Source: Semisulcospira habei (lineage: Eukaryota; Mollusca; Gastropoda; Semisulcospiridae). From it: 64,000 bases of DNA. How positions within the stretch are numbered: position 1 is the stretch's first letter; every line of letters begins with the position of its first letter. Where the stretch lies: positions 89,397,535 through 89,461,534 of the forward strand of contig BTPG01000006.1 of the NCBI GenBank assembly GCA_036245525.1. Reading direction: 5' to 3'. Shown here in pieces: positions 1-64,000 of the stretch. The notes below the pieces were generated by a model. It ran no database searches, had not been told where the DNA came from, and saw only the letters and a program-made list of their open reading frames with translations. Both the position numbers and the translations under genes were made by a program.

Positions 1-3000
1 AGGCGAGAAGGGGGTGACCGCTGACAGGTTTGGAGCAAACGTAGGCATATTTCTCCTCTGCCGAACACTGGACCGGCCGTAGACTGTGGCCGTCAAAGAC
101 AGCGCAGTCTCTAGTCACGCCGTCGGTCTGCACTCTGGGAACGTCGAACTCCACACCCGCCTGCCTCCAGCGCCAGAGAACCCGGTACAGATGAGCCAGG
201 CCGCTGGTGACTGTGCCCGCTGATACCTTCTCCAGTCCTACTATCAGTTGTTGGTAGCCAGACAGCTGTAAGAATCGCGCCGCTACCTCTCTGGCAGCTT
301 GAGTAGGCAAAGCGACAAGACCAGCGCCGAACCTGCCTCGACATTCGTTTATCGCCGTCGATGTCGACATTTTGAGGATGGGAAATACAAACCTCAGACA
401 CAAAGACTCAAAGCTAAGCCAGCCGACGTCGCATGTTCTTGGTGTGGTATTGCGGTCCTGGGGTATTCTATTTCCCCCTCCACCATCCATCACAGTAGCA
501 CTGCACTGCTCCGGATAGACGACCTCTGTAGAGGTTCTGCAGCTGGTCGCAGTCTCATTATATCTCTTATAGTACGCACAGCACGTGCTGATGTTACCGG
601 TCTGAAAGACGCTGAGCTTACTGGTCCAATGTGTAAACATGCTCATGTCCACTGACAGTATCTCATTTCCCGTGGTGTCCAGATGTGGCCGACTGGTCAT
701 GCCTACAAACGGGTCCGCCTCAATATACCGCAGCCCTGTGTTTCTAAGCACAAGAGTCTGCAATGCCACAATACCGGAGTTCTTCACAAATATTTGAAAG
801 GCAGCGTCCAGACTTGGCAGCAGGTGGTTGTGAGAGAGGTTCAGATGCAGAAGATGGCGCAGTCCCCGAAGAGTGACGTCACTGAGGGTCGTCAGTTTGT
901 TGGAGCTTATGTCCAGCATGTGGAGGTGTTGCAGGCCCTCAAGTTTCACGCTGTGCAAGCCGCACGATGACAGATTGAGGAACTCCAGCGTTGTTATGTT
1001 GTTCTGGTCACATGTGAATTCTCCCCCATTGATATTATTGGCGCTGAGGTCCAGCCTCTTGAGATGCTCCAGACCGAACAGGGACACCTCGCTAAGTCCG
1101 TTTGTCGACAGGTCGAGGACCTCCAGGACGCTGGCACTGTTTTTAACTAAAGTGAGTTTTTTCAAGTGGTTCCCACGGAGATCTAACTCGTGCAAGTGAT
1201 CCAGGCCTTGCCGGATAGTTATCTCGGTGAGACCACTCAACGATAGTTTGATGATGTCTATGAGAGGGAAAGTTCTGGGGTCTAACACTAACCTTGCCAA
1301 GTTGTTGAAACTAAAATCTAGCTGCCGTAGGTGAGTGAGGTGTTCTGGAAAGTGGGTCAGTCCGCAACCAGACAGGTTGAGAAAGGCGAGGTAACCCATG
1401 TAGTGGAGATTGTCCAGTGATGGCTGACGAGCCCCGCTCAGGTCCAGCAATCTGACGTGCGCGTGATCAGCAGGATCAAACATCTGTGAACACCGATACG
1501 CCAGTCCTACACACGTGCAATTGCGAGGACAAGGCAGGTCGCAGTAGCGTTCGTCGTCCTTCAGTGGGCAGTGATACACGCCGTCACAGAAATACGTGGG
1601 ATGGATACAGATGTTGTGGCGGTAGCAACGGTAATGTCCCGGACACACCACTACACCAGAGGGCTCGTCAGCTGAAGAATTCACCCCGACAACAGCAGGA
1701 CAATCATGCTGGCCGTTGCCGATAAGAAAACTCGGGATACAATATTTGACTGTTGTCCATCCACACAGAAAATGGGTCCTTGGGCAGGTGTATCGGGCAT
1801 CCATCTCTCCCAACGTCATCATGCCGAATCCATCGATATCCACTTGACGGGATTTTGATCCTGATTGAACAGTCAACTGTTCTGTTGCGCCTTCTGGGAG
1901 GGGGCAAACGGGCGTACCACAAGGCATGCAGCCCAAGTCTGCACACGGTACTGTCCCCTTGCTGCACGCCTCACAGTTCTCCTCGTCACTGGCGTCGTGA
2001 CAGTCCGGCACGCCGTTACAACGGAGCGTGATGTCCACTAGTTCTAGCTCACGTGTACACATGAACATTGTCCTCATCATAGGTCCTGTACCAACGTCAT
2101 CACAGCTTCTTTCGTCACTCCCGTCACCACAGTCGTCATACCCGTCACACGTCATCATGTATTGGACACGTCGCCCGTTTCTGCACAACATCGGGGGAAA
2201 ACCAGTGTCTTCCTCCACATCAAATTCACACGGGTGGATAGGGTTGACGAAGTGCCCCGAATGGCAGTTTTTAAGAACCTCTCGGAATTTGACGATTAAC
2301 GGTGGATCCAGTTCCAGGCTTGTCCGTTTTGCGTGAGGCATTCGCTGGGGGTTCGGCCTGGAACACACGTACCCAAACCTGGCCAGGTGGCCACAGTTCA
2401 CTGATCGTAACTGGTTTCCTGACGTCAGAGTGGCACATCGCGCATCGCTGTCTGTCGCTTTCGGCGACGGTCCATCAAACTCTGTCCCTGCTTGGGACCA
2501 CTGCCACAGAAAGCGGTATTGGAGGTGGAGACCTGAGGCGGAGACCTGAATCCTCTCCAGCCCCACAATCAATTCATCGTGATTGTACTTCACCAGTAGG
2601 ATGGCCGCCAGTCGCCGTGCGTCTGGATGTGGCAGAGACCCTAACTCAGCCTTGTATCTTTGACCACACTCCAGTCTCGCTTCGTCAGGGGAGATGCTCG
2701 TTGCGGGCCAGACGAACTTGAGACAGAACGACTCTCCCGCCACCCAGCCGTCCTCGCAACCCAGATGTGTGTAGGTGCAGTTGTAGTCTAGCTCGTCTTC
2801 TGCCGCAAGACACTGCGCGAACCCGTCACACTGCAATTCTAGCGGCACGCGGTAAGGCTGGGAACAGTTGTACACCCCTGCCTCTACCTCTGGAGGTACA
2901 GTGTGGCGGGGGTAGGTCGTGAACGGCAGGCTTAACCTTGACACAGATTTGCCACCATCACGCCCGGACTGCGCATTAGACAGATTGATATTCGATTTAC

Positions 3001-3495
3001 CGTCAGCAACGCTAGACGCGTTTATAGACGTGTTTAGATTCAGTACAGATTGCAACGTGAGTCCGTTACGGATGTATCGGGGACTATCAACAACCCCCGA
3101 ACCCTCTTCAACGGACTCGCGCTTAAAGGTTACCAGTTCGAACCAGACATAGTCAGAAACCACCACCAGCGGCTGTGCCGGACCGTCCCCGGAATACGTT
3201 CTGATATTGCCCCCATAATGCACTCGCAGTCTGTCGTCACTTCCGGCATTGTCACGTAACTGTAGGATGAGGTCATCCAGCCGGATGACCAGGCCGAGAC
3301 CGCCTTCCGTTTCCGGTGAGGGTTCCTGCTGTCTCAGTGGACTGTCTACACCAAAAGAAACATTGACGTTGATGTGCACCCACCACTTGCAGTAAATGTA
3401 GGATCCGTCACTTTGCCAGTCTACCCGTATCATCTGGTTGGCCTCTCCAAGTTCACTTTTTGTTGGGCAGTTCCCCTGAGGTGTAAAGACTCCCA
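1..3495 (-). CDS. Receptor gene exon 7 (partial): CUB, C-type lectin, LDLa, LRR, C-type lectin
   Basis: A single reading frame on the minus strand stays open from an AG acceptor (3497-3496) to the window edge, with no stop in 1164 codons. It starts in phase 1, matching exon 6. Regions in order: a CUB-like start (about 3465-2960), an LDLa-like Cys cluster (2860-2780), C-type lectin-like domain 1 (2760-2345, ending GYVCSRP), LDLa modules (2250-1515, with CDGYDDCGDGSDERSC), an LRR N-cap (CPRNCTCVG, near 1515), about ten LRRs (1470-680, e.g. LDLSTNGLSEV), and C-type lectin-like domain 2 (445-22, ending YAYVCSKP). The calcium/sugar-binding EPN/WND motifs are not seen. LDLa arrays followed by LRRs are typical of the molluscan GRL101-type receptor; a seven-helix domain would lie beyond base 1. 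A non-GPCR receptor is possible. The coding frame is well supported; the GPCR identity is inferred. Confidence 0.8.
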
Positions 3496-4690
3496 CTGCA
3501 ATGGAACACACAATGAATGAATGTTGACAAGATATATAGAGGGAGACTCTTACATCGGTATTTAGCTGATACTGAGAATATCCCTCTTAACACATTCTAC
3601 CCCAGGAACGAAATCCCCCATTTTGAAGTTGCCTGTGAAGGTCTGTATTACAATTCTAGAGCCTATGGGTGCCAAGCTATTCTGGCACCACCCTTGAACT
3701 ATCATGCTCGATCCATGTCTTGCTGTGGTGTGACGGGGCTGAATGAATTAAATCATTATTTTACGAGTGGAAGCGAGTTGGAAAGGGTTTAACCCATTCA
3801 GCCCTGACGTACTACAGCAGGAGATAGATCGACCATAATAATTCGGCGCAAAGCTAATCTGGCACTGTAATTGAACTATCACGGTCGATCCATCTCCTGC
3901 AACTGGTGCATAGTCATTAGATGACGCCTCCAAAATTTGGGAAATACGGCCGTCGGACTGAATGAGTTAAGACCTCGAGAGTGAGATCATCAGTGTCACC
4001 TAAAACACCGATGTAAGAATCTGTTTCTTACATACCTTTTGTCTTTGTAGTAATCATATTAGAGTTGGTCTTCCGCACACACCTGGACATCAACACAACC
4101 TCCATTTTGGCCAGGGTGCAGATCATGGCCTCTTACACACCTCTTTCTTTCCTGTCTTTGGACGGAAAAGCCGCTGTATCACACACGTGTGATACAGCTT
4201 GAGCGTTTCACGAATGTGTGATACAGCCCTGGGGCTAGTTGCATGAGCGAGTTTAGTCCTGCACCAGCCGCTATAGCGGCACACCTTGCTTAGTGGCTGG
4301 TGCAGGACTAAGCTCGCTCATACAACTGGCCCCTGGTGCGTAAACGGCCACGTGTGCACACAGTTGGTACAGAGATACCCCTTTAAACTTTAAATCTACT
4401 CAGCAGGTCCAATATCTGTTTGGGAATATTTTCTAGCATCCCCCCTCATGGGGGGGGGGGGGGGGAGGACTGGATATTCTCAAGCGAATGGCGGGGCGCC
4501 TGGGGGTAGTCCCTACTGCTTTATGTAGTAGGTGTTCAGTGGAAGGCTCAAAAGATCTAGTGAGCGAAGCAGTCACAAAAAGGACAGCTGATGTCCTGAT
4601 GACACAATGCAAGCACACCAGCCTGGAATTCATTGGCATTAGCACGGCATTCTCAGAACTGAATGAAAAATTATGTCCTTGGAGCTAATC
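3496..4690. other. Start of 24-kb intron 6: two MITE remnants and a G tract
   Basis: No coding signal. At 3590-3760 and 3785-3970 lie two degraded members of the TTAA-type hairpin MITE family (CTAATCTGGCAC and GATCCATCTCCTGC modules, with GGGCTGAATGA-like ends). A short palindrome lies at 4245-4330, where GTTGCATGAGCGAG pairs with CTCGCTCATACAAC. A G homopolymer is at 4448-4466. Bases 4553-4672 are repeated nearly exactly at 17500-17626. Confidence 0.6.
4553..4672 (+). repeat. 120-bp interspersed repeat, copy 1 (copy 2 at 17500-17626)
   Basis: The segment with GTCCTGATGACACAATGCAA and AGCCTGGAATTC recurs at 17500-17626, with small differences and then an (AT)n tract. It may be the 3' part of an old element; no family was recognised. 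Confidence 0.6.
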
Positions 4691-4774
4691 TGATTGAGTG
4701 CATTTTTTGGGTTTGGGCGTCGCCTTTGTTAAAAGTAAAGTATATATATACTTAGTATAAAGTATATATAGTTT

Positions 4775-5820
4775 TGTTCTATAAAAGATCGCCAAAGTTC
4801 TAAAGTACAAAGTTACTTAGTGTTGTTCGAAACAACAATACTGGAGACGGCAACGTCATGACAGATTTTAAATTACGTCATAAATCTATTATGTATAAAT
4901 GTATATTCCTTTGACGTCAGTCATGTCTGGCTTGATCCAGGTCGCAAGATGTCTTCTTGATTTCTTTTACGAAAATAGTGGAGGAATGAAAACAAATACG
5001 TTATTGGTCGGAGGGGTTCGCTGCACAGACCCTTGTTAGCCTTCGTGAGGTCAAAGGAACCATTGTACCCCTCAGGCCTTCGGCCTTCGGGGTACAATGT
5101 TTCCTTTGACATCCCTCAGGCCTACAAGGGTCCGTGTAGCATACCACTCCGACCAATAACTTATAATATATATATTTGTTTTCCTCCCAACGTCACACGA
5201 CCAGTCACTTTAGCGCTAACCGTACCATGTGACTGTGATATTAAAAAACCCTGTAGCGAAAAATGGCGGACGTTTAGTAGCCCTCTCTATGACGCATCTT
5301 GGATGCCAGTTTTGTTCTATAAAAGATCGCCAAACGTTCTAAAGTACAAAGTTACTTAGTGTTGTTCGAAACAACAAGCACACTCAGTACTGGAGAGGGC
5401 AACGTCATGACATATTTTAAATTACGTCATAAGTCTATTATGTATATGTATATAAATGTATATTCCTTTGACGTCAGTCATGTCTGGCGTGATCCAGGTC
5501 GTAAGATGTCTTCTTGATTTCTTTTACGAAAATAGTAGAGGAATAAAAACAATTACGTTATTGGTCGGAGGGGTTCGCTGCTCGGACCCTTGTAGTCCTT
5601 CGGGAGGGGTGTTTCGAACAACACTAAGTAACTTTGTACTTTAGAACGTTTGGCGATCTTTTATAGAACAAAACTGGCATCCAAGATGCGTCATCAAGAG
5701 GGCTACAAAACGTCCGCCATTTTTCGCTACAGGGGTTTTTATATCACGGTCACATGGTACGGTTTGCGCTAAAGTGACTGGTCGTGTGACGTAGGGAGGA
5801 AAAGAAATATATATATATAG
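4775..5820. repeat. Foldback-like repeat with about 210-bp inverted arms
   Basis: Bases 5165-5375 return in reverse complement at 5605-5815; shared blocks include CGTCACACGACCAGTCAC, AAAATGGCGGACGTTT and GTTCTATAAAAGATCGCC. In addition 4775-5030 is repeated directly at 5315-5590, so the element is a mix of a tandem and an inverted copy. A short GC-rich hairpin (CAGGCCTTCGGCCTTCGG) lies near 5078. No protein-coding frame is evident. Confidence 0.7.
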
Positions 5821-6084
5821 TGGGTAGACCATCGAAAACCGATGATGTCATTGTGCATGACTTCTATTTGTGGGTGCGGGCGTGGCTGGCCAAGCCAATC
5901 CTGGAGCCACACCTGCGAGGGCAATGGGGGCACTAGAACGTAGCTGTGGGGAGAGTCGACGCTGTCTTTCTGCGAGCTCTGGCACTGGCGATCCGTTCGC
6001 GCCGATTGTGTTCAAAGAGCGTGCAGGCTTTCCTGGTGGCGGCACGCCAGCCTGATCTGTCTTGTGCTTGTGCTTCAAGTTCCT

Positions 6085-6800
6085 TTACCGGGAAGACGCA
6101 GTACTTGAGGTTATGCAGTCTTTGAAGCGTTTCTTTGGCCGTCCTTGCTTCCTGTGGCCTTTTGAGAGTGCACTATACAGTAGTTGGCGTGGCATGCGAG
6201 AATCATCCATGCGTATGACATGACCTGTCCAGCGAAGTTGTGTCTTTAAGATCAAGGCTTCAACACTCACTAAGCCAGCATTATCCAGGACTTCCAGGTT
6301 TGTCACCTTGTCTTGCCATTTAATGCCCATGAGTGAGCGCAGGGATCTCAAACGTTCAAGCTGTTTGAGGTGCTTTCTGTACAGCGTCCATGACTCACAG
6401 CCGTAGAGGAGGCTGGGCTTGCCTTGTAGACTTTAATCTTGGTGGAGAGCTTGACGTTGTTGGTATTCAACATATGAGTGCGCAGACGACCGAGGGCTTG
6501 GCTGGCTTTGCTGATGCGAGCTGCGATTTCCTTGTCGATAGTACCGTCAGAAGAGATGATGCTCCCCAGGTACCTGAACTGGTCGATAGTCTTCAGCTCG
6601 GTGCCTTCGATATACACTTTGGGTGTGTGTGCGGGGGCGGGGGGGGGGGGGGGCTCTTGTGCCTGGGGCTGGTTGGTGCAGGACCTCGGTCTTGTTGAGC
6701 TTGATTGTGAGGCCAAACAGTCGAGAGGCTTCCGAGAACCTGTTGACGATGGTCTGGAGGTCAGACTCCGTGTGGAACCAGTTCAAGGGGATGGTGATGG
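6085..6800 (-). pseudogene. RTE-like LINE, 3' part (after the RT active site)
   Basis: Reading the minus strand from 6800 down to 6085, broken frames encode the region after the FADD box: HTESDLQTIVNRFSEA, then FRYLGSIISSDGTIDKEI, then LRWTGHVIRMDDSRMPRQ and GRPKKRFKDC. These are the thumb/connection and C-terminal segments of endonuclease-RT LINEs of RTE-like type. At least two frame changes and a G tract (6641-6653) interrupt it. The upstream half of the protein is on the opposite strand immediately to the right, so the copy is internally inverted. It is inactive. Confidence 0.8.
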
Positions 6801-8085
6801 AGTCTGCCAAAGACGTGCTTGGACCCAAGCAGAGGGTACACCAGGATTGGTTTGATGAGAACAATGAAGAGATCAACAAGCTACTGGAGCATAAGCGCAG
6901 TGCCTTCATCGAGTGGCAGAACGACATCAACTCCTTGTTCAAGAAAGACCGCTTCAAACACCTCCAGAGAAAAGTCCAGAGAGAGCTCCGCAACATGCAG
7001 GACATCTGGTGGGACAGCAAGGCAAAAGGACTTGAACACCTTGCTGAATCCAACAACTCCAAAGAGTTATTTCAGCGCAATGAAAGCTGTCTACGGCCCT
7101 GCCAGACCCAGCACAACCCCTCTCTTTTCTTCCGACGGCTTCACCTTGCTGAAGGACAAAGGCAGCATCACTGAGCGCTGGAGAAAACACTTCTCAAATC
7201 TGCTGAACCTGCCTTCCACTGTCGACCCCGCGGCCCTGGACATGATTCCCCATAAGCCGACACTGGATGACCTTGACCTCCCGCCTACCCTGGACGAAGT
7301 CAAGAAAGCGATCAACCAGACTAGCTCCGGCAAGACTGCAGGCATGGACGGCATCCCCGCAGAGCTCTTCAAAGCAGCTGGACCTGAGACCCTTGATGCC
7401 TTCCTCAACATTCTGACATGCATCTGGTCAGAGGAGAACATGCCACAGGAATTTAGAGATGCTACATTCGTCTCCCTGTTCAAGAACAAGGGCAGCAAAG
7501 CAGACTGTGCCAATTACCGAGGGATCTCACTCTTGTCCATTGCTGGCAAGATCCTCGCGAGAGTCATCCTCAACCGCCTGATCAGCTCTGTATCTGAGGA
7601 AGCACTCCCAGAGGCTCATTGTGGCTTCAGACCCGGCCGCAGCGCAATCGACATGGTCTTCTCTGTGAGACAGGTCCAGGAGAAATGCATTGAGCAGCAC
7701 ATGGACCTCTACGCTGTCTTCATAGATCTGACCAAAGCATTCGACACCGTGAACAGAGAAGCGCTTTGGGTCATCCTCGCAAAGCTCGGCTGCCCCAGGA
7801 AGTTCACCAACATCATCTGCCTCTTCCATGATGGAATGGTAGGAGTTGTCCAGTCAAACGGCGACACATCCGCACCCTTCGACATTTCCAACGGTGTCAA
7901 ACAAGGTTGTGTTCTTGCCCCCGTGATGTTCAACCTGTTTTTTTACGTGTGTCCTGACCCATGCAGTACGTGACCTTGAGAAGGGAGTGTACCTGAAGTA
8001 CAGACTAGACGGCTCTCTCTTCGACCTCCGTCGACTGAACGCCATGACCATCAAGAGACTGATCCGTGAGACCTCAATCAGATTA
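6790..8085 (+). pseudogene. RTE-like LINE, inverted 5' part (linker and RT fingers/palm)
   Basis: Plus-strand frames encode the linker and RT up to just before the FADD box: SAKDVLGPKQRVHQDWF at 6800, a frameshift near 7075, ERWRKHFSNLLNLP, SGKTAGMDGIPAELF, NYRGISLLSIAGKIL, FIDLTKAFDTV (the first catalytic Asp block), GVKQGCVLAPVMF, another frameshift near 7935, then YLKYRLDGSLFDLRRLN. FADD and all later motifs are missing here and appear on the minus strand at 6085-6800. This is the pattern left by twin priming during LINE insertion. The copy is dead. Confidence 0.85.
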
Positions 8086-8160
8086 TATATATATATATAT
8101 TCGCCCTCTCAGCGAGGGCTTCTTCAGGGGATTGCCCAGGTAACAGGTAACTAGGTAACA
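8086..8160 (-). ncRNA. Degenerate Penelope-type hammerhead-like motif
   Basis: On the minus strand, 8127-8121 reads CTGAAGA, followed by a hairpin (GCCCTC, loop GCTGA, GAGGGC) and then GAAT, running into an AT tract. This matches the core order of hammerhead motifs in Penelope-like element termini, but has an extra A before stem II and GAAT instead of GAAA, so it is probably inactive. Confidence 0.4.
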
Positions 8161-9267
<1,107 letters not shown>

Positions 9268-9336
9268 GGACGTAGCGGGCCACTCCGGCGCTCCGGCGAC
9301 CGCCGGAGTACTTTTTGGACCAAAAAAAAAAAAAGG

Positions 9337-9378
<42 letters not shown>

Positions 9379-9403
9379 TGATGCGACGAGAGAGCACTGG
9401 AGT

Positions 9404-9440
<37 letters not shown>

Positions 9441-9975
9441 AAACCTGTCGTGGTGTCAAAACTTTGCAAGTGTATTCATGTTTACCAAAAATCGCATGTT
9501 TGCGCCAATAGCTAGCTCAGTGCACCACTTAGCAGTGGCTGGTAAACAGAAAAGTGTCAAAATCGCCGGCCGGCCAAAAACGAAAGCTACTTGCCGAAGT
9601 GCATCAACACAACACTGACTTCTGCACCACCAGCTCCACCAATTTAGCAGTGGTAAAAATACAGAAATAAGAAGGACATGATGCACCACTAGCAAAAGCC
9701 GCACGCCGACTCCAAACGGTAACAGCCTCAAGTCATGACACATTAAACGAAGCAGAACGACCTCCCAATAAGAACTTGAACCAACTGGCATCGAAAATAT
9801 CTTATTTCTACGCGCCACACCGCAACCAATACAAGGTCCCCTCCCCCCCCCCCCCCCCCCAAACAACGGGGGAAAAGAAAACGGAATGAACCAGAAACAG
9901 AAAAACCGCCAGACTTTTGAACTATGAAATCATCATAGGACCAGCACACACATGGGTGGGGAAAAAAGAAAATAA

Positions 9976-10266
9976 ATGAGGACGAAAAACCTCCCACACT
10001 TTCAAACAATCCTACTAGCCGCATTCATCTTCTCCAATGGACTGAACCCTACGATATTCTTTGAATGGGTCTACTTCATGGGCCTTTGCAGAGACAAGGG
10101 AGCAAGGAAACAACTAGAATACCTCTTCATATACTTTAAAGAGGGCAGATACAGCAAAGCTTTGTACGCCTACGACATCATTGATCAACGGGCGCTCGAA
10201 TACTTAGACGGAACCCCGAAACACCACAGACAACCACGGAATTGTCCCACCAACAATCAAAACTAA
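9976..10266 (+). CDS. Unrecognised 96-residue frame in the composite repeat
   Basis: The frame contains FSNGLNPTIFFEWVYFMGL and GRYSKALYAYDIIDQRALEY, which read like real protein, with aromatic and charged residues well mixed. I do not recognise the family. The homologous stretch in copy B (23910-24160) keeps these segments but is broken by indels and an early stop, so this is element-derived and may be only part of a longer frame, since the similarity starts upstream of the first Met. No function is proposed. Confidence 0.35.
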   Translation: MRTKNLPHFQTILLAAFIFSNGLNPTIFFEWVYFMGLCRDKGARKQLEYLFIYFKEGRYSKALYAYDIIDQRALEYLDGTPKHHRQPRNCPTNNQN

Positions 10267-10429
10267 GGACACGACATAAAAAGAACACACTAAAACTCTC
10301 CACTAGCCTTTCCAAGTTATAGTGTGAGCGAGAGTACATCCTCTTGAAGAATACAAAATAAACCACAAAACAAACTACCATAAAACCTAACAACAAAGGT
10401 TTACTCAGTCAACAAAAACAAAAGGGTCA

Positions 10430-10470
10430 GCACGCTGATGAAGGCAGCCCTTAGCCAATAAAGGCTTAAA
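10430..10470 (+). ncRNA. Degenerate hammerhead-like motif, copy A
   Basis: CTGATGA (10434-10440) is followed by a short possible stem (GGC...GCC) and then AATAAAGG where GAAA is expected. The same motif is at about 24384 in copy B. The first box is perfect, the second is lost; probably inactive or chance. Confidence 0.25.
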
Positions 10471-10789
10471 CATGCCCAAAATACACCTGACAGCTAACTC
10501 AAAACGTGACTGATTTGTGAATTGTCATATGGGTATACGGCTGGTCATCACAAGCCATCACACAGTGGTGTGCCGATGTACCAAAAACAAAAAAGATCAC
10601 GTATGCACGAGGCTCGATTGAACCACGTCCAAAAGTCTAAAACTGACTCACTCAACTTGATTCGTGTTGCCAACAACTTTAATTGTGGCTTCTGCAGCAC
10701 GCAGGCAAACCGTTTTTAGGACATTTTCTGAGCTGGATGTGTCAAGAAACCAATCATAAAATCATAAATCAGTCCCTCGAGTGAGGCGT

Positions 10790-12172
10790 CTTTCTGTCAG
10801 AATTCAAATCAGCCGTTGTCAAACCTCTCCTGAAAAAGTCGAATCTTGACCCCAACCAGCTAAAGAACTATCGCCCCGTTTCAAACCTACCCTTGCTGTC
10901 CAAAGTTCTTGAGAGAGTCGTTCTGACATAGCTCACTAAATATCTACAGTCAAACAATCTCGTCCATCCACTTCAGTCTGCTTAACGTGCTGGGCACAGT
11001 ACTGAAACTGCTCTCCTCTGTGTCGTTAATGGCCTAGTAAGTGCCTATGATGAAAACCTGAGCTGAGTTCGTGCCCTGTTAGACCTATCAGCTGCGTTTC
11101 ACACCATTGACCACTCCATCTTGCTCCAGCGTCTAGAAAACTACTTTGGTATTTCTGGTAAGTTCTACTCTTATCTATCTTCCCGTCAGATTAACGTCTC
11201 TGTCAAGAACGCTCTTTCTGAAGCTGCTGCGCTAGAGTTTGGGGTCCCCCAGGGCTCCTTCCTGGGCCCCATTCTATTTACGCCGTACACTCAGCCTCTG
11301 TCTCAGGTTATCGCATCACATTCAACCGATCATCACATGTATGCGGATGATACACAACTTCCGAAATCTGCACCCCCAAACAGCTCCAGTCAGGCTATTT
11401 CAGATGTTCAAAACTGTATCTCAGATATTAAGTCCTGGATGTGTGAAAATAAACTCCAGTTAAACGAGGGCAAGACAGAAGCTCTTCTTATCGGTGCCTC
11501 TCGACTGCTGCCCAATTCTCCTGACTCTATGCGCATTTGTGACGCACCTATTCCATTTTCTGATTCAGTTCGCAATCTTGGCGTTTTTCTTGATAAAGAT
11601 CTTCAAATGAAGGACCATGTAAATCATGTCTGCAAAATTGCTTTTCTGGAATTAAGACGTATCAGTTCTATCCGTCATTACCTCACCACTGAATCTGCCA
11701 CCGAGCTGTCATCATTTTAGTCTTGTCCCGCATTGATTACTACAATTGATTACTTAGCTGGCCTCCCTCGGTCTCTCATTCAGAAATTGCAGTGAGTTCA
11801 GAATTGTGCTGCACATCTTATCGTCCACGCCTGACAGCATCAGCCCATCACTCCTATCCTGAGGCAATTTCATTGGCTGCCAGTCAAACAACGAGTCTCG
11901 TACAAAATCGCCTGTCTGTGCTACAAAACTATTAACTACTCTACCCCTGCCTATCTCGTTGATCTTCTTCAACTATACACTCCCTCCCACTCCCTCCGTT
12001 CAAGTAGTGACACGGCGCGCCTTCTCATAGTCCCTCTCTGCAAACAGAGGTGACCGTTGTTTTGCGCACGTTGGACCTCAGTGTTTTCTGGAACTCTCTA
12101 CCCATAGATATTAGACATTCTCCCTCATTCACTGCCTTTAAATCTGCCCTAAAGACCCACCTGTTCGATACC
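10790..12172 (+). pseudogene. CR1/Jockey-superfamily LINE RT remnant, copy A
   Basis: A decayed reverse transcriptase. Recognisable blocks: [17 protein letters not shown] (10862), ALLDLSAAFHTIDHSILLQR (11078), GVPQGSFLGPILF (11241), MYADDTQL (11338, the catalytic YADD box), KSWMCENKLQLNEGKTE, VRNLGVFLDKDLQMKDHV, and the C-terminal WNSLPIDIRHSPSFTAF (12092). Several in-frame stops (near 10930, 10983, 11060) and frameshifts (near 11717) break it. No RNase H was seen. Copy B at 24755-26138 shares most lesions, so much decay predates the duplication. Confidence 0.85.
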
Positions 12173-12222
12173 GACCACAAATCTGACAGCTCTACTCCCG
12201 GTTCGACCAACGCCGTGAACAC

Positions 12223-12820
12223 CAAGCTGCTGACACCTTATGAAAAGCTGTGCCAATCAAAGGTGAACCCGCAGTCGCAAGCTCTACTCCTCGGCGACTC
12301 AGTCATCAGGTTCATCGATGACCGGAAAATGTCAGCTCCGGATTTTACAGTTCAGAACATGGCGGTGTCAGGTCTGTCTGTCAGCGACCTCATCAAGTGG
12401 CTTGACACCCGCCAGCCTGTCCGACATGTACACCACGTCACCTTTTATGTCGGAATCAACAGCTGCCGCAAATTGAATGTTCCGGTCACATGCAACACGT
12501 GGCTGCAGCTCATCGCCGGATCTGCTGGCCACCAAGTTCCCGCAGGCCACTCTACAGGCGTCCACCATCATGCCGCCCTTTGGTCAACGCCACCTCCTGT
12601 TTGCAGCCGCCGCTAAATCCAATGACAACCTCCACGCGGCCTGCAGGAAGGCTGATATTGCCATCGTGGACCACACCGCCACCTTTCTGGCCAAGAACCA
12701 CGCCCCCCGCCAGGCCCTCTACCGGGACGGTGACAGAATGCACCCCAGCGCTGAAGGCACAAAACGTCTGGCCCTCAATATACGCTACGGTGAATACCGG
12801 CCCTACGTAGCTCCACGAGA
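12223..12820 (+). pseudogene. SGNH/GDSL esterase-like domain of a retroelement
   Basis: Two overlapping frames give an SGNH hydrolase pattern: block I LLLGDSVIRF (12278) with the Ser, a block III-like VGINSC (12450), then after a frameshift near 12520 MPPFGQRHLLF and the block V DRMHPSAEGTKRLAL (12733), where D and H would complete the catalytic triad. Esterase-like ORF1 proteins are known from CR1-type LINEs. Here it follows the RT C-terminus of copy A in frame (12050-12500). It could instead be ORF1 of the LINE at 14312. The break makes it non-functional. Confidence 0.6.
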
Positions 12821-12955
12821 TCATGCCAACTGCAACTCTGCGCCCGGTTACCAGGCACGCAAACCCCATGGCTCTGACATGACTGGAGGGCGCCCGGCCC
12901 GCTTGGCATGGCGGGGCCACGGGGTGCGACCCGCTCAAGTTAACAACTCTCAGAG

Positions 12956-13216
12956 TTGACTCGGCCTCTTCAGGCAGTGCCGCCGAAACTCGGCCAGCTG
13001 CCAGTCGACCCTTCGTCCCCGAACCCATGTGGCCAGGCGGAACAGCAGTCACTGATGTTCCAGACAACTGACTTCCCGCCTCTTGTGACTTCATCTGCTG
13101 CTAATGCCTGGGCCCCGACTGCTAGTTGTGACAACCAAATTCCCATTGAATTAGTAATGCAAATTGCGAAACTTCTTTTCACTGCTAGACAGTGTACATC
13201 GCGAGAAAACAAATAA
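12956..13216 (+). pseudogene. Likely C-terminal tail of the esterase-type retroelement protein
   Basis: An 86-codon frame with MFQTTDFPPLVTSSAANAW and ELVMQIAKLLF follows the SGNH domain. It probably belongs to the same protein by position and composition, displaced by a frame change. No domain was recognised. Confidence 0.35.
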
Positions 13217-14311
13217 TTAATTCTCATTATATAAAAAAGATTCATGTCTGATGGGCGCCACATTCCGACCCGTTGCCTGAATGGTCCTTGCTGGTGTGCG
13301 TATTTTGATTGTTTTCCACAACCTTCTTTGGCACTGACCGGGGAGGGATGTGGGAGACGGCTCGGGTTGCGCCGGTACGGGCTGTCCTGGCTCCGGGTCG
13401 GACTGTTGTTCCTGTCATATATCAACCCGAATAAGATTATTCATACAGGACTGATGTCATCCAAATGCTCAAATTTATGATTATCAATTGATTAGTACTA
13501 CAGAACTCTATTGCTGTCGTAACTGTGAAACGTGTGTAGTCATTTGATTGCGACGTAGAACCGGTATCAAGTCTATATCCTTCAATATTGACGCTATACT
13601 CAAAGTGATTTTTAAACTCAATTTGTATCTGAGAAATCGGTGACTTACTGCACGATATAGATTCATGTACGTTTTCTGACATAGCTAACGTGTCTAATGT
13701 GTGACGTCACGACGGAGTCTCAACTACGTTTAGTTCGTATTTGTTGTGTGATAGACCGTAACGGATCAGTGACACCCAGTGCGTGCGCCTCTTTGTGCGA
13801 CAATCAGTCGCGATACAATCATACAACATAATCCTGTTACTAAGAGGTTCAGGATTAGCACTTGACACCTGATGACTGATCAGTGTGTGATGACTGGCTT
13901 AGTGGTCAATGTGGACACACCCGCGTCGGAATGCGCGTATTATTATGACAATTGCAGCGCTCTGTGACTTTACAAACTGTGTTAGCCTGTGTATTGAACA
14001 AGAGTGCACAACTTAGTCGCTATTAAAGTGATTCTTATCACTGACTGTGGCAGTAGCAAATAGAATAAGATTACTCTGGTACGCTTCATCGCGTTTTGTT
14101 TTTAGCAACGGTACGTTGCACACGCAGAGACCTATATATCTGCAGACTTTTTCATTTACATCTACGATCCGCTATCTTTTTCTTCCTCTTTTTATCTTTC
14201 GCGCATGTTTTAGTGCTGTGTTTTGACCACTGATCTGCATGCCACATTGTGACACTTTGTTATTGTTGTTTAAACTATCATTTAGTTTGTTAGTATATTT
14301 GAAACTAGTAT
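13217..14311. other. Gene-free stretch before the CR1/Jockey-like LINE
   Basis: AT-rich, no convincing frame. It may hold the 5' untranslated part of the LINE at 14312 or unrelated intron sequence. Confidence 0.4.
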
Positions 14312-17300
14312 TTGGTTGCGAAGTTACCTGACATGTTTACTAGTGTCAGCGATCATTTGCTTAGAATAGGCCACCTCAATGTATATCACCTTTGCAGTAA
14401 AGTATCAGACGTTACAGTACTACTCAACCAACCCTCCCCATATCATATATTTGGCTTTACAGAAAGTAGGTTGACAGAGAATATAAGTAACCAAGCTATC
14501 ACCATACAAAATTTCTCCATTCATAGGCGAGATGCTTCAGTGCCTGGTCATACTGGCATTTGTGCTTATGTTCACAATACTATTGCTAACAACGTAACAC
14601 GACGATGTGACCTGGAATCCACCCATGTGGAAAGCCTGTGGCTTGAGATAAAAGCAACCGCCAAGTCAACCCCGACCTTCGTATGTTTTATTTACAGAAA
14701 CCCCGCAGCTACAATGTACTGGTTTGATGATTTTGTTGTAATGGTTGACAAAGTACAAAACTCCAAGGGTGATATACATATACTCGGTGATTTTAATGTT
14801 GATTTATTGAAACCTGGCAACACGTCATGGAGATCCATGATAACGTTCTTAGGCCTTACACAAGTAGTTCAGTCACCCACCAGGGTCACTGCTACTTCAT
14901 CCACATTAATTGACCATGTTTATACCACCAACGACAGTGCCCTTAGCAATGTCTATGTACCCAGCACGTCTGTCAGTGATCATTTTCCTATTTGTTTTCA
15001 TTATCTGCGAAGTTGCCAAAGAAACTTCATAAGGAGCATATAACCATTCTCTACAGATCATTCAAAAAATTTAACCAAGATGATTTTTTGCATGAACTTT
15101 CCCAAACACCATTTTCCGATGTGTATAACTATAACGATCCCAATGTAGCGCTGTCCCACAAGTTGTTCCTCGGTGTTCTTGACAGACATGCCCCGAGGCG
15201 CACTAAGCGTGTTAAACATCCCACTGTGCCTGAGTGGCTGACGGATGAGATTAAAACTGCGATAGAACTAAGAGATCTATTGAAACAACAAAAGAAATTT
15301 GACGAGTACAAAAAACAGCGAAACCTAGTTAAATCATTAGTACGTAAAGCACAGAGTCAGTATGCTGAAAAGATTATTGCGGACGGCAAAGACATACGCA
15401 GCGTGTGGCAGGTGATTAACACATTTACTAAAGGACAATCTAGCAAATCAACGAGTGTCCCCCCGCACCTCACAGCTGATGTATTTAATGAACACTTTCT
15501 TAACATTGCGAAAACCCTGTCACAGACGAACACCAGTGAGCCAGGTGAATACGTATGTTCAGAACAATTGAAACAGCACAGTCAGATAAACGCCGGTAAT
15601 ACTTTCTCAGTTCCCCTAATGACCGTCCTTGATGTAGGAAAATCTATAACCAACATGAAAAGTAAAACATCTTGTGGTGTAGACGTATTAGCAGTAAAAT
15701 CCTGAAAATTGCGCTCCCTTATATTGTTGAATCATTAACCTTTATATATAACCTTTCGATTCAAAAGAGCATGTTTCCCGATGAATTGAAAATAGCAAAA
15801 GTTACTCCTCTACCGAAAAGCAAAGATCTGAGCGACCCAAGTGAGTACAGACCTATTTCAATCTTATCAGCAGTGTCCAAACCACTTGAAAAGCATATAC
15901 ATAATCATTTACTTCAATTCCTGGAGAAAACCCGTCTTATTAGTACTGCACAATCAGCTTTTCGGCCTAAACATTCGTGTCAGACAGCCTTAACTCTCAT
16001 AACCTACAAATGGCTTACTGCCATAACTGAGTCCAAACTTTCAGGTGTAGTATTTCTAGATCTTAAATAAGCCTTCGATCTCATTAACCACTCAATCTTA
16101 CTAAAGAAGTTACCTTTATATCACATTGACTCAAATGCAGTCGCTTTTCTCTCGTCCTATCTCTTAGACAGAACGCAGAAAGTGTTCTTGAATGGTAAAT
16201 ACTCAGCGAAAGGACTGGTGACCCATGGTGTTCCTCAGGGATCCACCCTAGGCCCGTTATTATTCAACATCTTTATAAATGACCTTCCACTGTCAATATC
16301 ACACCTCGACACAAACTGTGCACTATTTGCTGACGATACATCATTACATGTATCTGATAAAAATGTTTCAACCGTGAGCGCTGTCCTCCAACATAGTTTA
16401 GATGAAGTGTCGACTTGGTGTGAAGAAAATCATATGATTATTAGTATTCCTAAAACGAAAAGTATGTTGGTGACAACACGCCAAAAGCATCAACATGGTT
16501 TGCAACCGCTTGAGCTGTCCCTTCACTCTCAGCCCATAGAGCAAGTGTCAAAACATCGTTTGTTAGGAGTGACAGTCGACGAACAGCTCAGCTGGGAGCC
16601 TCACATAGAAACTGCCTGTAAAACTATTTCGAAGAATCTCTTTTAATTATCCAAATTAAGTCGTATAGTTGACATTGATGCTCGAAAACTATTCTTTAAC
16701 GCACACATCAAGACACATTGTAATTATGCTTCCAATATCTGGGACGGCTGTGGAGACATTCATTTGAAAAAAATTAATTCCCTTTACCGGCGAGGTATTA
16801 AGCTTATTCTTCCTGGTTCGTCCCCTACTGATGAAAGACTGAAGGCCCTTAATATTCTACCACTCAGTAAACAATTGGAACTTAATAGATGCTTACTTGT
16901 GCAAAAAATTCTAAACGATGCCGCCCTCCCTATCTCCGTGAGCTGTTTTCCCACACGAATAGAGAGAACACGAGGAACAGCTTACTCCATCTCCCAAAAC
17001 CGAGAATCGACATCTTCAAATCTAGCATATCATTTTCCGGTGCTAAGTCATGGAACAACTTTGCCCTCTCATTTAAAGTCTATTTCAAAGTTATCTATTT
17101 TCAGAGCTCGCGTCCATAAATATCTGCTGTCGATGTGAATGTTCTATTTTTCTGCTTAGTAAGTTGCTCCAGCACAGCAGATTGCTGCAGATTATGTAAT
17201 AGTTTGACTGCATTAACATGTCAGGTTCATACACGTATATATACTGTTTTAATTCTTTTTGCATTTTATTTTTTATTATTATTTTTTTTCTTTCTGATGG

Positions 17301-17459
17301 AGGGGGGGGGGGAGGAGGGAGGGGGGGGGGGTATTGGTACTTATATATATTTTATCTTTTGCTGTATCGTCTGATGTATTTTTATATGTGTAGAGTAGCA
17401 GGACAGTTTGGAAGATAGGCATTGCTATGCCTAAAACTTTTTATCCTGAATAAAAACGT
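14312..17459 (+). pseudogene. CR1/Jockey-superfamily LINE: endonuclease plus RT, near complete
   Basis: An APE-type endonuclease comes first (14345-15000: RIGHLNVYHL, FTESRL, HILGDFNVDLL, SDHFPI), then a linker (VPEWLTDEIKTAIELRDLL), then RT (EYRPISILSAVSKPLEKHI at 15844, VVFLDLK-stop-AFDLINHSI at 16050, GVPQGSTLGPLLFNIFINDL at 16221, CALFADDTSL at 16319, HRLLGVTVDEQLSWEPHI) and the C-terminal region to 17138. Lesions: frameshifts near 15035 and 15690, a UAA inside the catalytic DLxxAFD block (16067), and a stop at 16645. No RNase H. The 3' end carries AATAAA (17447) and a CAT-repeat tail (17460-17478), as expected for target-primed insertion. Plus strand, inside receptor intron 6. Confidence 0.9.
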
Positions 17460-17621
17460 TTCATCATCATCATCATCTCCCACTAACCCTCTCCTTTCTA
17501 GAACTAGTAGACGATGCGGTCACAAAAAGGGCAGCTGATGTCCTGATGACACAATGCAAGCTTACCAGCCTGGAATTCCATGGCATTAGCGTAGCAAGAG
17601 CATTCTCAGAATTTAATGAAA

Positions 17622-20643
<3,022 letters not shown>

Positions 20644-20998
20644 GTTTCTCTGCAACTTCGATCTTTTTTCAGACCAAAAATGAAGTAGCAGTGAATTAAC
20701 GCACTTGCCGCCAGGTTCGGTCACAATTTGAGTTTATTATGCTATTCACGTGACCGTCACTAAAACGACAACAGCGGAATTAAATCTCCGCAAACTTTAT
20801 ATATATAAATAAATCGAATTTTGATTAATGACATTTGAATTTTGCACTGGATATCAAGGACGTAGCGGGCCACTCCGGCGCTCCGGCGACCGCCGGAGTA
20901 CTTTTTGGACAAAAAAAAAAAAAAAAAGAGCGAGAGAGAGAGAGCAAACCTGTCGTGGTGTCAAAAATTCGCAAGTGTATTCATGTTTACCAAAAATG

Positions 20999-23447
20999 TT
21001 GCCAGTACATTCCTTCTGCGAATGAAGATAAGTAGCGGCTAATCTCTCTGTTTGTTTGTCTATTTTGACAAAGGATATTTACCCGAAATATTAATAAATA
21101 TTAATATTAATATTATTGGCAGCGACCACAACCTCGTCCTTACTAGCCTCAAGTTGAAGCTGGCATTGAAACGAGATAGCAAGAACCCTCGCATCAGATT
21201 CGACCTCCAGAAGCTAAAAGACCCGGAAGTAGAAGAGCTCTTCCAAGCCCAGGTGGGAGGCAGATTTGCAGCCTTGGCTACTTTGGACTGCGACGTAGAC
21301 ACCCTTGCTGGAAATATAAAAGAGGTGTTACTTTCTACAGCAGAAGAAGTGCTGGGGAAGCAGAGGAAGCGCAAACAGCCCTGGGTCACCGATGACATCC
21401 TCGATCTCTGTGATGAGAGGAGAGCCTGGAAGAAAAAGAGAGGCCAAGACCTCACATCAGCAAACAAGTACAGACTTGTCAACAAGAAGATCAGGAAGAG
21501 GATGAAAGAAGCCAAAGAAGATTGGATTGAAGACCAGTGTTGTAGCGTGGAAGAGGGCATGGCAAATGGCAACAGCAAGAAGGCTTATGAAACGCTAAGG
21601 ACCCTCACCAAGACTCAACAGCGAACAGCCACAGTCATCGAAGACAGCAGCGGCCAACTCCTTACGGAAAACACTGTTGTACTAAACAGATGGACTGAGT
21701 ACTGCCGAGACTTGTATAACTACAAGGCTGAGCCAGACACCAGCATCCTCCAAAACAACCAGGCTGGGGCCAGGAAGGCTGAAGACCTGCCAGTGTTAGC
21801 TGAAGAGGTGGAAGCAGCCGTACGCGGCCTGAAGGGAGGAAAGTCTCCAGGTGTAGACAACGTACCTGCTGAACTGTTGAAGCATGGAGGAGAAGTAACA
21901 ACGAAGGTCCTCACTACACTCTGTCAAAAGATCTGGGAGCAAAAGAAATGGCCAGTAGAATGGACACAGTCTCTAGTGATCCCGCTCCCCAAAAAAGGAA
22001 ACCTGAAACAGTGCCAGAACTACAGAACTATCAGTCTGATAAGTCACCCTAGCAAAGTAATGCTTAGAATCATTCTCAACCGCCTCAAAACTTTCGCCGA
22101 GGAACTGCTGGCAGAAGAACAGGCTGGCTTCAGAGTTGGAAGAAGCACTGTAGAGCAGATTTTCAACTGCCGCGTCCTGATCGAGAAACATCTGCAGCAT
22201 CAGCGCGAACTCTACCACAACTTCATTGATTTCAGGAAAGCATTTGATCGCGTCTGGCACGACGGACTCTGGCAAGTCATGAGATCGTTCAACATAGAGG
22301 AGGGACTGATCCAAATGATAGAAGCGCTTTACAAGAACGCCTGCAGCGCGGTTCTACTTAACAATCAGTCAGGCGAGTTCTTCAGGACGACGATCGGTGT
22401 CCGTCAAGGATGCCTGCTATCTCCTGTCCTTTTCAACTTATTCCTGGAGAAGATCATGCAGGAAACCCTCCACGACCACCATACTTCAATCTCTATTGGT
22501 GGCAGATCCCTGTGCAATCTTCGATTCGCAGACGACATTGACCTCATGGCAGGCAGCAATAGTGAGCTCCAAAACCTGACAGACAAACTTTCAAGTAGCG
22601 CAGGGTCTTATGGCATGGAGATCAGTACGGATAAAAGCAAAGTGATGATCAACACCACAAGCGACAGCAGCAGCAACATTCACATGAATGGCCAAAAGCT
22701 AGAAGAGGTCAATAGCTTCAAGTACTTGGGAGCCACCCTATCCAAAGACGGTAGTTGCATAGCAGAGATCCGTATCAGGATAGGTACAGCAACATCCGCA
22801 ATGGCCAGGCTGGACAGGATATGGCGAAGTAACTCCATCAGCTTCACCATCAAGTACAGGCTTTACAAGTCCCTCATAGTGTCTATTCTACTCTACGGCT
22901 GTGAGACTTGGACACTGCTTGCAGACTCAGAAAAGAAAATCCAGGCCTTTGAGAACAAGTGCCTGAGGAAGTTGCTCCGCATCTCGTACCGCGAGCACAA
23001 GACCAACGAATATGTACGGAGCATCGTCACTTCCCTGGCGGGCCCACATGAACCCCTTCTGGCAACCGTGAAACGGCGCAAGCTTGCTTGGTTTGGCCAC
23101 GTGACCCGACACAACACCTTGTCCAAGACTATCCTCCAAGGCACTCTCGAAGGAAGTCGTCGGCGAGGTCGTCAGAGAAAGAGTTGGGTCGCAAACATAA
23201 AAGAATGGACCGAACTCGAGATGTCAGACTTGCTTGCCACAGCCCAAAATAGAACTCAGTGGAGAGCACTGTCTGTTGCTGCTGCCTTTCAGTCCCCCCA
23301 ACGCCCAGTTCGGGCAAGGGACTGATGATGATGATGATGATTAATAAATAATTATTGTGTTGTACCCGTCTTTTCTAAGCGTGTTTCTTTCTCCGTTGGG
23401 TACTTCTTTGCATTTTACACGCTTGGCAGTCACCTTTTTGGTCTGGA
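20999..23447 (+). mobile_element. Penelope-like fragment carrying an inserted RTE-like LINE
   Basis: Flanked by a 12-bp direct repeat, TTACCAAAAATG, at 20987-20998 and 23448-23459; copy A has the uninterrupted site near 9482. The left part (20999-21105) and right part (23350-23447) are the same sequence as the palindromic elements at 44185-44518 and 46390-46716, including GACAAAGG and CCCGAAATATTAATAAA. The LINE entered at the AT-rich ATTAATAAA stretch. Confidence 0.8.
21052..23325 (+). CDS. RTE-like LINE polyprotein, 5'-truncated but uninterrupted RT frame
   Basis: A 757-codon frame without a stop. The first 20 or so codons come from the flanking Penelope-like sequence, so the annotated Met is not native. 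LINE protein starts around 21116 with GSDHNLVLTSLKL, the last endonuclease block, so most of the nuclease is missing. RT blocks: GKSPGVDNVPAELLKHGG, NYRTISLISHPSKVMLRIIL, GFRVGRSTVEQIFNCR, NFIDFRKAFDRVWHDGLW, GVRQGCLLSPVLFNLF and LRFADDIDLMAGS (22518, catalytic FADD), then FKYLGATLSKDGS, LLYGCETWTL, RRRGRQRKSW. The 3' tail is a TGA repeat (23324-23340). The open RT frame suggests a fairly recent insertion, but the copy lacks an endonuclease. Confidence 0.9.
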   Translation: MFVYFDKGYLPEILINININIIGSDHNLVLTSLKLKLALKRDSKNPRIRFDLQKLKDPEVEELFQAQVGGRFAALATLDCDVDTLAGNIKEVLLSTAEEVLGKQRKRKQPWVTDDILDLCDERRAWKKKRGQDLTSANKYRLVNKKIRKRMKEAKEDWIEDQCCSVEEGMANGNSKKAYETLRTLTKTQQRTATVIEDSSGQLLTENTVVLNRWTEYCRDLYNYKAEPDTSILQNNQAGARKAEDLPVLAEEVEAAVRGLKGGKSPGVDNVPAELLKHGGEVTTKVLTTLCQKIWEQKKWPVEWTQSLVIPLPKKGNLKQCQNYRTISLISHPSKVMLRIILNRLKTFAEELLAEEQAGFRVGRSTVEQIFNCRVLIEKHLQHQRELYHNFIDFRKAFDRVWHDGLWQVMRSFNIEEGLIQMIEALYKNACSAVLLNNQSGEFFRTTIGVRQGCLLSPVLFNLFLEKIMQETLHDHHTSISIGGRSLCNLRFADDIDLMAGSNSELQNLTDKLSSSAGSYGMEISTDKSKVMINTTSDSSSNIHMNGQKLEEVNSFKYLGATLSKDGSCIAEIRIRIGTATSAMARLDRIWRSNSISFTIKYRLYKSLIVSILLYGCETWTLLADSEKKIQAFENKCLRKLLRISYREHKTNEYVRSIVTSLAGPHEPLLATVKRRKLAWFGHVTRHNTLSKTILQGTLEGSRRRGRQRKSWVANIKEWTELEMSDLLATAQNRTQWRALSVAAAFQSPQRPVRARD

Positions 23448-23459
23448 TTACCAAAAATG

Positions 23460-24754
23460 GCATGTTTGCGCCAATAGCAGTGGCTGGTAAACAGAAAAAT
23501 GTCAAAATCGCCGGCCCAATAACGAAAGCTACTGGCCGAAGTGCATCAACACAACAGACTTCTGCACCACTAGCTCCACCAATTTAGCAGTGGTAAAAAA
23601 CAGAAATAAGTAGGACATGAGGCACCACTAGCAAAAGCCGAACGCCGGCTCCAAACGGTAACAGCCTCAAGTCATGACACATTAAACGAAGCAGAACGAC
23701 CTCCCAATAAGAACTTGAACCAACTGGCATTGGAAATATCTTATTCCTACGCGCCACACCGCAACCAATACAAGGTCACCCCCCCCCCCCCCCACCCCAA
23801 ACAACGGGGAAAAGAAAACGGAATGAACCAGAAATAGAAAAACCGCCAGACTTTTGAACTATGAAATCATCATAGGACCAGCACACAAATGGGCGGGGAA
23901 AAAAAAGAAAATACAGGAGGACGAAAAACCTCCCACACTTTCAAACAATCCCGACTAGCCGCATTCATCTTTTCCAATGGACTGAACCCTACGATATTCT
24001 TTGAATGGGTCGACTTCATGGGCCTTTGCAGAGACAAGGGAGCAAGGAAACACTGAACTAGAATTACCTCTTCGTATACTTTAATGAGGGCAGATACAGT
24101 AAAGCCTTGTACGCCTACGACATCATTGATCAACGGGCGCTCGAATAGTTATACTGAACCCCGAAACACCACAGACAACCACGGAATTAATTGTCCCACC
24201 AACAATCAAAACTAAGGACACGACATGAAAAGAACACACCACCACTCTCCACTAGCCTTTCCAAGTTATAGTGTGAGCGAGAGTACATCCTCTTGAACAA
24301 TACAAAATAAACCACAAAACAAACTACCATAAAACCTAACAACATAGGTTTACTCAGTCAACAAAAACAAAAGGGTCAGCACGCTGATGAAGGCAGCCCT
24401 TAGCCAATAAAGGCTTAAACATGTCCGAAATACACCTGACAGCTAACTCAAAACGTGACTGATTTGTGAATTGTCATATGGATATACGGCTGGTCACAGT
24501 CAAGCCATCACACGGTGGTGTGCGATGTACCCCCCCCCCCCCCCTAAAAAAAAGATCACGTATGCACGAGGCTCGAATGAACCACGTCCACAAGTCTAAA
24601 ATTGACTCACTCAACTTGATTCGTGTTGCCAACAACTTTAATTGTGGCTTCTGCAGCACGCAGGCAAACAGTTTTTAGGACATTTTCTGAGCTGGAAGTG
24701 TCAAGAAACCAACCATAAAATCATAAATCAGTCCCCCGAGTGAGGCGTCTTTCT
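23460..24754 (+). repeat. Composite repeat copy B, middle part
   Basis: Matches copy A 9490-10790 with substitutions and small indels, including the C tract (23780-23795) and a broken version of the 96-codon frame (23910-24160). A second C tract at 24532-24544 is specific to this copy. The hammerhead-like CTGATGA motif recurs near 24384. Confidence 0.75.
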
Positions 24755-26138
24755 GTCAGAATTCAAATCAGCCGTTGTGAAACCTCTCCTGAAAAAGTCG
24801 AATCTTGACCCCAACCAGCTAAAGAACTATCGCCCCGTTTCAAACCTACCCTTTCTGTCCAAAGTCATCTTGAGAGAGTCACGTTCTGACATAGCTCACT
24901 AAATATCTACAGTCAAACAATCTCGTCCATCCGCTTCAGTCTGCCGCTTAACGTGCTGAGCACAGTACTGAAACTGCTCTCCTCTGTGTCGTTAATGGCC
25001 TCCTAAATGCCTATGATGAAAACCTGAGCTCAGTTCTTGCCCTGTTAGACCTATCAGCTCCACTCCATCTGGCTCCAGAGTCTAGGAAACTACTTTGGTA
25101 TTTCTGGTAAGTTCTACTCTTATCTGTCTTCCCGTCAGATTAACGTCTCTGTCAAGAACGCTCTTTCTGAAGCTGCTGCGCTAGAGTTTGGGGTCCCCCA
25201 TGGCTCTGTCCTGGGCCCCATTCTATTTACGCTGTACACTCAGCCTCTGTCTCAGGTTATCGCATCGCATTCAACCGATCATCTGATCACATGTATGCGG
25301 ATGATACACAACTTCCGAAATCTGCACCTCCAAACAGCTCCAGTCAGGCTATTTTAGATGTTCAGAACTGTATCTCAGATAGTAAATCCTGGATGTGTGA
25401 AAATAAACTCCAGTTAAACGAGGGCAAGACAGAAACTCTTCTTATCGGTGACTCTCGACTGCTGCCCAATTCTCCTGACTCAATGCGCATTTGTGACGCA
25501 CCTATTCCATTTTCTTATTCTGCAGTTCGCAATCTTGGCGTTTTTCTTGATAAAGATCTTCAAATGAAGGACCATGTAAATCATGTCTGCAAAATTGCTT
25601 TTCTGGAATTAAGACGTATCAGTTCTATCCGTCATTACCTCACCACTGAATCTGCCACCAAACTGGTCGTCTTTTTAGTCTTGTCCCGCATTGATTACTG
25701 CAATTGATTACTTAGCTGGCCTCCCTCGGTCTCTCATTCAGAAATTGCAGTGAATTCAGAATTGTGCTGCACGTCTTATCGTCCACGATTGACAGCATCA
25801 GCCCATCACTCCTATCCTGAGACAACTTCATTGGCTGCCAGTCAAACAACGAGTCTCGTACAAAATCGCCTGTCTGTGCTACAAAACTATTAACTACTAT
25901 ACCCCTGCCTATCTCGCTGATCTTCTTCAACTCATTATACACTCCCTCCCACTCCCTCCGTTCAAGTAGTGACACGGCGCGCCTTCTCAGAGTCCCGCTC
26001 TGCAAACGGCAGAGGTGACCGTTGTTTTGAGCACGTTGGACCTCAGTGTTGTCTGGAACTCCCTACCCATAGATATTAGACATTCTCCCTCATTCACTGC
26101 CTTTAAATCTCCCCTTAAGACCCACCTATTCGATACCC
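24755..26138 (+). pseudogene. CR1/Jockey-superfamily LINE RT remnant, copy B
   Basis: The homologue of 10790-12172. It keeps [38 protein letters not shown] and VRNLGVFLDKDLQMKDHV, but has extra indels (loss around 25055, insertion near 25275) and stops. Unlike copy A it retains a LINE 3' end downstream (26320-26411). Confidence 0.8.
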
Positions 26139-26201
26139 CAATGTAGCTCGCGCGCAGTTCTTCGTCAGTGGCTGTTGATGTACCTGTGTGTTTGTCCGTC
26201 T

Positions 26202-26279
<78 letters not shown>

Positions 26280-26411
26280 CGTGTGTATTGCAGAATCATT
26301 TGTTCCTCTGGCTTTATGACCCCCTCCACTCCCACTCTTTATTTGTAAAGCGCTAAGAGCTTATTTTAGTATAAGTGCTATATAAGTAGCCATTATTATT
26401 ATTATTATTAA

Positions 26412-27235
26412 GAACCAATGTGCTTCAAAAATCCCGTGCAACACAAACGTCTGCTGTCAAAGTTGATTCAGGAGATGCAAAGCTTTTGTGATGAATATTT
26501 CTTCATGTATTATATCTCTTTTTAAATTTTGTTTCGCAAATCTCATCTACAACAAACGATCTTCAACTCTGACATGTCACAGTGTAATCTTCTAACTACA
26601 GAAAGGCGAGTTTGTTTACTAATTGATTGGTTTCCCCATGACCACTGACATGAAGGATTTAAACAATTGTGACATTTCCCAATTCTTGATTCCAAGCCAG
26701 CATATCATAGGTACGTCTGTCTTTGGATGTGAATGTTGTTTCTTAGTAAAATAGAGTTAACATTTTAGTATCAATAAATAAGCGTCTGGTCGCCATCGTC
26801 CCTCAAATAGTTTCCGACTTTCCGAAACCGCCGGACTACTTTTCTCATGCCCGCTACGTCCCTGGATATTGTGCAGCACAAAGTAAAATCCAGCACTCCT
26901 TTGACGTTAACATGCAGGCGTGTTGGCATCCATCTTGTTGCTAGAGAAGACAACACATTTGCTGTTTTTTAACCGTCACCAATCTTCTGGCAAAATTACT
27001 TCCCTTTGATACGATCATTGATGGGAGTAAATCCACACTTTTGACACTTACCCTTTCCAACCTAGAGAGATAGTAGTCTGTCAAACAGAATGAGAGTAAT
27101 TCCTTCGTGGAAGGAATTCTTATGTGCGGGGAGTTCTTTCTCGTAAAAGAAGTGACATCCTGGTACTACATTTTTACTCCGGAGTAAATCTGTCGTGGAG
27201 GGTAATTCCCTCGTGTGACACCGGTAGTGAGGGTT
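26412..27235. other. Intron 6, gene-free stretch
   Basis: No frame of interest. An inverted fragment of the composite-repeat terminus lies at 26825-26868 (GCCCGCTACGTCC), and a short palindrome (GTAATTCCTTCGTGGAAGGAATTC region) at 27090-27125. Confidence 0.5.
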
Positions 27236-27446
27236 TAACCCATTTAGCCCCAGCACCCTTCAGCAGGAGATGGATTGAGCGTGATAATTCAAGGGTAATG
27301 TCAGACGAGCTTGGCGCCTGATGACGTCAAGCTCACCTGGCACTACGTTGAATTATGATAATCGATCCATCTCCTACAGCTTGTACACAGTTGTTACATA
27401 ACACCTCCAAAATTTGGGAAATACGGTCGCGGAATTATATGGGATA
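27236..27446. mobile_element. TTAA-type hairpin MITE
   Basis: Begins TTTAACCCATTTAGCCCC and ends near GGGATAAG; inside are the paired modules AGCAGGAGATGGAT and ATCCATCTCCT around a CTTGGCGCC core. Degraded member of the family described at 31821-32044. Confidence 0.65.
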
Positions 27447-27469
27447 AGGCAGGTATAAGGACTACTCAC

Positions 27470-27592
27470 GACATCCGTCCTCGTCAGAATGATCTCCGCA
27501 GTCGTCCCTTCCCCGGTCATCACAGTGCAAGCCTAGCGGAATGCATTTGCCGTTTCTACACTGAAACTCTTGTTCGCCGCAGGTACCGGGGG
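27470..27592 (-). CDS. Receptor gene exon 6: LDLa module
   Basis: AG acceptor at 27594-27593, GT donor (GTGAGT) at 27469, 123 nt, phase 1 at both ends. It encodes a complete LDLa module: [20 protein letters not shown], then [17 protein letters not shown], with six Cys and the calcium-binding D/SDE pattern. Phase 1-1 exons are typical of shuffled LDLa modules. It joins exon 7 across a 24-kb intron. Confidence 0.88.
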
Positions 27593-27899
27593 CTGCAAGA
27601 AAAATAGACACGCTTTATACACCATAGACGATAATGTGAGAATCTCTATTCTTTTTTCTTTTTTTATCTTGAAGGCCCACTACCGCCGTAAATGTTCAAA
27701 GATAAACTTCTGTTACAGTTGGGCCGGTACGAAACGCTGCACGCAGGTCTACTGGTCTAGTAGCTATGGTTCATTCAGACACAGGACAATCCAGTTCAGC
27801 ACACATCGTCTGTATATCAAGTAACCTGACAATGACTCTACTTCGTTCTAGAAATACAACGCTGTCAGTACGAGAAACGGCTAAAAAATAGATTTACAC

Positions 27900-28205
27900 G
27901 CTAATGGCCGACAGGCGCCAAGCTAATCTGGCACTACCCTTCAAATATCATGGACCCATCTCCTGCTGTAGCGAGTCGGGGCTGAATGGAATAAACACAT
28001 TCTACCCCAGGACCGAAATTCCCCCAATATTGAAGTTGCCCTCTGAGGGACTGTATTACAATTCTAGAGACGGATCATTCATGATGGTTCAAGGGTGGTG
28101 CCAGAATAGCTTGGCGCCTATGGGCGCCACGCTATTCTGGCACCACCTTGAACTATCATGCTCGATCCAAGTCTTGCTGTGGTGTGTCGGGGCTGGGTGA
28201 GTTAA
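27900..28205. mobile_element. Two adjacent TTAA-type hairpin MITE remnants
   Basis: A half copy (27908-27985, GGCGCCAAGCTAATCTGGCA) is followed by a fuller one (27993-28205) with TTCAAGGGTGGTGCCAGAA and its inverse around GGCGCC, ending GGGCTGGGTGAGTTAAGG. Confidence 0.65.
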
Positions 28206-29391
28206 GGCTCTCTGCTCCAGGCGGTTTTGGGTGCTCAAATTCGCTGATGCGATGGGTTCTAGCACTAAATCTGCTCTTTTCCTTTCTGTCACAGCCAGTG
28301 TGAGTATGGATATGTAAAACGAAGGTTTCCTGCATTTTGTGCGCAGTTCTGTGAAATTCTTCAATGTCCCAAGGAGACTTGGAGCAGAAACATCGTTCAT
28401 TTTATGACATTCAAATTTAATAAGTTAAATTAGCCCCGCTTTTGTGCAGCATTATTGTAAGCCATACTAAGAACATTGATAAAGGCGGTATTGCGAGCTG
28501 TTAACCCTTTGTCGCCTGCAGCATGTCCATGAAGTTTCGTGTTGCGTTTTTTTGCGTATTTTAATGTTTTTGTTTGTGTTTTATTTTGTTTGTTGTTGGT
28601 TTTCTTTTGTGTTTTTTGTGCTCTTTTTCCCCCGTCGTTTCTTTGTTTTGTTGCTGTTTTTGTTGTTTTTTTGTTTTTTTTCTGTTTTGGTTTTTGTTCT
28701 TCTTTTTTTTTTTTTTTGGGGGGGGCGGGGGGGGGGGGGGGGTTGTTGTTTTTGGGTTTGGTTGATTTTTTGTTGTTTTGTTGTTGTTTGTTTGTTTTTT
28801 TGTGGTTTTTTTTTTTTTTTTTTTTTGTTTTTTGTTTCTTGTGTCAATTGCGTGCTGATGTAATATATAAATAAGAGATAAAGACTGATAAGCATAGCAT
28901 TACATTGTTCTTTTATCTTTCAAGTATGGGTATTTTTCAATGACATGTTTATTTCACAACAGTGCTAGTGTTTTACTCTGAGTCTTGTCAGCCTGACTGA
29001 AGTAAAATTAAAACATAAACCCCAGTAGCAAAGCGTCCTAGGACCCATGACGACCGCAGTGGGCCCTCGCAATGCCGTCGTGAGCCCGACCACCCGGCTT
29101 TGCTAACTGGAAATGCCCCAAAGCATAATGAGGCTGAGGAGGCCACGTATCGTTTGATATTCTAAGTCGAACATCACAGATCTGAATAACGAAACTGTTT
29201 TCGTTCCTCCATTATATTTGTCAAAGAAATCAAATTGATGGAAGGTCACTGAAATAATTTCTCCCTGCGAAAATAGTTGTCATGACCTGGATCGCGCGAG
29301 ACATGACGTCAAATATACTATATTGTATCTGTACTCTGACCTGTTGTTTTTGTAAGACTAAGCACAGTAGATGTATACAAACCACACATAC
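28206..29391. other. Intron 5, gene-free; T/G-rich tract
   Basis: 28520-28840 is a strongly T-rich, TTTG-rich tract with a G run (28719-28742); its long open frames are low complexity. TTAACCCTTTGTCGCC at 28500 looks like a lone piggyBac-type end. 29030-29105 is a GGGCCC-rich hairpin remnant. Confidence 0.6.
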
Positions 29392-29499
29392 CCTCCTGGT
29401 CCGAGCTATCTGTACAGCCTTGGGTAAGACCGCGAAGCCATGACGATACACAGGTACCGTCCTTGCATCGGAATTCGTCCATCTTGCAGTAGAGGTTGC
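29392..29499 (-). CDS. Receptor gene exon 5: divergent LDLa module
   Basis: AG acceptor at 29501-29500 and GT donor (GTATGT) at 29391; 108 nt, phase 1-1. It encodes YCKMDEFRCKDGTCVSSW, then GCTDSSDQEG, a divergent LDLa module with a degenerate SDE box (SSDQE), so calcium binding is uncertain. Confidence 0.8.
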
Positions 29500-29799
29500 C
29501 TGTTTAACGGGAAAATAAATAGCACATTCTTGATTTTTATTATTATTTAGATGGGCTTTGACCCCCTTCATTAGTTCATTAGTTGTTATTTCTTGCAAAT
29601 CATCCCCCTCCCCCCCCCCCCACACCCGCCCACTCCTTTTCCAAAACGAAACAAATAAATAAAAACCGCTTGGGAGAAAAAGGAGTTCCTCTCCTCGTTT
29701 ATCTTCTAGATTATAAAAGAGTTTACTTCTGTCCATCTGTTCACAATGGACTCTCTCTAACAGGATACGGGTTGTGACGGACGAGTTATTGGACTCTCC

Positions 29800-30290
29800 C
29801 TAACAGGAGGACACGGGTTCCCAATGCGCAAAAGGCCATCGGGGCCGCCGCTGGCCCGCGCACGGACGCGCGCTGGCCAACGGCGGCTGACATCGGCCCC
29901 GACGGGCCTTTGCCGGCGCACTGGTTTGTGGCAGACGGGTCATTCGACCGTCATCCGTCTGCCACAACCAAGGCGCGCTAAATTCACGTGCTGCAAATAA
30001 ATATTTGCAGCACGCGGGTTAGCGTGCCTTGGTTGGTCAGTTCAGGGCTAAGCTTTCCAGGCCGAGTGAGAACGAACGGCCCTAACGGCGTATGTGTCCC
30101 AAGTGGGACAGTGTGGCCAGTGGACGCAGATTGTGTTTTTGCCATCTTCGTTTATTCAAGACCTAAACCTGGATGTCCCAGGAACATGGATTCAAAATGT
30201 CGTCAGCAAGAGGTATAGATCCTCATGAGCCCCCGCAACTGCGGGGGCTCATGAGGCTCTATACCTCTTGCAGCTGGGTGGTGTTCAATA
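29800..30290. repeat. Cluster of GC-rich palindromic elements
   Basis: Three hairpins follow one another: 29830-29925 (AAAAGGCCATCGGGGCC, inverse near GGCCCCGACGGGCCTTT), 29938-30030 (GTGGCAGACGG with its inverse; TGCAAATAAATATTTGCA), and 30210-30275 (AGGTATAGATCCTCATGAG with its inverse around CCCCCGCAACTGCGGGGG). Related hairpins occur at 31270-31460, 33675-33740, 48100-48205, 56840-56890 and 61765-61820. Confidence 0.7.
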
Positions 30291-30599
30291 TATTGGCGAT
30301 ATATTTATACGTTCCCGTCCAAACTGGCATTGCCCCGCCTTTGTGGGATAAACTGATACAGTTTTTGACTTGACTTGATTTGACTAACGGGTGGATTATA
30401 GGGGAGAGAGACAGTCGACTACTGCTATGGAGAACGACCTGAACGCCGATCTGTTCAGAGACACTGCAGTTGGGGCACTTTGATTTACCAGGAACTTTCA
30501 ACGGGCATACGGCCGTATCAGTGAAGTAGAGCGCCTTCTACTTTCCTTGCGTTGTACACACGCCCGGCAGCCACCCTCTTGACTTAGATTTGTCAGTAA

Positions 30600-30915
30600 A
30601 TCGTCAGTCGTATGTCTGTTTGTCTGTCTGTCAATGTCTTGCTCTGTCAATGTCTGTCAGTGTCTGTCTGTCTGTCAATGTTTGACTGTCAATTTAGTAT
30701 GTCTGTCTGTCGGTCAGTGTCCGTCTGACCATACCTGTCTGTCTGTTAATGTCTGTCTGTATAAGTAAATTTGTCTGTCAATGTATGTCTGTCTATATAT
30801 GTCTGTCTGTCAATGTCTGTCTATCAATATCTGTAAATGGCTGGCTGTCGTCAATGTCTGTTTGTCGTGTCAGTCAGTCAGTCCGTCCGTCCGTCTATCT
30901 GTCCGTCCGTCCGTC
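30600..30915. repeat. Degenerate (TGTC)n tetranucleotide tract
   Basis: About 300 bp of imperfect TGTC/TCTG repeats in intron 4. It ends some 28 bp from the exon 4 donor. Confidence 0.9.
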
Positions 30916-30942
30916 TCAACATGTAGGCCTCTCTGTACTTAC

Positions 30943-31062
30943 CACAGCCGTTTTCGTCCGAGCCATCTGAACAGTGTTGGGAGCCATCACAGAGCCACGC
31001 CAGACGCCACAGACATTGTCCATTGCTGCATCGGAACCATCCCTTAGGGCATTCATCGTACA
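30943..31062 (-). CDS. Receptor gene exon 4: LDLa module
   Basis: AG acceptor at 31064-31063 and GT donor (GTAAGT) at 30942; 120 nt, phase 1-1. Encodes a canonical LDLa module: CPKGWFRCSNGQCLWRLAW, then LCDGSQHCSDGSDENGC, with the full acidic SDGSDE calcium-binding signature. Confidence 0.9.
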
Positions 31063-31820
31063 CTGCAATAGAAGTTCTCCATGATCACAAGTAGGTCAGA
31101 CAATTCACAGAATTCACATATTCATCGTGGATTCAGCCAGCCCGCTCAATCCGCACGGTGCCCATGTGAATTAAAGTATCTTGGTGGCATGGAGTGGCAA
31201 TGCCGGTTTCAGGTTCCTCAAAACGAAAATGGGTCAGCTTCTACTCCTGGATATTCAACCCGTACCCCAATACGCAAAAGGACTTAGGGCTGACGTCGGC
31301 CCGGTGGCCTTTTGCGCATTGGGACAGTGCCAGTGGACACAGATTGTGTTTCTGCCATCTTCGTTTATTCAAGACCAAACTGATAAACCTGGGTGTTCCA
31401 GTAACATGGATTCAAAATGGAATCAGCATGAGGTATAAATCCTCATGAGCCCCCGCAACTGCAGTTAGGTGGTGTTCAGAATTTCTCGGCACTGAACGGG
31501 TTAATGTTTGGTTGGTTGGTTGGCTGGCTGGATGTTGGTTGGTTAATTGCTTGGTTTGCTTTGATTTTTCTTTGGTTTGAGTTTAGTTCTGTGGCACACA
31601 AAAAAAAAGGTTGCGAAACTGTTTTCAGTTTCACGAAACTGAAACTTCCCCCCCCCCCCTCCCCCCCCCCCCCCCCTCACGGATGTTGGCCCACTTGAGG
31701 AACCGGAAACAAAAACATTAGTGGTCTAGCTTCTATTCATATTGACCATGAAATTTAAGGGTGGCACCTGCCACTCTAGGTTGTCAAAACATTCTGGTAC
31801 CATACTTCAGCTATGCCTAA

Positions 31821-32044
31821 TTAACCCTTATCATTGGGAATACACCAGTGTGTGAAATAAGTTTGACTAAAATAGTTCAAGGGTAGTGCCAGAATAGCTT
31901 GGCGCCTCTAGGCGCCAAGCTATTCTGCCACCACCCTTGAACTAAAGCCATTGGTCTATATCCTTATCTGTAAGTACTATAATGTAGCTATAATTTGGCA
32001 TTGTACAAATTTGAAGCTTTAAGCCTCAGTATGATATGGGTTAA
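31821..32044. mobile_element. Complete TTAA-bounded hairpin MITE, 224 bp (piggyBac-type)
   Basis: Starts TTAACCCTTATCATTGGG and ends TATGGGTTAA. TTAA duplications with CCC/GGG at the element ends are the signature of piggyBac-type elements. The centre is a long hairpin: GTTCAAGGGTAGTGCCAGAA, inverse after GGCGCC. A second copy of the same length is at 41741-41964. It lies 36 bp upstream of the exon 3 donor side, in intron 2/3 territory. Confidence 0.75.
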
Positions 32045-32079
32045 ATGTGCCAAGACTGAAAGGTTTCAAGAAATCTTAC

Positions 32080-32151
32080 CGCAGTCATCCCCAAAGGGTA
32101 CGCACGTTCCATCGTAACACTGGTACTCGGCAACAGGGCACACGTTGACAC
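32080..32151 (-). CDS. Receptor gene exon 3: short LDLa-like segment
   Basis: AG acceptor at 32153-32152 and GT donor (GTAAGA) at 32079; 72 nt, phase 1-1. Encodes NVCPVAEYQCYDGTCVPFGD, the first half of an LDLa module with three Cys plus a fourth; the acidic second half is missing. Confidence 0.78.
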
Positions 32152-33025
32152 CTGAACATTAACATTTTAAATCATTTGTCATATTATTTTGGCGATGGCA
32201 TGTCTCGCGAGATATTTATGATTTGAATAAACCCACTATTAAATCTCTTACCGCGCGCTTGGCTAGCCTCTAGAAATGATTCTCGGATCAACGGCCAAAT
32301 ACCCCTGAAGCATACAGACGTGAATGAGCATCGAGCATTACGCTGAATTGCAAGCGCTAGATCCTCATGACCTCCCGCAAAAAATGCCTGAGGCCCTGGA
32401 CGGGGTTATTATGTTAAAGCAAAAGTAGGCGCGGATCTAGGGGGAGGGTGGGGGGTCCAGGGTCATTTTCCGGACCCGTTCCCCCCCCCCCCCCTCCCCG
32501 ACCCAAAATTCTTTAAAATGCTATAACAAAGTCTCTTTTGGGGTAGTTTGGAACACCCTCCCCCTCCCCTCCCCCTTCCTCCCTGTTTGAATTTTTTTTT
32601 TTTTTTCGCTTTCGACACACAAACGTTTCTCTCCCACCCCCTCATCCCCCACCCCACCCCCTTTACTTTTAAGATAGCATATAGTGTTGTAAGTCTTAAA
32701 TTATATACCTTTAAATAATTTTTAGATTTCTTAGACTAATATGCGTGTGTGCTGTGTGTATATGTTCTTAGTGGTGGTGATGGTTGCAGAGGAGCGTGTG
32801 CGTGTGCGTATTAGTGTGTGATATTATTGTCAGGTTTTAAAGCTTCTTACATGGTGTGTAGTGCATAGATTATGTGTGATAGAGAATTAATTGTTTCTTA
32901 TTGTTGACTGTGATATTTGTAACGACACCAACACACATTCCTATGCTTTATTTTTTAAGGCAAATGGCAATAAACATTATCTTATCTGTCTTATCTTATG
33001 ACCTGTATAAAACTCAGTCGCTTAC
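32152..33025. other. Receptor intron 2, gene-free
   Basis: Holds C-rich and T-rich tracts (32480-32610) and a hairpin remnant near 32350-32395. No coding signal. Confidence 0.6.
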
Positions 33026-33389
33026 CTGGACAGAATGTTTGAAGAACCTTGTCAGACAGAGCCCTCAGTTCTACAAATGCAGAAAGCACGAACAGATTTT
33101 CTCCCACAGGCTCACTAGCTATGACCTCCAACTCACTCTGATCTACATTTCCGACGCCAAGGACCACCATCTGAATGCCCGCTTCAAATTTTGCCTGATG
33201 CGCTGCAAAGATGGTTTTTCTGGGTTCCTGGGAAGCTCCATCAGTGATGAGGATGCAGAGATTAGTAACATTCACGCGGTCTCCGTTCTCGGGTGTAAAC
33301 ATCACAGTTCTCACAAAATTTAGAGCGTCACCTGTGTTGGTGCTTCCGTGGTGATGCGGCATCTCCTCAATGGCCTCCAAGATCTGGAC
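33026..33389 (-). CDS. Receptor gene exon 2: second half of VWA domain
   Basis: AG acceptor at 33391-33390, donor GTAAG at 33025; 364 nt, enters in phase 0 and leaves in phase 1. Encodes the rest of the VWA domain: HGSTNTGDALNFV carries the second metal-site Thr, CILITDGASQEP carries the third metal-site Asp, and MVVLGVGNVDQSELEVIAS is the last strand and helix. All three parts of a MIDAS metal site are thus present across exons 1 and 2. Confidence 0.9.
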
Positions 33390-33433
33390 CTGAGTGACAC
33401 AGTAGTGTAATTGACTCAGAATCTAAATTTTCC

Positions 33434-33647
33434 TTAACTCATTTAGCCAGACACGTGTATTTCCCAAATTTTGGAAGCGTCATCTAACGACTATGCACCT
33501 GTTGCAGTAGATGGATCGAAAATGATAATTCAAGGGTAGTGCCAGATTAGCTTGGCGCCGACAGGCGCCAAGCTAATCTGGCACTACCCTTGAATTATCA
33601 TGGTCGACCCATCTCCTGCTGTAGTGCGTCAGGGCTGAATGGGTTAA
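33434..33647. mobile_element. TTAA-bounded hairpin MITE, 214 bp
   Basis: Starts TTAACTCATTTAGCC and ends GGCTGAATGGGTTAA. The central hairpin pairs AATTCAAGGGTAGTGCCAGA with its inverse around GGCGCC. It shares its right TTAA with the next MITE. Confidence 0.8.
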
Positions 33648-33842
33648 CCCGTTCATTGCCGAGAAAATGTCAAGAGGCATGGGTCCTCATGTGCCACAGC
33701 AGTTGCGGGGGCTCATGAGGATCCATGCCTCTTGCTGACACCCCTTTGAATCAATGTTCCTATGACAGCTAGGGCTTGTTGATGTTAAATTGTCGAACAC
33801 TGCAGAAACACTGTTTCCGTCAACGGGCACTGAACGGTTTAA
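33644..33842. mobile_element. TTAA-bounded hairpin MITE, second family, 199 bp
   Basis: Starts TTAACCCGTTCATTGCCG and ends GGGCACTGAACGGTTTAA. The centre is a CATGAGGATCCATGCCTCTT hairpin. It abuts the preceding MITE through a single shared TTAA. Confidence 0.75.
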
Positions 33843-33954
33843 TTGGGAGATTTTCAACTACATCTCGCTGCTTCCATCAGTCTCTAAGCTGACGAAGGCA
33901 GGGGGACATTGTTGAAAATTTCTTAGCAGTAACTTAGATAATAATCTGATTAAC

Positions 33955-34145
33955 CTAAGACATGGATCGAGCATGATAGTTTAAGGGTGGCGCCAGAAAA
34001 GCTTGGCGCCCAAAGGCACCAAGCTTTTCTGGCACCAACCTTGAACTATCATGCTCGATCTGTCTCCAAAGAATTGTGATACGGTCTTTCAGAGGGCAAC
34101 TTCAAAATTCGGAGATTTCGGTACTGGGGTAAAATGTGTTAAGAA
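33955..34145. mobile_element. Hairpin MITE remnant in receptor intron 1
   Basis: GATCGAGCATGATAGTTTAA pairs with its inverse across AAGCTTGGCGCC; ends GGGGTAAAATGTGTTAAG. The left TTAA is less clear. Confidence 0.6.
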
Positions 34146-34414
34146 AGCGAGATGCCGTGGAAAATATTCATAAATAAGAAAGCTTAAATGTGGAGTTAGT
34201 CACACACTTTTTCATGTTAACCTTTTGTGCGTACAGTTTTATAATCCTGTGAACAATACTAGTCACTGCAAGCCAATCCCAAGGTACGGGGGAGTGGGGG
34301 TGGTGAACGGGCGGGGGCCGGGGGGGGGAGGGGGAAGGGGGACGGGGGGGGGGGGGAAGGAGCGGGGGCGCTGGTTTAATCCGAAATCTGGGAACATTAC
34401 TTCTCGTACTGCAC

Positions 34415-35734
34415 CTTTGTTATGTACCAGTTGAGATGGAACTGAAGGTAGACCTCAGTGCTAAAAGCCACGAGACCGACGCGCACTTTGTGGTCGTCTA
34501 TACTCAGCCTGAAGACGACATCTATGAGGAACTGTTTCGTGCGGTGGAAGTCCACTTGACTCAGGCTGGTTGAGGTGTCCACGACAAACACCAGATCTAC
34601 AATGCCGTCTTCACAGCCTGTGATGACTCCTGCTGCCCTTCGCTGTAAACTCGGCTGCGTAGCTTCCCTTCGCTGTAGAAACCTGCTCTGTGTAGATTCC
34701 TTTTGCTGCAAAAACCTGTTCTGTGTAGCTTCCCTTCGCTGCAAACGCCTGTTCTGTGTAGCTTCCCTTCGCTGCAAACGCCTGTAGTTCTGTGTAGCTT
34801 CCCTTCGCTGTAAACGCCTGCTCTGTGTAGCTTCCCTTCGCTGCAAACGCCTGCTCTGTGTAGCTTCCCTTCGCTGCAAACGCCTGCTCTGTTTAGCTTC
34901 CCTTCGCTGCAAACGCCTTCTCTGTGTAGCTTCCCTTCGCTGCAAACGTCTGCTCTGTGTTGCTTCCCTTCGCTGTACACGCCTGCTCTGTGTACCTTCC
35001 CCTCGCTGCAAACGCCTGTTCTGTGCGACGGTAACTTCATTTCGCTGTGAACGATAGCTCCGTAAAGCTTCCCGGCGCCGTAAACGCCCGTTTGGTGCAG
35101 CTTCTTTTCGCTGCAAACGCCTGCTCTGTGAAGGCTTTAACATGTGGGTAGGCATGTTATCTCCCTGGCTTTGTCCAAGATCTGTGTTTCTCTCCAAAAA
35201 TTCTTTCTTTTTTTGCTTCTCGTCCGCTAACAAATAATAACTGATATATTCGTTCACAGATGTGGGCAGCTGTTTCTGCTGTACGTGTCTTTTGTTTGCA
35301 ATTACAGACAAAGCCACGACGTCTTCCTGGGTCGCCCAACGGTGTGCGTTATCTGAAGACTCTGCCTTACTTTGTTCAGGATCACCTGCTTCCAGTGTCT
35401 CTAGTTCAACCACTTTGTTCATCGTAACTTTGTCCACAGCCTTCAGAGCTTCTTCTTTCTCAGGTGCATGTGGCTGTGCACTGTTCCCATTATCTGTCTG
35501 ACATCTATCTTCCTCAAAAGCCTGTGTGTTCACGTTGCCCACGGTATCTGTTTGACGTTCCTCCGATGTGACATGTCTGATCATATTTTCATGCCAGGAA
35601 GTATTCTGGTTTCTGTTGGGTTTTGACAATGGGTTCTCTGAAATAAACTGTTCGCCATGCTGATGTTTCTCATGTTTTGCAACAACGAATAGAAAGACAC
35701 AGAACATCCAGAGACAGAGCCTAACGATTGCCAT
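34415..35734 (-). CDS. Receptor gene exon 1: signal peptide, basic repeats, first half of VWA
   Basis: 440 codons from an ATG in good context (ACAATGG) to a GT donor at 34414. The first 20 residues (MAIVRLCLWMFCVFLFVVAK) form a signal peptide-like hydrophobic stretch. Residues about 21-203 are Glu/Gln/Lys-rich and low in Cys. Residues about 204-367 are an 11-residue basic repeat. The VWA domain starts near 373 with DLVFVVDTSTSLS, where DTSTS is the DxSxS metal-binding motif, and continues in exon 2 in phase 0. Joined to exons 2-7 it forms a secreted or membrane receptor ectodomain. A VWA domain with a minisatellite on an LDLa/LRR receptor is unusual. Confidence 0.88.
34634..35125 (-). repeat. 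Coding minisatellite, 33-bp unit (11 residues, SRRLQRREATQ)
   Basis: About 14 tandem units, most close to SRRLQRREATQ, lie between the signal peptide region and the VWA domain. Units near the ends are more divergent (RKEAAP, QQKESTQ), the middle ones nearly identical, as expected for unequal exchange. The unit is strongly basic and rich in RR pairs. All units keep the frame; one carries an extra codon (NYRRLQ). Confidence 0.92.
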
Positions 35735-35850
35735 TGTACGATGTCTTCACACAAAACGTACTGACTCTAACTTTCTAGTACGACGGCGATCTCTGCATAA
35801 CCGCCTGTCCGAATTCCAACGTTTTAATACCTGTAGGCTTTTTCGTCCAT
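35735..35850 (-). promoter_or_regulatory. Possible core promoter/5' UTR of the receptor gene
   Basis: A TATTAAAA box lies about 90 bp upstream of the exon 1 ATG on the minus strand (near 35826). No other support; the transcription start is unknown. Confidence 0.3.
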
Positions 35851-36340
35851 GCATGCAGGACCGAACCTCAAATAAAATAATGGAAGTGTCTGGCCACCGT
35901 GGACACGCTGCCTACTGAGAAGAATGTCATCGGGACTTTCGTCGGCCCGTCGCTGGCTCGCGCACAGATATTTTAGAAATGGGACTGGCAAGCATACCCT
36001 AGGGCTCATTGTCAACAGGACGCCTAAGAACGGTTCGATATGATATTACAATCAACGCCCTACCAGCCTGCACCACTCATTTCAAGAGGTATAGACCATC
36101 GTGTGTCCTTGCAGGCTGCGGATGCACATGTGGATCTGTGCCTCTTCCTGAACTACTGTCAAACCGCTGTCCTCGTGCGGAGGAGGTAATCGATCGTTCA
36201 CTTTTCGATGAATGACGGGACACTGGATGGGATCCGACATAATTGCTATGGCTACGCGATGTTTCATTTATGAGTCGTGTACTAAAATGTCTCATTTGCT
36301 GTGGTGTTAGAAATGTAGAACACTAAGTTGCACGCGTGCA
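35851..36340. other. Upstream intergenic stretch
   Basis: No gene seen. 36083-36150 resembles the CTATGCCTCTT hairpin family in degraded form. Confidence 0.45.
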
Positions 36341-36344
36341 AGTC

Positions 36345-36425
36345 GAAAGTGGTTGTAGGGGAGCTGAGGAGCTCATGCCCGAAAGGTCGCAGGTTCGATA
36401 CCAGTTTGGGTCACGATTTGTTCAG
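36345..36425 (+). repeat. tRNA-derived SINE-like segment
   Basis: AGGTCGCAGGTTCGATACC matches a Pol III B box (GGTTCGATNCC), and an A-box-like sequence lies about 35 bp upstream. It does not fold into an intact tRNA, so a SINE head is more likely. Confidence 0.4.
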
Positions 36426-36466
36426 ACCCTAGTGTTTGAAATCACCCTCGTAATGTAAATAAGATG

Positions 36467-36547
36467 TTAACTCATTAGAGACGTGCCGTATACCGATACG
36501 CGGCTATTCGCCCCGTAAACGTCTACGACAAGTCTCAAATGAGTTAA
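36467..36547. mobile_element. 81-bp TTAA-bounded MITE
   Basis: Starts TTAACTCATTAGAGACGTG and ends GTCTCAAATGAGTTAA, with a near-perfect inverted repeat. A related truncated copy is near 40850-40915 (GATACGTGGCGAATCGCCGC). Confidence 0.75.
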
Positions 36548-36559
36548 ACCCTAAACGTT

Positions 36560-37700
<1,141 letters not shown>

Positions 37701-37904
37701 GATTTGCTTCTTTATCGTCAAAATCATGCAGGATCACTCAAAGTGTCAATGAATGGACGTCCCCCAGAAGCAAAATGTCACAGTCTTCGGGCCCACTGCG
37801 GCCGCCGTGGGCCCGGGGACCTTCGCTTACTGGGTCCTGTACGAATCAAACCTGAAAACATCGCCACCGAGCAAACAGACAGCCATCAAGAATTTCATCT
37901 TTAC

Positions 37905-38124
37905 CCCATATTATACTGAGCTAAAAGCTTCGAATTTGTACACTGCCATAGTGCAAGCTACATTATAGTACTTGCAGATAAGGATATAGACCAATGGCTT
38001 TAGTTCAAGGGTAGTGCCAGAATAGCTTGGCGCCTAGAGGCGCCAAGCTATTTTGGCACTATCCTTGAACTACTTTAGTCAAACTTATTTCACATACTGG
38101 TGTATTCCGAATGATAAGAGTTAA
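37905..38124. mobile_element. TTAA-type hairpin MITE, inverted orientation
   Basis: Reverse-oriented copy of the 31821-32044 type: GTGTATTCCGAATGATAAG before the right TTAA (38121-38124), hairpin around GGCGCC in the middle; the left end has lost its TTAA. Confidence 0.65.
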
Positions 38125-38666
38125 CGCCTTTGGGTGTCGGTAGTGGTGTTTGTCGCGAGGATTCCTGCTGGAATCATTGCGACCAAAACCGCTATCGATA
38201 TCCCAAGTCTATAATGCACAATAAGAAAAAACGAATGGAAAATCAAACAGAATTTGCATCACAACGTGGTTTCACACATCATGCAGAACGTCTGGTGGCC
38301 ACCACTGCATTTACACTATAAGAACCTTGTTCGATTTTCTGGGCCTTATTTAGGATGAAAGCAGACTTTTCACACATGAAAAGATGAATATCCTCTTTGA
38401 AGTGTTCCTGAAACGATATTTGTTTGGGCAGAGGTGCGCCATTTGATGAGTTTTATGCCGAAATGTCTCTGCGAATGCTTGGAGAGAAAAAAAATTGAAA
38501 TTTACTGAAACGCCTCTTAACGTGTAAGGTGTGCGTTGCAATGGAGCTGTTTGACGGTGTGCTTGTTTCGCGCCAACGGTCACCCCCGTAATTTTCACGA
38601 TTGTGTCACGTCCTAATTCGTGCAACAATGTTCAGAAAACAATACGCTAAAGTATCTTTCAAAATG

Positions 38667-38775
38667 AAACATATACTGAGGAGCAAACAAAATGCGACGT
38701 TTCTGGAATCGTCAGAAACACGAAAGTGTTTCTGATGATTCGAAAACTGCGGCATTTCTTTCGCTCCTCAGTAGA
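38667..38775. mobile_element. About 100-bp MITE with CTGANGAGCAAA ends, copy 1
   Basis: Ends are TACTGAGGAGCAAAC and its inverse GCTCCTCAGTA. Relatives lie at 49489-49590 and 57687-57789. TA at the borders suggests a Tc1/mariner-type MITE. Confidence 0.6.
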
Positions 38776-38900
38776 GATGATTTTACGACATGGCAAACTT
38801 CAACAGGCAGCACTGTCCGTCACTATATTACGACATACTAAGAACATTTGTAAAGGAGAGTCGATAACTGTTAACCATCTACTGCCTGGAGTAGTTCCCT

Positions 38901-39113
38901 TTAACTCATTCAGCCCCGACACACCGCATCAAGACATGGATTGAGCATGATAGTTCAAGGGTGGTGCCAGAATAGCTTGGCGCCTATAGGCGCCAAGCCG
39001 GATGCCACCACCCTTGAACTATCACGCTCGATCTGTCCCTAGAATTGTAATACAGTCCTTCAGAAAGCAACTTCAAAATTTGGGGATTTCGGTCGTGGGG
39101 TAGAATGAGTTAA
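38901..39113. mobile_element. TTAA-bounded hairpin MITE, 213 bp
   Basis: Starts TTAACTCATTCAGCCCC and ends TAGAATGAGTTAA, with the TTCAAGGGTGGTGCCAGAAT hairpin; part of the right arm is altered (GCCGGATGCC). Confidence 0.78.
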
Positions 39114-39180
39114 TTTCAGCAGATTCCCGTGTGTGCCGCCAAATACTCCATACTGGCGTTACCATTACATACCGTTATCA

Positions 39181-39384
39181 TTAACACATTCTGCCCCAGG
39201 ACCGAAATCTCCCAATTATGAAGCTGCCCTCTGTATTACAATTCTAGAGACAGCTCGAGCATGATAGTTCAAGGGTGGTGCCAGAATAGCTTGGCGCCTG
39301 TGGGCGCCAAGGTATTCTGGCACCACCCTTGAACTATCACGCTCGATCCATGTCTTGCTGTGGTGTGTCGGGGCTGAATGAGTT
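39181..39384. mobile_element. TTAA-type hairpin MITE
   Basis: Starts TTAACACATTCTGCCCC; the right end reads GAATGAGTTGAA, a mutated TTAA. Internal hairpin as in the family. Confidence 0.7.
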
Positions 39385-39674
39385 GAAGGTGATTTTCAGC
39401 CTTGGTGGGACTATTAATTTGAAGATCGATAGTGATAGTCCCAGAGAGCGGAGCAACTATAAAACACATGAATGTTTCAGTACAATAATCATCATTGTCA
39501 CAGGTTTATTGCTATTAAACTTATTACTATAATTGTTGTCTGTAATGTTGTTGGCGGTTTTGAAGGGTGATTCTGTGTAGTTGGAGTGGTAAGGTTAGGC
39601 TGTCGTGATAGTCTCATGCTGTTGATGTTGTCATTCTGGATTCGGTAGTCTTGTATTTAGTTAAGGTTGTAATT

Positions 39675-39731
<57 letters not shown>

Positions 39732-40415
39732 TGTGCGTATGTTTGTGGTTTGCTTTTGTCCTGTAGTTTGTAGTTTGAATGTCTCTCTTCTGCCAATAAC
39801 TGACATGTCATTGACATCAGTAAGTTTTTCATGTATCCGAACTACTAGACCAGCAGGTCTCTCTCTCTCTCTCTGTTTGTTTGATTGGTTGGTTGGTTGT
39901 TTTTTTCCTACAGTTTGTAGTTTTAATTTGTCTCTTCTGCCAATAACTGACTTGTCATTGCGGGTTTTCATATATCCGAGCTACTAGACCTACAGGTTTC
40001 TCTCTCTGTATGTCTGTCTCTCTCTGGGATATGTAAGTGTATTCCTGCAGGAATCATCACACTAGAACTAGTGCATCGACAATCAAAATCAAAATGTCAC
40101 GACCATTACTGGAAATGAGCTCAGTCATATTGTATGCAATGCCAGCAGGCTGGCACAAGAAAATACATGATCCGTGGTTCTATAACCCGTGCGCGGGCCA
40201 GCTAAGGCTGACGTCGGCCCAAGGACCTTTTGCTTACCAAGAGGATTGTCTTTCCCAGGGCTAATTTATATTCAGCAGTGCAGACAGTAACGCAATCGGG
40301 AACAGCGCGGTCTGACTTGATGGCTTACGGGTGCTGCGATATACTGAGGCTGGTCGAGTGCCATTTCCCTGAGTGACACCGTGTCCCTTTCATGCTGACA
40401 TCGCGATGCGTTTGA
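39385..40415. other. Gene-free stretch with (TC)n tracts
   Basis: A (TC)n tract at 39678-39727 is followed by two related segments (39760-39880 and 39895-40010) sharing TCTTCTGCCAATAACTGAC, each ending at a TC tract, so this is a small tandem duplication. Confidence 0.6.
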
Positions 40416-40417
40416 TT

Positions 40418-41745
40418 AACCCGTTTAACCCCAAGGCCCTACAGCAGGAGACGAATCGACCATGATAATTCACGGGTGGTGCCAGATCAGCTTGGCGCCA
40501 TCACTGGCACTACGCTTGAATTCTCATGGTCAATCCATCTCCCACAACGGGTACAGAGTCGTTAGATGACGCCTCCAAAAGTTGGGAAATTCAGCAGTGG
40601 GATTACATGAGTGCTTTTGTCCCTTGTGCTTTGGTTCCTTTTGAAAGCTGAATGTGTACTTTTGTACAGCTGTGTTCCACTTTCAAAAGTAAGAGAACAA
40701 CAGACAACAGAACTTGCTTACACGTGAGTTTTTATTTTTAGAAGACCACAGAAATTCAGTTTACATTTCAGAGCTAAAAGTAAAACCCTAAAACACATAA
40801 ACGCAAGCTCATCTTTAGATCATCAATGTACTACTGAAGAAAAACGTGCTGACGTGTCATACACGGATACGTGGCGAATCGCCGCGTATCCGCATATGGC
40901 GCATCTCCAATGAGATAATCCCAATCTCAGGAACACGGGTATGAATTGCTTAGCAATGGGCAAAAAAAGTCATGAGCTGCCCCCTCACAAACACACGCGC
41001 TCAAACACACACAGACAAAATACTGTGTGCATCCAACACAAGTTAAATTACATGATTGTCTACCTGTTGACTCATTATCATGATTATCAATGTTAACCCT
41101 CTTAACCCCATGGCTGCATTTCCAATCTTTTTGGAGGCGTTGTCCAACGACTATGTACCAGTTGTACGAGATGGATTGATCATGATAATTCAAGGTTAGT
41201 GCCAGATGAGCTTGGCACCTGAAGGTTCCCGGGGCTAAATGGGTTAAACTGAATCAGTATCATGATTTATCATTATTAAATTAGGTTCAAGAATGTTCTT
41301 TTCACACATACAGTTCAAGGCCAGTTGACCATGTTAGTTCAAGGGTTTTGTCAGAATAGCTTGCCGCAGAGGTGCCAAGCTATTCTGGCGCCACCCTTGA
41401 ACTGCATTCTGATCCCAAATAAAAGATACAGCTAGACCCTGACATTTTAAAGAGAAAATAAAAAATGTAAATTTGTCACCTGTAGGCTGTTCTGATCAAA
41501 TTTGACACAAACATGGTATAAATAATTAAAACAAGGCTTTGGTGCCGTAACATGTGTAGCATAGTGATGATATGATATCTCCAAATCTGTAATGTAGCCT
41601 GCACTGGACAATAAGCAAACTGTTATAGTTCAACTGTTGTAGTTTAAAGGTGGTGCCGGAATAGCTTGGCACCGGAGGCCCTTCAACTATCAGTCAAATT
41701 CATTTTGAGCAATGGGTGCATCAGGATGATGAGGGTTAATTTAAC
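40418..41745. mobile_element. Cluster of degraded TTAA-type hairpin MITEs
   Basis: Partial copies at 40418-40612, 41092-41246, 41310-41402 and 41630-41738, recognised by CATGATAATTCA, GTGCCAGA, AGCTTGG and GGGTTAA modules. Confidence 0.6.
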
Positions 41746-41964
41746 CCATATCATTCGGAATACACCAGTGTGTGCAATATGGTCGACTAAAATAGTTCAA
41801 GGGTAGTGCCAGAATAGCTTGGCGCCTCAAGGCGCCAAGCTATTCTGACACCACCCTTGAACTAAAGTCATTGGTCTGTATCCTTATCTGTCAGTACTAT
41901 AATGTAGCTTGCACATGGCAGTGTACAAATTTGAAGCTTTTAGCCTCAGGATGATATGGGTTAA
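41741..41964. mobile_element. Complete TTAA-bounded hairpin MITE, 224 bp
   Basis: TTAACCCATATCATTCGG to GATATGGGTTAA; same length and organisation as the copy at 31821-32044. Confidence 0.8.
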
Positions 41965-42049
41965 AGCCACCATAACAGAACCCAGGGTCTAAATCAAACT
42001 TTTACAACAGAATCTGTTTTCAGCTATAAAAGACAGATTGCTCTCTCAA

Positions 42050-42556
42050 TTAACACATTACATCCTGAGGTGGATTTTGAAAAAGAAAAAAATCCTTATT
42101 GTCCTATGAAGGCTACATTACAGATCAGGAGATAGATCAACTGTTTTAGTTCAAGGGTGGTGCCAGAACAGCTTGGCGCCTCAGGCGCCAAGCTATTCTG
42201 CGCGCCACCCTTGGGCTAGCAGTCAAACTTGTTTCAATACTCACAAACCAGATAGGTGAGACTAGCGCTGGTAGAATTATACACAAACCAAGGGGAATTA
42301 CTCAGCGCTGGACAGACAAACAGTTAGATCCCCTGCCCCCGCCTATCAGACAACCAATCGCCAGCCCACAGAAAAATACGCAGGTATAGAACCAGACGAT
42401 CATACCTGCGTATTTTTTTGGGGGGGGCTGGCGATTGGGTGCCTGATAGGCGGGAGCAGGGGATCTAACTGTATGTCTGTCCAGCGTTGAGTAATTCCAC
42501 TTGGTTTGTGTCAAACATGTTACAAGCAATGGGTGCATCAGGATGAAAAGAGTTAA
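42050..42556. mobile_element. TTAA-bounded MITE with another hairpin element nested inside
   Basis: Outer element: TTAACACATTACATCCTGAG to GATGAAAAGAGTTAA. Between 42240 and 42515 lies a second palindrome (CCAATCGCCAGCC with its inverse; ATACGCAGGTA with its inverse), whose outer parts match 18232-18318. Confidence 0.7.
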
Positions 42557-43038
42557 GAGCAGGGTAAATAGTATCCCCGGTCATTAAAGACTGTTATTTA
42601 GGTTGCCATAGCCACCTAAATGATGGTCTTTAATGTCAGGTGATATCTCATACGGGTGGTCACTCTAAACAGGTTCTACTGTGTGTACAAAGGCATAAGG
42701 CAGCATATATGAGAAATATGCATAAGCAACATAAGCATCTTCTACTGTATATAAAATAAAGTGACACTGTAAAACAAAAAAGTTTGTAAATAAGGATTAC
42801 ATTAAAACACCAATATAAAAAAAAGACGGCAAGTTGTTCAGATGTACAGAACACGCAAAAATAAAAACGTACGACAAATCACAATTGCTGGGTGCTTTTC
42901 TTCTGAAGCTTTGGCAAAATGAACACAAGGAAATAAGGAAATGTCTCGAATTAAAATTCTCTGACCAGTTCTGTTCATACACAGACTACATTACTGCAAA
43001 AGAAAAAAGCAGGGGAAAGATATGTGCATGTACTACAG

Positions 43039-43255
43039 TTAACCCTTATCATTCGGAATACACCAATGTGTAAAATAAGTTCGACTAAAATAGTTGAAGG
43101 GTAGTGCCTGAATAGCTTGGCGTCTCTATGTGCCAAGCTAGTCTGGCACCACCCTTGAACTAAAACCATTGGTCCGTGTCCTTATCTGCGAGTACTATAA
43201 TGTAGCTTGCACATGGCAGTGTACAGATTTGACGCTTTTAGCCTCAGCATGGTCA
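43039..43255. mobile_element. TTAA-type hairpin MITE, right end lost
   Basis: Starts TTAACCCTTATCATTCGG; the right end stops at CCTCAGCATGG without GGGTTAA. Confidence 0.65.
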
Positions 43256-43316
43256 ACAGATACTGCCTAACCCCATTATGCATGCAGCCACCAATATCAC
43301 ATGCGCACAGTAGAAT

Positions 43317-43512
<196 letters not shown>

Positions 43513-44184
43513 GGTGGGTCACGGGTTGCAGCGCACAGATCACGGGACAATAGCGGGCTCATGAGGATCTATGCCTCTTGCTGAAACCCACTTTGACTCC
43601 AGGGGTTTTTCAGTGTTGAATTAACCAAGACTGCATAAACGCAGTCTGCATCATCTGACACTGAATGGGTTAATCCCGATTGTGTATGCTGCCACCAGTG
43701 CTGTTCACTATACCAGTGGCTGCATGTAAAACCAGGTTAACCCTTTGGCTGTTGGTATTGCTTTTTGTCACAGAAATCATTGCAACAAAAAGTGCTACCT
43801 CCAATCAAAGGATTAATTAATGTCTGGACTGAATGAAAACATGACTGAACACTGCACATTATATACCCGAATATAAGAACATACATGTACATAAAAATAA
43901 GTACAATATAGTATACAAGTATGTAAATGTGACCTAAATTATAAATATTTTATTTGTTGCAGGTGCACTGCAAAAAAAATGCCCACAATTAAAAGGCAGT
44001 GCGAATACAAACAACTGAAATTTAAATAACACTTATAACTGAAATCATCTGTCATAAACTAAAACATGACGATATTGGTTACCCTTATACACTGTGATAA
44101 GACACACTGGCGTAGGAACCAAGAGGGGGGGGGGGGGGGGGGGGAGGGAATACCCACCTCCCTGGAAAAACTAGGTGGCAGGAG

Positions 44185-44518
44185 CAATCCAGACCAAAAA
44201 GGTGACTGCCAAGCGTGTGAAATGCAAAGAAGTACCCAACGGAGAAAGAAACACGCTTAGAAAAAACGGTACAACACAATTTATTAATATTTCGGGTAAA
44301 TACCCTTTGTCAAAATAGACAAACAAACAGAGACATTATTTGCTACTTATCTTCAGATGCAGAAGGAGTTGCCACATTCCTTCTGCATCTGAAGATAAGT
44401 AGCAAATAATGTCTCTGTTTGTTTGTCTATTTTGACAAAGGGTATTTACCCGAAATATTAATAAATTGTGTTGTACCGTTTTTTCTAAGCGTGTTTCTTT
44501 CTCCGTTGGGTACTTCTT
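44185..44518. mobile_element. Penelope-like palindrome, copy 1
   Basis: A 334-bp near-perfect inverted repeat centred near 44365 (TTCAGATGCAGAAGG and its inverse), flanked by the 13-bp direct repeat TAGGTGGCAGGAG (44172-44184 and 44519-44531). Each arm holds GACAAAGGGTATTTACCCGA, then AATATTAATAAA, a degenerate form of the hammerhead-like motif in Penelope-like termini (stem GGGT/ACCC, then GAAA). Confidence 0.75.
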
Positions 44519-44640
44519 TAGGTGGCAGGAGGGTGGGCAAGAAAGTCTTTGAGCTCGCCCCCCCCCCCTCCCCCCCTAGATTCGTCACCCCCATCTCTTC
44601 CCACCCGAGACAAAGCCTGCACCACATCTCTCCACCCATC

Positions 44641-44862
44641 TCGATGACGATTTGCACGGATTGCGGTAAAAAGTGTCCTGCAGAATCCGACAAGAATACT
44701 TGCCCATTTTTTTCCCCCGAAGAAGTCAAGCCTGCTACAGTTCCAAATCGATTTTTCTCAGTGATTAGAAGAGGCCCAGAACACAGAAAAAGCGTCCTGC
44801 TTCGTCGTCGAAAACCTTATCGATTGTTTCTGTGCATCTACGCATTCTACGGCATCCCAAAA
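44641..44862 (+). CDS. Possible exon with a Cys-rich N-terminus, unrecognised
   Basis: From an ATG the frame reads MTICTDCGKKCPAESDKNTC (a CxxC...C pattern like a zinc ribbon), then a basic stretch (RRGPEHRKSVLLRRRKPYR), and ends at a good donor (AAAAAG then GTGAGT at 44863). Composition looks coding. No family is recognised and the downstream exon is not settled. It could be host or transposon derived. Confidence 0.3.
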
Positions 44863-45286
44863 AGGTGAGTTCTGCCAGAAAAATTTCTACTGCATGTTGA
44901 ACTGACAGCGCATATGCTGAACCGAGAACTAGTACTACAGCAGCAATGGCGTTAGATGAAATCATGTGTATTCGTACATAATATTAGAGACTGGAATATT
45001 CGGTTTCAAGGACATTGCCTCACTGACAGTGACACTGACTGGATCGGCGCTTTTAATTTATCGTCGCTGACTTAATGAGGAAGCATCCTGACCTTTATCA
45101 AACCACACTGCACTCTAAGTCTAACTCTAAACTTCTTTTTTATTGCCACAAATCGCTGACAGCAAGAGCCTGTAAATCAATAAACGACAGGACTATAAAT
45201 CCATTCAGTCACAACTGAGGAGGATCGCTGTAATAGGAAGAAGATAAATGTCCTCATAATGTGATGCTTGGGGACATTATTTTCTT

Positions 45287-45462
45287 AGAGGTGTTGTCCT
45301 ATGGACATCCGCTCCTAGGAAATAACGTCCCCCTACATCACCTTGCAAAGACATTTTTTCTTTTTGCAACCGCCATGATAGCTATCATGGATGGCCCTTA
45401 CCTGAGCGTTTTCTGCAGTTCTTGGAAAACGTGTCCATACTGCCCCACATCAGACGCCAGGG
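45287..45462 (+). CDS. Possible exon, unrecognised
   Basis: After a TTTTCTTAG acceptor-like site the frame reads LSYGHPLLGNNVPLHHLAK, then MIAIMDGPYLSVFC and SSWKTCPYCPTSDA, up to a donor-like GGTAAC. Its phase does not fit directly with 44641-44862, so another exon would be needed between them. The minus strand is also open here (LASDVGQYGHVFQELQKTLR, donor GTAAGG at 45401), so even the strand is uncertain. Confidence 0.2.
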
Positions 45463-45997
45463 TAACGGTGTGAAACTTAAGCAAAAGTGTAAAAAAATAA
45501 AAGTGAGCCCCCCCCCCCCCCCCTTCCTACGCCACTGAGACATAAATGAAAATACTCGCCCAGGTTGTCTTCCTCCATTCACTACGCTGGGTAGCAAATC
45601 AAGGGAGACAATCAGTATGAAAAATACTTTCAAATTACTAACAAGAGTTGCTAGTTCCTGAAACAATTTGTTTTGTAAGTAATTGTTCAGACTAGCAGCA
45701 CTTGTTAGAAGAGCCAGTTGTTTATTTTTTCACAAGTACTTCAAACTAGTGCATTGATATACAAATGACTGCATGTGGGCCAACTGCAACAGATGTTGAC
45801 AAAATTACCTTTAGCATACTCTGTAGTATCAATGAGAAATTTTGTGCCATCATCAAATACAAAAAGAACATAAATTAAAGCTGCATGCTCCTCATGAAAA
45901 AAAATTCCTGAGTTCAGATCACAAGACACATTCGCACATCTCAACACTTTGGCCGTCGTGTAGCAACCAAAAGAGCTACCAACAGCCAAAGGGTTAA

Positions 45998-46377
45998 ACC
46001 TTTTCAGTGCAGTTCACACACACACATGCAAACAAGTGACCCAACAATATCAAAGTTCTAAACATGATATACATATTATATCTTTGCACACACTCACTTG
46101 AAGCGATTAAGTGACCAGACAACATCAAAAGTCTAAATATAATACACATATAAACAAGGACAGAAAATCACCCCCACCCACCTCACTCCATCCCCCCCAT
46201 CACTCACCCCCTTGCCCGTCCAAAACTCTGCAAGACCCTCAAGCCTCAAAGCAAAATCTTAAACCCCATGACCAGCACCAGCCACTGCAGGCAAAAGGGG
46301 GAAAATTTCTTGAAGTACAGCAATTAACACAGTACAGCATATGAAACAACACCAGTAACCACACTACTGCAGTAGTA
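45998..46377. other. Gene-free stretch
   Basis: Nothing recognised; A/C-rich with CCCACC runs. Two related segments (46020-46080 and 46085-46150) suggest a short tandem duplication. Confidence 0.4.
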
Positions 46378-46389
46378 TATACAAATCTA

Positions 46390-46716
46390 TCCAGACCAAA
46401 AAGGTGACTGCCAAGCGTGTAATATGCAAAGAAGTACCCAACGGAGAAAGAAACACGCTTAGAAAAGACGGGTACAACACAATTTATTAATATTTCGGGT
46501 AAATACCCTTTGTCAAAATAGACAAACAGAGAGATTAGCCGCTACTTATCTTCATTGGCAGAAAGAATGTGACCCAACATTCTTTCTGCCAATGAAGATA
46601 AGTAGCAGCTAATCTCTCTGTTTGTCTATTTTGACAAAGGGTATTTACCCGAAATATTAATAAATTGTGTTGTACCCATCTTTTCTAAGCGTGTTTCTTT
46701 CTCCGCTGGGTACTTC
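46390..46716. mobile_element. Penelope-like palindrome, copy 2
   Basis: About 330-bp inverted repeat centred near 46568 (AATGTGACCCAACATT region) with a 12-bp direct repeat TATACAAATCTA at 46378-46389 and 46717-46728. Same family as 44185-44518; in both, the right arm lacks about 40 bp present on the left. Confidence 0.78.
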
Positions 46717-46861
46717 TATACAAATCTAGCACTTGTGCTACCAAACAACATAGGTGCACTGCTGCACGCACACAAAGCTATCGGGATTCAACATTCATTT
46801 TTCACCCAATTGACCTATTGGGTGGGAGGTGACAAGCTAATCTCGCACTTCCCTTCAACAA

Positions 46862-47066
46862 TTAACCCTTTTAGCCCCAACACCCTACAGCAGGAGATTG
46901 ATTGACCATGATAATTCAAGGGTAGTGCCAGATTCGCTTGGTGCCTTCAGGCGCCCAGTGAATCTGGCACTACCCTTGAATTATCATGGTCAATCCACCT
47001 CCTGCGACTGGTACTTAGTCATTAAGTAACACTTAAAAAATGCACTCATGGGGCTAAAAAGGTTAA
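46862..47066. mobile_element. TTAA-bounded hairpin MITE, 205 bp
   Basis: TTAACCCTTTTAGCCCCAAC to GGGGCTAAAAAGGTTAA; inner hairpin ATAATTCAAGGGTAGTGCCA with its inverse. Termini are perfect inverted repeats over the first dozen bases. Confidence 0.82.
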
Positions 47067-48895
<1,829 letters not shown>

Positions 48896-48944
48896 TTAAC
48901 CCCTTGGCTGTCGGTAGCCCTTTCTGTGCAGGAAATTTCTGCTG

Positions 48945-49016
48945 TTAACCATTTAGCTCTTTTGATGGAGGTGGTTCCTGCTGGAATCCCCTCCACCAAA
49001 AGAGCTAAATGGTTAA
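48945..49016. mobile_element. 72-bp palindromic TTAA MITE
   Basis: TTAACCATTTAGCTCTTTTG pairs with its inverse before the right TTAA (49013-49016). It lies close to another TTAA plus CCCCTTGGCTGTCGGTAG terminus at 48896. Confidence 0.75.
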
Positions 49017-49138
49017 CAGCTTGTATATTTCACTGCAGTGTTAACTTCCAAGACAAATTTCTCATGCGAGACATTTCAGTGAGACAACTGAGTTTTCTAA
49101 TCTTAACCACAGACCACCACACAGCAGTCTAAATCCAT

Positions 49139-49456
49139 CTACTTGCGTCGCGCCCGCTGGGCTTCAATCAGCTGCTGCTGCACGTCCTTCTCTCTTTCCA
49201 CCTCTTGGCGCTCAGGCGTCGAGAAGCCGAGCGAATCCAAAAACACCAGCAAAGCTTCAACGTACTCGTCTGGGTGATGGTGAAAGTGACTGACGTGCGG
49301 GGAATGATCCCAACACTTGTGGCTGACTTTTATTCCATTGCATCGCCATTTCTCCATGACAGTCTCGATGATGTCGGCCACGCCGATGGGGTCAGCCCTC
49401 GAGTAGAGGAAGAGGGAGGGGATGCGCAGGTGGTTGTCATGGAATGCTGAAGATGA
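49139..49456 (-). CDS. tmem53: TMEM53-like (DUF829) protein, terminal exon
   Basis: AG acceptor at 49458-49457, 105 codons and a stop at 49139, phase 0 from the preceding exon. The sequence contains LRIPSLFLYSRADPIG (the strand with the acidic residue typical of the alpha/beta-hydrolase fold of TMEM53), SHKCWDHSPHVSHFHHHPDE (His region near the catalytic His position) and YVEALLVFLDSLGF. The tail is charged (REKDVQQQLIEAQRARRK). TMEM53 is an ER/nuclear-envelope protein in vertebrates; the molecular function is not settled. Earlier exons beyond 57900-58049 are outside the window. Confidence 0.8.
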   Translation of the reverse strand, partial: SSSAFHDNHLRIPSLFLYSRADPIGVADIIETVMEKWRCNGIKVSHKCWDHSPHVSHFHHHPDEYVEALLVFLDSLGFSTPERQEVEREKDVQQQLIEAQRARRK

Positions 49457-50529
49457 CTGCAAAGAAATGTACAGATGTTGATAAAATTATACACTGATGA
49501 GCAAAAGAAATGCAACATTTTTGGAATCATTGGAAACATAAAGTGATTCTGATGATTCAAAAATTGTTACATTACTTGTGCTTGTCAGAACAGATGTTGA
49601 AAGCAACAACAAATTTAATTTTAATCAGGGGTCAAACCCATCATTGGACTAATACGAAACTATTGCTACTGGCATGTACATTTGTATTTGTATGTCCAGT
49701 CCAATGTGGACGATTGGCCATGAATATGCAGTCAGGGATCATTTTTGTAGCGCGCCCTGCGCACTTGGCGCATAATTTCCCAAAATGACCCATAAGATTT
49801 TGAGGTGAGGGGTCAATGACCCATAGGCTTCTGTAGGCAACGGGCCCTTTTTTAAGTCCCTTCTATTTATAGAAGGGACTTTTTAGGACGGGTCACGGTG
49901 GGGCGAATTTAATAGCATGTCCATGATGTCAAAGGCGGGCAGGCTAAACCTCTAAAAATTGAAGTAACGAGATAAAAATTACGTCATGTCTGGTTACGCT
50001 AACCTCGCTGCTGAACGTACATTTGGCACAAAGCGCCCTATGTGCGTATGTATGTATGTGCATATGTATGTATGTGTGTGTGTATGTATGTAAACAAGAG
50101 AATCTCTGATATTTCTATACACACAAGCTTGAAACTTGGCGAAATATTTTCTTAAGTGGGTGGCTAAGAGAGCCTCTGAGCATATTGCAATTGAATATCT
50201 CATTGAAGACATAAACAACCGTTTATAGGAAGTCCATTGACTCAGATTAGAGTCCGTAATTTTTGTCATATTTACTTGAACTTTTGCACATAGCTAGTTT
50301 GAAGAAAGACATTGGACGAGTTCGTTAGCCAGCTTTGTATCCTTTCAACTTCTTTAGTAAAAATTAATTCTTTTCAGAACATATTAAAACACTAAAATAC
50401 CTTTACTTCTAGAGAAAGTCAGACAGTGGCGGTGACATAAAAGAGGCAACTCCGTCACCACTGACATAATACACTAAATATATCATTCTCTCTCGTGCAC
50501 ACGGCTCTCTCTCTCTCACACACAAACAT
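49457..50529. repeat. TMEM53 intron: CTGATGAGCAAA MITE and left part of a 1.2-kb repeat
   Basis: A CTGATGAGCAAAAGAAATGC MITE (copy 2) lies at 49489-49590. From about 49850 (AAGTCCCTTCTATTTATAG) to 50529 the sequence matches 61058-61751. The DIRS element then interrupts it; the repeat resumes at 56822. Confidence 0.75.
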
Positions 50530-50783
50530 TCATTTTTCTCTAAAAGGTATTTTTTCGAAAAATACTTACCGATGACATGACTCGGAGGACCCTCCCTCCT
50601 GCCCCGCTTGCCACTTTCGAGCGAAGTATCAGACTGGCCGGTCTCGTGACCGGAGCCGGTAAGGCGGGAAACGGGAGACAACTCTCGGCCCCTCTAGGGG
50701 GGTTCCCCGAGTGCCTCCCGGGTTGTGTGGGCACACAACGGGTGAGTAGGCTAAAATTGAGCTAGTAGTAGACATTTCCACAA

Positions 50784-50879
50784 AGTCATGTCATCGGTAA
50801 GTATTTTTCGAAAAAATACCTTTTAGAGAAAAATGAATTTGTTTCCTCAAAAACATTACCGATGACATGACTTTGTGGA
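50784..50879. repeat. DIRS internal complementary region
   Basis: Contains GTCATGTCATCGGTAAGT (complement of the left end) and ACATTACCGATGACATGACT (complement of the right end) head to tail, with the junction near 50835. Confidence 0.85.
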
Positions 50880-50979
50880 AGAATTGCGATGAGGAGGAGG
50901 GTGCCGCGCAAACTTCTTAATGGTAAACAGCGCCGTCCTCCCAGTCGCAAACTCCCGACAATTTTAGCGAAGTGCATAC

Positions 50980-52062
50980 CTACGGCGCCGGTGGCGCCGG
51001 GAGGGAGTGTTGCGCCACAGCGATGTCCCCCACCAGTGCGAGATTCTCTCGTTGGCCTGCCAGGTCCCTGAGGTAGAAGCGGGCGAATACAGAGTCAGTC
51101 TGCCAGCCCACAGCTGCCACGATGTCCTTGACAGTGCAGTTTCGATCAAACGCGAGGCTTGTGGCCATGGCTCGTACCTCATGTGCGCGAATGTGCAGCC
51201 TCTTCGCTCCCTGCGGGGAGATATCTTGATACGCGGAGCGTATAACCCAGCGGAGCCAGGATGAGATCGTCTGGGCTGTTATGTCATTCCTGCTGGGTCT
51301 CAGAGGTAGGAAGAGGCGCGAACGCCCTCTGCGGAAGGCTTTAGATCGTCGCAGATAAACTCTAAGGGCGTGCACGGGATCCTGTTGCCTGGTCTCCTGA
51401 GACAAAGGGTTGGTTCTTAGTGGCCGTAAGGTGATAACCTGAGGCGCAGTCAGAGGAGACCTGTTCTTGGCAAGGAAGGCAGGGTCAGTGAGGAGTTGAA
51501 CAGACCCGTCCACTCGGAACTGTAGGCAGGTAGGCCGCGCCGAGAGTGCGTGTAGCTCACTCACCCGAGAGGCGGTAGCAAGGGCCAGCAGGAAGCACGT
51601 CTTTCGTGTCACATCTGCGAAACGGGCCAAAGGTAAGGGTTCAAATCTGTCAGAATTCAACCACGTCAGCACCCAGGGCAGGTCCCAGCGGGGAAGGAGT
51701 GAGCGGTGTGTTGGGCGCTGGATGCCGAAGTGTCCCATAAGGTCGGCTAAGTCTTTGCAGGCGCCCGGGTCTGGGTGTCCAAGGTGTCGATAAGTGTCAG
51801 CGATCATGGACAGGTAACCCCTCACAGTGATGGGGGCCAGGCCTATGTCTCAAAAGAGCCAGAGGAAGAAGTCCGCCAGCTGAGGATTAGTCAGTTCCGT
51901 GGGGGACAGGCCGTGCTCAGAGCACCAGGAACACAGGACTCGCCACTTTCCCTCGTAGACTCGAATGGTCGAAGGTCTGCGGGCCGCAGCGATCGCCTCC
52001 ACTGCTGCACCCGAGTAGCCTCTAGCTCCGAGGGCTTGCCGCACAACCTCCAGGCGTGAAGG
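50980..52062 (-). pseudogene. DIRS tyrosine recombinase, one in-frame UGA
   Basis: The N-terminal core-binding part (RRPSTIRVYEGKWRVLCSWC) ends at a UGA at 51850-51852; the same frame then continues (DIGLAPITVRGYLSM) to the catalytic domain. Counting from the Met at 51825, catalytic residues are visible: Arg87 in ATASRVSELHAL, His215 and Arg218 in AHEVRAMA, Trp241 and the nucleophile Tyr251 in VGWQTDSVFARFYLRDL. All five expected residues are present. The UGA would stop translation unless read through, so the copy is probably inactive. Its start overlaps the RT frame, as is usual in DIRS elements. Confidence 0.85.
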
Positions 52063-54296
52063 AGGAGCCGCTCCGGGCAGGGGTGGAACAGCGGCTGACG
52101 CGGTTGCTTGAGCATGGTGCGTGGGGCGGGAAGCAGCAGGGGCGGGTCCGTGGCGAGGCTGAGAAGGTCGGTGGTCCAGGAGCGGTTCCAGGCAAACGGT
52201 GCAACTAACAGTAGGACCGCCGAGCAGCCCCGAAGCTTGAGAAGGACTTTGGGTACGAGAACCGTCGGGGGGAAGGCGTAAGCCACAAGGCCGTCCCAGG
52301 GAATGGAGAGCGCATCGACAGCCCAGGCAAGGGGATCGGAAATCGGGGAGACGAAGAGAGGCAGCTGATGGTTCCACCTCGTGGCGAACAAGTCGACCTG
52401 GGGAGTCTCCCACCGGGCACAGATCATCCGAAAGATGTCCTGCCGAAGGGTCCATTCCGTGTGCAAGAGCTGGCCGCGGCGAGACAGCGAGTCGGCTAAG
52501 ACATTCAGGTGTCCGGGGATGTGTCGGGCTCGAATGGTAATACCCCGGTCCTCGCACCAACGCATCATCCGGTAGAGGAGCATACAAAGGTCGGGAGAGC
52601 GAGTGCCACCTTGTTTCTGGATGTAAGCCACCACAGTCGTGTTGTCCGAGAGGACGAGCAGCTCCTGGTGTCTGAGGAGATCCTCCCAGAACTGCAGGGC
52701 TTGCCAAACGGCCTGCATCTCCAGCCAGTTGATGTGGGTGTGCGCTAGGTCCGCGGGCCAGGGCCCCGAAGTCGAGAGGAACCGAGGAAGGAGATGAGCG
52801 CCCCACCCAGTGAGGCTGGCGCCGACACAAAGCGAGGTCTGGGGTGGAGGGGAGGCCAGGGGAACTCCCGACGCTAGCCAAGAGTGGTCGGTCCACCGAC
52901 GAAGATGAGGAAGCAGCATCTGGGGCACCGGAACCAATGTCGTTAAGTCGCCTGACGACGGGCGCCAATGGAGTAGAAGATGCAGCTGGATCGGCCGGGA
53001 GTAGAGACGACCTAGGGGGATAAGGTCGGCTGCGGCGTTCAGCAGGCCCAAAAGCTGGAGCCAGACTCTGGCGGGGGCCACGTCCTGTCGTGCTAACTGA
53101 CCGGCTAGATCCGCAATCTTCTGGATCCGGGGGGCCAGGAGGCGCACCGTGTTGAGGTCGGTCGCAAATTCCATGCCCAGGTGCACGAAGCGGCGGGACG
53201 GAGAGAGATCCGACTTGCCGTCGTTCACTACAAAGCCCAAGTGTGCCAGAAGCAGCAGCTGCGCATCCCTGTCCGACGCGAGCGAGGTCTCGGACTGGTT
53301 GCGTAGGAGGAGGTCGTCTAGGTAATTCAACGTCAGACTGGAGGATGACTGTCGGGCCTTGGCGACTACGGCGTCCATCAGCCGGGTGAAAACCCAGGGG
53401 CTGAGGTTGAGTCCGAACGGGAGCGCACGAAACTGGTATACTACGCCGTCGATCGCAAACCGGAGGAACTTCCTGGAGGCCTGGTGCATCGGGACATGCA
53501 GGTACGCATCTGAAAGGTCCAAGCTGACTGCGAAGTCCAGAGGCTGGACCGCGGCTTTCAGGGCTCGGGCAGTCTCCATCCGGAAGGAGGGGGCCGTAAT
53601 GTACTTGTTCAGGGCCGAGAGATCGATAACCGGTCGCCATCTCCCTCCAGGCTTCAGAACGATGAACAAGCGGCTGTAGAAGGCTGGGGAGTCGGGGACG
53701 CGTACCACCTCCGTGGCGGCTTTCCTCAGGAGGGAGGAGACCTCTCCCCGAAGAGCGGAGGCCTTCAACGGGTCGCTGGGAACCTCGGTCCAAAGGGGGG
53801 AGCGACGCAAAGGAGGCAGGCTGCGAAAGGCGATCCGGAGGCCGGCCGAGACGGTGTCGCAAATCCAGGGGTCGTCGGGAAAGAGTGTGAGCCAATTTCC
53901 GCTGAAAAAGGCTAGCCTCCCACCGACCGGAGACCCCGAAGTAGTCGGTGGGGGCAAGGCTGGGGGGCAGTCAGGCAGCCCGCCCGCGACCCGGTCGCCG
54001 GTCGGGATGGGGCCAAGCGGGGGCACGGGCCCTGGAGGGTCTAGGATGGCCAAAGGCGGGAGCCTGCTCAGGGGCCGAAGCAGGGGCTGAAGCGGCAGAG
54101 GGTCTAACCGACCGCGAGGCGCGACCCCTAGCCTGGCGGGAGGACGGAAAGCGGCGGGGAGGAGGAGCACTCGCAGGCCAGCGGTCGGGGTTGGAGGCTC
54201 GAACGGAGGACCAGGTATCGCCGAAAAGCAGGGGACCACCCAGCGGAGCACGACGAAGCTGCGCATGCAGGTCAGGTGGTATCCCTCGGCAGGCAA
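51891..54296 (-). CDS. DIRS reverse transcriptase-RNase H
   Basis: An uninterrupted 801-codon frame. The RT domain starts around residue 130 (FFSGNWLTLFPDDPWICDTV) and includes WRPVIDLSALNKYI, FAVSLDLSDAYLHVPMH (first catalytic Asp), FRALPFGLNLSPWVFTRLM and TLNYLDDLLL (the YLDD box, near 53320). The RNase H part follows with NWLEMQAVWQAL, LVLSDNTTVVAYIQKQGG and HIPGHLNVLADSLSR. The last 60 or so residues overlap the recombinase frame. The native start may be upstream of the Met used here, since gag and RT frames overlap. Confidence 0.9.
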   Translation of the reverse strand: MPAEGYHLTCMRSFVVLRWVVPCFSAIPGPPFEPPTPTAGLRVLLLPAAFRPPARLGVAPRGRLDPLPLQPLLRPLSRLPPLAILDPPGPVPPLGPIPTGDRVAGGLPDCPPALPPPTTSGSPVGGRLAFFSGNWLTLFPDDPWICDTVSAGLRIAFRSLPPLRRSPLWTEVPSDPLKASALRGEVSSLLRKAATEVVRVPDSPAFYSRLFIVLKPGGRWRPVIDLSALNKYITAPSFRMETARALKAAVQPLDFAVSLDLSDAYLHVPMHQASRKFLRFAIDGVVYQFRALPFGLNLSPWVFTRLMDAVVAKARQSSSSLTLNYLDDLLLRNQSETSLASDRDAQLLLLAHLGFVVNDGKSDLSPSRRFVHLGMEFATDLNTVRLLAPRIQKIADLAGQLARQDVAPARVWLQLLGLLNAAADLIPLGRLYSRPIQLHLLLHWRPSSGDLTTLVPVPQMLLPHLRRWTDHSWLASGVPLASPPPQTSLCVGASLTGWGAHLLPRFLSTSGPWPADLAHTHINWLEMQAVWQALQFWEDLLRHQELLVLSDNTTVVAYIQKQGGTRSPDLCMLLYRMMRWCEDRGITIRARHIPGHLNVLADSLSRRGQLLHTEWTLRQDIFRMICARWETPQVDLFATRWNHQLPLFVSPISDPLAWAVDALSIPWDGLVAYAFPPTVLVPKVLLKLRGCSAVLLLVAPFAWNRSWTTDLLSLATDPPLLLPAPRTMLKQPRQPLFHPCPERLLLHAWRLCGKPSELEATRVQQWRRSLRPADLRPFESTRESGESCVPGALSTACPPRN

Positions 54297-55999
54297 GCAG
54301 AAGGGTGTCTCGACGCTTCAGGTCACAGTTGGCGGAGGCAGCCATAGCGTTGACCGACGAGTGGTAGGCAGCGCGGTTGGCGACTTCCGCTAAGACGAGT
54401 AAATCCCCAAGGAGAGGCGTGATAGAAGGATGCCAGGAGTCTTCCACACGACGAACCAGGGCTTGAGTGAGCAGCTCCAGAAACCCAGCGCAGGCTAAGG
54501 TGTTCCGCACCAGGGACGCAGTCATATCCAGGCCACGAGGAAGGGAACGGCGAAGAAGAGCGGAGCCGCCAGCTTGCGACACGGCAGGGGGGGTCCATCG
54601 CAGGAAGAGGGATGGAGAAAGCCTGTGAATGGCCGGCATACCAGTCCCGACGGAAGGCGATGTCCAGGCCAGCCGGCCAGCGACGATCGGAAAAGAACAC
54701 CGGCTCTCGAGACGCGGGAAGTTGCAGGTGCGCTGAGAAGGCATCTCGCAGCTCCTTAAATCCAGGCGGCTGGGGAAGCGACTTGAACCTCTTAACTTGA
54801 AGCTCGGCATCCACAAAGGCAGAGACCTTCCTCTTCAGGGGGGGAGAGGCTGGGCAGGAGTCCGCTGGCAGAGTGGCCGCGATGATCCTGGCGGCTTCAT
54901 CCAAAGCTAAGAGGGTCTCCGCACGGGACGACGACGGAGGGGTCGAGGGGACATCATCACCGACGTCGGCGGGCGAAAGGGAGCGACCATCCTCATCCAA
55001 CAGGGCTGAGACGGAGTCCTCGGGCAGCAAACTGAGGGCTTCTTCGTCCAGGAGGCGGCGAGAAGGCGGGCGAGGCACCGAGGAAGGCCGAAGCTTGGGC
55101 GGGGACGCGTGACGAACCTCGCGGGAAGCCCGGGAACGAGCCAGCAGCGACGACGGAGGCGGGGATCGCCGAGGCGAACGCGAGAAGGAGCGAGGAGGGG
55201 TCCTGTCCGGAGCGCGGGAACGAAGTCTGGACGAAAGACGGCGGACAACCGAAGAGGGGCGCCGACCACGGGAAGAGGGCCGATGATGGCGGTGACGCGG
55301 CGAACGCAACGAACGGTGCGAGGGCGAGCGCGACCGCGCACGCGACGAGGAGTGGCGGGGGTAGCGGCGACGATCCCGGCAGGGGGAATGATCCTTCCGG
55401 CGGCGCTCGAGGGGCGAGCGCGAGTGTCTAGAACTGACGGTGGAACGGGATGAGTCGGGGGCGCGACTGTGTCGCGTAGGTTGAGGCTGACGTCTCTCCT
55501 GACCGGACTCGGTGAGAAGGGCTCTATGCCGGCGTACAGATCCTCCGGAAGGATCAGCAGGCTTATCGTGGAGAGAGAGAGGAGGAAGGCCATTCAACGT
55601 GGGACGGCTCGTGGCGGACTGCTGCAGGCCGGGCTCAGTGAGGCGGGCGCTCTGCCGGCAAACAGACCCTCCGGAAGGGTCAGCGGGCGTGGCAGCAGTG
55701 GCAGTCCTCTGGTCAGCGAACAACGCAGGGTCCCGACGAGCAATCCGTTCCGAGAGGCCGAGGCGAGGAAGGGCGGTCGTTACCACAGGGGCGGCGGAAG
55801 CGGCAACAGGAGTCGGACGAGAGGTAGCAGACGGAGGTCGCTCTCGCCGGTAAAAACTCCAGAGGTCAGACCAACGGATCTCCGGCCAGGTCGCACAGAC
55901 ATCGCAGAGATGGTCCGAGGCGCAGCCCGAACAGGGGAGGCAGACCGCATGGTCGTCCGTCGGCCACTGCAAGTCGCCGCATTGAGAGCAGGTAAGCAT
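54110..55999 (-). pseudogene. DIRS gag-like protein with a frameshift
   Basis: The likely start is the Met of MLTCSQCGDLQWPTDDHAVC at 55999, giving a Cys-rich N-terminus (CSQC...CLPC...CDVCATW) like a zinc-binding head. An Arg/Ser-rich middle (RSRSPSHRSLRSPRHRHH) follows, then FKELRDAFSAHLQLPASREP. The frame shifts near 54590, at a run of seven G on the plus strand, and continues as SLVRNTLACAGFLELLTQAL and SVNAMAASANCDLKRRDTLL. The second half matches what is expected upstream of a DIRS RT, so the break looks like a homopolymer indel. Confidence 0.7.
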
Positions 56000-56821
56000 T
56001 TGGGTCCTGCAACAGACAAAGGGCACAACAAGGTCGCAAAGGCAGACAAGGGGGCCTAGCCCCAAACAAAGGTACTCCAAGCGCCGTGACCACCGGCGCG
56101 TGAAATAGTGGCTACACTCTCCAAGGGCTAAAGGGCCTTTAAGGTAGACGAATGGAGCGTGGGTGCCCAAAGGCCCTACGAGAAAAAGGAAACCCTAGCC
56201 TCTAAAAGGCAACATCTACTCGTAACAGTGAAGCACAAAAAGGAGAGAAAGGCGACGTCCCTCGAGGAGACTCGTTAAAAAGGTCGTGCAAGGCGCCGGA
56301 ACGTAAGCTCAACTGCTGGCGCCCATGTAGTAACAAAGCCGAAAGGGAAGCCCAACGGTAGCCGGCTCTCGGCCCGAGGGCCGGCTGTGGGTAGCTACCA
56401 CTACCTTACCTCCGAGACGAATCGGGAACGGGGGGGGAAGGGTAGCCAAACACCTCCACAGCCCAGAGGAGAGCAGCAGAATGACGCAAGCAGAGGCAGG
56501 CAACGAGAAGGCAGGTCAGCCCTAGAAGGCGGCAGAGCACACGAAGAGGCAACGAGCGTAGGCAAGAGGAAGACCGGTCGAAGCAGCGCGAGAGCCAGGC
56601 CAGACACGTCTTCTCTGTACGAGCGAAGTAGCAAGACTGGCCGGTCTCGTGACCGGAGCCGGTAAGGCGGGAAACGGGAGACAACTCTCGGCCCCTCTAG
56701 GGGGGGTTCCCCGAGTGCCTCCCGGGTTGTGTGGGCACACAACGGGTGAGTAGGCTAAAATTGAGCTAGTAGTAGACATTTCCACAAAGTCATGTCATCG
56801 GTAATGTTTTTGAGGAAACAA

Positions 56822-57330
56822 ATGCGTGCATCTCCAGGAGGAATAGATCCTCATGCACCTGAAGGGCGCATGAGGGTCTATGCCTCTTAGAGATGTTTGG
56901 AGCGCGCTCATGCACGCACATACACATCGACGCACTTTCAGAAGAGCATGCAGGTGACCCATGTACTTAGTATATAAAGTCAACCTGCTTTCACACAAAT
57001 TATAGCAAGACTGAAATTGTACCATGAAGTTCAAGTTCTGTCACCATTTTCTCAAGCCGATGAAGCAAAAGTGAAACTCATAATTATCACGTAAAATATA
57101 AAATTACGTAAAAACTAAAACTTACGTCATAACAAATGACGTTTGACAAATCAATGACGTGTATGTCTTGTGCCCCTTATAGAACTCACCGACGCATTGG
57201 CAGATCTGCGAGACTTTTTCAATAGGAAATAATTCAACATCAGAATCAGGTCAAAGACGAAAAGTAGAGACCATCGACAGCAAAGACAACTCTCATATAA
57301 AAGGGACTTTTGGGGTTATGGTTCATCCCA
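56822..57330. repeat. Right part of the 1.2-kb repeat split by the DIRS element
   Basis: Continues the match to 61752-62265: GTGCATCTCCAGGAGGAATA, a CATGAGGATCTATGCCTCTT hairpin, and GGGTTATGGTTCATCCCATC near the end. Confidence 0.8.
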
Positions 57331-57686
57331 TCTTGTTTCATGTGCTCCTAAAGGCCCACCCATCTTTTTTTCTCCCCGTCACCCCAAGCTCCTGCTTATC
57401 AATATTTCTGCAGCTGGCGAGAAGGTGCCCGCATACACCCCACCCCAGCTTTTCGATATTTCAGCAGTTGGTAACAAGGCGTTCACACACTGCCCCCCAC
57501 CCCCCCCTCTTTGCAGGTGGAGGAATGGTGCTCAAACACATTTGGCCCATCCCATTTGACCCATTGGATTTGTACTCTGCAGGCCAACGACCCATGAGCG
57601 TAAATTTTCAGAATGAACCTTGTGCAGACACAACTTTGATGCAAGTGGATGGCTCATGACTCTCTGTCTCTTGCTGGCCTAAGTCA

Positions 57687-57789
57687 TATACTGATAAGCA
57701 AAACAAATGCAACATCAAGGAAATTGTCACCAACACTGAAGTGATTCTGACAATTCCAATGATGTCATTTCTTTTGCTCATCAGTATAT
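57687..57789. mobile_element. About 100-bp MITE with CTGATGAGCAAA ends, copy 3
   Basis: Starts TATACTGATAAGCAAAACAA and ends TTTCTTTTGCTCATCAGTAT: terminal inverted repeats of about 20 bp with TA borders. Confidence 0.75.
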
Positions 57790-57899
57790 TTGTACACCAC
57801 ACGCAGACAGGCTTAGACAGCAATGAATCTGAGGTGGTTCCAGACGAGACTTGATTTTTAGTGACCGCAGGGACTAGGACACCAAAAAAAACCATTTAC

Positions 57900-58049
57900 C
57901 CTTCGGTAATGTGACGTGACAGACTTTTCAAACAGTTTGAGGTACATCTCAATCGTCTTGCGAAGGACTGTCCTGGATATGTGGTTCTTGGCCAAAACAT
58001 TGGCGAAACCACGTGGAACACCTTCAAAGTCCACAGGGCTGTCGAAAAC
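57900..58049 (-). CDS. tmem53: TMEM53-like (DUF829) protein, penultimate exon
   Basis: AG acceptor at 58051-58050, GT donor (GTAAAT) at 57899; exactly 50 codons, phase 0-0. Encodes VFDSPVDFEGVPRGFANVLA, which matches the FDSxPG-type region of TMEM53/DUF829 proteins, followed by RTVLRKTIEMYLKLFEK. It splices in frame to 49456, giving a continuous DUF829 C-terminal half. N-terminal exons must lie beyond the right edge of the window. Confidence 0.78.
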
Positions 58050-58141
58050 CTGCAACGGTCACCAACAGGAGGTCACTACAATTGCCAATACAAAATATTC
58101 ACATTTGTCTACAACTGTGTTAAGTTTACAGCATCTATAAT

Positions 58142-58244
58142 GAGCCCATTTAACCTCACGGCTGCATTTCTCAAAATTGGGAGGACTCATCTAATGCATA
58201 GGAGGTGGATCAACCATGCTAATTCAAGGGTAGTGCCAGATTAA
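58142..58244. mobile_element. Left half of a TTAA-type hairpin MITE, split by the ribozyme array
   Basis: The left MITE arm (CCCATTTAACCTCACGGCTG through TTCAAGGGTAGTGCCAGATT) stops at 58244. The matching right half (GTTTGGCGCC onwards) begins at 60694. Confidence 0.8.
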
Positions 58245-58541
58245 AAGAAAAGGGGAGACTGCCAGTGCTAATATTTTAGGAAGGTTACAAAGTAAAGTAG
58301 ATAATAGCACTGTCAGGGGAGAGAAGTGTGCATGATCGACCAGTGATCATAGATCTACTGTGGCCAAAGCACAAAAAAAAAAAAAGAGATAGGAAAGAGA
58401 GGGGGTGCTAAAAGATTGACTAAAAGCAATGCATATGGAAGCCCCCTGAAGGGGGCGTATCACATATCCCACTGTTCCAGCCACTCTGTGCATGGAAATT
58501 TAAATCTAGGTCCCCCCCAAGGGGGGTCCAGATATTTAGCT

Positions 58542-58585
58542 GGTGTGGACAGCTGTTTCGGTCTTGGTGACCTCTTCAGCACACC
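58542..58585 (-). ncRNA. Hammerhead ribozyme, copy 1
   Basis: Minus strand in order: stem I 5' strand GGTGTG (58585-58580); core CTGAAGA; stem II GGTC, loop ACCAA, GACC; core GAAA; a self-complementary stem III CAGCTG; cleavage-site TC (58549-58548); stem I 3' strand CACACC (58547-58542). Stem I pairs perfectly over 6 bp and all conserved core positions are present. Type I with a minimal stem III, which is expected to work best as a dimer. Confidence 0.9.
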
Positions 58586-59193
58586 ATCGGCGATACTAGA
58601 GAAGGCAGGAATTTCTGCCTACCTGCAATGACAACCACATTTTACTGTGGTGTCTGCAGGGGCATACATTCCATGCCACCACCTAGAGCTAAATCTCCAT
58701 GCACCCTAAAAGAGAACCTACCAAAAGGGGGGAAAGGGTTGCAGTCGATATTGTAGTAGTAAATGAAAAGAAAAGGGGAGACTGCCAGTGCTAATATTTT
58801 AGGAAGGTTACAAAGTAAAGTAGATAATAGCACTGTCAGGGGAGAGAAGTGTGCATGATCGACCAGTGATCATAGATCTACTGTGGCCAAAGCACAAAAA
58901 AAAGAGATAGGAAAGAGAGGGGGCGCTAAAAGAGTGACTGAAAGCAATGCATATGGAAGCCCCCCGAAGGGGGCGTATCACATATCCCACTGTTCCAGCC
59001 ACTCAGTGCATGGAAATTTAAATCTAGGTCCCCCCAAGGGGGGTCCAGATATTTAGCCGGTGTGGACAGCTGAGAAAAAGATAGGAAAGAGAGGGGGCGC
59101 TAAAAGAGTGACTGAAAGCAATGCATATGGAAGCCACTCAGTGCATGGAAATTTAAATCTAGGTCCCCCCAAGAGGGGTCCAGATATTTAGCC

Positions 59194-59237
59194 GGTGTGG
59201 ACAGCTGTTTCGGTCTTGGCGACCTCTTCAGCACACC
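59194..59237 (-). ncRNA. Hammerhead ribozyme, copy 2
   Basis: Same as copy 1, exactly 652 nt away, with loop II GCCAA. A further GCC/GGC pairing beyond a short internal loop can extend stem I (GCCGAT upstream, GGC downstream). Confidence 0.92.
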
Positions 59238-59845
59238 ATCGGCGATACTAGAGAAGGCAGGAATTTCTGCCTACCTGCAATGACAACCACATTTTACTGT
59301 GGTGTCTGCAGGGGCATACATTCCATGCCACCACCTAGAGCTAAATCTCCATGCACCCTAAAAGAGAACCTACCAAAAGGGGGGAAGGGGTTGCAGTCGA
59401 TATTGTAGTAGTAAATGAAAAGAAAAGGGGAGACTGCCAGTGCTAATATTTTAGGAAGGTTACAAAGTAAAGTAGATAATAGCACTGTCAGGGGAGAGAA
59501 GTGTGCATGATCGACCAGTGATCATAGATCTACTGTGGCCAAAGCACAAAAAAAAGAGATAGGAAAGAGAGGGGGCGCTAAAAGAGTGACTGAAAGCAAT
59601 GCATATGGAAGCCCCCCGAAGGGGGCGTATCACATATCCCACTGTTCCAGCCACTCAGTGCATGGAAATTTAAATCTAGGTCCCCCCAAGGGGGGTCCAG
59701 ATATTTAGCCGGTGTGGACAGCTGAGAAAAAGATAGGAAAGAGAGGGGGCGCTAAAAGAGTGACTGAAAGCAATGCATATGGAAGCCACTCAGTGCATGG
59801 AAATTTAAATCTAGGTCCCCCCAAGAGGGGTCCAGATATTTAGCC

Positions 59846-59889
59846 GGTGTGGACAGCTGTTTCGGTCTTGGCGACCTCTTCAGCACACC
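59846..59889 (-). ncRNA. Hammerhead ribozyme, copy 3
   Basis: Identical core to copy 2 and again exactly 652 nt further on, so the self-cleaved monomer would be 652 nt. Confidence 0.92.
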
Positions 59890-60380
59890 ATCGGCGATAC
59901 TAGAGGAGGCAGGAATTTCTGCCTACCTGGAACAGTGGGATATGTGATAGTGGCTGAAACAGTGGGATATGTGATACGCCCCCTTCGGGGGGGCTTCCAT
60001 ATGCATTGCTTTCAGTCACTCTTTTAGTGCCCCCTCTCTTTCCTATCTCTTTTTTTTTTTTTTTTTTTTTGTGCTTTGGCCACAGTAGATCTATGATCAC
60101 TGGTCGATCATGCACACTTCTCTCTCCTGACAGTGCTATTATCTACTTTACTTTGTAACCTTCCTAAAATATTAGCACTGGCAGTCTCCCCTTTTCTTTT
60201 CATTTACTACTACAATATCGACTGCAACCCCTTCCCCCCTTTTGGTAGGTTCTCTTTTAGGGTGCATGGAGATTTAGCTCTAGGTGGTGGCATGGAATGT
60301 ATGCCCCTGCAGACACCACAGTAAAATGTGGTTGTCATTGCAGGTAGGCAGAAATTCCTACCTCTTCTAGTATCGCCGAT

Positions 60381-60426
60381 GGTGTGCTGAAGAGGTCGCC
60401 AAGACCGAAACAGCTGTCCACACACC
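60381..60426 (+). ncRNA. Hammerhead ribozyme, copy 4 (inverted arm)
   Basis: Plus strand: GGTGTG (60381-60386), CTGAAGA, GGTC, GCCAA, GACC, GAAA, CAGCTG, TC (60417-60418), then CACACACC. The extra CA shortens stem I pairing to five base pairs. Core intact. Confidence 0.85.
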
Positions 60427-60680
60427 GGCTAAATATCTGGACCCCCCTTGGGGGGACCTAGATTTAAATTTCCATGCACTGAGTGGCTGGAACAGTGGGA
60501 TATGTGATACGCCCCCTTTGGGGGGCTTCCATATGCATTGCTTTCATTCACTCTTTTAGCGCCCCCCGCTTTCCTATCTCTTTTTTTTTTTTTGTTGTGT
60601 GGCCACAGTAGATCACTGGTCGATCATGCACACTTCTCTCCCCTGACAGTGCTATTATCTACTTTACTTTGTAACCTTCC

Positions 60681-60795
60681 TAGTGCCAGATTAGTTTGGC
60701 GCCATAGGGCGCCAAGATAATAATGTGGCACTATCCTTGAATTATCACGGTCGATCTATCTCCTGCTGTAGTGCATCAGTGCTAAATGGCTGTTA
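60681..60795. mobile_element. Right half of the split TTAA-type MITE
   Basis: Carries the duplicated TAGTGCCAGATTA, then GTTTGGCGCCATAGGGCGCC and TCTATCTCCTGCTGTAGTGC, the usual right arm of this MITE family. Confidence 0.8.
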
Positions 60796-61054
60796 GTAAT
60801 GTTTTTTGTCACAGTGATTCCTCAACAGTTATCATCTCGACATAAAGCACTACTTACAGAGACAAGCGAGGGTGTGAGTGAGCATGCGTGGGTGTGGTAG
60901 TGTTATTAAAAGAAATAGTTAACCTTCTTTTCACTCGTTGACATGCAGCTAATGACAACAGTGTTGTGCAGAAAAAAAAAGGTCGCTTTGTGTCTTTTTG
61001 TGTCTTTTCCATCAAACTGTGTTGTAAGTAGAAATCAAGGGTTTGACAAACTCT

Positions 61055-62265
61055 TCTTTTTAAGTCCCCTCTATTTATAGATGGGACTTTTTAGGACAGG
61101 TCGCTGTGGGGCGAATGTAATAGCATGTCCATGATGTCAAAGGCAGACAGGTTAAACCTCAAACAATTGAAGTAACAATATACAAATTACATCATGTCTA
61201 GTTATGTTAACCTCGCTGCTGAACATACATTTGGCGCAAAGCGCCATATGTGCGTATACATGTATAGTATGTATGTATGTATGTGTGTGCGTATGTATGT
61301 AAACAAGAGAATCTCCGATATTTCTGTACACACAAGCTTGAAACTTGGCGAAATATTTTTCTTAGTCGGTGGCTAAGAGAGCCTCCGAGCATATTGCAAT
61401 TGAATGTCTCATTGAAGACATAAACAACCGTTTATAAGAAGTCCGTTGACCCAGATTAGAGTCCGTAATATTTTTCATATTTACTTGAACTTTTGCATAT
61501 AGCCAGTTTGGAGAAAGATATTGGACGAGTTCGTTAGCCAGCTTTGTATCCTTTCAACTTCTTTAGTAAAAATTAATTCTTTTCAGAAAAGAATTAATAC
61601 ACTAAAAAACCTTTACTTCTAAAGAAAATTAGACAGTTGCGGTGACGTAAAAGTGGGAACTCCGTCACCACGCAGAAACTGACATAATAATGTAAATATG
61701 ACGTCATTCTTTCTCGCGAGTGTGGCTCTCTCTCTCTCTCACACAAACATGTGTGCATCTCCAGGAGGAATAGATCCTCATGCGCCCTCCAGCCGCATGA
61801 GGATCTATGCCTCTTGGATATGTTTGGAGCGCGTGCACGCACGCACACACACATCAATGCGCTTTCAGAAGAGCATGCAGGTGACCCTTGTACTTAATAT
61901 AACATGTAGAGTTAACCTGCTTTCACACAAATTATAGCAAGACTGAAATTGTACCATGAAGTTCTAGTTTTGTCACCATTTTCTCAAGCCTATGAAGCGA
62001 AAGTGAAACTCATATAACGTAAAATATAAAATTACGTAAAAACTAAAACTTACGTCATGACAAATGATGTTTGACAAATCAATGACACGTATGTCCTGTG
62101 CCCCTTATAAAACTCACTGACGCATTGGCAGATCTGCGAGACTTTTTCAATAGGAGATAAATAAACATCAGAATCAGGTCAAAGTCAAAAGGTAGAGACC
62201 ATTGACAGCGAGGACAGCTCTCATATAGAAGGGACTTGTGGATTATGGTTCATCCCATCTTGTTA
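61055..62265. repeat. 1.2-kb interspersed repeat, uninterrupted copy
   Basis: Begins AAGTCCCCTCTATTTATAG and ends near ATATAGAAGGGACTTGTGG, giving inverted TATAGA(A/T)GGGACTT-like termini of a probable non-autonomous DNA transposon. It aligns with 49850-50529 plus 56822-57330 but lacks the DIRS element. Includes a (GTAT)n tract (61262-61300), a (TC)n tract (61723-61740) and a CTCATGCGGC hairpin (61768-61815). Confidence 0.8.
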
Positions 62266-64000
62266 AAGTGTAGGCAGTACCGCCATGAAAAGTGCATTAT
62301 CCTGTAAATTCAACTTACGGGCACCAAATTTCAGACACAGCTAGCCGTCAATACGCTATTGGTAAAACCAGTAGCATGTCATCAAGATTTTGCCTTGGAA
62401 CCATCAACAACCAAAAAAAATCATTTGTGACGTCATTTTTTTAAATGGCCATTTTACCACCATTGCTTTTTAACCACAGCTAAATAATGTAATTTGAAAG
62501 TTAGGAACATTTAGTTTTCGCTTTTGATTAGTTTGATTATAGTGGAATATAACTGTGATTGCTGACATGAATACCAATGACGAATGGCCACCATTTTCAA
62601 GATGGCGCCTACACACCCTATGTTTTTTTATAGTTTGGGGGGTGGTAAACAATATAGGGTACCAATCGGCTGAGGTTAACACAAGCAATAAAATAAATAT
62701 ATATTTGGATAGCCAGATAATTGCTCTTTTCCAAGCCAGTAGGATATCAGTAGGAAAAGTGTACAAGTTTTGCATGAAAATTAATTATTTCTTGTCTGCG
62801 CTTTCGTCAGTCTCTTTTTGAAATCATTCAATATACCATATTTCAATATTTCAGACCACAGTGAAGGAAGTGTATGTCAATGAGTATTGCAAGACAATGA
62901 TTGTGAGGAATGAAACTAGACTGTAGTATTGATATAATAACGCGCTAATTATTGGGCATCGGACAAACATGGCCACCATTTTCCAAATGGCCACCGATCA
63001 CTCATCTGTAGCCTCAGGAAATAGGTTGATGTGCACAATGTGCAACCAAAATGACTTTGAGCCAGTTATTTTTTAAGGAAAACAACATGAATATAAACTA
63101 AGCTACCCCTGTTTATATTTGCGAGTACCAATGAGGTGTAACAAGGTGTTAATGACAAGCTAGGTTCATCTAGGCACCAACAAGACGCTTTGAAGTAAAT
63201 AAGGGCATACTACCATTGCAACACATGACATAAAAGACTTGTTTCATTGTCAGCTGATTTATTATTTGTCACTGTATTATCAAGCTATTAGCCGTCTTAT
63301 AAATATAAGAACCCAAACAACCCAAACACTTCCCATTTCTCAACCGTTACATCTTACTTAACCTGCAGTCTGTTTTTGGCTAATATGACACGTAACATTC
63401 ATCTTTTGAACATTACAAGATTGACAATTACAGCCACATATACAAAAAAAAACTGATAGGACTTACAAATTAAAACAGAAACGGTATTCGCAACTTATAT
63501 TTTACTCTATTACAAGATAAAATATTATGAACCTGTGTCATGCTGCATCCTCTGAGGTCCAGGTCATAGCTGCCATATTTCCCAAAACTTTTGAGTAAGT
63601 CATGTCTCTCAAATTACTGAATAATTTATGATGATATTATGTATTTGAACAGAAATATAGGAAACGAACAATTTGTTGATAATGTAATAAAGGTCAAGGT
63701 CACAACGGCTTAAGTGCACGCAAGAATTTAAACCAAAGAACCAATTTAATCTAAGTTTAAGATGATGATAGTGCTACTCATAGCAGATTGTTTGATGTTA
63801 GAATCAGGTTCTCATCCTCAAGGTCAAGGTCATGGCTACCATATTTGTCTTGGCACTTACTGCAGGCTTCTGCTCTCAAACGACTTGACCAATATGATTC
63901 AAATTAAGGTAATGATACTCCAAATAAAGCCAAAGCATAATCAGTCTGATAATTTCAAATATATTGCCCGGACAAGAATATATTACTTACAAAGACACAT
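62266..64000. other. AT-rich stretch, no gene recognised
   Basis: No convincing exon on either strand. The motif AAGGTCAAGGTCA occurs at 63690-63705 and 63820-63832 within two related segments (63545-63600 and 63810-63870), which look like an old tandem repeat. Confidence 0.5.

Follow-up and report, generated by a model that had tools for sequence, protein, structure and literature searches.

The four hammerhead ribozyme motifs present in a 64,000-nt stretch of DNA (the window) belong to a single retrotransposed element. This element is one of a genuine high-copy family of retrozymes, a kind already known, with a unit that exceeds those described in size. The best explanation of the family, and one that we consider probable, is that of a protein-less retrozyme whose RNA is processed by the hammerhead and copied into DNA by a Penelope-like element (PLE) acting in trans, with priming at two internal sites, A and B. 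Genomic arrays would be transcribed, and the hammerhead would cut the RNA, which would probably then be closed into circles by re-ligation. A Penelope-like reverse transcriptase/endonuclease would then make a staggered cut, and both DNA 3′ ends would prime cDNA at internal RNA sites, site A (u~299) serving one end and site B (u~260) the other. Finally, head-to-head joining of the two cDNAs, which are from 0.1 to 4.8 units long, would leave a target-site duplication.

The window contains exactly four matches to the pattern CTGANGA-N13-GAAACAGCTGTC, of which three lie on the minus strand and the fourth on the plus strand, compared with 0 in 100 dinucleotide shuffles. A looser pattern without the CAGCTG requirement returned the same four sites, against 0.01 expected. 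All four motifs carry CUGAAGA, a GGUC/GACC stem II with a 5-nt loop, GAAA, CAGCUG and GUC, and they show the features that define a type I hammerhead (CUGANGA, stem II, GAAA, stem III, NUH and an open stem I). The presence of four complete type I hammerhead motifs, proposed in an earlier note on this sequence, is confirmed. Stem I is 6-7 bp long in copies 1-3 and 5 bp long in copy 4 (CACACACC), where a bulge (2-nt insertion) follows. The stem III/cleavage-site half is also present, without the core, in two further partial copies at 59067 and 59719. The positions of all features are given in Table 1.

Table 1. Features of the window element, in window coordinates
Feature	Positions	Strand	Basis
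Left target-site duplication, 13 bp, TAGTGCCAGATTA, 4 letters shared with unit	58231..58243	.	exact repeat at both ends; empty sites
Left arm, hammerhead-sense units, sense 3′ end at site A (u~300)	58240..59932	-	unit alignment
Putative reverse-transcription start hairpin, stem CAGTGCTA/TAGCACTG	58263..58312	-	sequence; subfamily comparison
Hammerhead copy 1, core 58548-58579	58542..58585	-	sequence and pattern match
Rearrangement junction (poly-T tract region/CAGCTG), first copy	59067..59085	-	genome-wide count
Hammerhead copy 2, core 59200-59231	59194..59237	-	sequence and pattern match
Rearrangement junction (poly-T tract region/CAGCTG), second copy	59719..59737	-	genome-wide count
Hammerhead copy 3, core 59852-59883	59846..59889	-	sequence and pattern match
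Head-to-head junction, 16-nt gap between unit alignments	59933..59948	.	unit alignment
Right arm, hammerhead-sense units, ending at site B (u~263)	59949..60682	+	unit alignment
Hammerhead copy 4, core 60387-60418	60381..60426	+	sequence, pattern match; sub-gathering RF02275 match
Right target-site duplication, 13 bp, 2 letters shared with unit	60681..60693	.	exact repeat; empty sites

The earlier note had called for a covariance-model search and a genome-wide copy search. Rfam reported no hammerhead at the gathering threshold over the whole window, so that none of the window motifs matched a covariance model at that threshold, and it reported none at E<=10 over a 6-kb stretch. On 86 nt alone, Hammerhead_HH9 (RF02275) aligned the core correctly at 60371-60439 (19.7 bits, E=0.0051), with a score far under the gathering score of 52. 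The 33-nt motif, by comparison, is found in the 1.98-Gb genome, where the window occupies 89397535-89461534 of contig C6, in 3,665 exact copies and in 8,716 copies with up to three mismatches, against 0 in reversed-pattern controls. A structural scan requiring stems I-III, applied to all sequence examined, yielded 77 motifs, all of the same family and some double-counted in overlapping loci, and 0 motifs on the reversed sequences. Read literally, the lack of a match at the gathering threshold is the outcome that the earlier note had named as refuting its reading. We regard the covariance-model test as weak because the correct alignment emerges below threshold on a short stretch and because thousands of copies stand against zero in the reversed controls. 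For the latter reason a chance origin of the motif, which the earlier note had called implausible, is untenable.

The tiny palindromic stem III (C-AGCU-G) favours action as a dimer, and folding supports this earlier suggestion. Two strands of one 44-nt hammerhead copy are predicted to form a full double hammerhead at -36.3 kcal/mol, and the best predicted fold of a single strand (-16.1 kcal/mol) is not a hammerhead. A stem III of one base pair with a palindromic tetraloop is likewise described for HHR_Amex1 of newt and axolotl (PMC7229834), and the axolotl ribozyme with such a stem III works best as a dimer (PMC7229834). The likeness comes from the description of stem III and not from unit sequence, the unit of the newt/axolotl satellite being 330 bp (PMC7229834).

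To characterize the family, we examined 41 loci, consisting of the window and 40 of the 58 clusters among the first 100 matches listed, all of which lie within roughly the initial 47.5 Mb of contig C1. The reference unit is a real 515-nt unit from one of these loci (L037), and its numbering (u) starts at the cleavage site. Among the listed matches, 26 of the 27 same-strand spacings below 3 kb were 515-540 nt, most commonly 518, and the remaining one was 2,899; the unit length is ~515-518 nt. The 652-nt circle that had been proposed as the product from the window does not hold as a general product. The 652-nt period is made by the joining of a poly-T tract region to CAGCTG, and this junction was counted only twice genome-wide, both times in the window and 652 bp apart. 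Because the period stems from a junction unique to the window, a circle of ~515 nt would be expected for the family. A second subfamily, 82-89% like the first, was observed at six loci (L015, L017, L029, L036, L042 and L043); its loop and tail differ (ending ...TTGGTAGTTT and ...CGGTCTAGTTTT), and its hairpin stem and hammerhead are the same.

The window locus is one retrotransposed element. When its flanks are joined across the 13-bp repeat, they align in one piece to paralogous copies (for example window 33506-33642, 83.6% over 140 nt), which represent empty sites. The outer repeats of the element are inverted, not direct. The earlier reading of the locus as a retrozyme-like noncoding repeat with real hammerheads is supported; the single orientation that it implied is not: the array is head-to-head inverted. 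As had also been noted, no protein is encoded, with no ORF >=120 aa (stop to stop) in the element and hence no RT plus GIY-YIG ORF of the kind that marks an autonomous PLE; the earlier view that movement would need an enzyme in trans is likewise supported. The insertion target is a short palindromic repeat (ATAATTCAAGGGTAGTGCCAGATT...AATCTGGCACTACCCTTGAATTAT) with many copies in the window (33506-33642, 46867-47003, 39260-39380, 27240-27376, 38001-38072 and others).

Insertion scars are common in the sample. A target-site duplication score >=10 was obtained for 29 of the 41 loci compared with 16 of 1,640 cross-locus pairs, although three of the 29 duplications are of low complexity (L010, L040 and L046), and a clear duplication is absent in the other 12. 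We compared 17 elements letter by letter, namely the 19 head-to-head elements with a duplication, minus L033 (mismatched duplication), L037 and L042, plus L034 (8 bp). The matched length was 8-17 (median 13), or 6-13 (median 8) after subtraction of the letters shared with the unit. Over 18 duplications together, A+T was 65%, compared with 55% in the flanks.

The ends of the copies are fixed on one side only. With element limits set by hand, and with the A and B windows and limits defined after the alignments had been seen, 32 of the 65 sense 3′ ends at the 41 loci fell in A (u280-312, median 299), 29 in B (u245-272, median 260) and 4 elsewhere, the two windows together making up 61 of 515 positions. 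This bimodality is plain in the listed values, but with windows chosen afterwards its nominal binomial probability is not to be read at face value. The 65 5′ ends are scattered; window A contains 6 of them and window B 2. Moreover, the two sites are paired: among 24 head-to-head elements, 22 have one arm ending at A and the other at B, two have A with an atypical end, and none has A/A or B/B. All 19 head-to-head elements with a duplication are A/B. Single-orientation loci (n=17) end at A in 8 cases, at B in 7 and elsewhere in 2. Strand changes among listed neighbours less than 3 kb apart are 13 '-+' and 0 '+-', that is, the units point outward. Arms range from 0.13 to 4.81 units, and they meet at scattered central junctions with small overlaps or gaps.

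On average, the unit and the duplication have 4.6 letters in common per element, counting both ends, compared with an analytic estimate of ~0.7-0.9 (17 elements). This identity spans 2-7 letters at 22 of 34 ends; L034 shares none. Given this excess of shared letters, priming probably involves pairing of the DNA with a few internal bases of the RNA, which would continue past A and B. A template ending at A was considered and rejected, since no indel interrupts A in 30 of the 31 internal units and the end letters shared with the target belong to the unit. The hammerhead cleavage site is crossed 68 times by internal units.

Opposite arms of one element are closely related. They differ by 1.39%; permuting the arms of 20 elements raises the figure to 3.68%, and none of 1,000 permutations gave a value as low. 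Segments below 88% identity or shorter than 60 nt were excluded from this comparison, as were L020, variable tracts, and the loci of subfamily 2 and other divergent ones. Units of the same arm differ by 0.89% and units of different elements by 3.84%. This pattern is consistent with each element deriving from a single RNA molecule or a single source array.

Both start sites lie at a hairpin in the unit RNA (Table 1), with B in the loop and A about 20 nt 3′. In divergent-subfamily copies that reach the hairpin, u271-282 has zero mismatches; of the 471 windows, four others are equally conserved and none more so. The divergent-subfamily stem is CAGTGCTT/AAGCACTG, in which one pair is changed on both sides, and the loop is different. 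The circular unit as a whole is predicted to fold at -194.9 kcal/mol (z = -9.8 versus 40 dinucleotide shuffles), and its antisense also folds well (-178.1). For the hammerhead, conservation inside the 33-mer is no evidence because the loci were chosen by it. In stem I outside the selection pattern, 4 of 168 cells (2.4%) in eight divergent-subfamily loci differ or are gapped, compared with 538 of 4,174 (12.9%), but the 12-nt window u472-483 ranks only 58 of 471, so that stem I lends modest support to conservation of the core.

Fixed internal starts of this kind have been described for PLEs. For the anole PLE, cDNA starts at two adjacent internal sites that bound a 30-40-bp 'tail', and both strands are cut and extended (PMC11167929); for Penelope, the tail is found on one of the inverted pLTRs, and in rotifers the target-site duplication is 8-10 bp (PMC3846280). 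The retrozyme copies match this signature, having two internal starts and a tail on one of two inverted copies, with an A-B gap (~40 nt between medians) that reaches the top of the published range of tail lengths. They also resemble the published PLEs in their head-to-head arrangement, similar duplication length and small type I hammerheads (PMC11167929, PMC3846280). Taken together, the insertion scars suggest copying into DNA by Penelope-type enzymes. The resemblance has limits: the retrozyme lacks an RT or GIY-YIG ORF, and its primer microhomology and strict A-with-B pairing set it apart from PLEs as published. These last two features are not predicted by the anole PLE, because in vitro its start site is the same for both strands and has no homology to the cut DNA (PMC11167929).

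Candidate enzymes are encoded in the genome, which has at least 35 GIY-YIG matches (150 of 1,583 candidates scored). At two loci the ORF carries GIY-YIG, the one domain that Pfam scored in either ORF, with no RT family. The PLE-type ORF has 85 relatives, many of them also with PF26215 and PF28514, and we take this domain set and the RT-like motifs to mean PLE. Two of the relatives are named by organism: Thiolapillus sp. (54% over 69% of the query), which is a bacterial label, and the gastropod Batillaria attramentaria (70% over 28%). Neither the unit sequence nor a hammerhead was found in the two PLE-type loci compared.

Which enzyme moves animal retrozymes is an open question in print. Two 2020 papers name PLEs as likely or strong candidates on the basis of co-occurrence, tandem copies and a ribozyme type in common (PMC7761336, PMC7229834). 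The relation to PLEs raised in the earlier note is thus a published suggestion, to which the copy anatomy reported here adds sequence evidence. In a limited search of the open-access literature, we found no report of a PLE-like A/B end signature in a retrozyme. If trans-acting PLE machinery is the right explanation, it offers a test by counting in any retrozyme-bearing animal genome, as well as a natural reporter of the rules of PLE priming.

A more specific version, which we offer tentatively, is that one circle is copied simultaneously from both ends of one staggered cut. A and B would be mutually exclusive, the hairpin being shared by two reverse-transcriptase protomers, and the hammerhead would supply a seamless circle for multi-unit cDNA. 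If true, the retrozyme would be a viroid-like circular RNA that parasitises Penelope, with a start-site rule that can be read from thousands of copies.

The alternative that fares best is that an uncut multimeric transcript of a genomic array serves as the template, with PLE-type priming unchanged, no circle and no need for the hammerhead. We lean against it, while taking it seriously. It draws on the finding that the anole PLE inserts hammerhead-dead RNA in vitro, unprocessed RNA being the dominant substrate (PMC11167929). It is also consistent with our 5′ ends, none of which (0 of 65) lies within 6 nt of the cleavage site, compared with about 1.5 if ends were uniform, although selection for an intact motif biases against such ends. 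Against an uncut template stands the conservation of stem I in divergent subfamilies noted above (2.4% versus 12.9% mismatch). In addition, some elements show little or no difference between the units of their two arms (0 differences in every comparison for L048, 0-1 for L027), which fits one circle copied repeatedly; however, a young source array would also give this near-identity.

We are more doubtful that the unit is a deleted relic (terminal repeat) of an autonomous PLE rather than a retrozyme of independent origin. Hammerheads with a short stem III and the tail signature are indeed PLE traits (PMC7761336, PMC3846280). However, the unit has no ORF >=120 aa and no similarity to the two PLE loci compared, and its circular fold (z = -9.8) is as for retrozymes. 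Such an origin would alter the pedigree of the family but not the mechanism.

It is unlikely that the head-to-head copies arose by snap-back self-priming of one cDNA instead of priming from both DNA ends. Self-priming has been favoured for rotifer Penelope on the basis of palindromes at inverted junctions (PMC3846280). It predicts that the arms meet at the same unit position, but only 2 of 22 central junctions are near-palindromic (5′ positions <=15 nt apart), and on these grounds we rejected it. Furthermore, snap-back leaves unexplained why the second arm has a fixed end at the site of the other type.

Equally improbable, and largely refuted, is SINE-like movement of the repeat by an APE-type LINE of the genome. 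A LINE (RVT_1, Exo_endo_phos) was present in or beside 5 of the 41 loci (L041, L030, L011, L010 and L019), and in L030 and L041 its 3′ end abuts u303-305 of the unit, so that the unit was first taken as the LINE 3′ UTR. This assignment was dropped. The junction of LINE 3′ end and unit occurs only twice in the genome, and the shared 3′ end by which a SINE is recognized is not seen for this LINE family. In L030 the LINE is a later insertion, because its own ~11-bp duplication of unit sequence (ACTACTACAAT) surrounds it, and in L010 and L011 the LINE copies are followed by other DNA. LINEs are not known to prime in pairs at two fixed internal start sites, which also counts against this alternative.

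The notion that the family is ordinary satellite DNA spread by recombination, with the hammerhead as a relic, is hardly tenable: the 652-nt rearrangement in the window does resemble a local tandem duplication, but the copies are dispersed and have fixed ends, and the target-site duplications and empty sites refute satellite recombination as the mode of dispersal.

The protein-less retrozyme, probably moved by a PLE in trans, can be compared with related systems. Like the metazoan non-LTR retrozymes of Cervera and de la Pena 2020 (PMC7229834), it consists of noncoding tandem units with type I hammerheads, is present in thousands of copies, has duplications longer than 4 bp even without unit-shared letters, and has a predicted RNA that is highly self-paired. 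It differs in its unit of ~515-518 nt, outside the published range of 170-400 nt (PMC7229834). A further difference is the presence of head-to-head copies whose ends are fixed at A and B; the main text of PMC7229834 nowhere uses the word 'inverted'. Plant LTR retrozymes are likewise hammerhead-bearing non-autonomous retroelements (PMC4918200), but they have type III hammerheads, LTRs and 4-bp duplications (PMC7229834). The Schistosoma W-elements are similar in being satellite-like repeats, some with functional hammerheads; the part of their description cited here makes no mention of an A/B end signature (PMC8490949).

Several minor observations were made in the course of this work. At three places (L030:1102-2847, L041:2724-6653 and L045:1947-6708) a LINE-type insert directly borders the unit at u301-308, near site A; these inserts may mark a target hotspot. 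The left LINE junction in L041 (u95) has no matching duplication, and the nearest named proteins of the LINE are from mixed animals. After the LINE copy in L010 comes a long run of GGGTTAGGGTTTCCTACAGGACTA-like repeats that recall those of telomeres (L010:5384-6001).

Within the window, an RT ORF at 51894-54317 (-) adjoins an ORF at 50983-51849 (-) that has a weak, sub-cut-off tyrosine-recombinase match, and G+C in the RT ORF region (52-56 kb) is 63-66%. The retrozyme sits between split direct repeats, 49849-50529/61057-61750 and 56822-57337/61749-62264, and the RT ORF together with these repeats (49849-57337 and 61057-62264) may be a DIRS/Ngaro-like element. At 34655-35130, about 14 copies of a 33-nt repeat lie within an ORF of 449 aa that includes a partial von Willebrand A domain; a search for relatives of this ORF found none.

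Two patterns had 0 matches in a viral-contig collection. In the genome, the pattern CTGANGAH...GAAAC...GTC had 844 matches, compared with 642 in the reversed control. Among 100 listed places, 31 were inspected by letters: three are degenerate copies of the retrozyme family, and eight are one recurrent sequence whose stem II pairing is poor by eye. Two others have a GGATC/GATCC stem II (e.g., C1:25125171 and C1:85298401) and may belong to another small hammerhead family of the genome.
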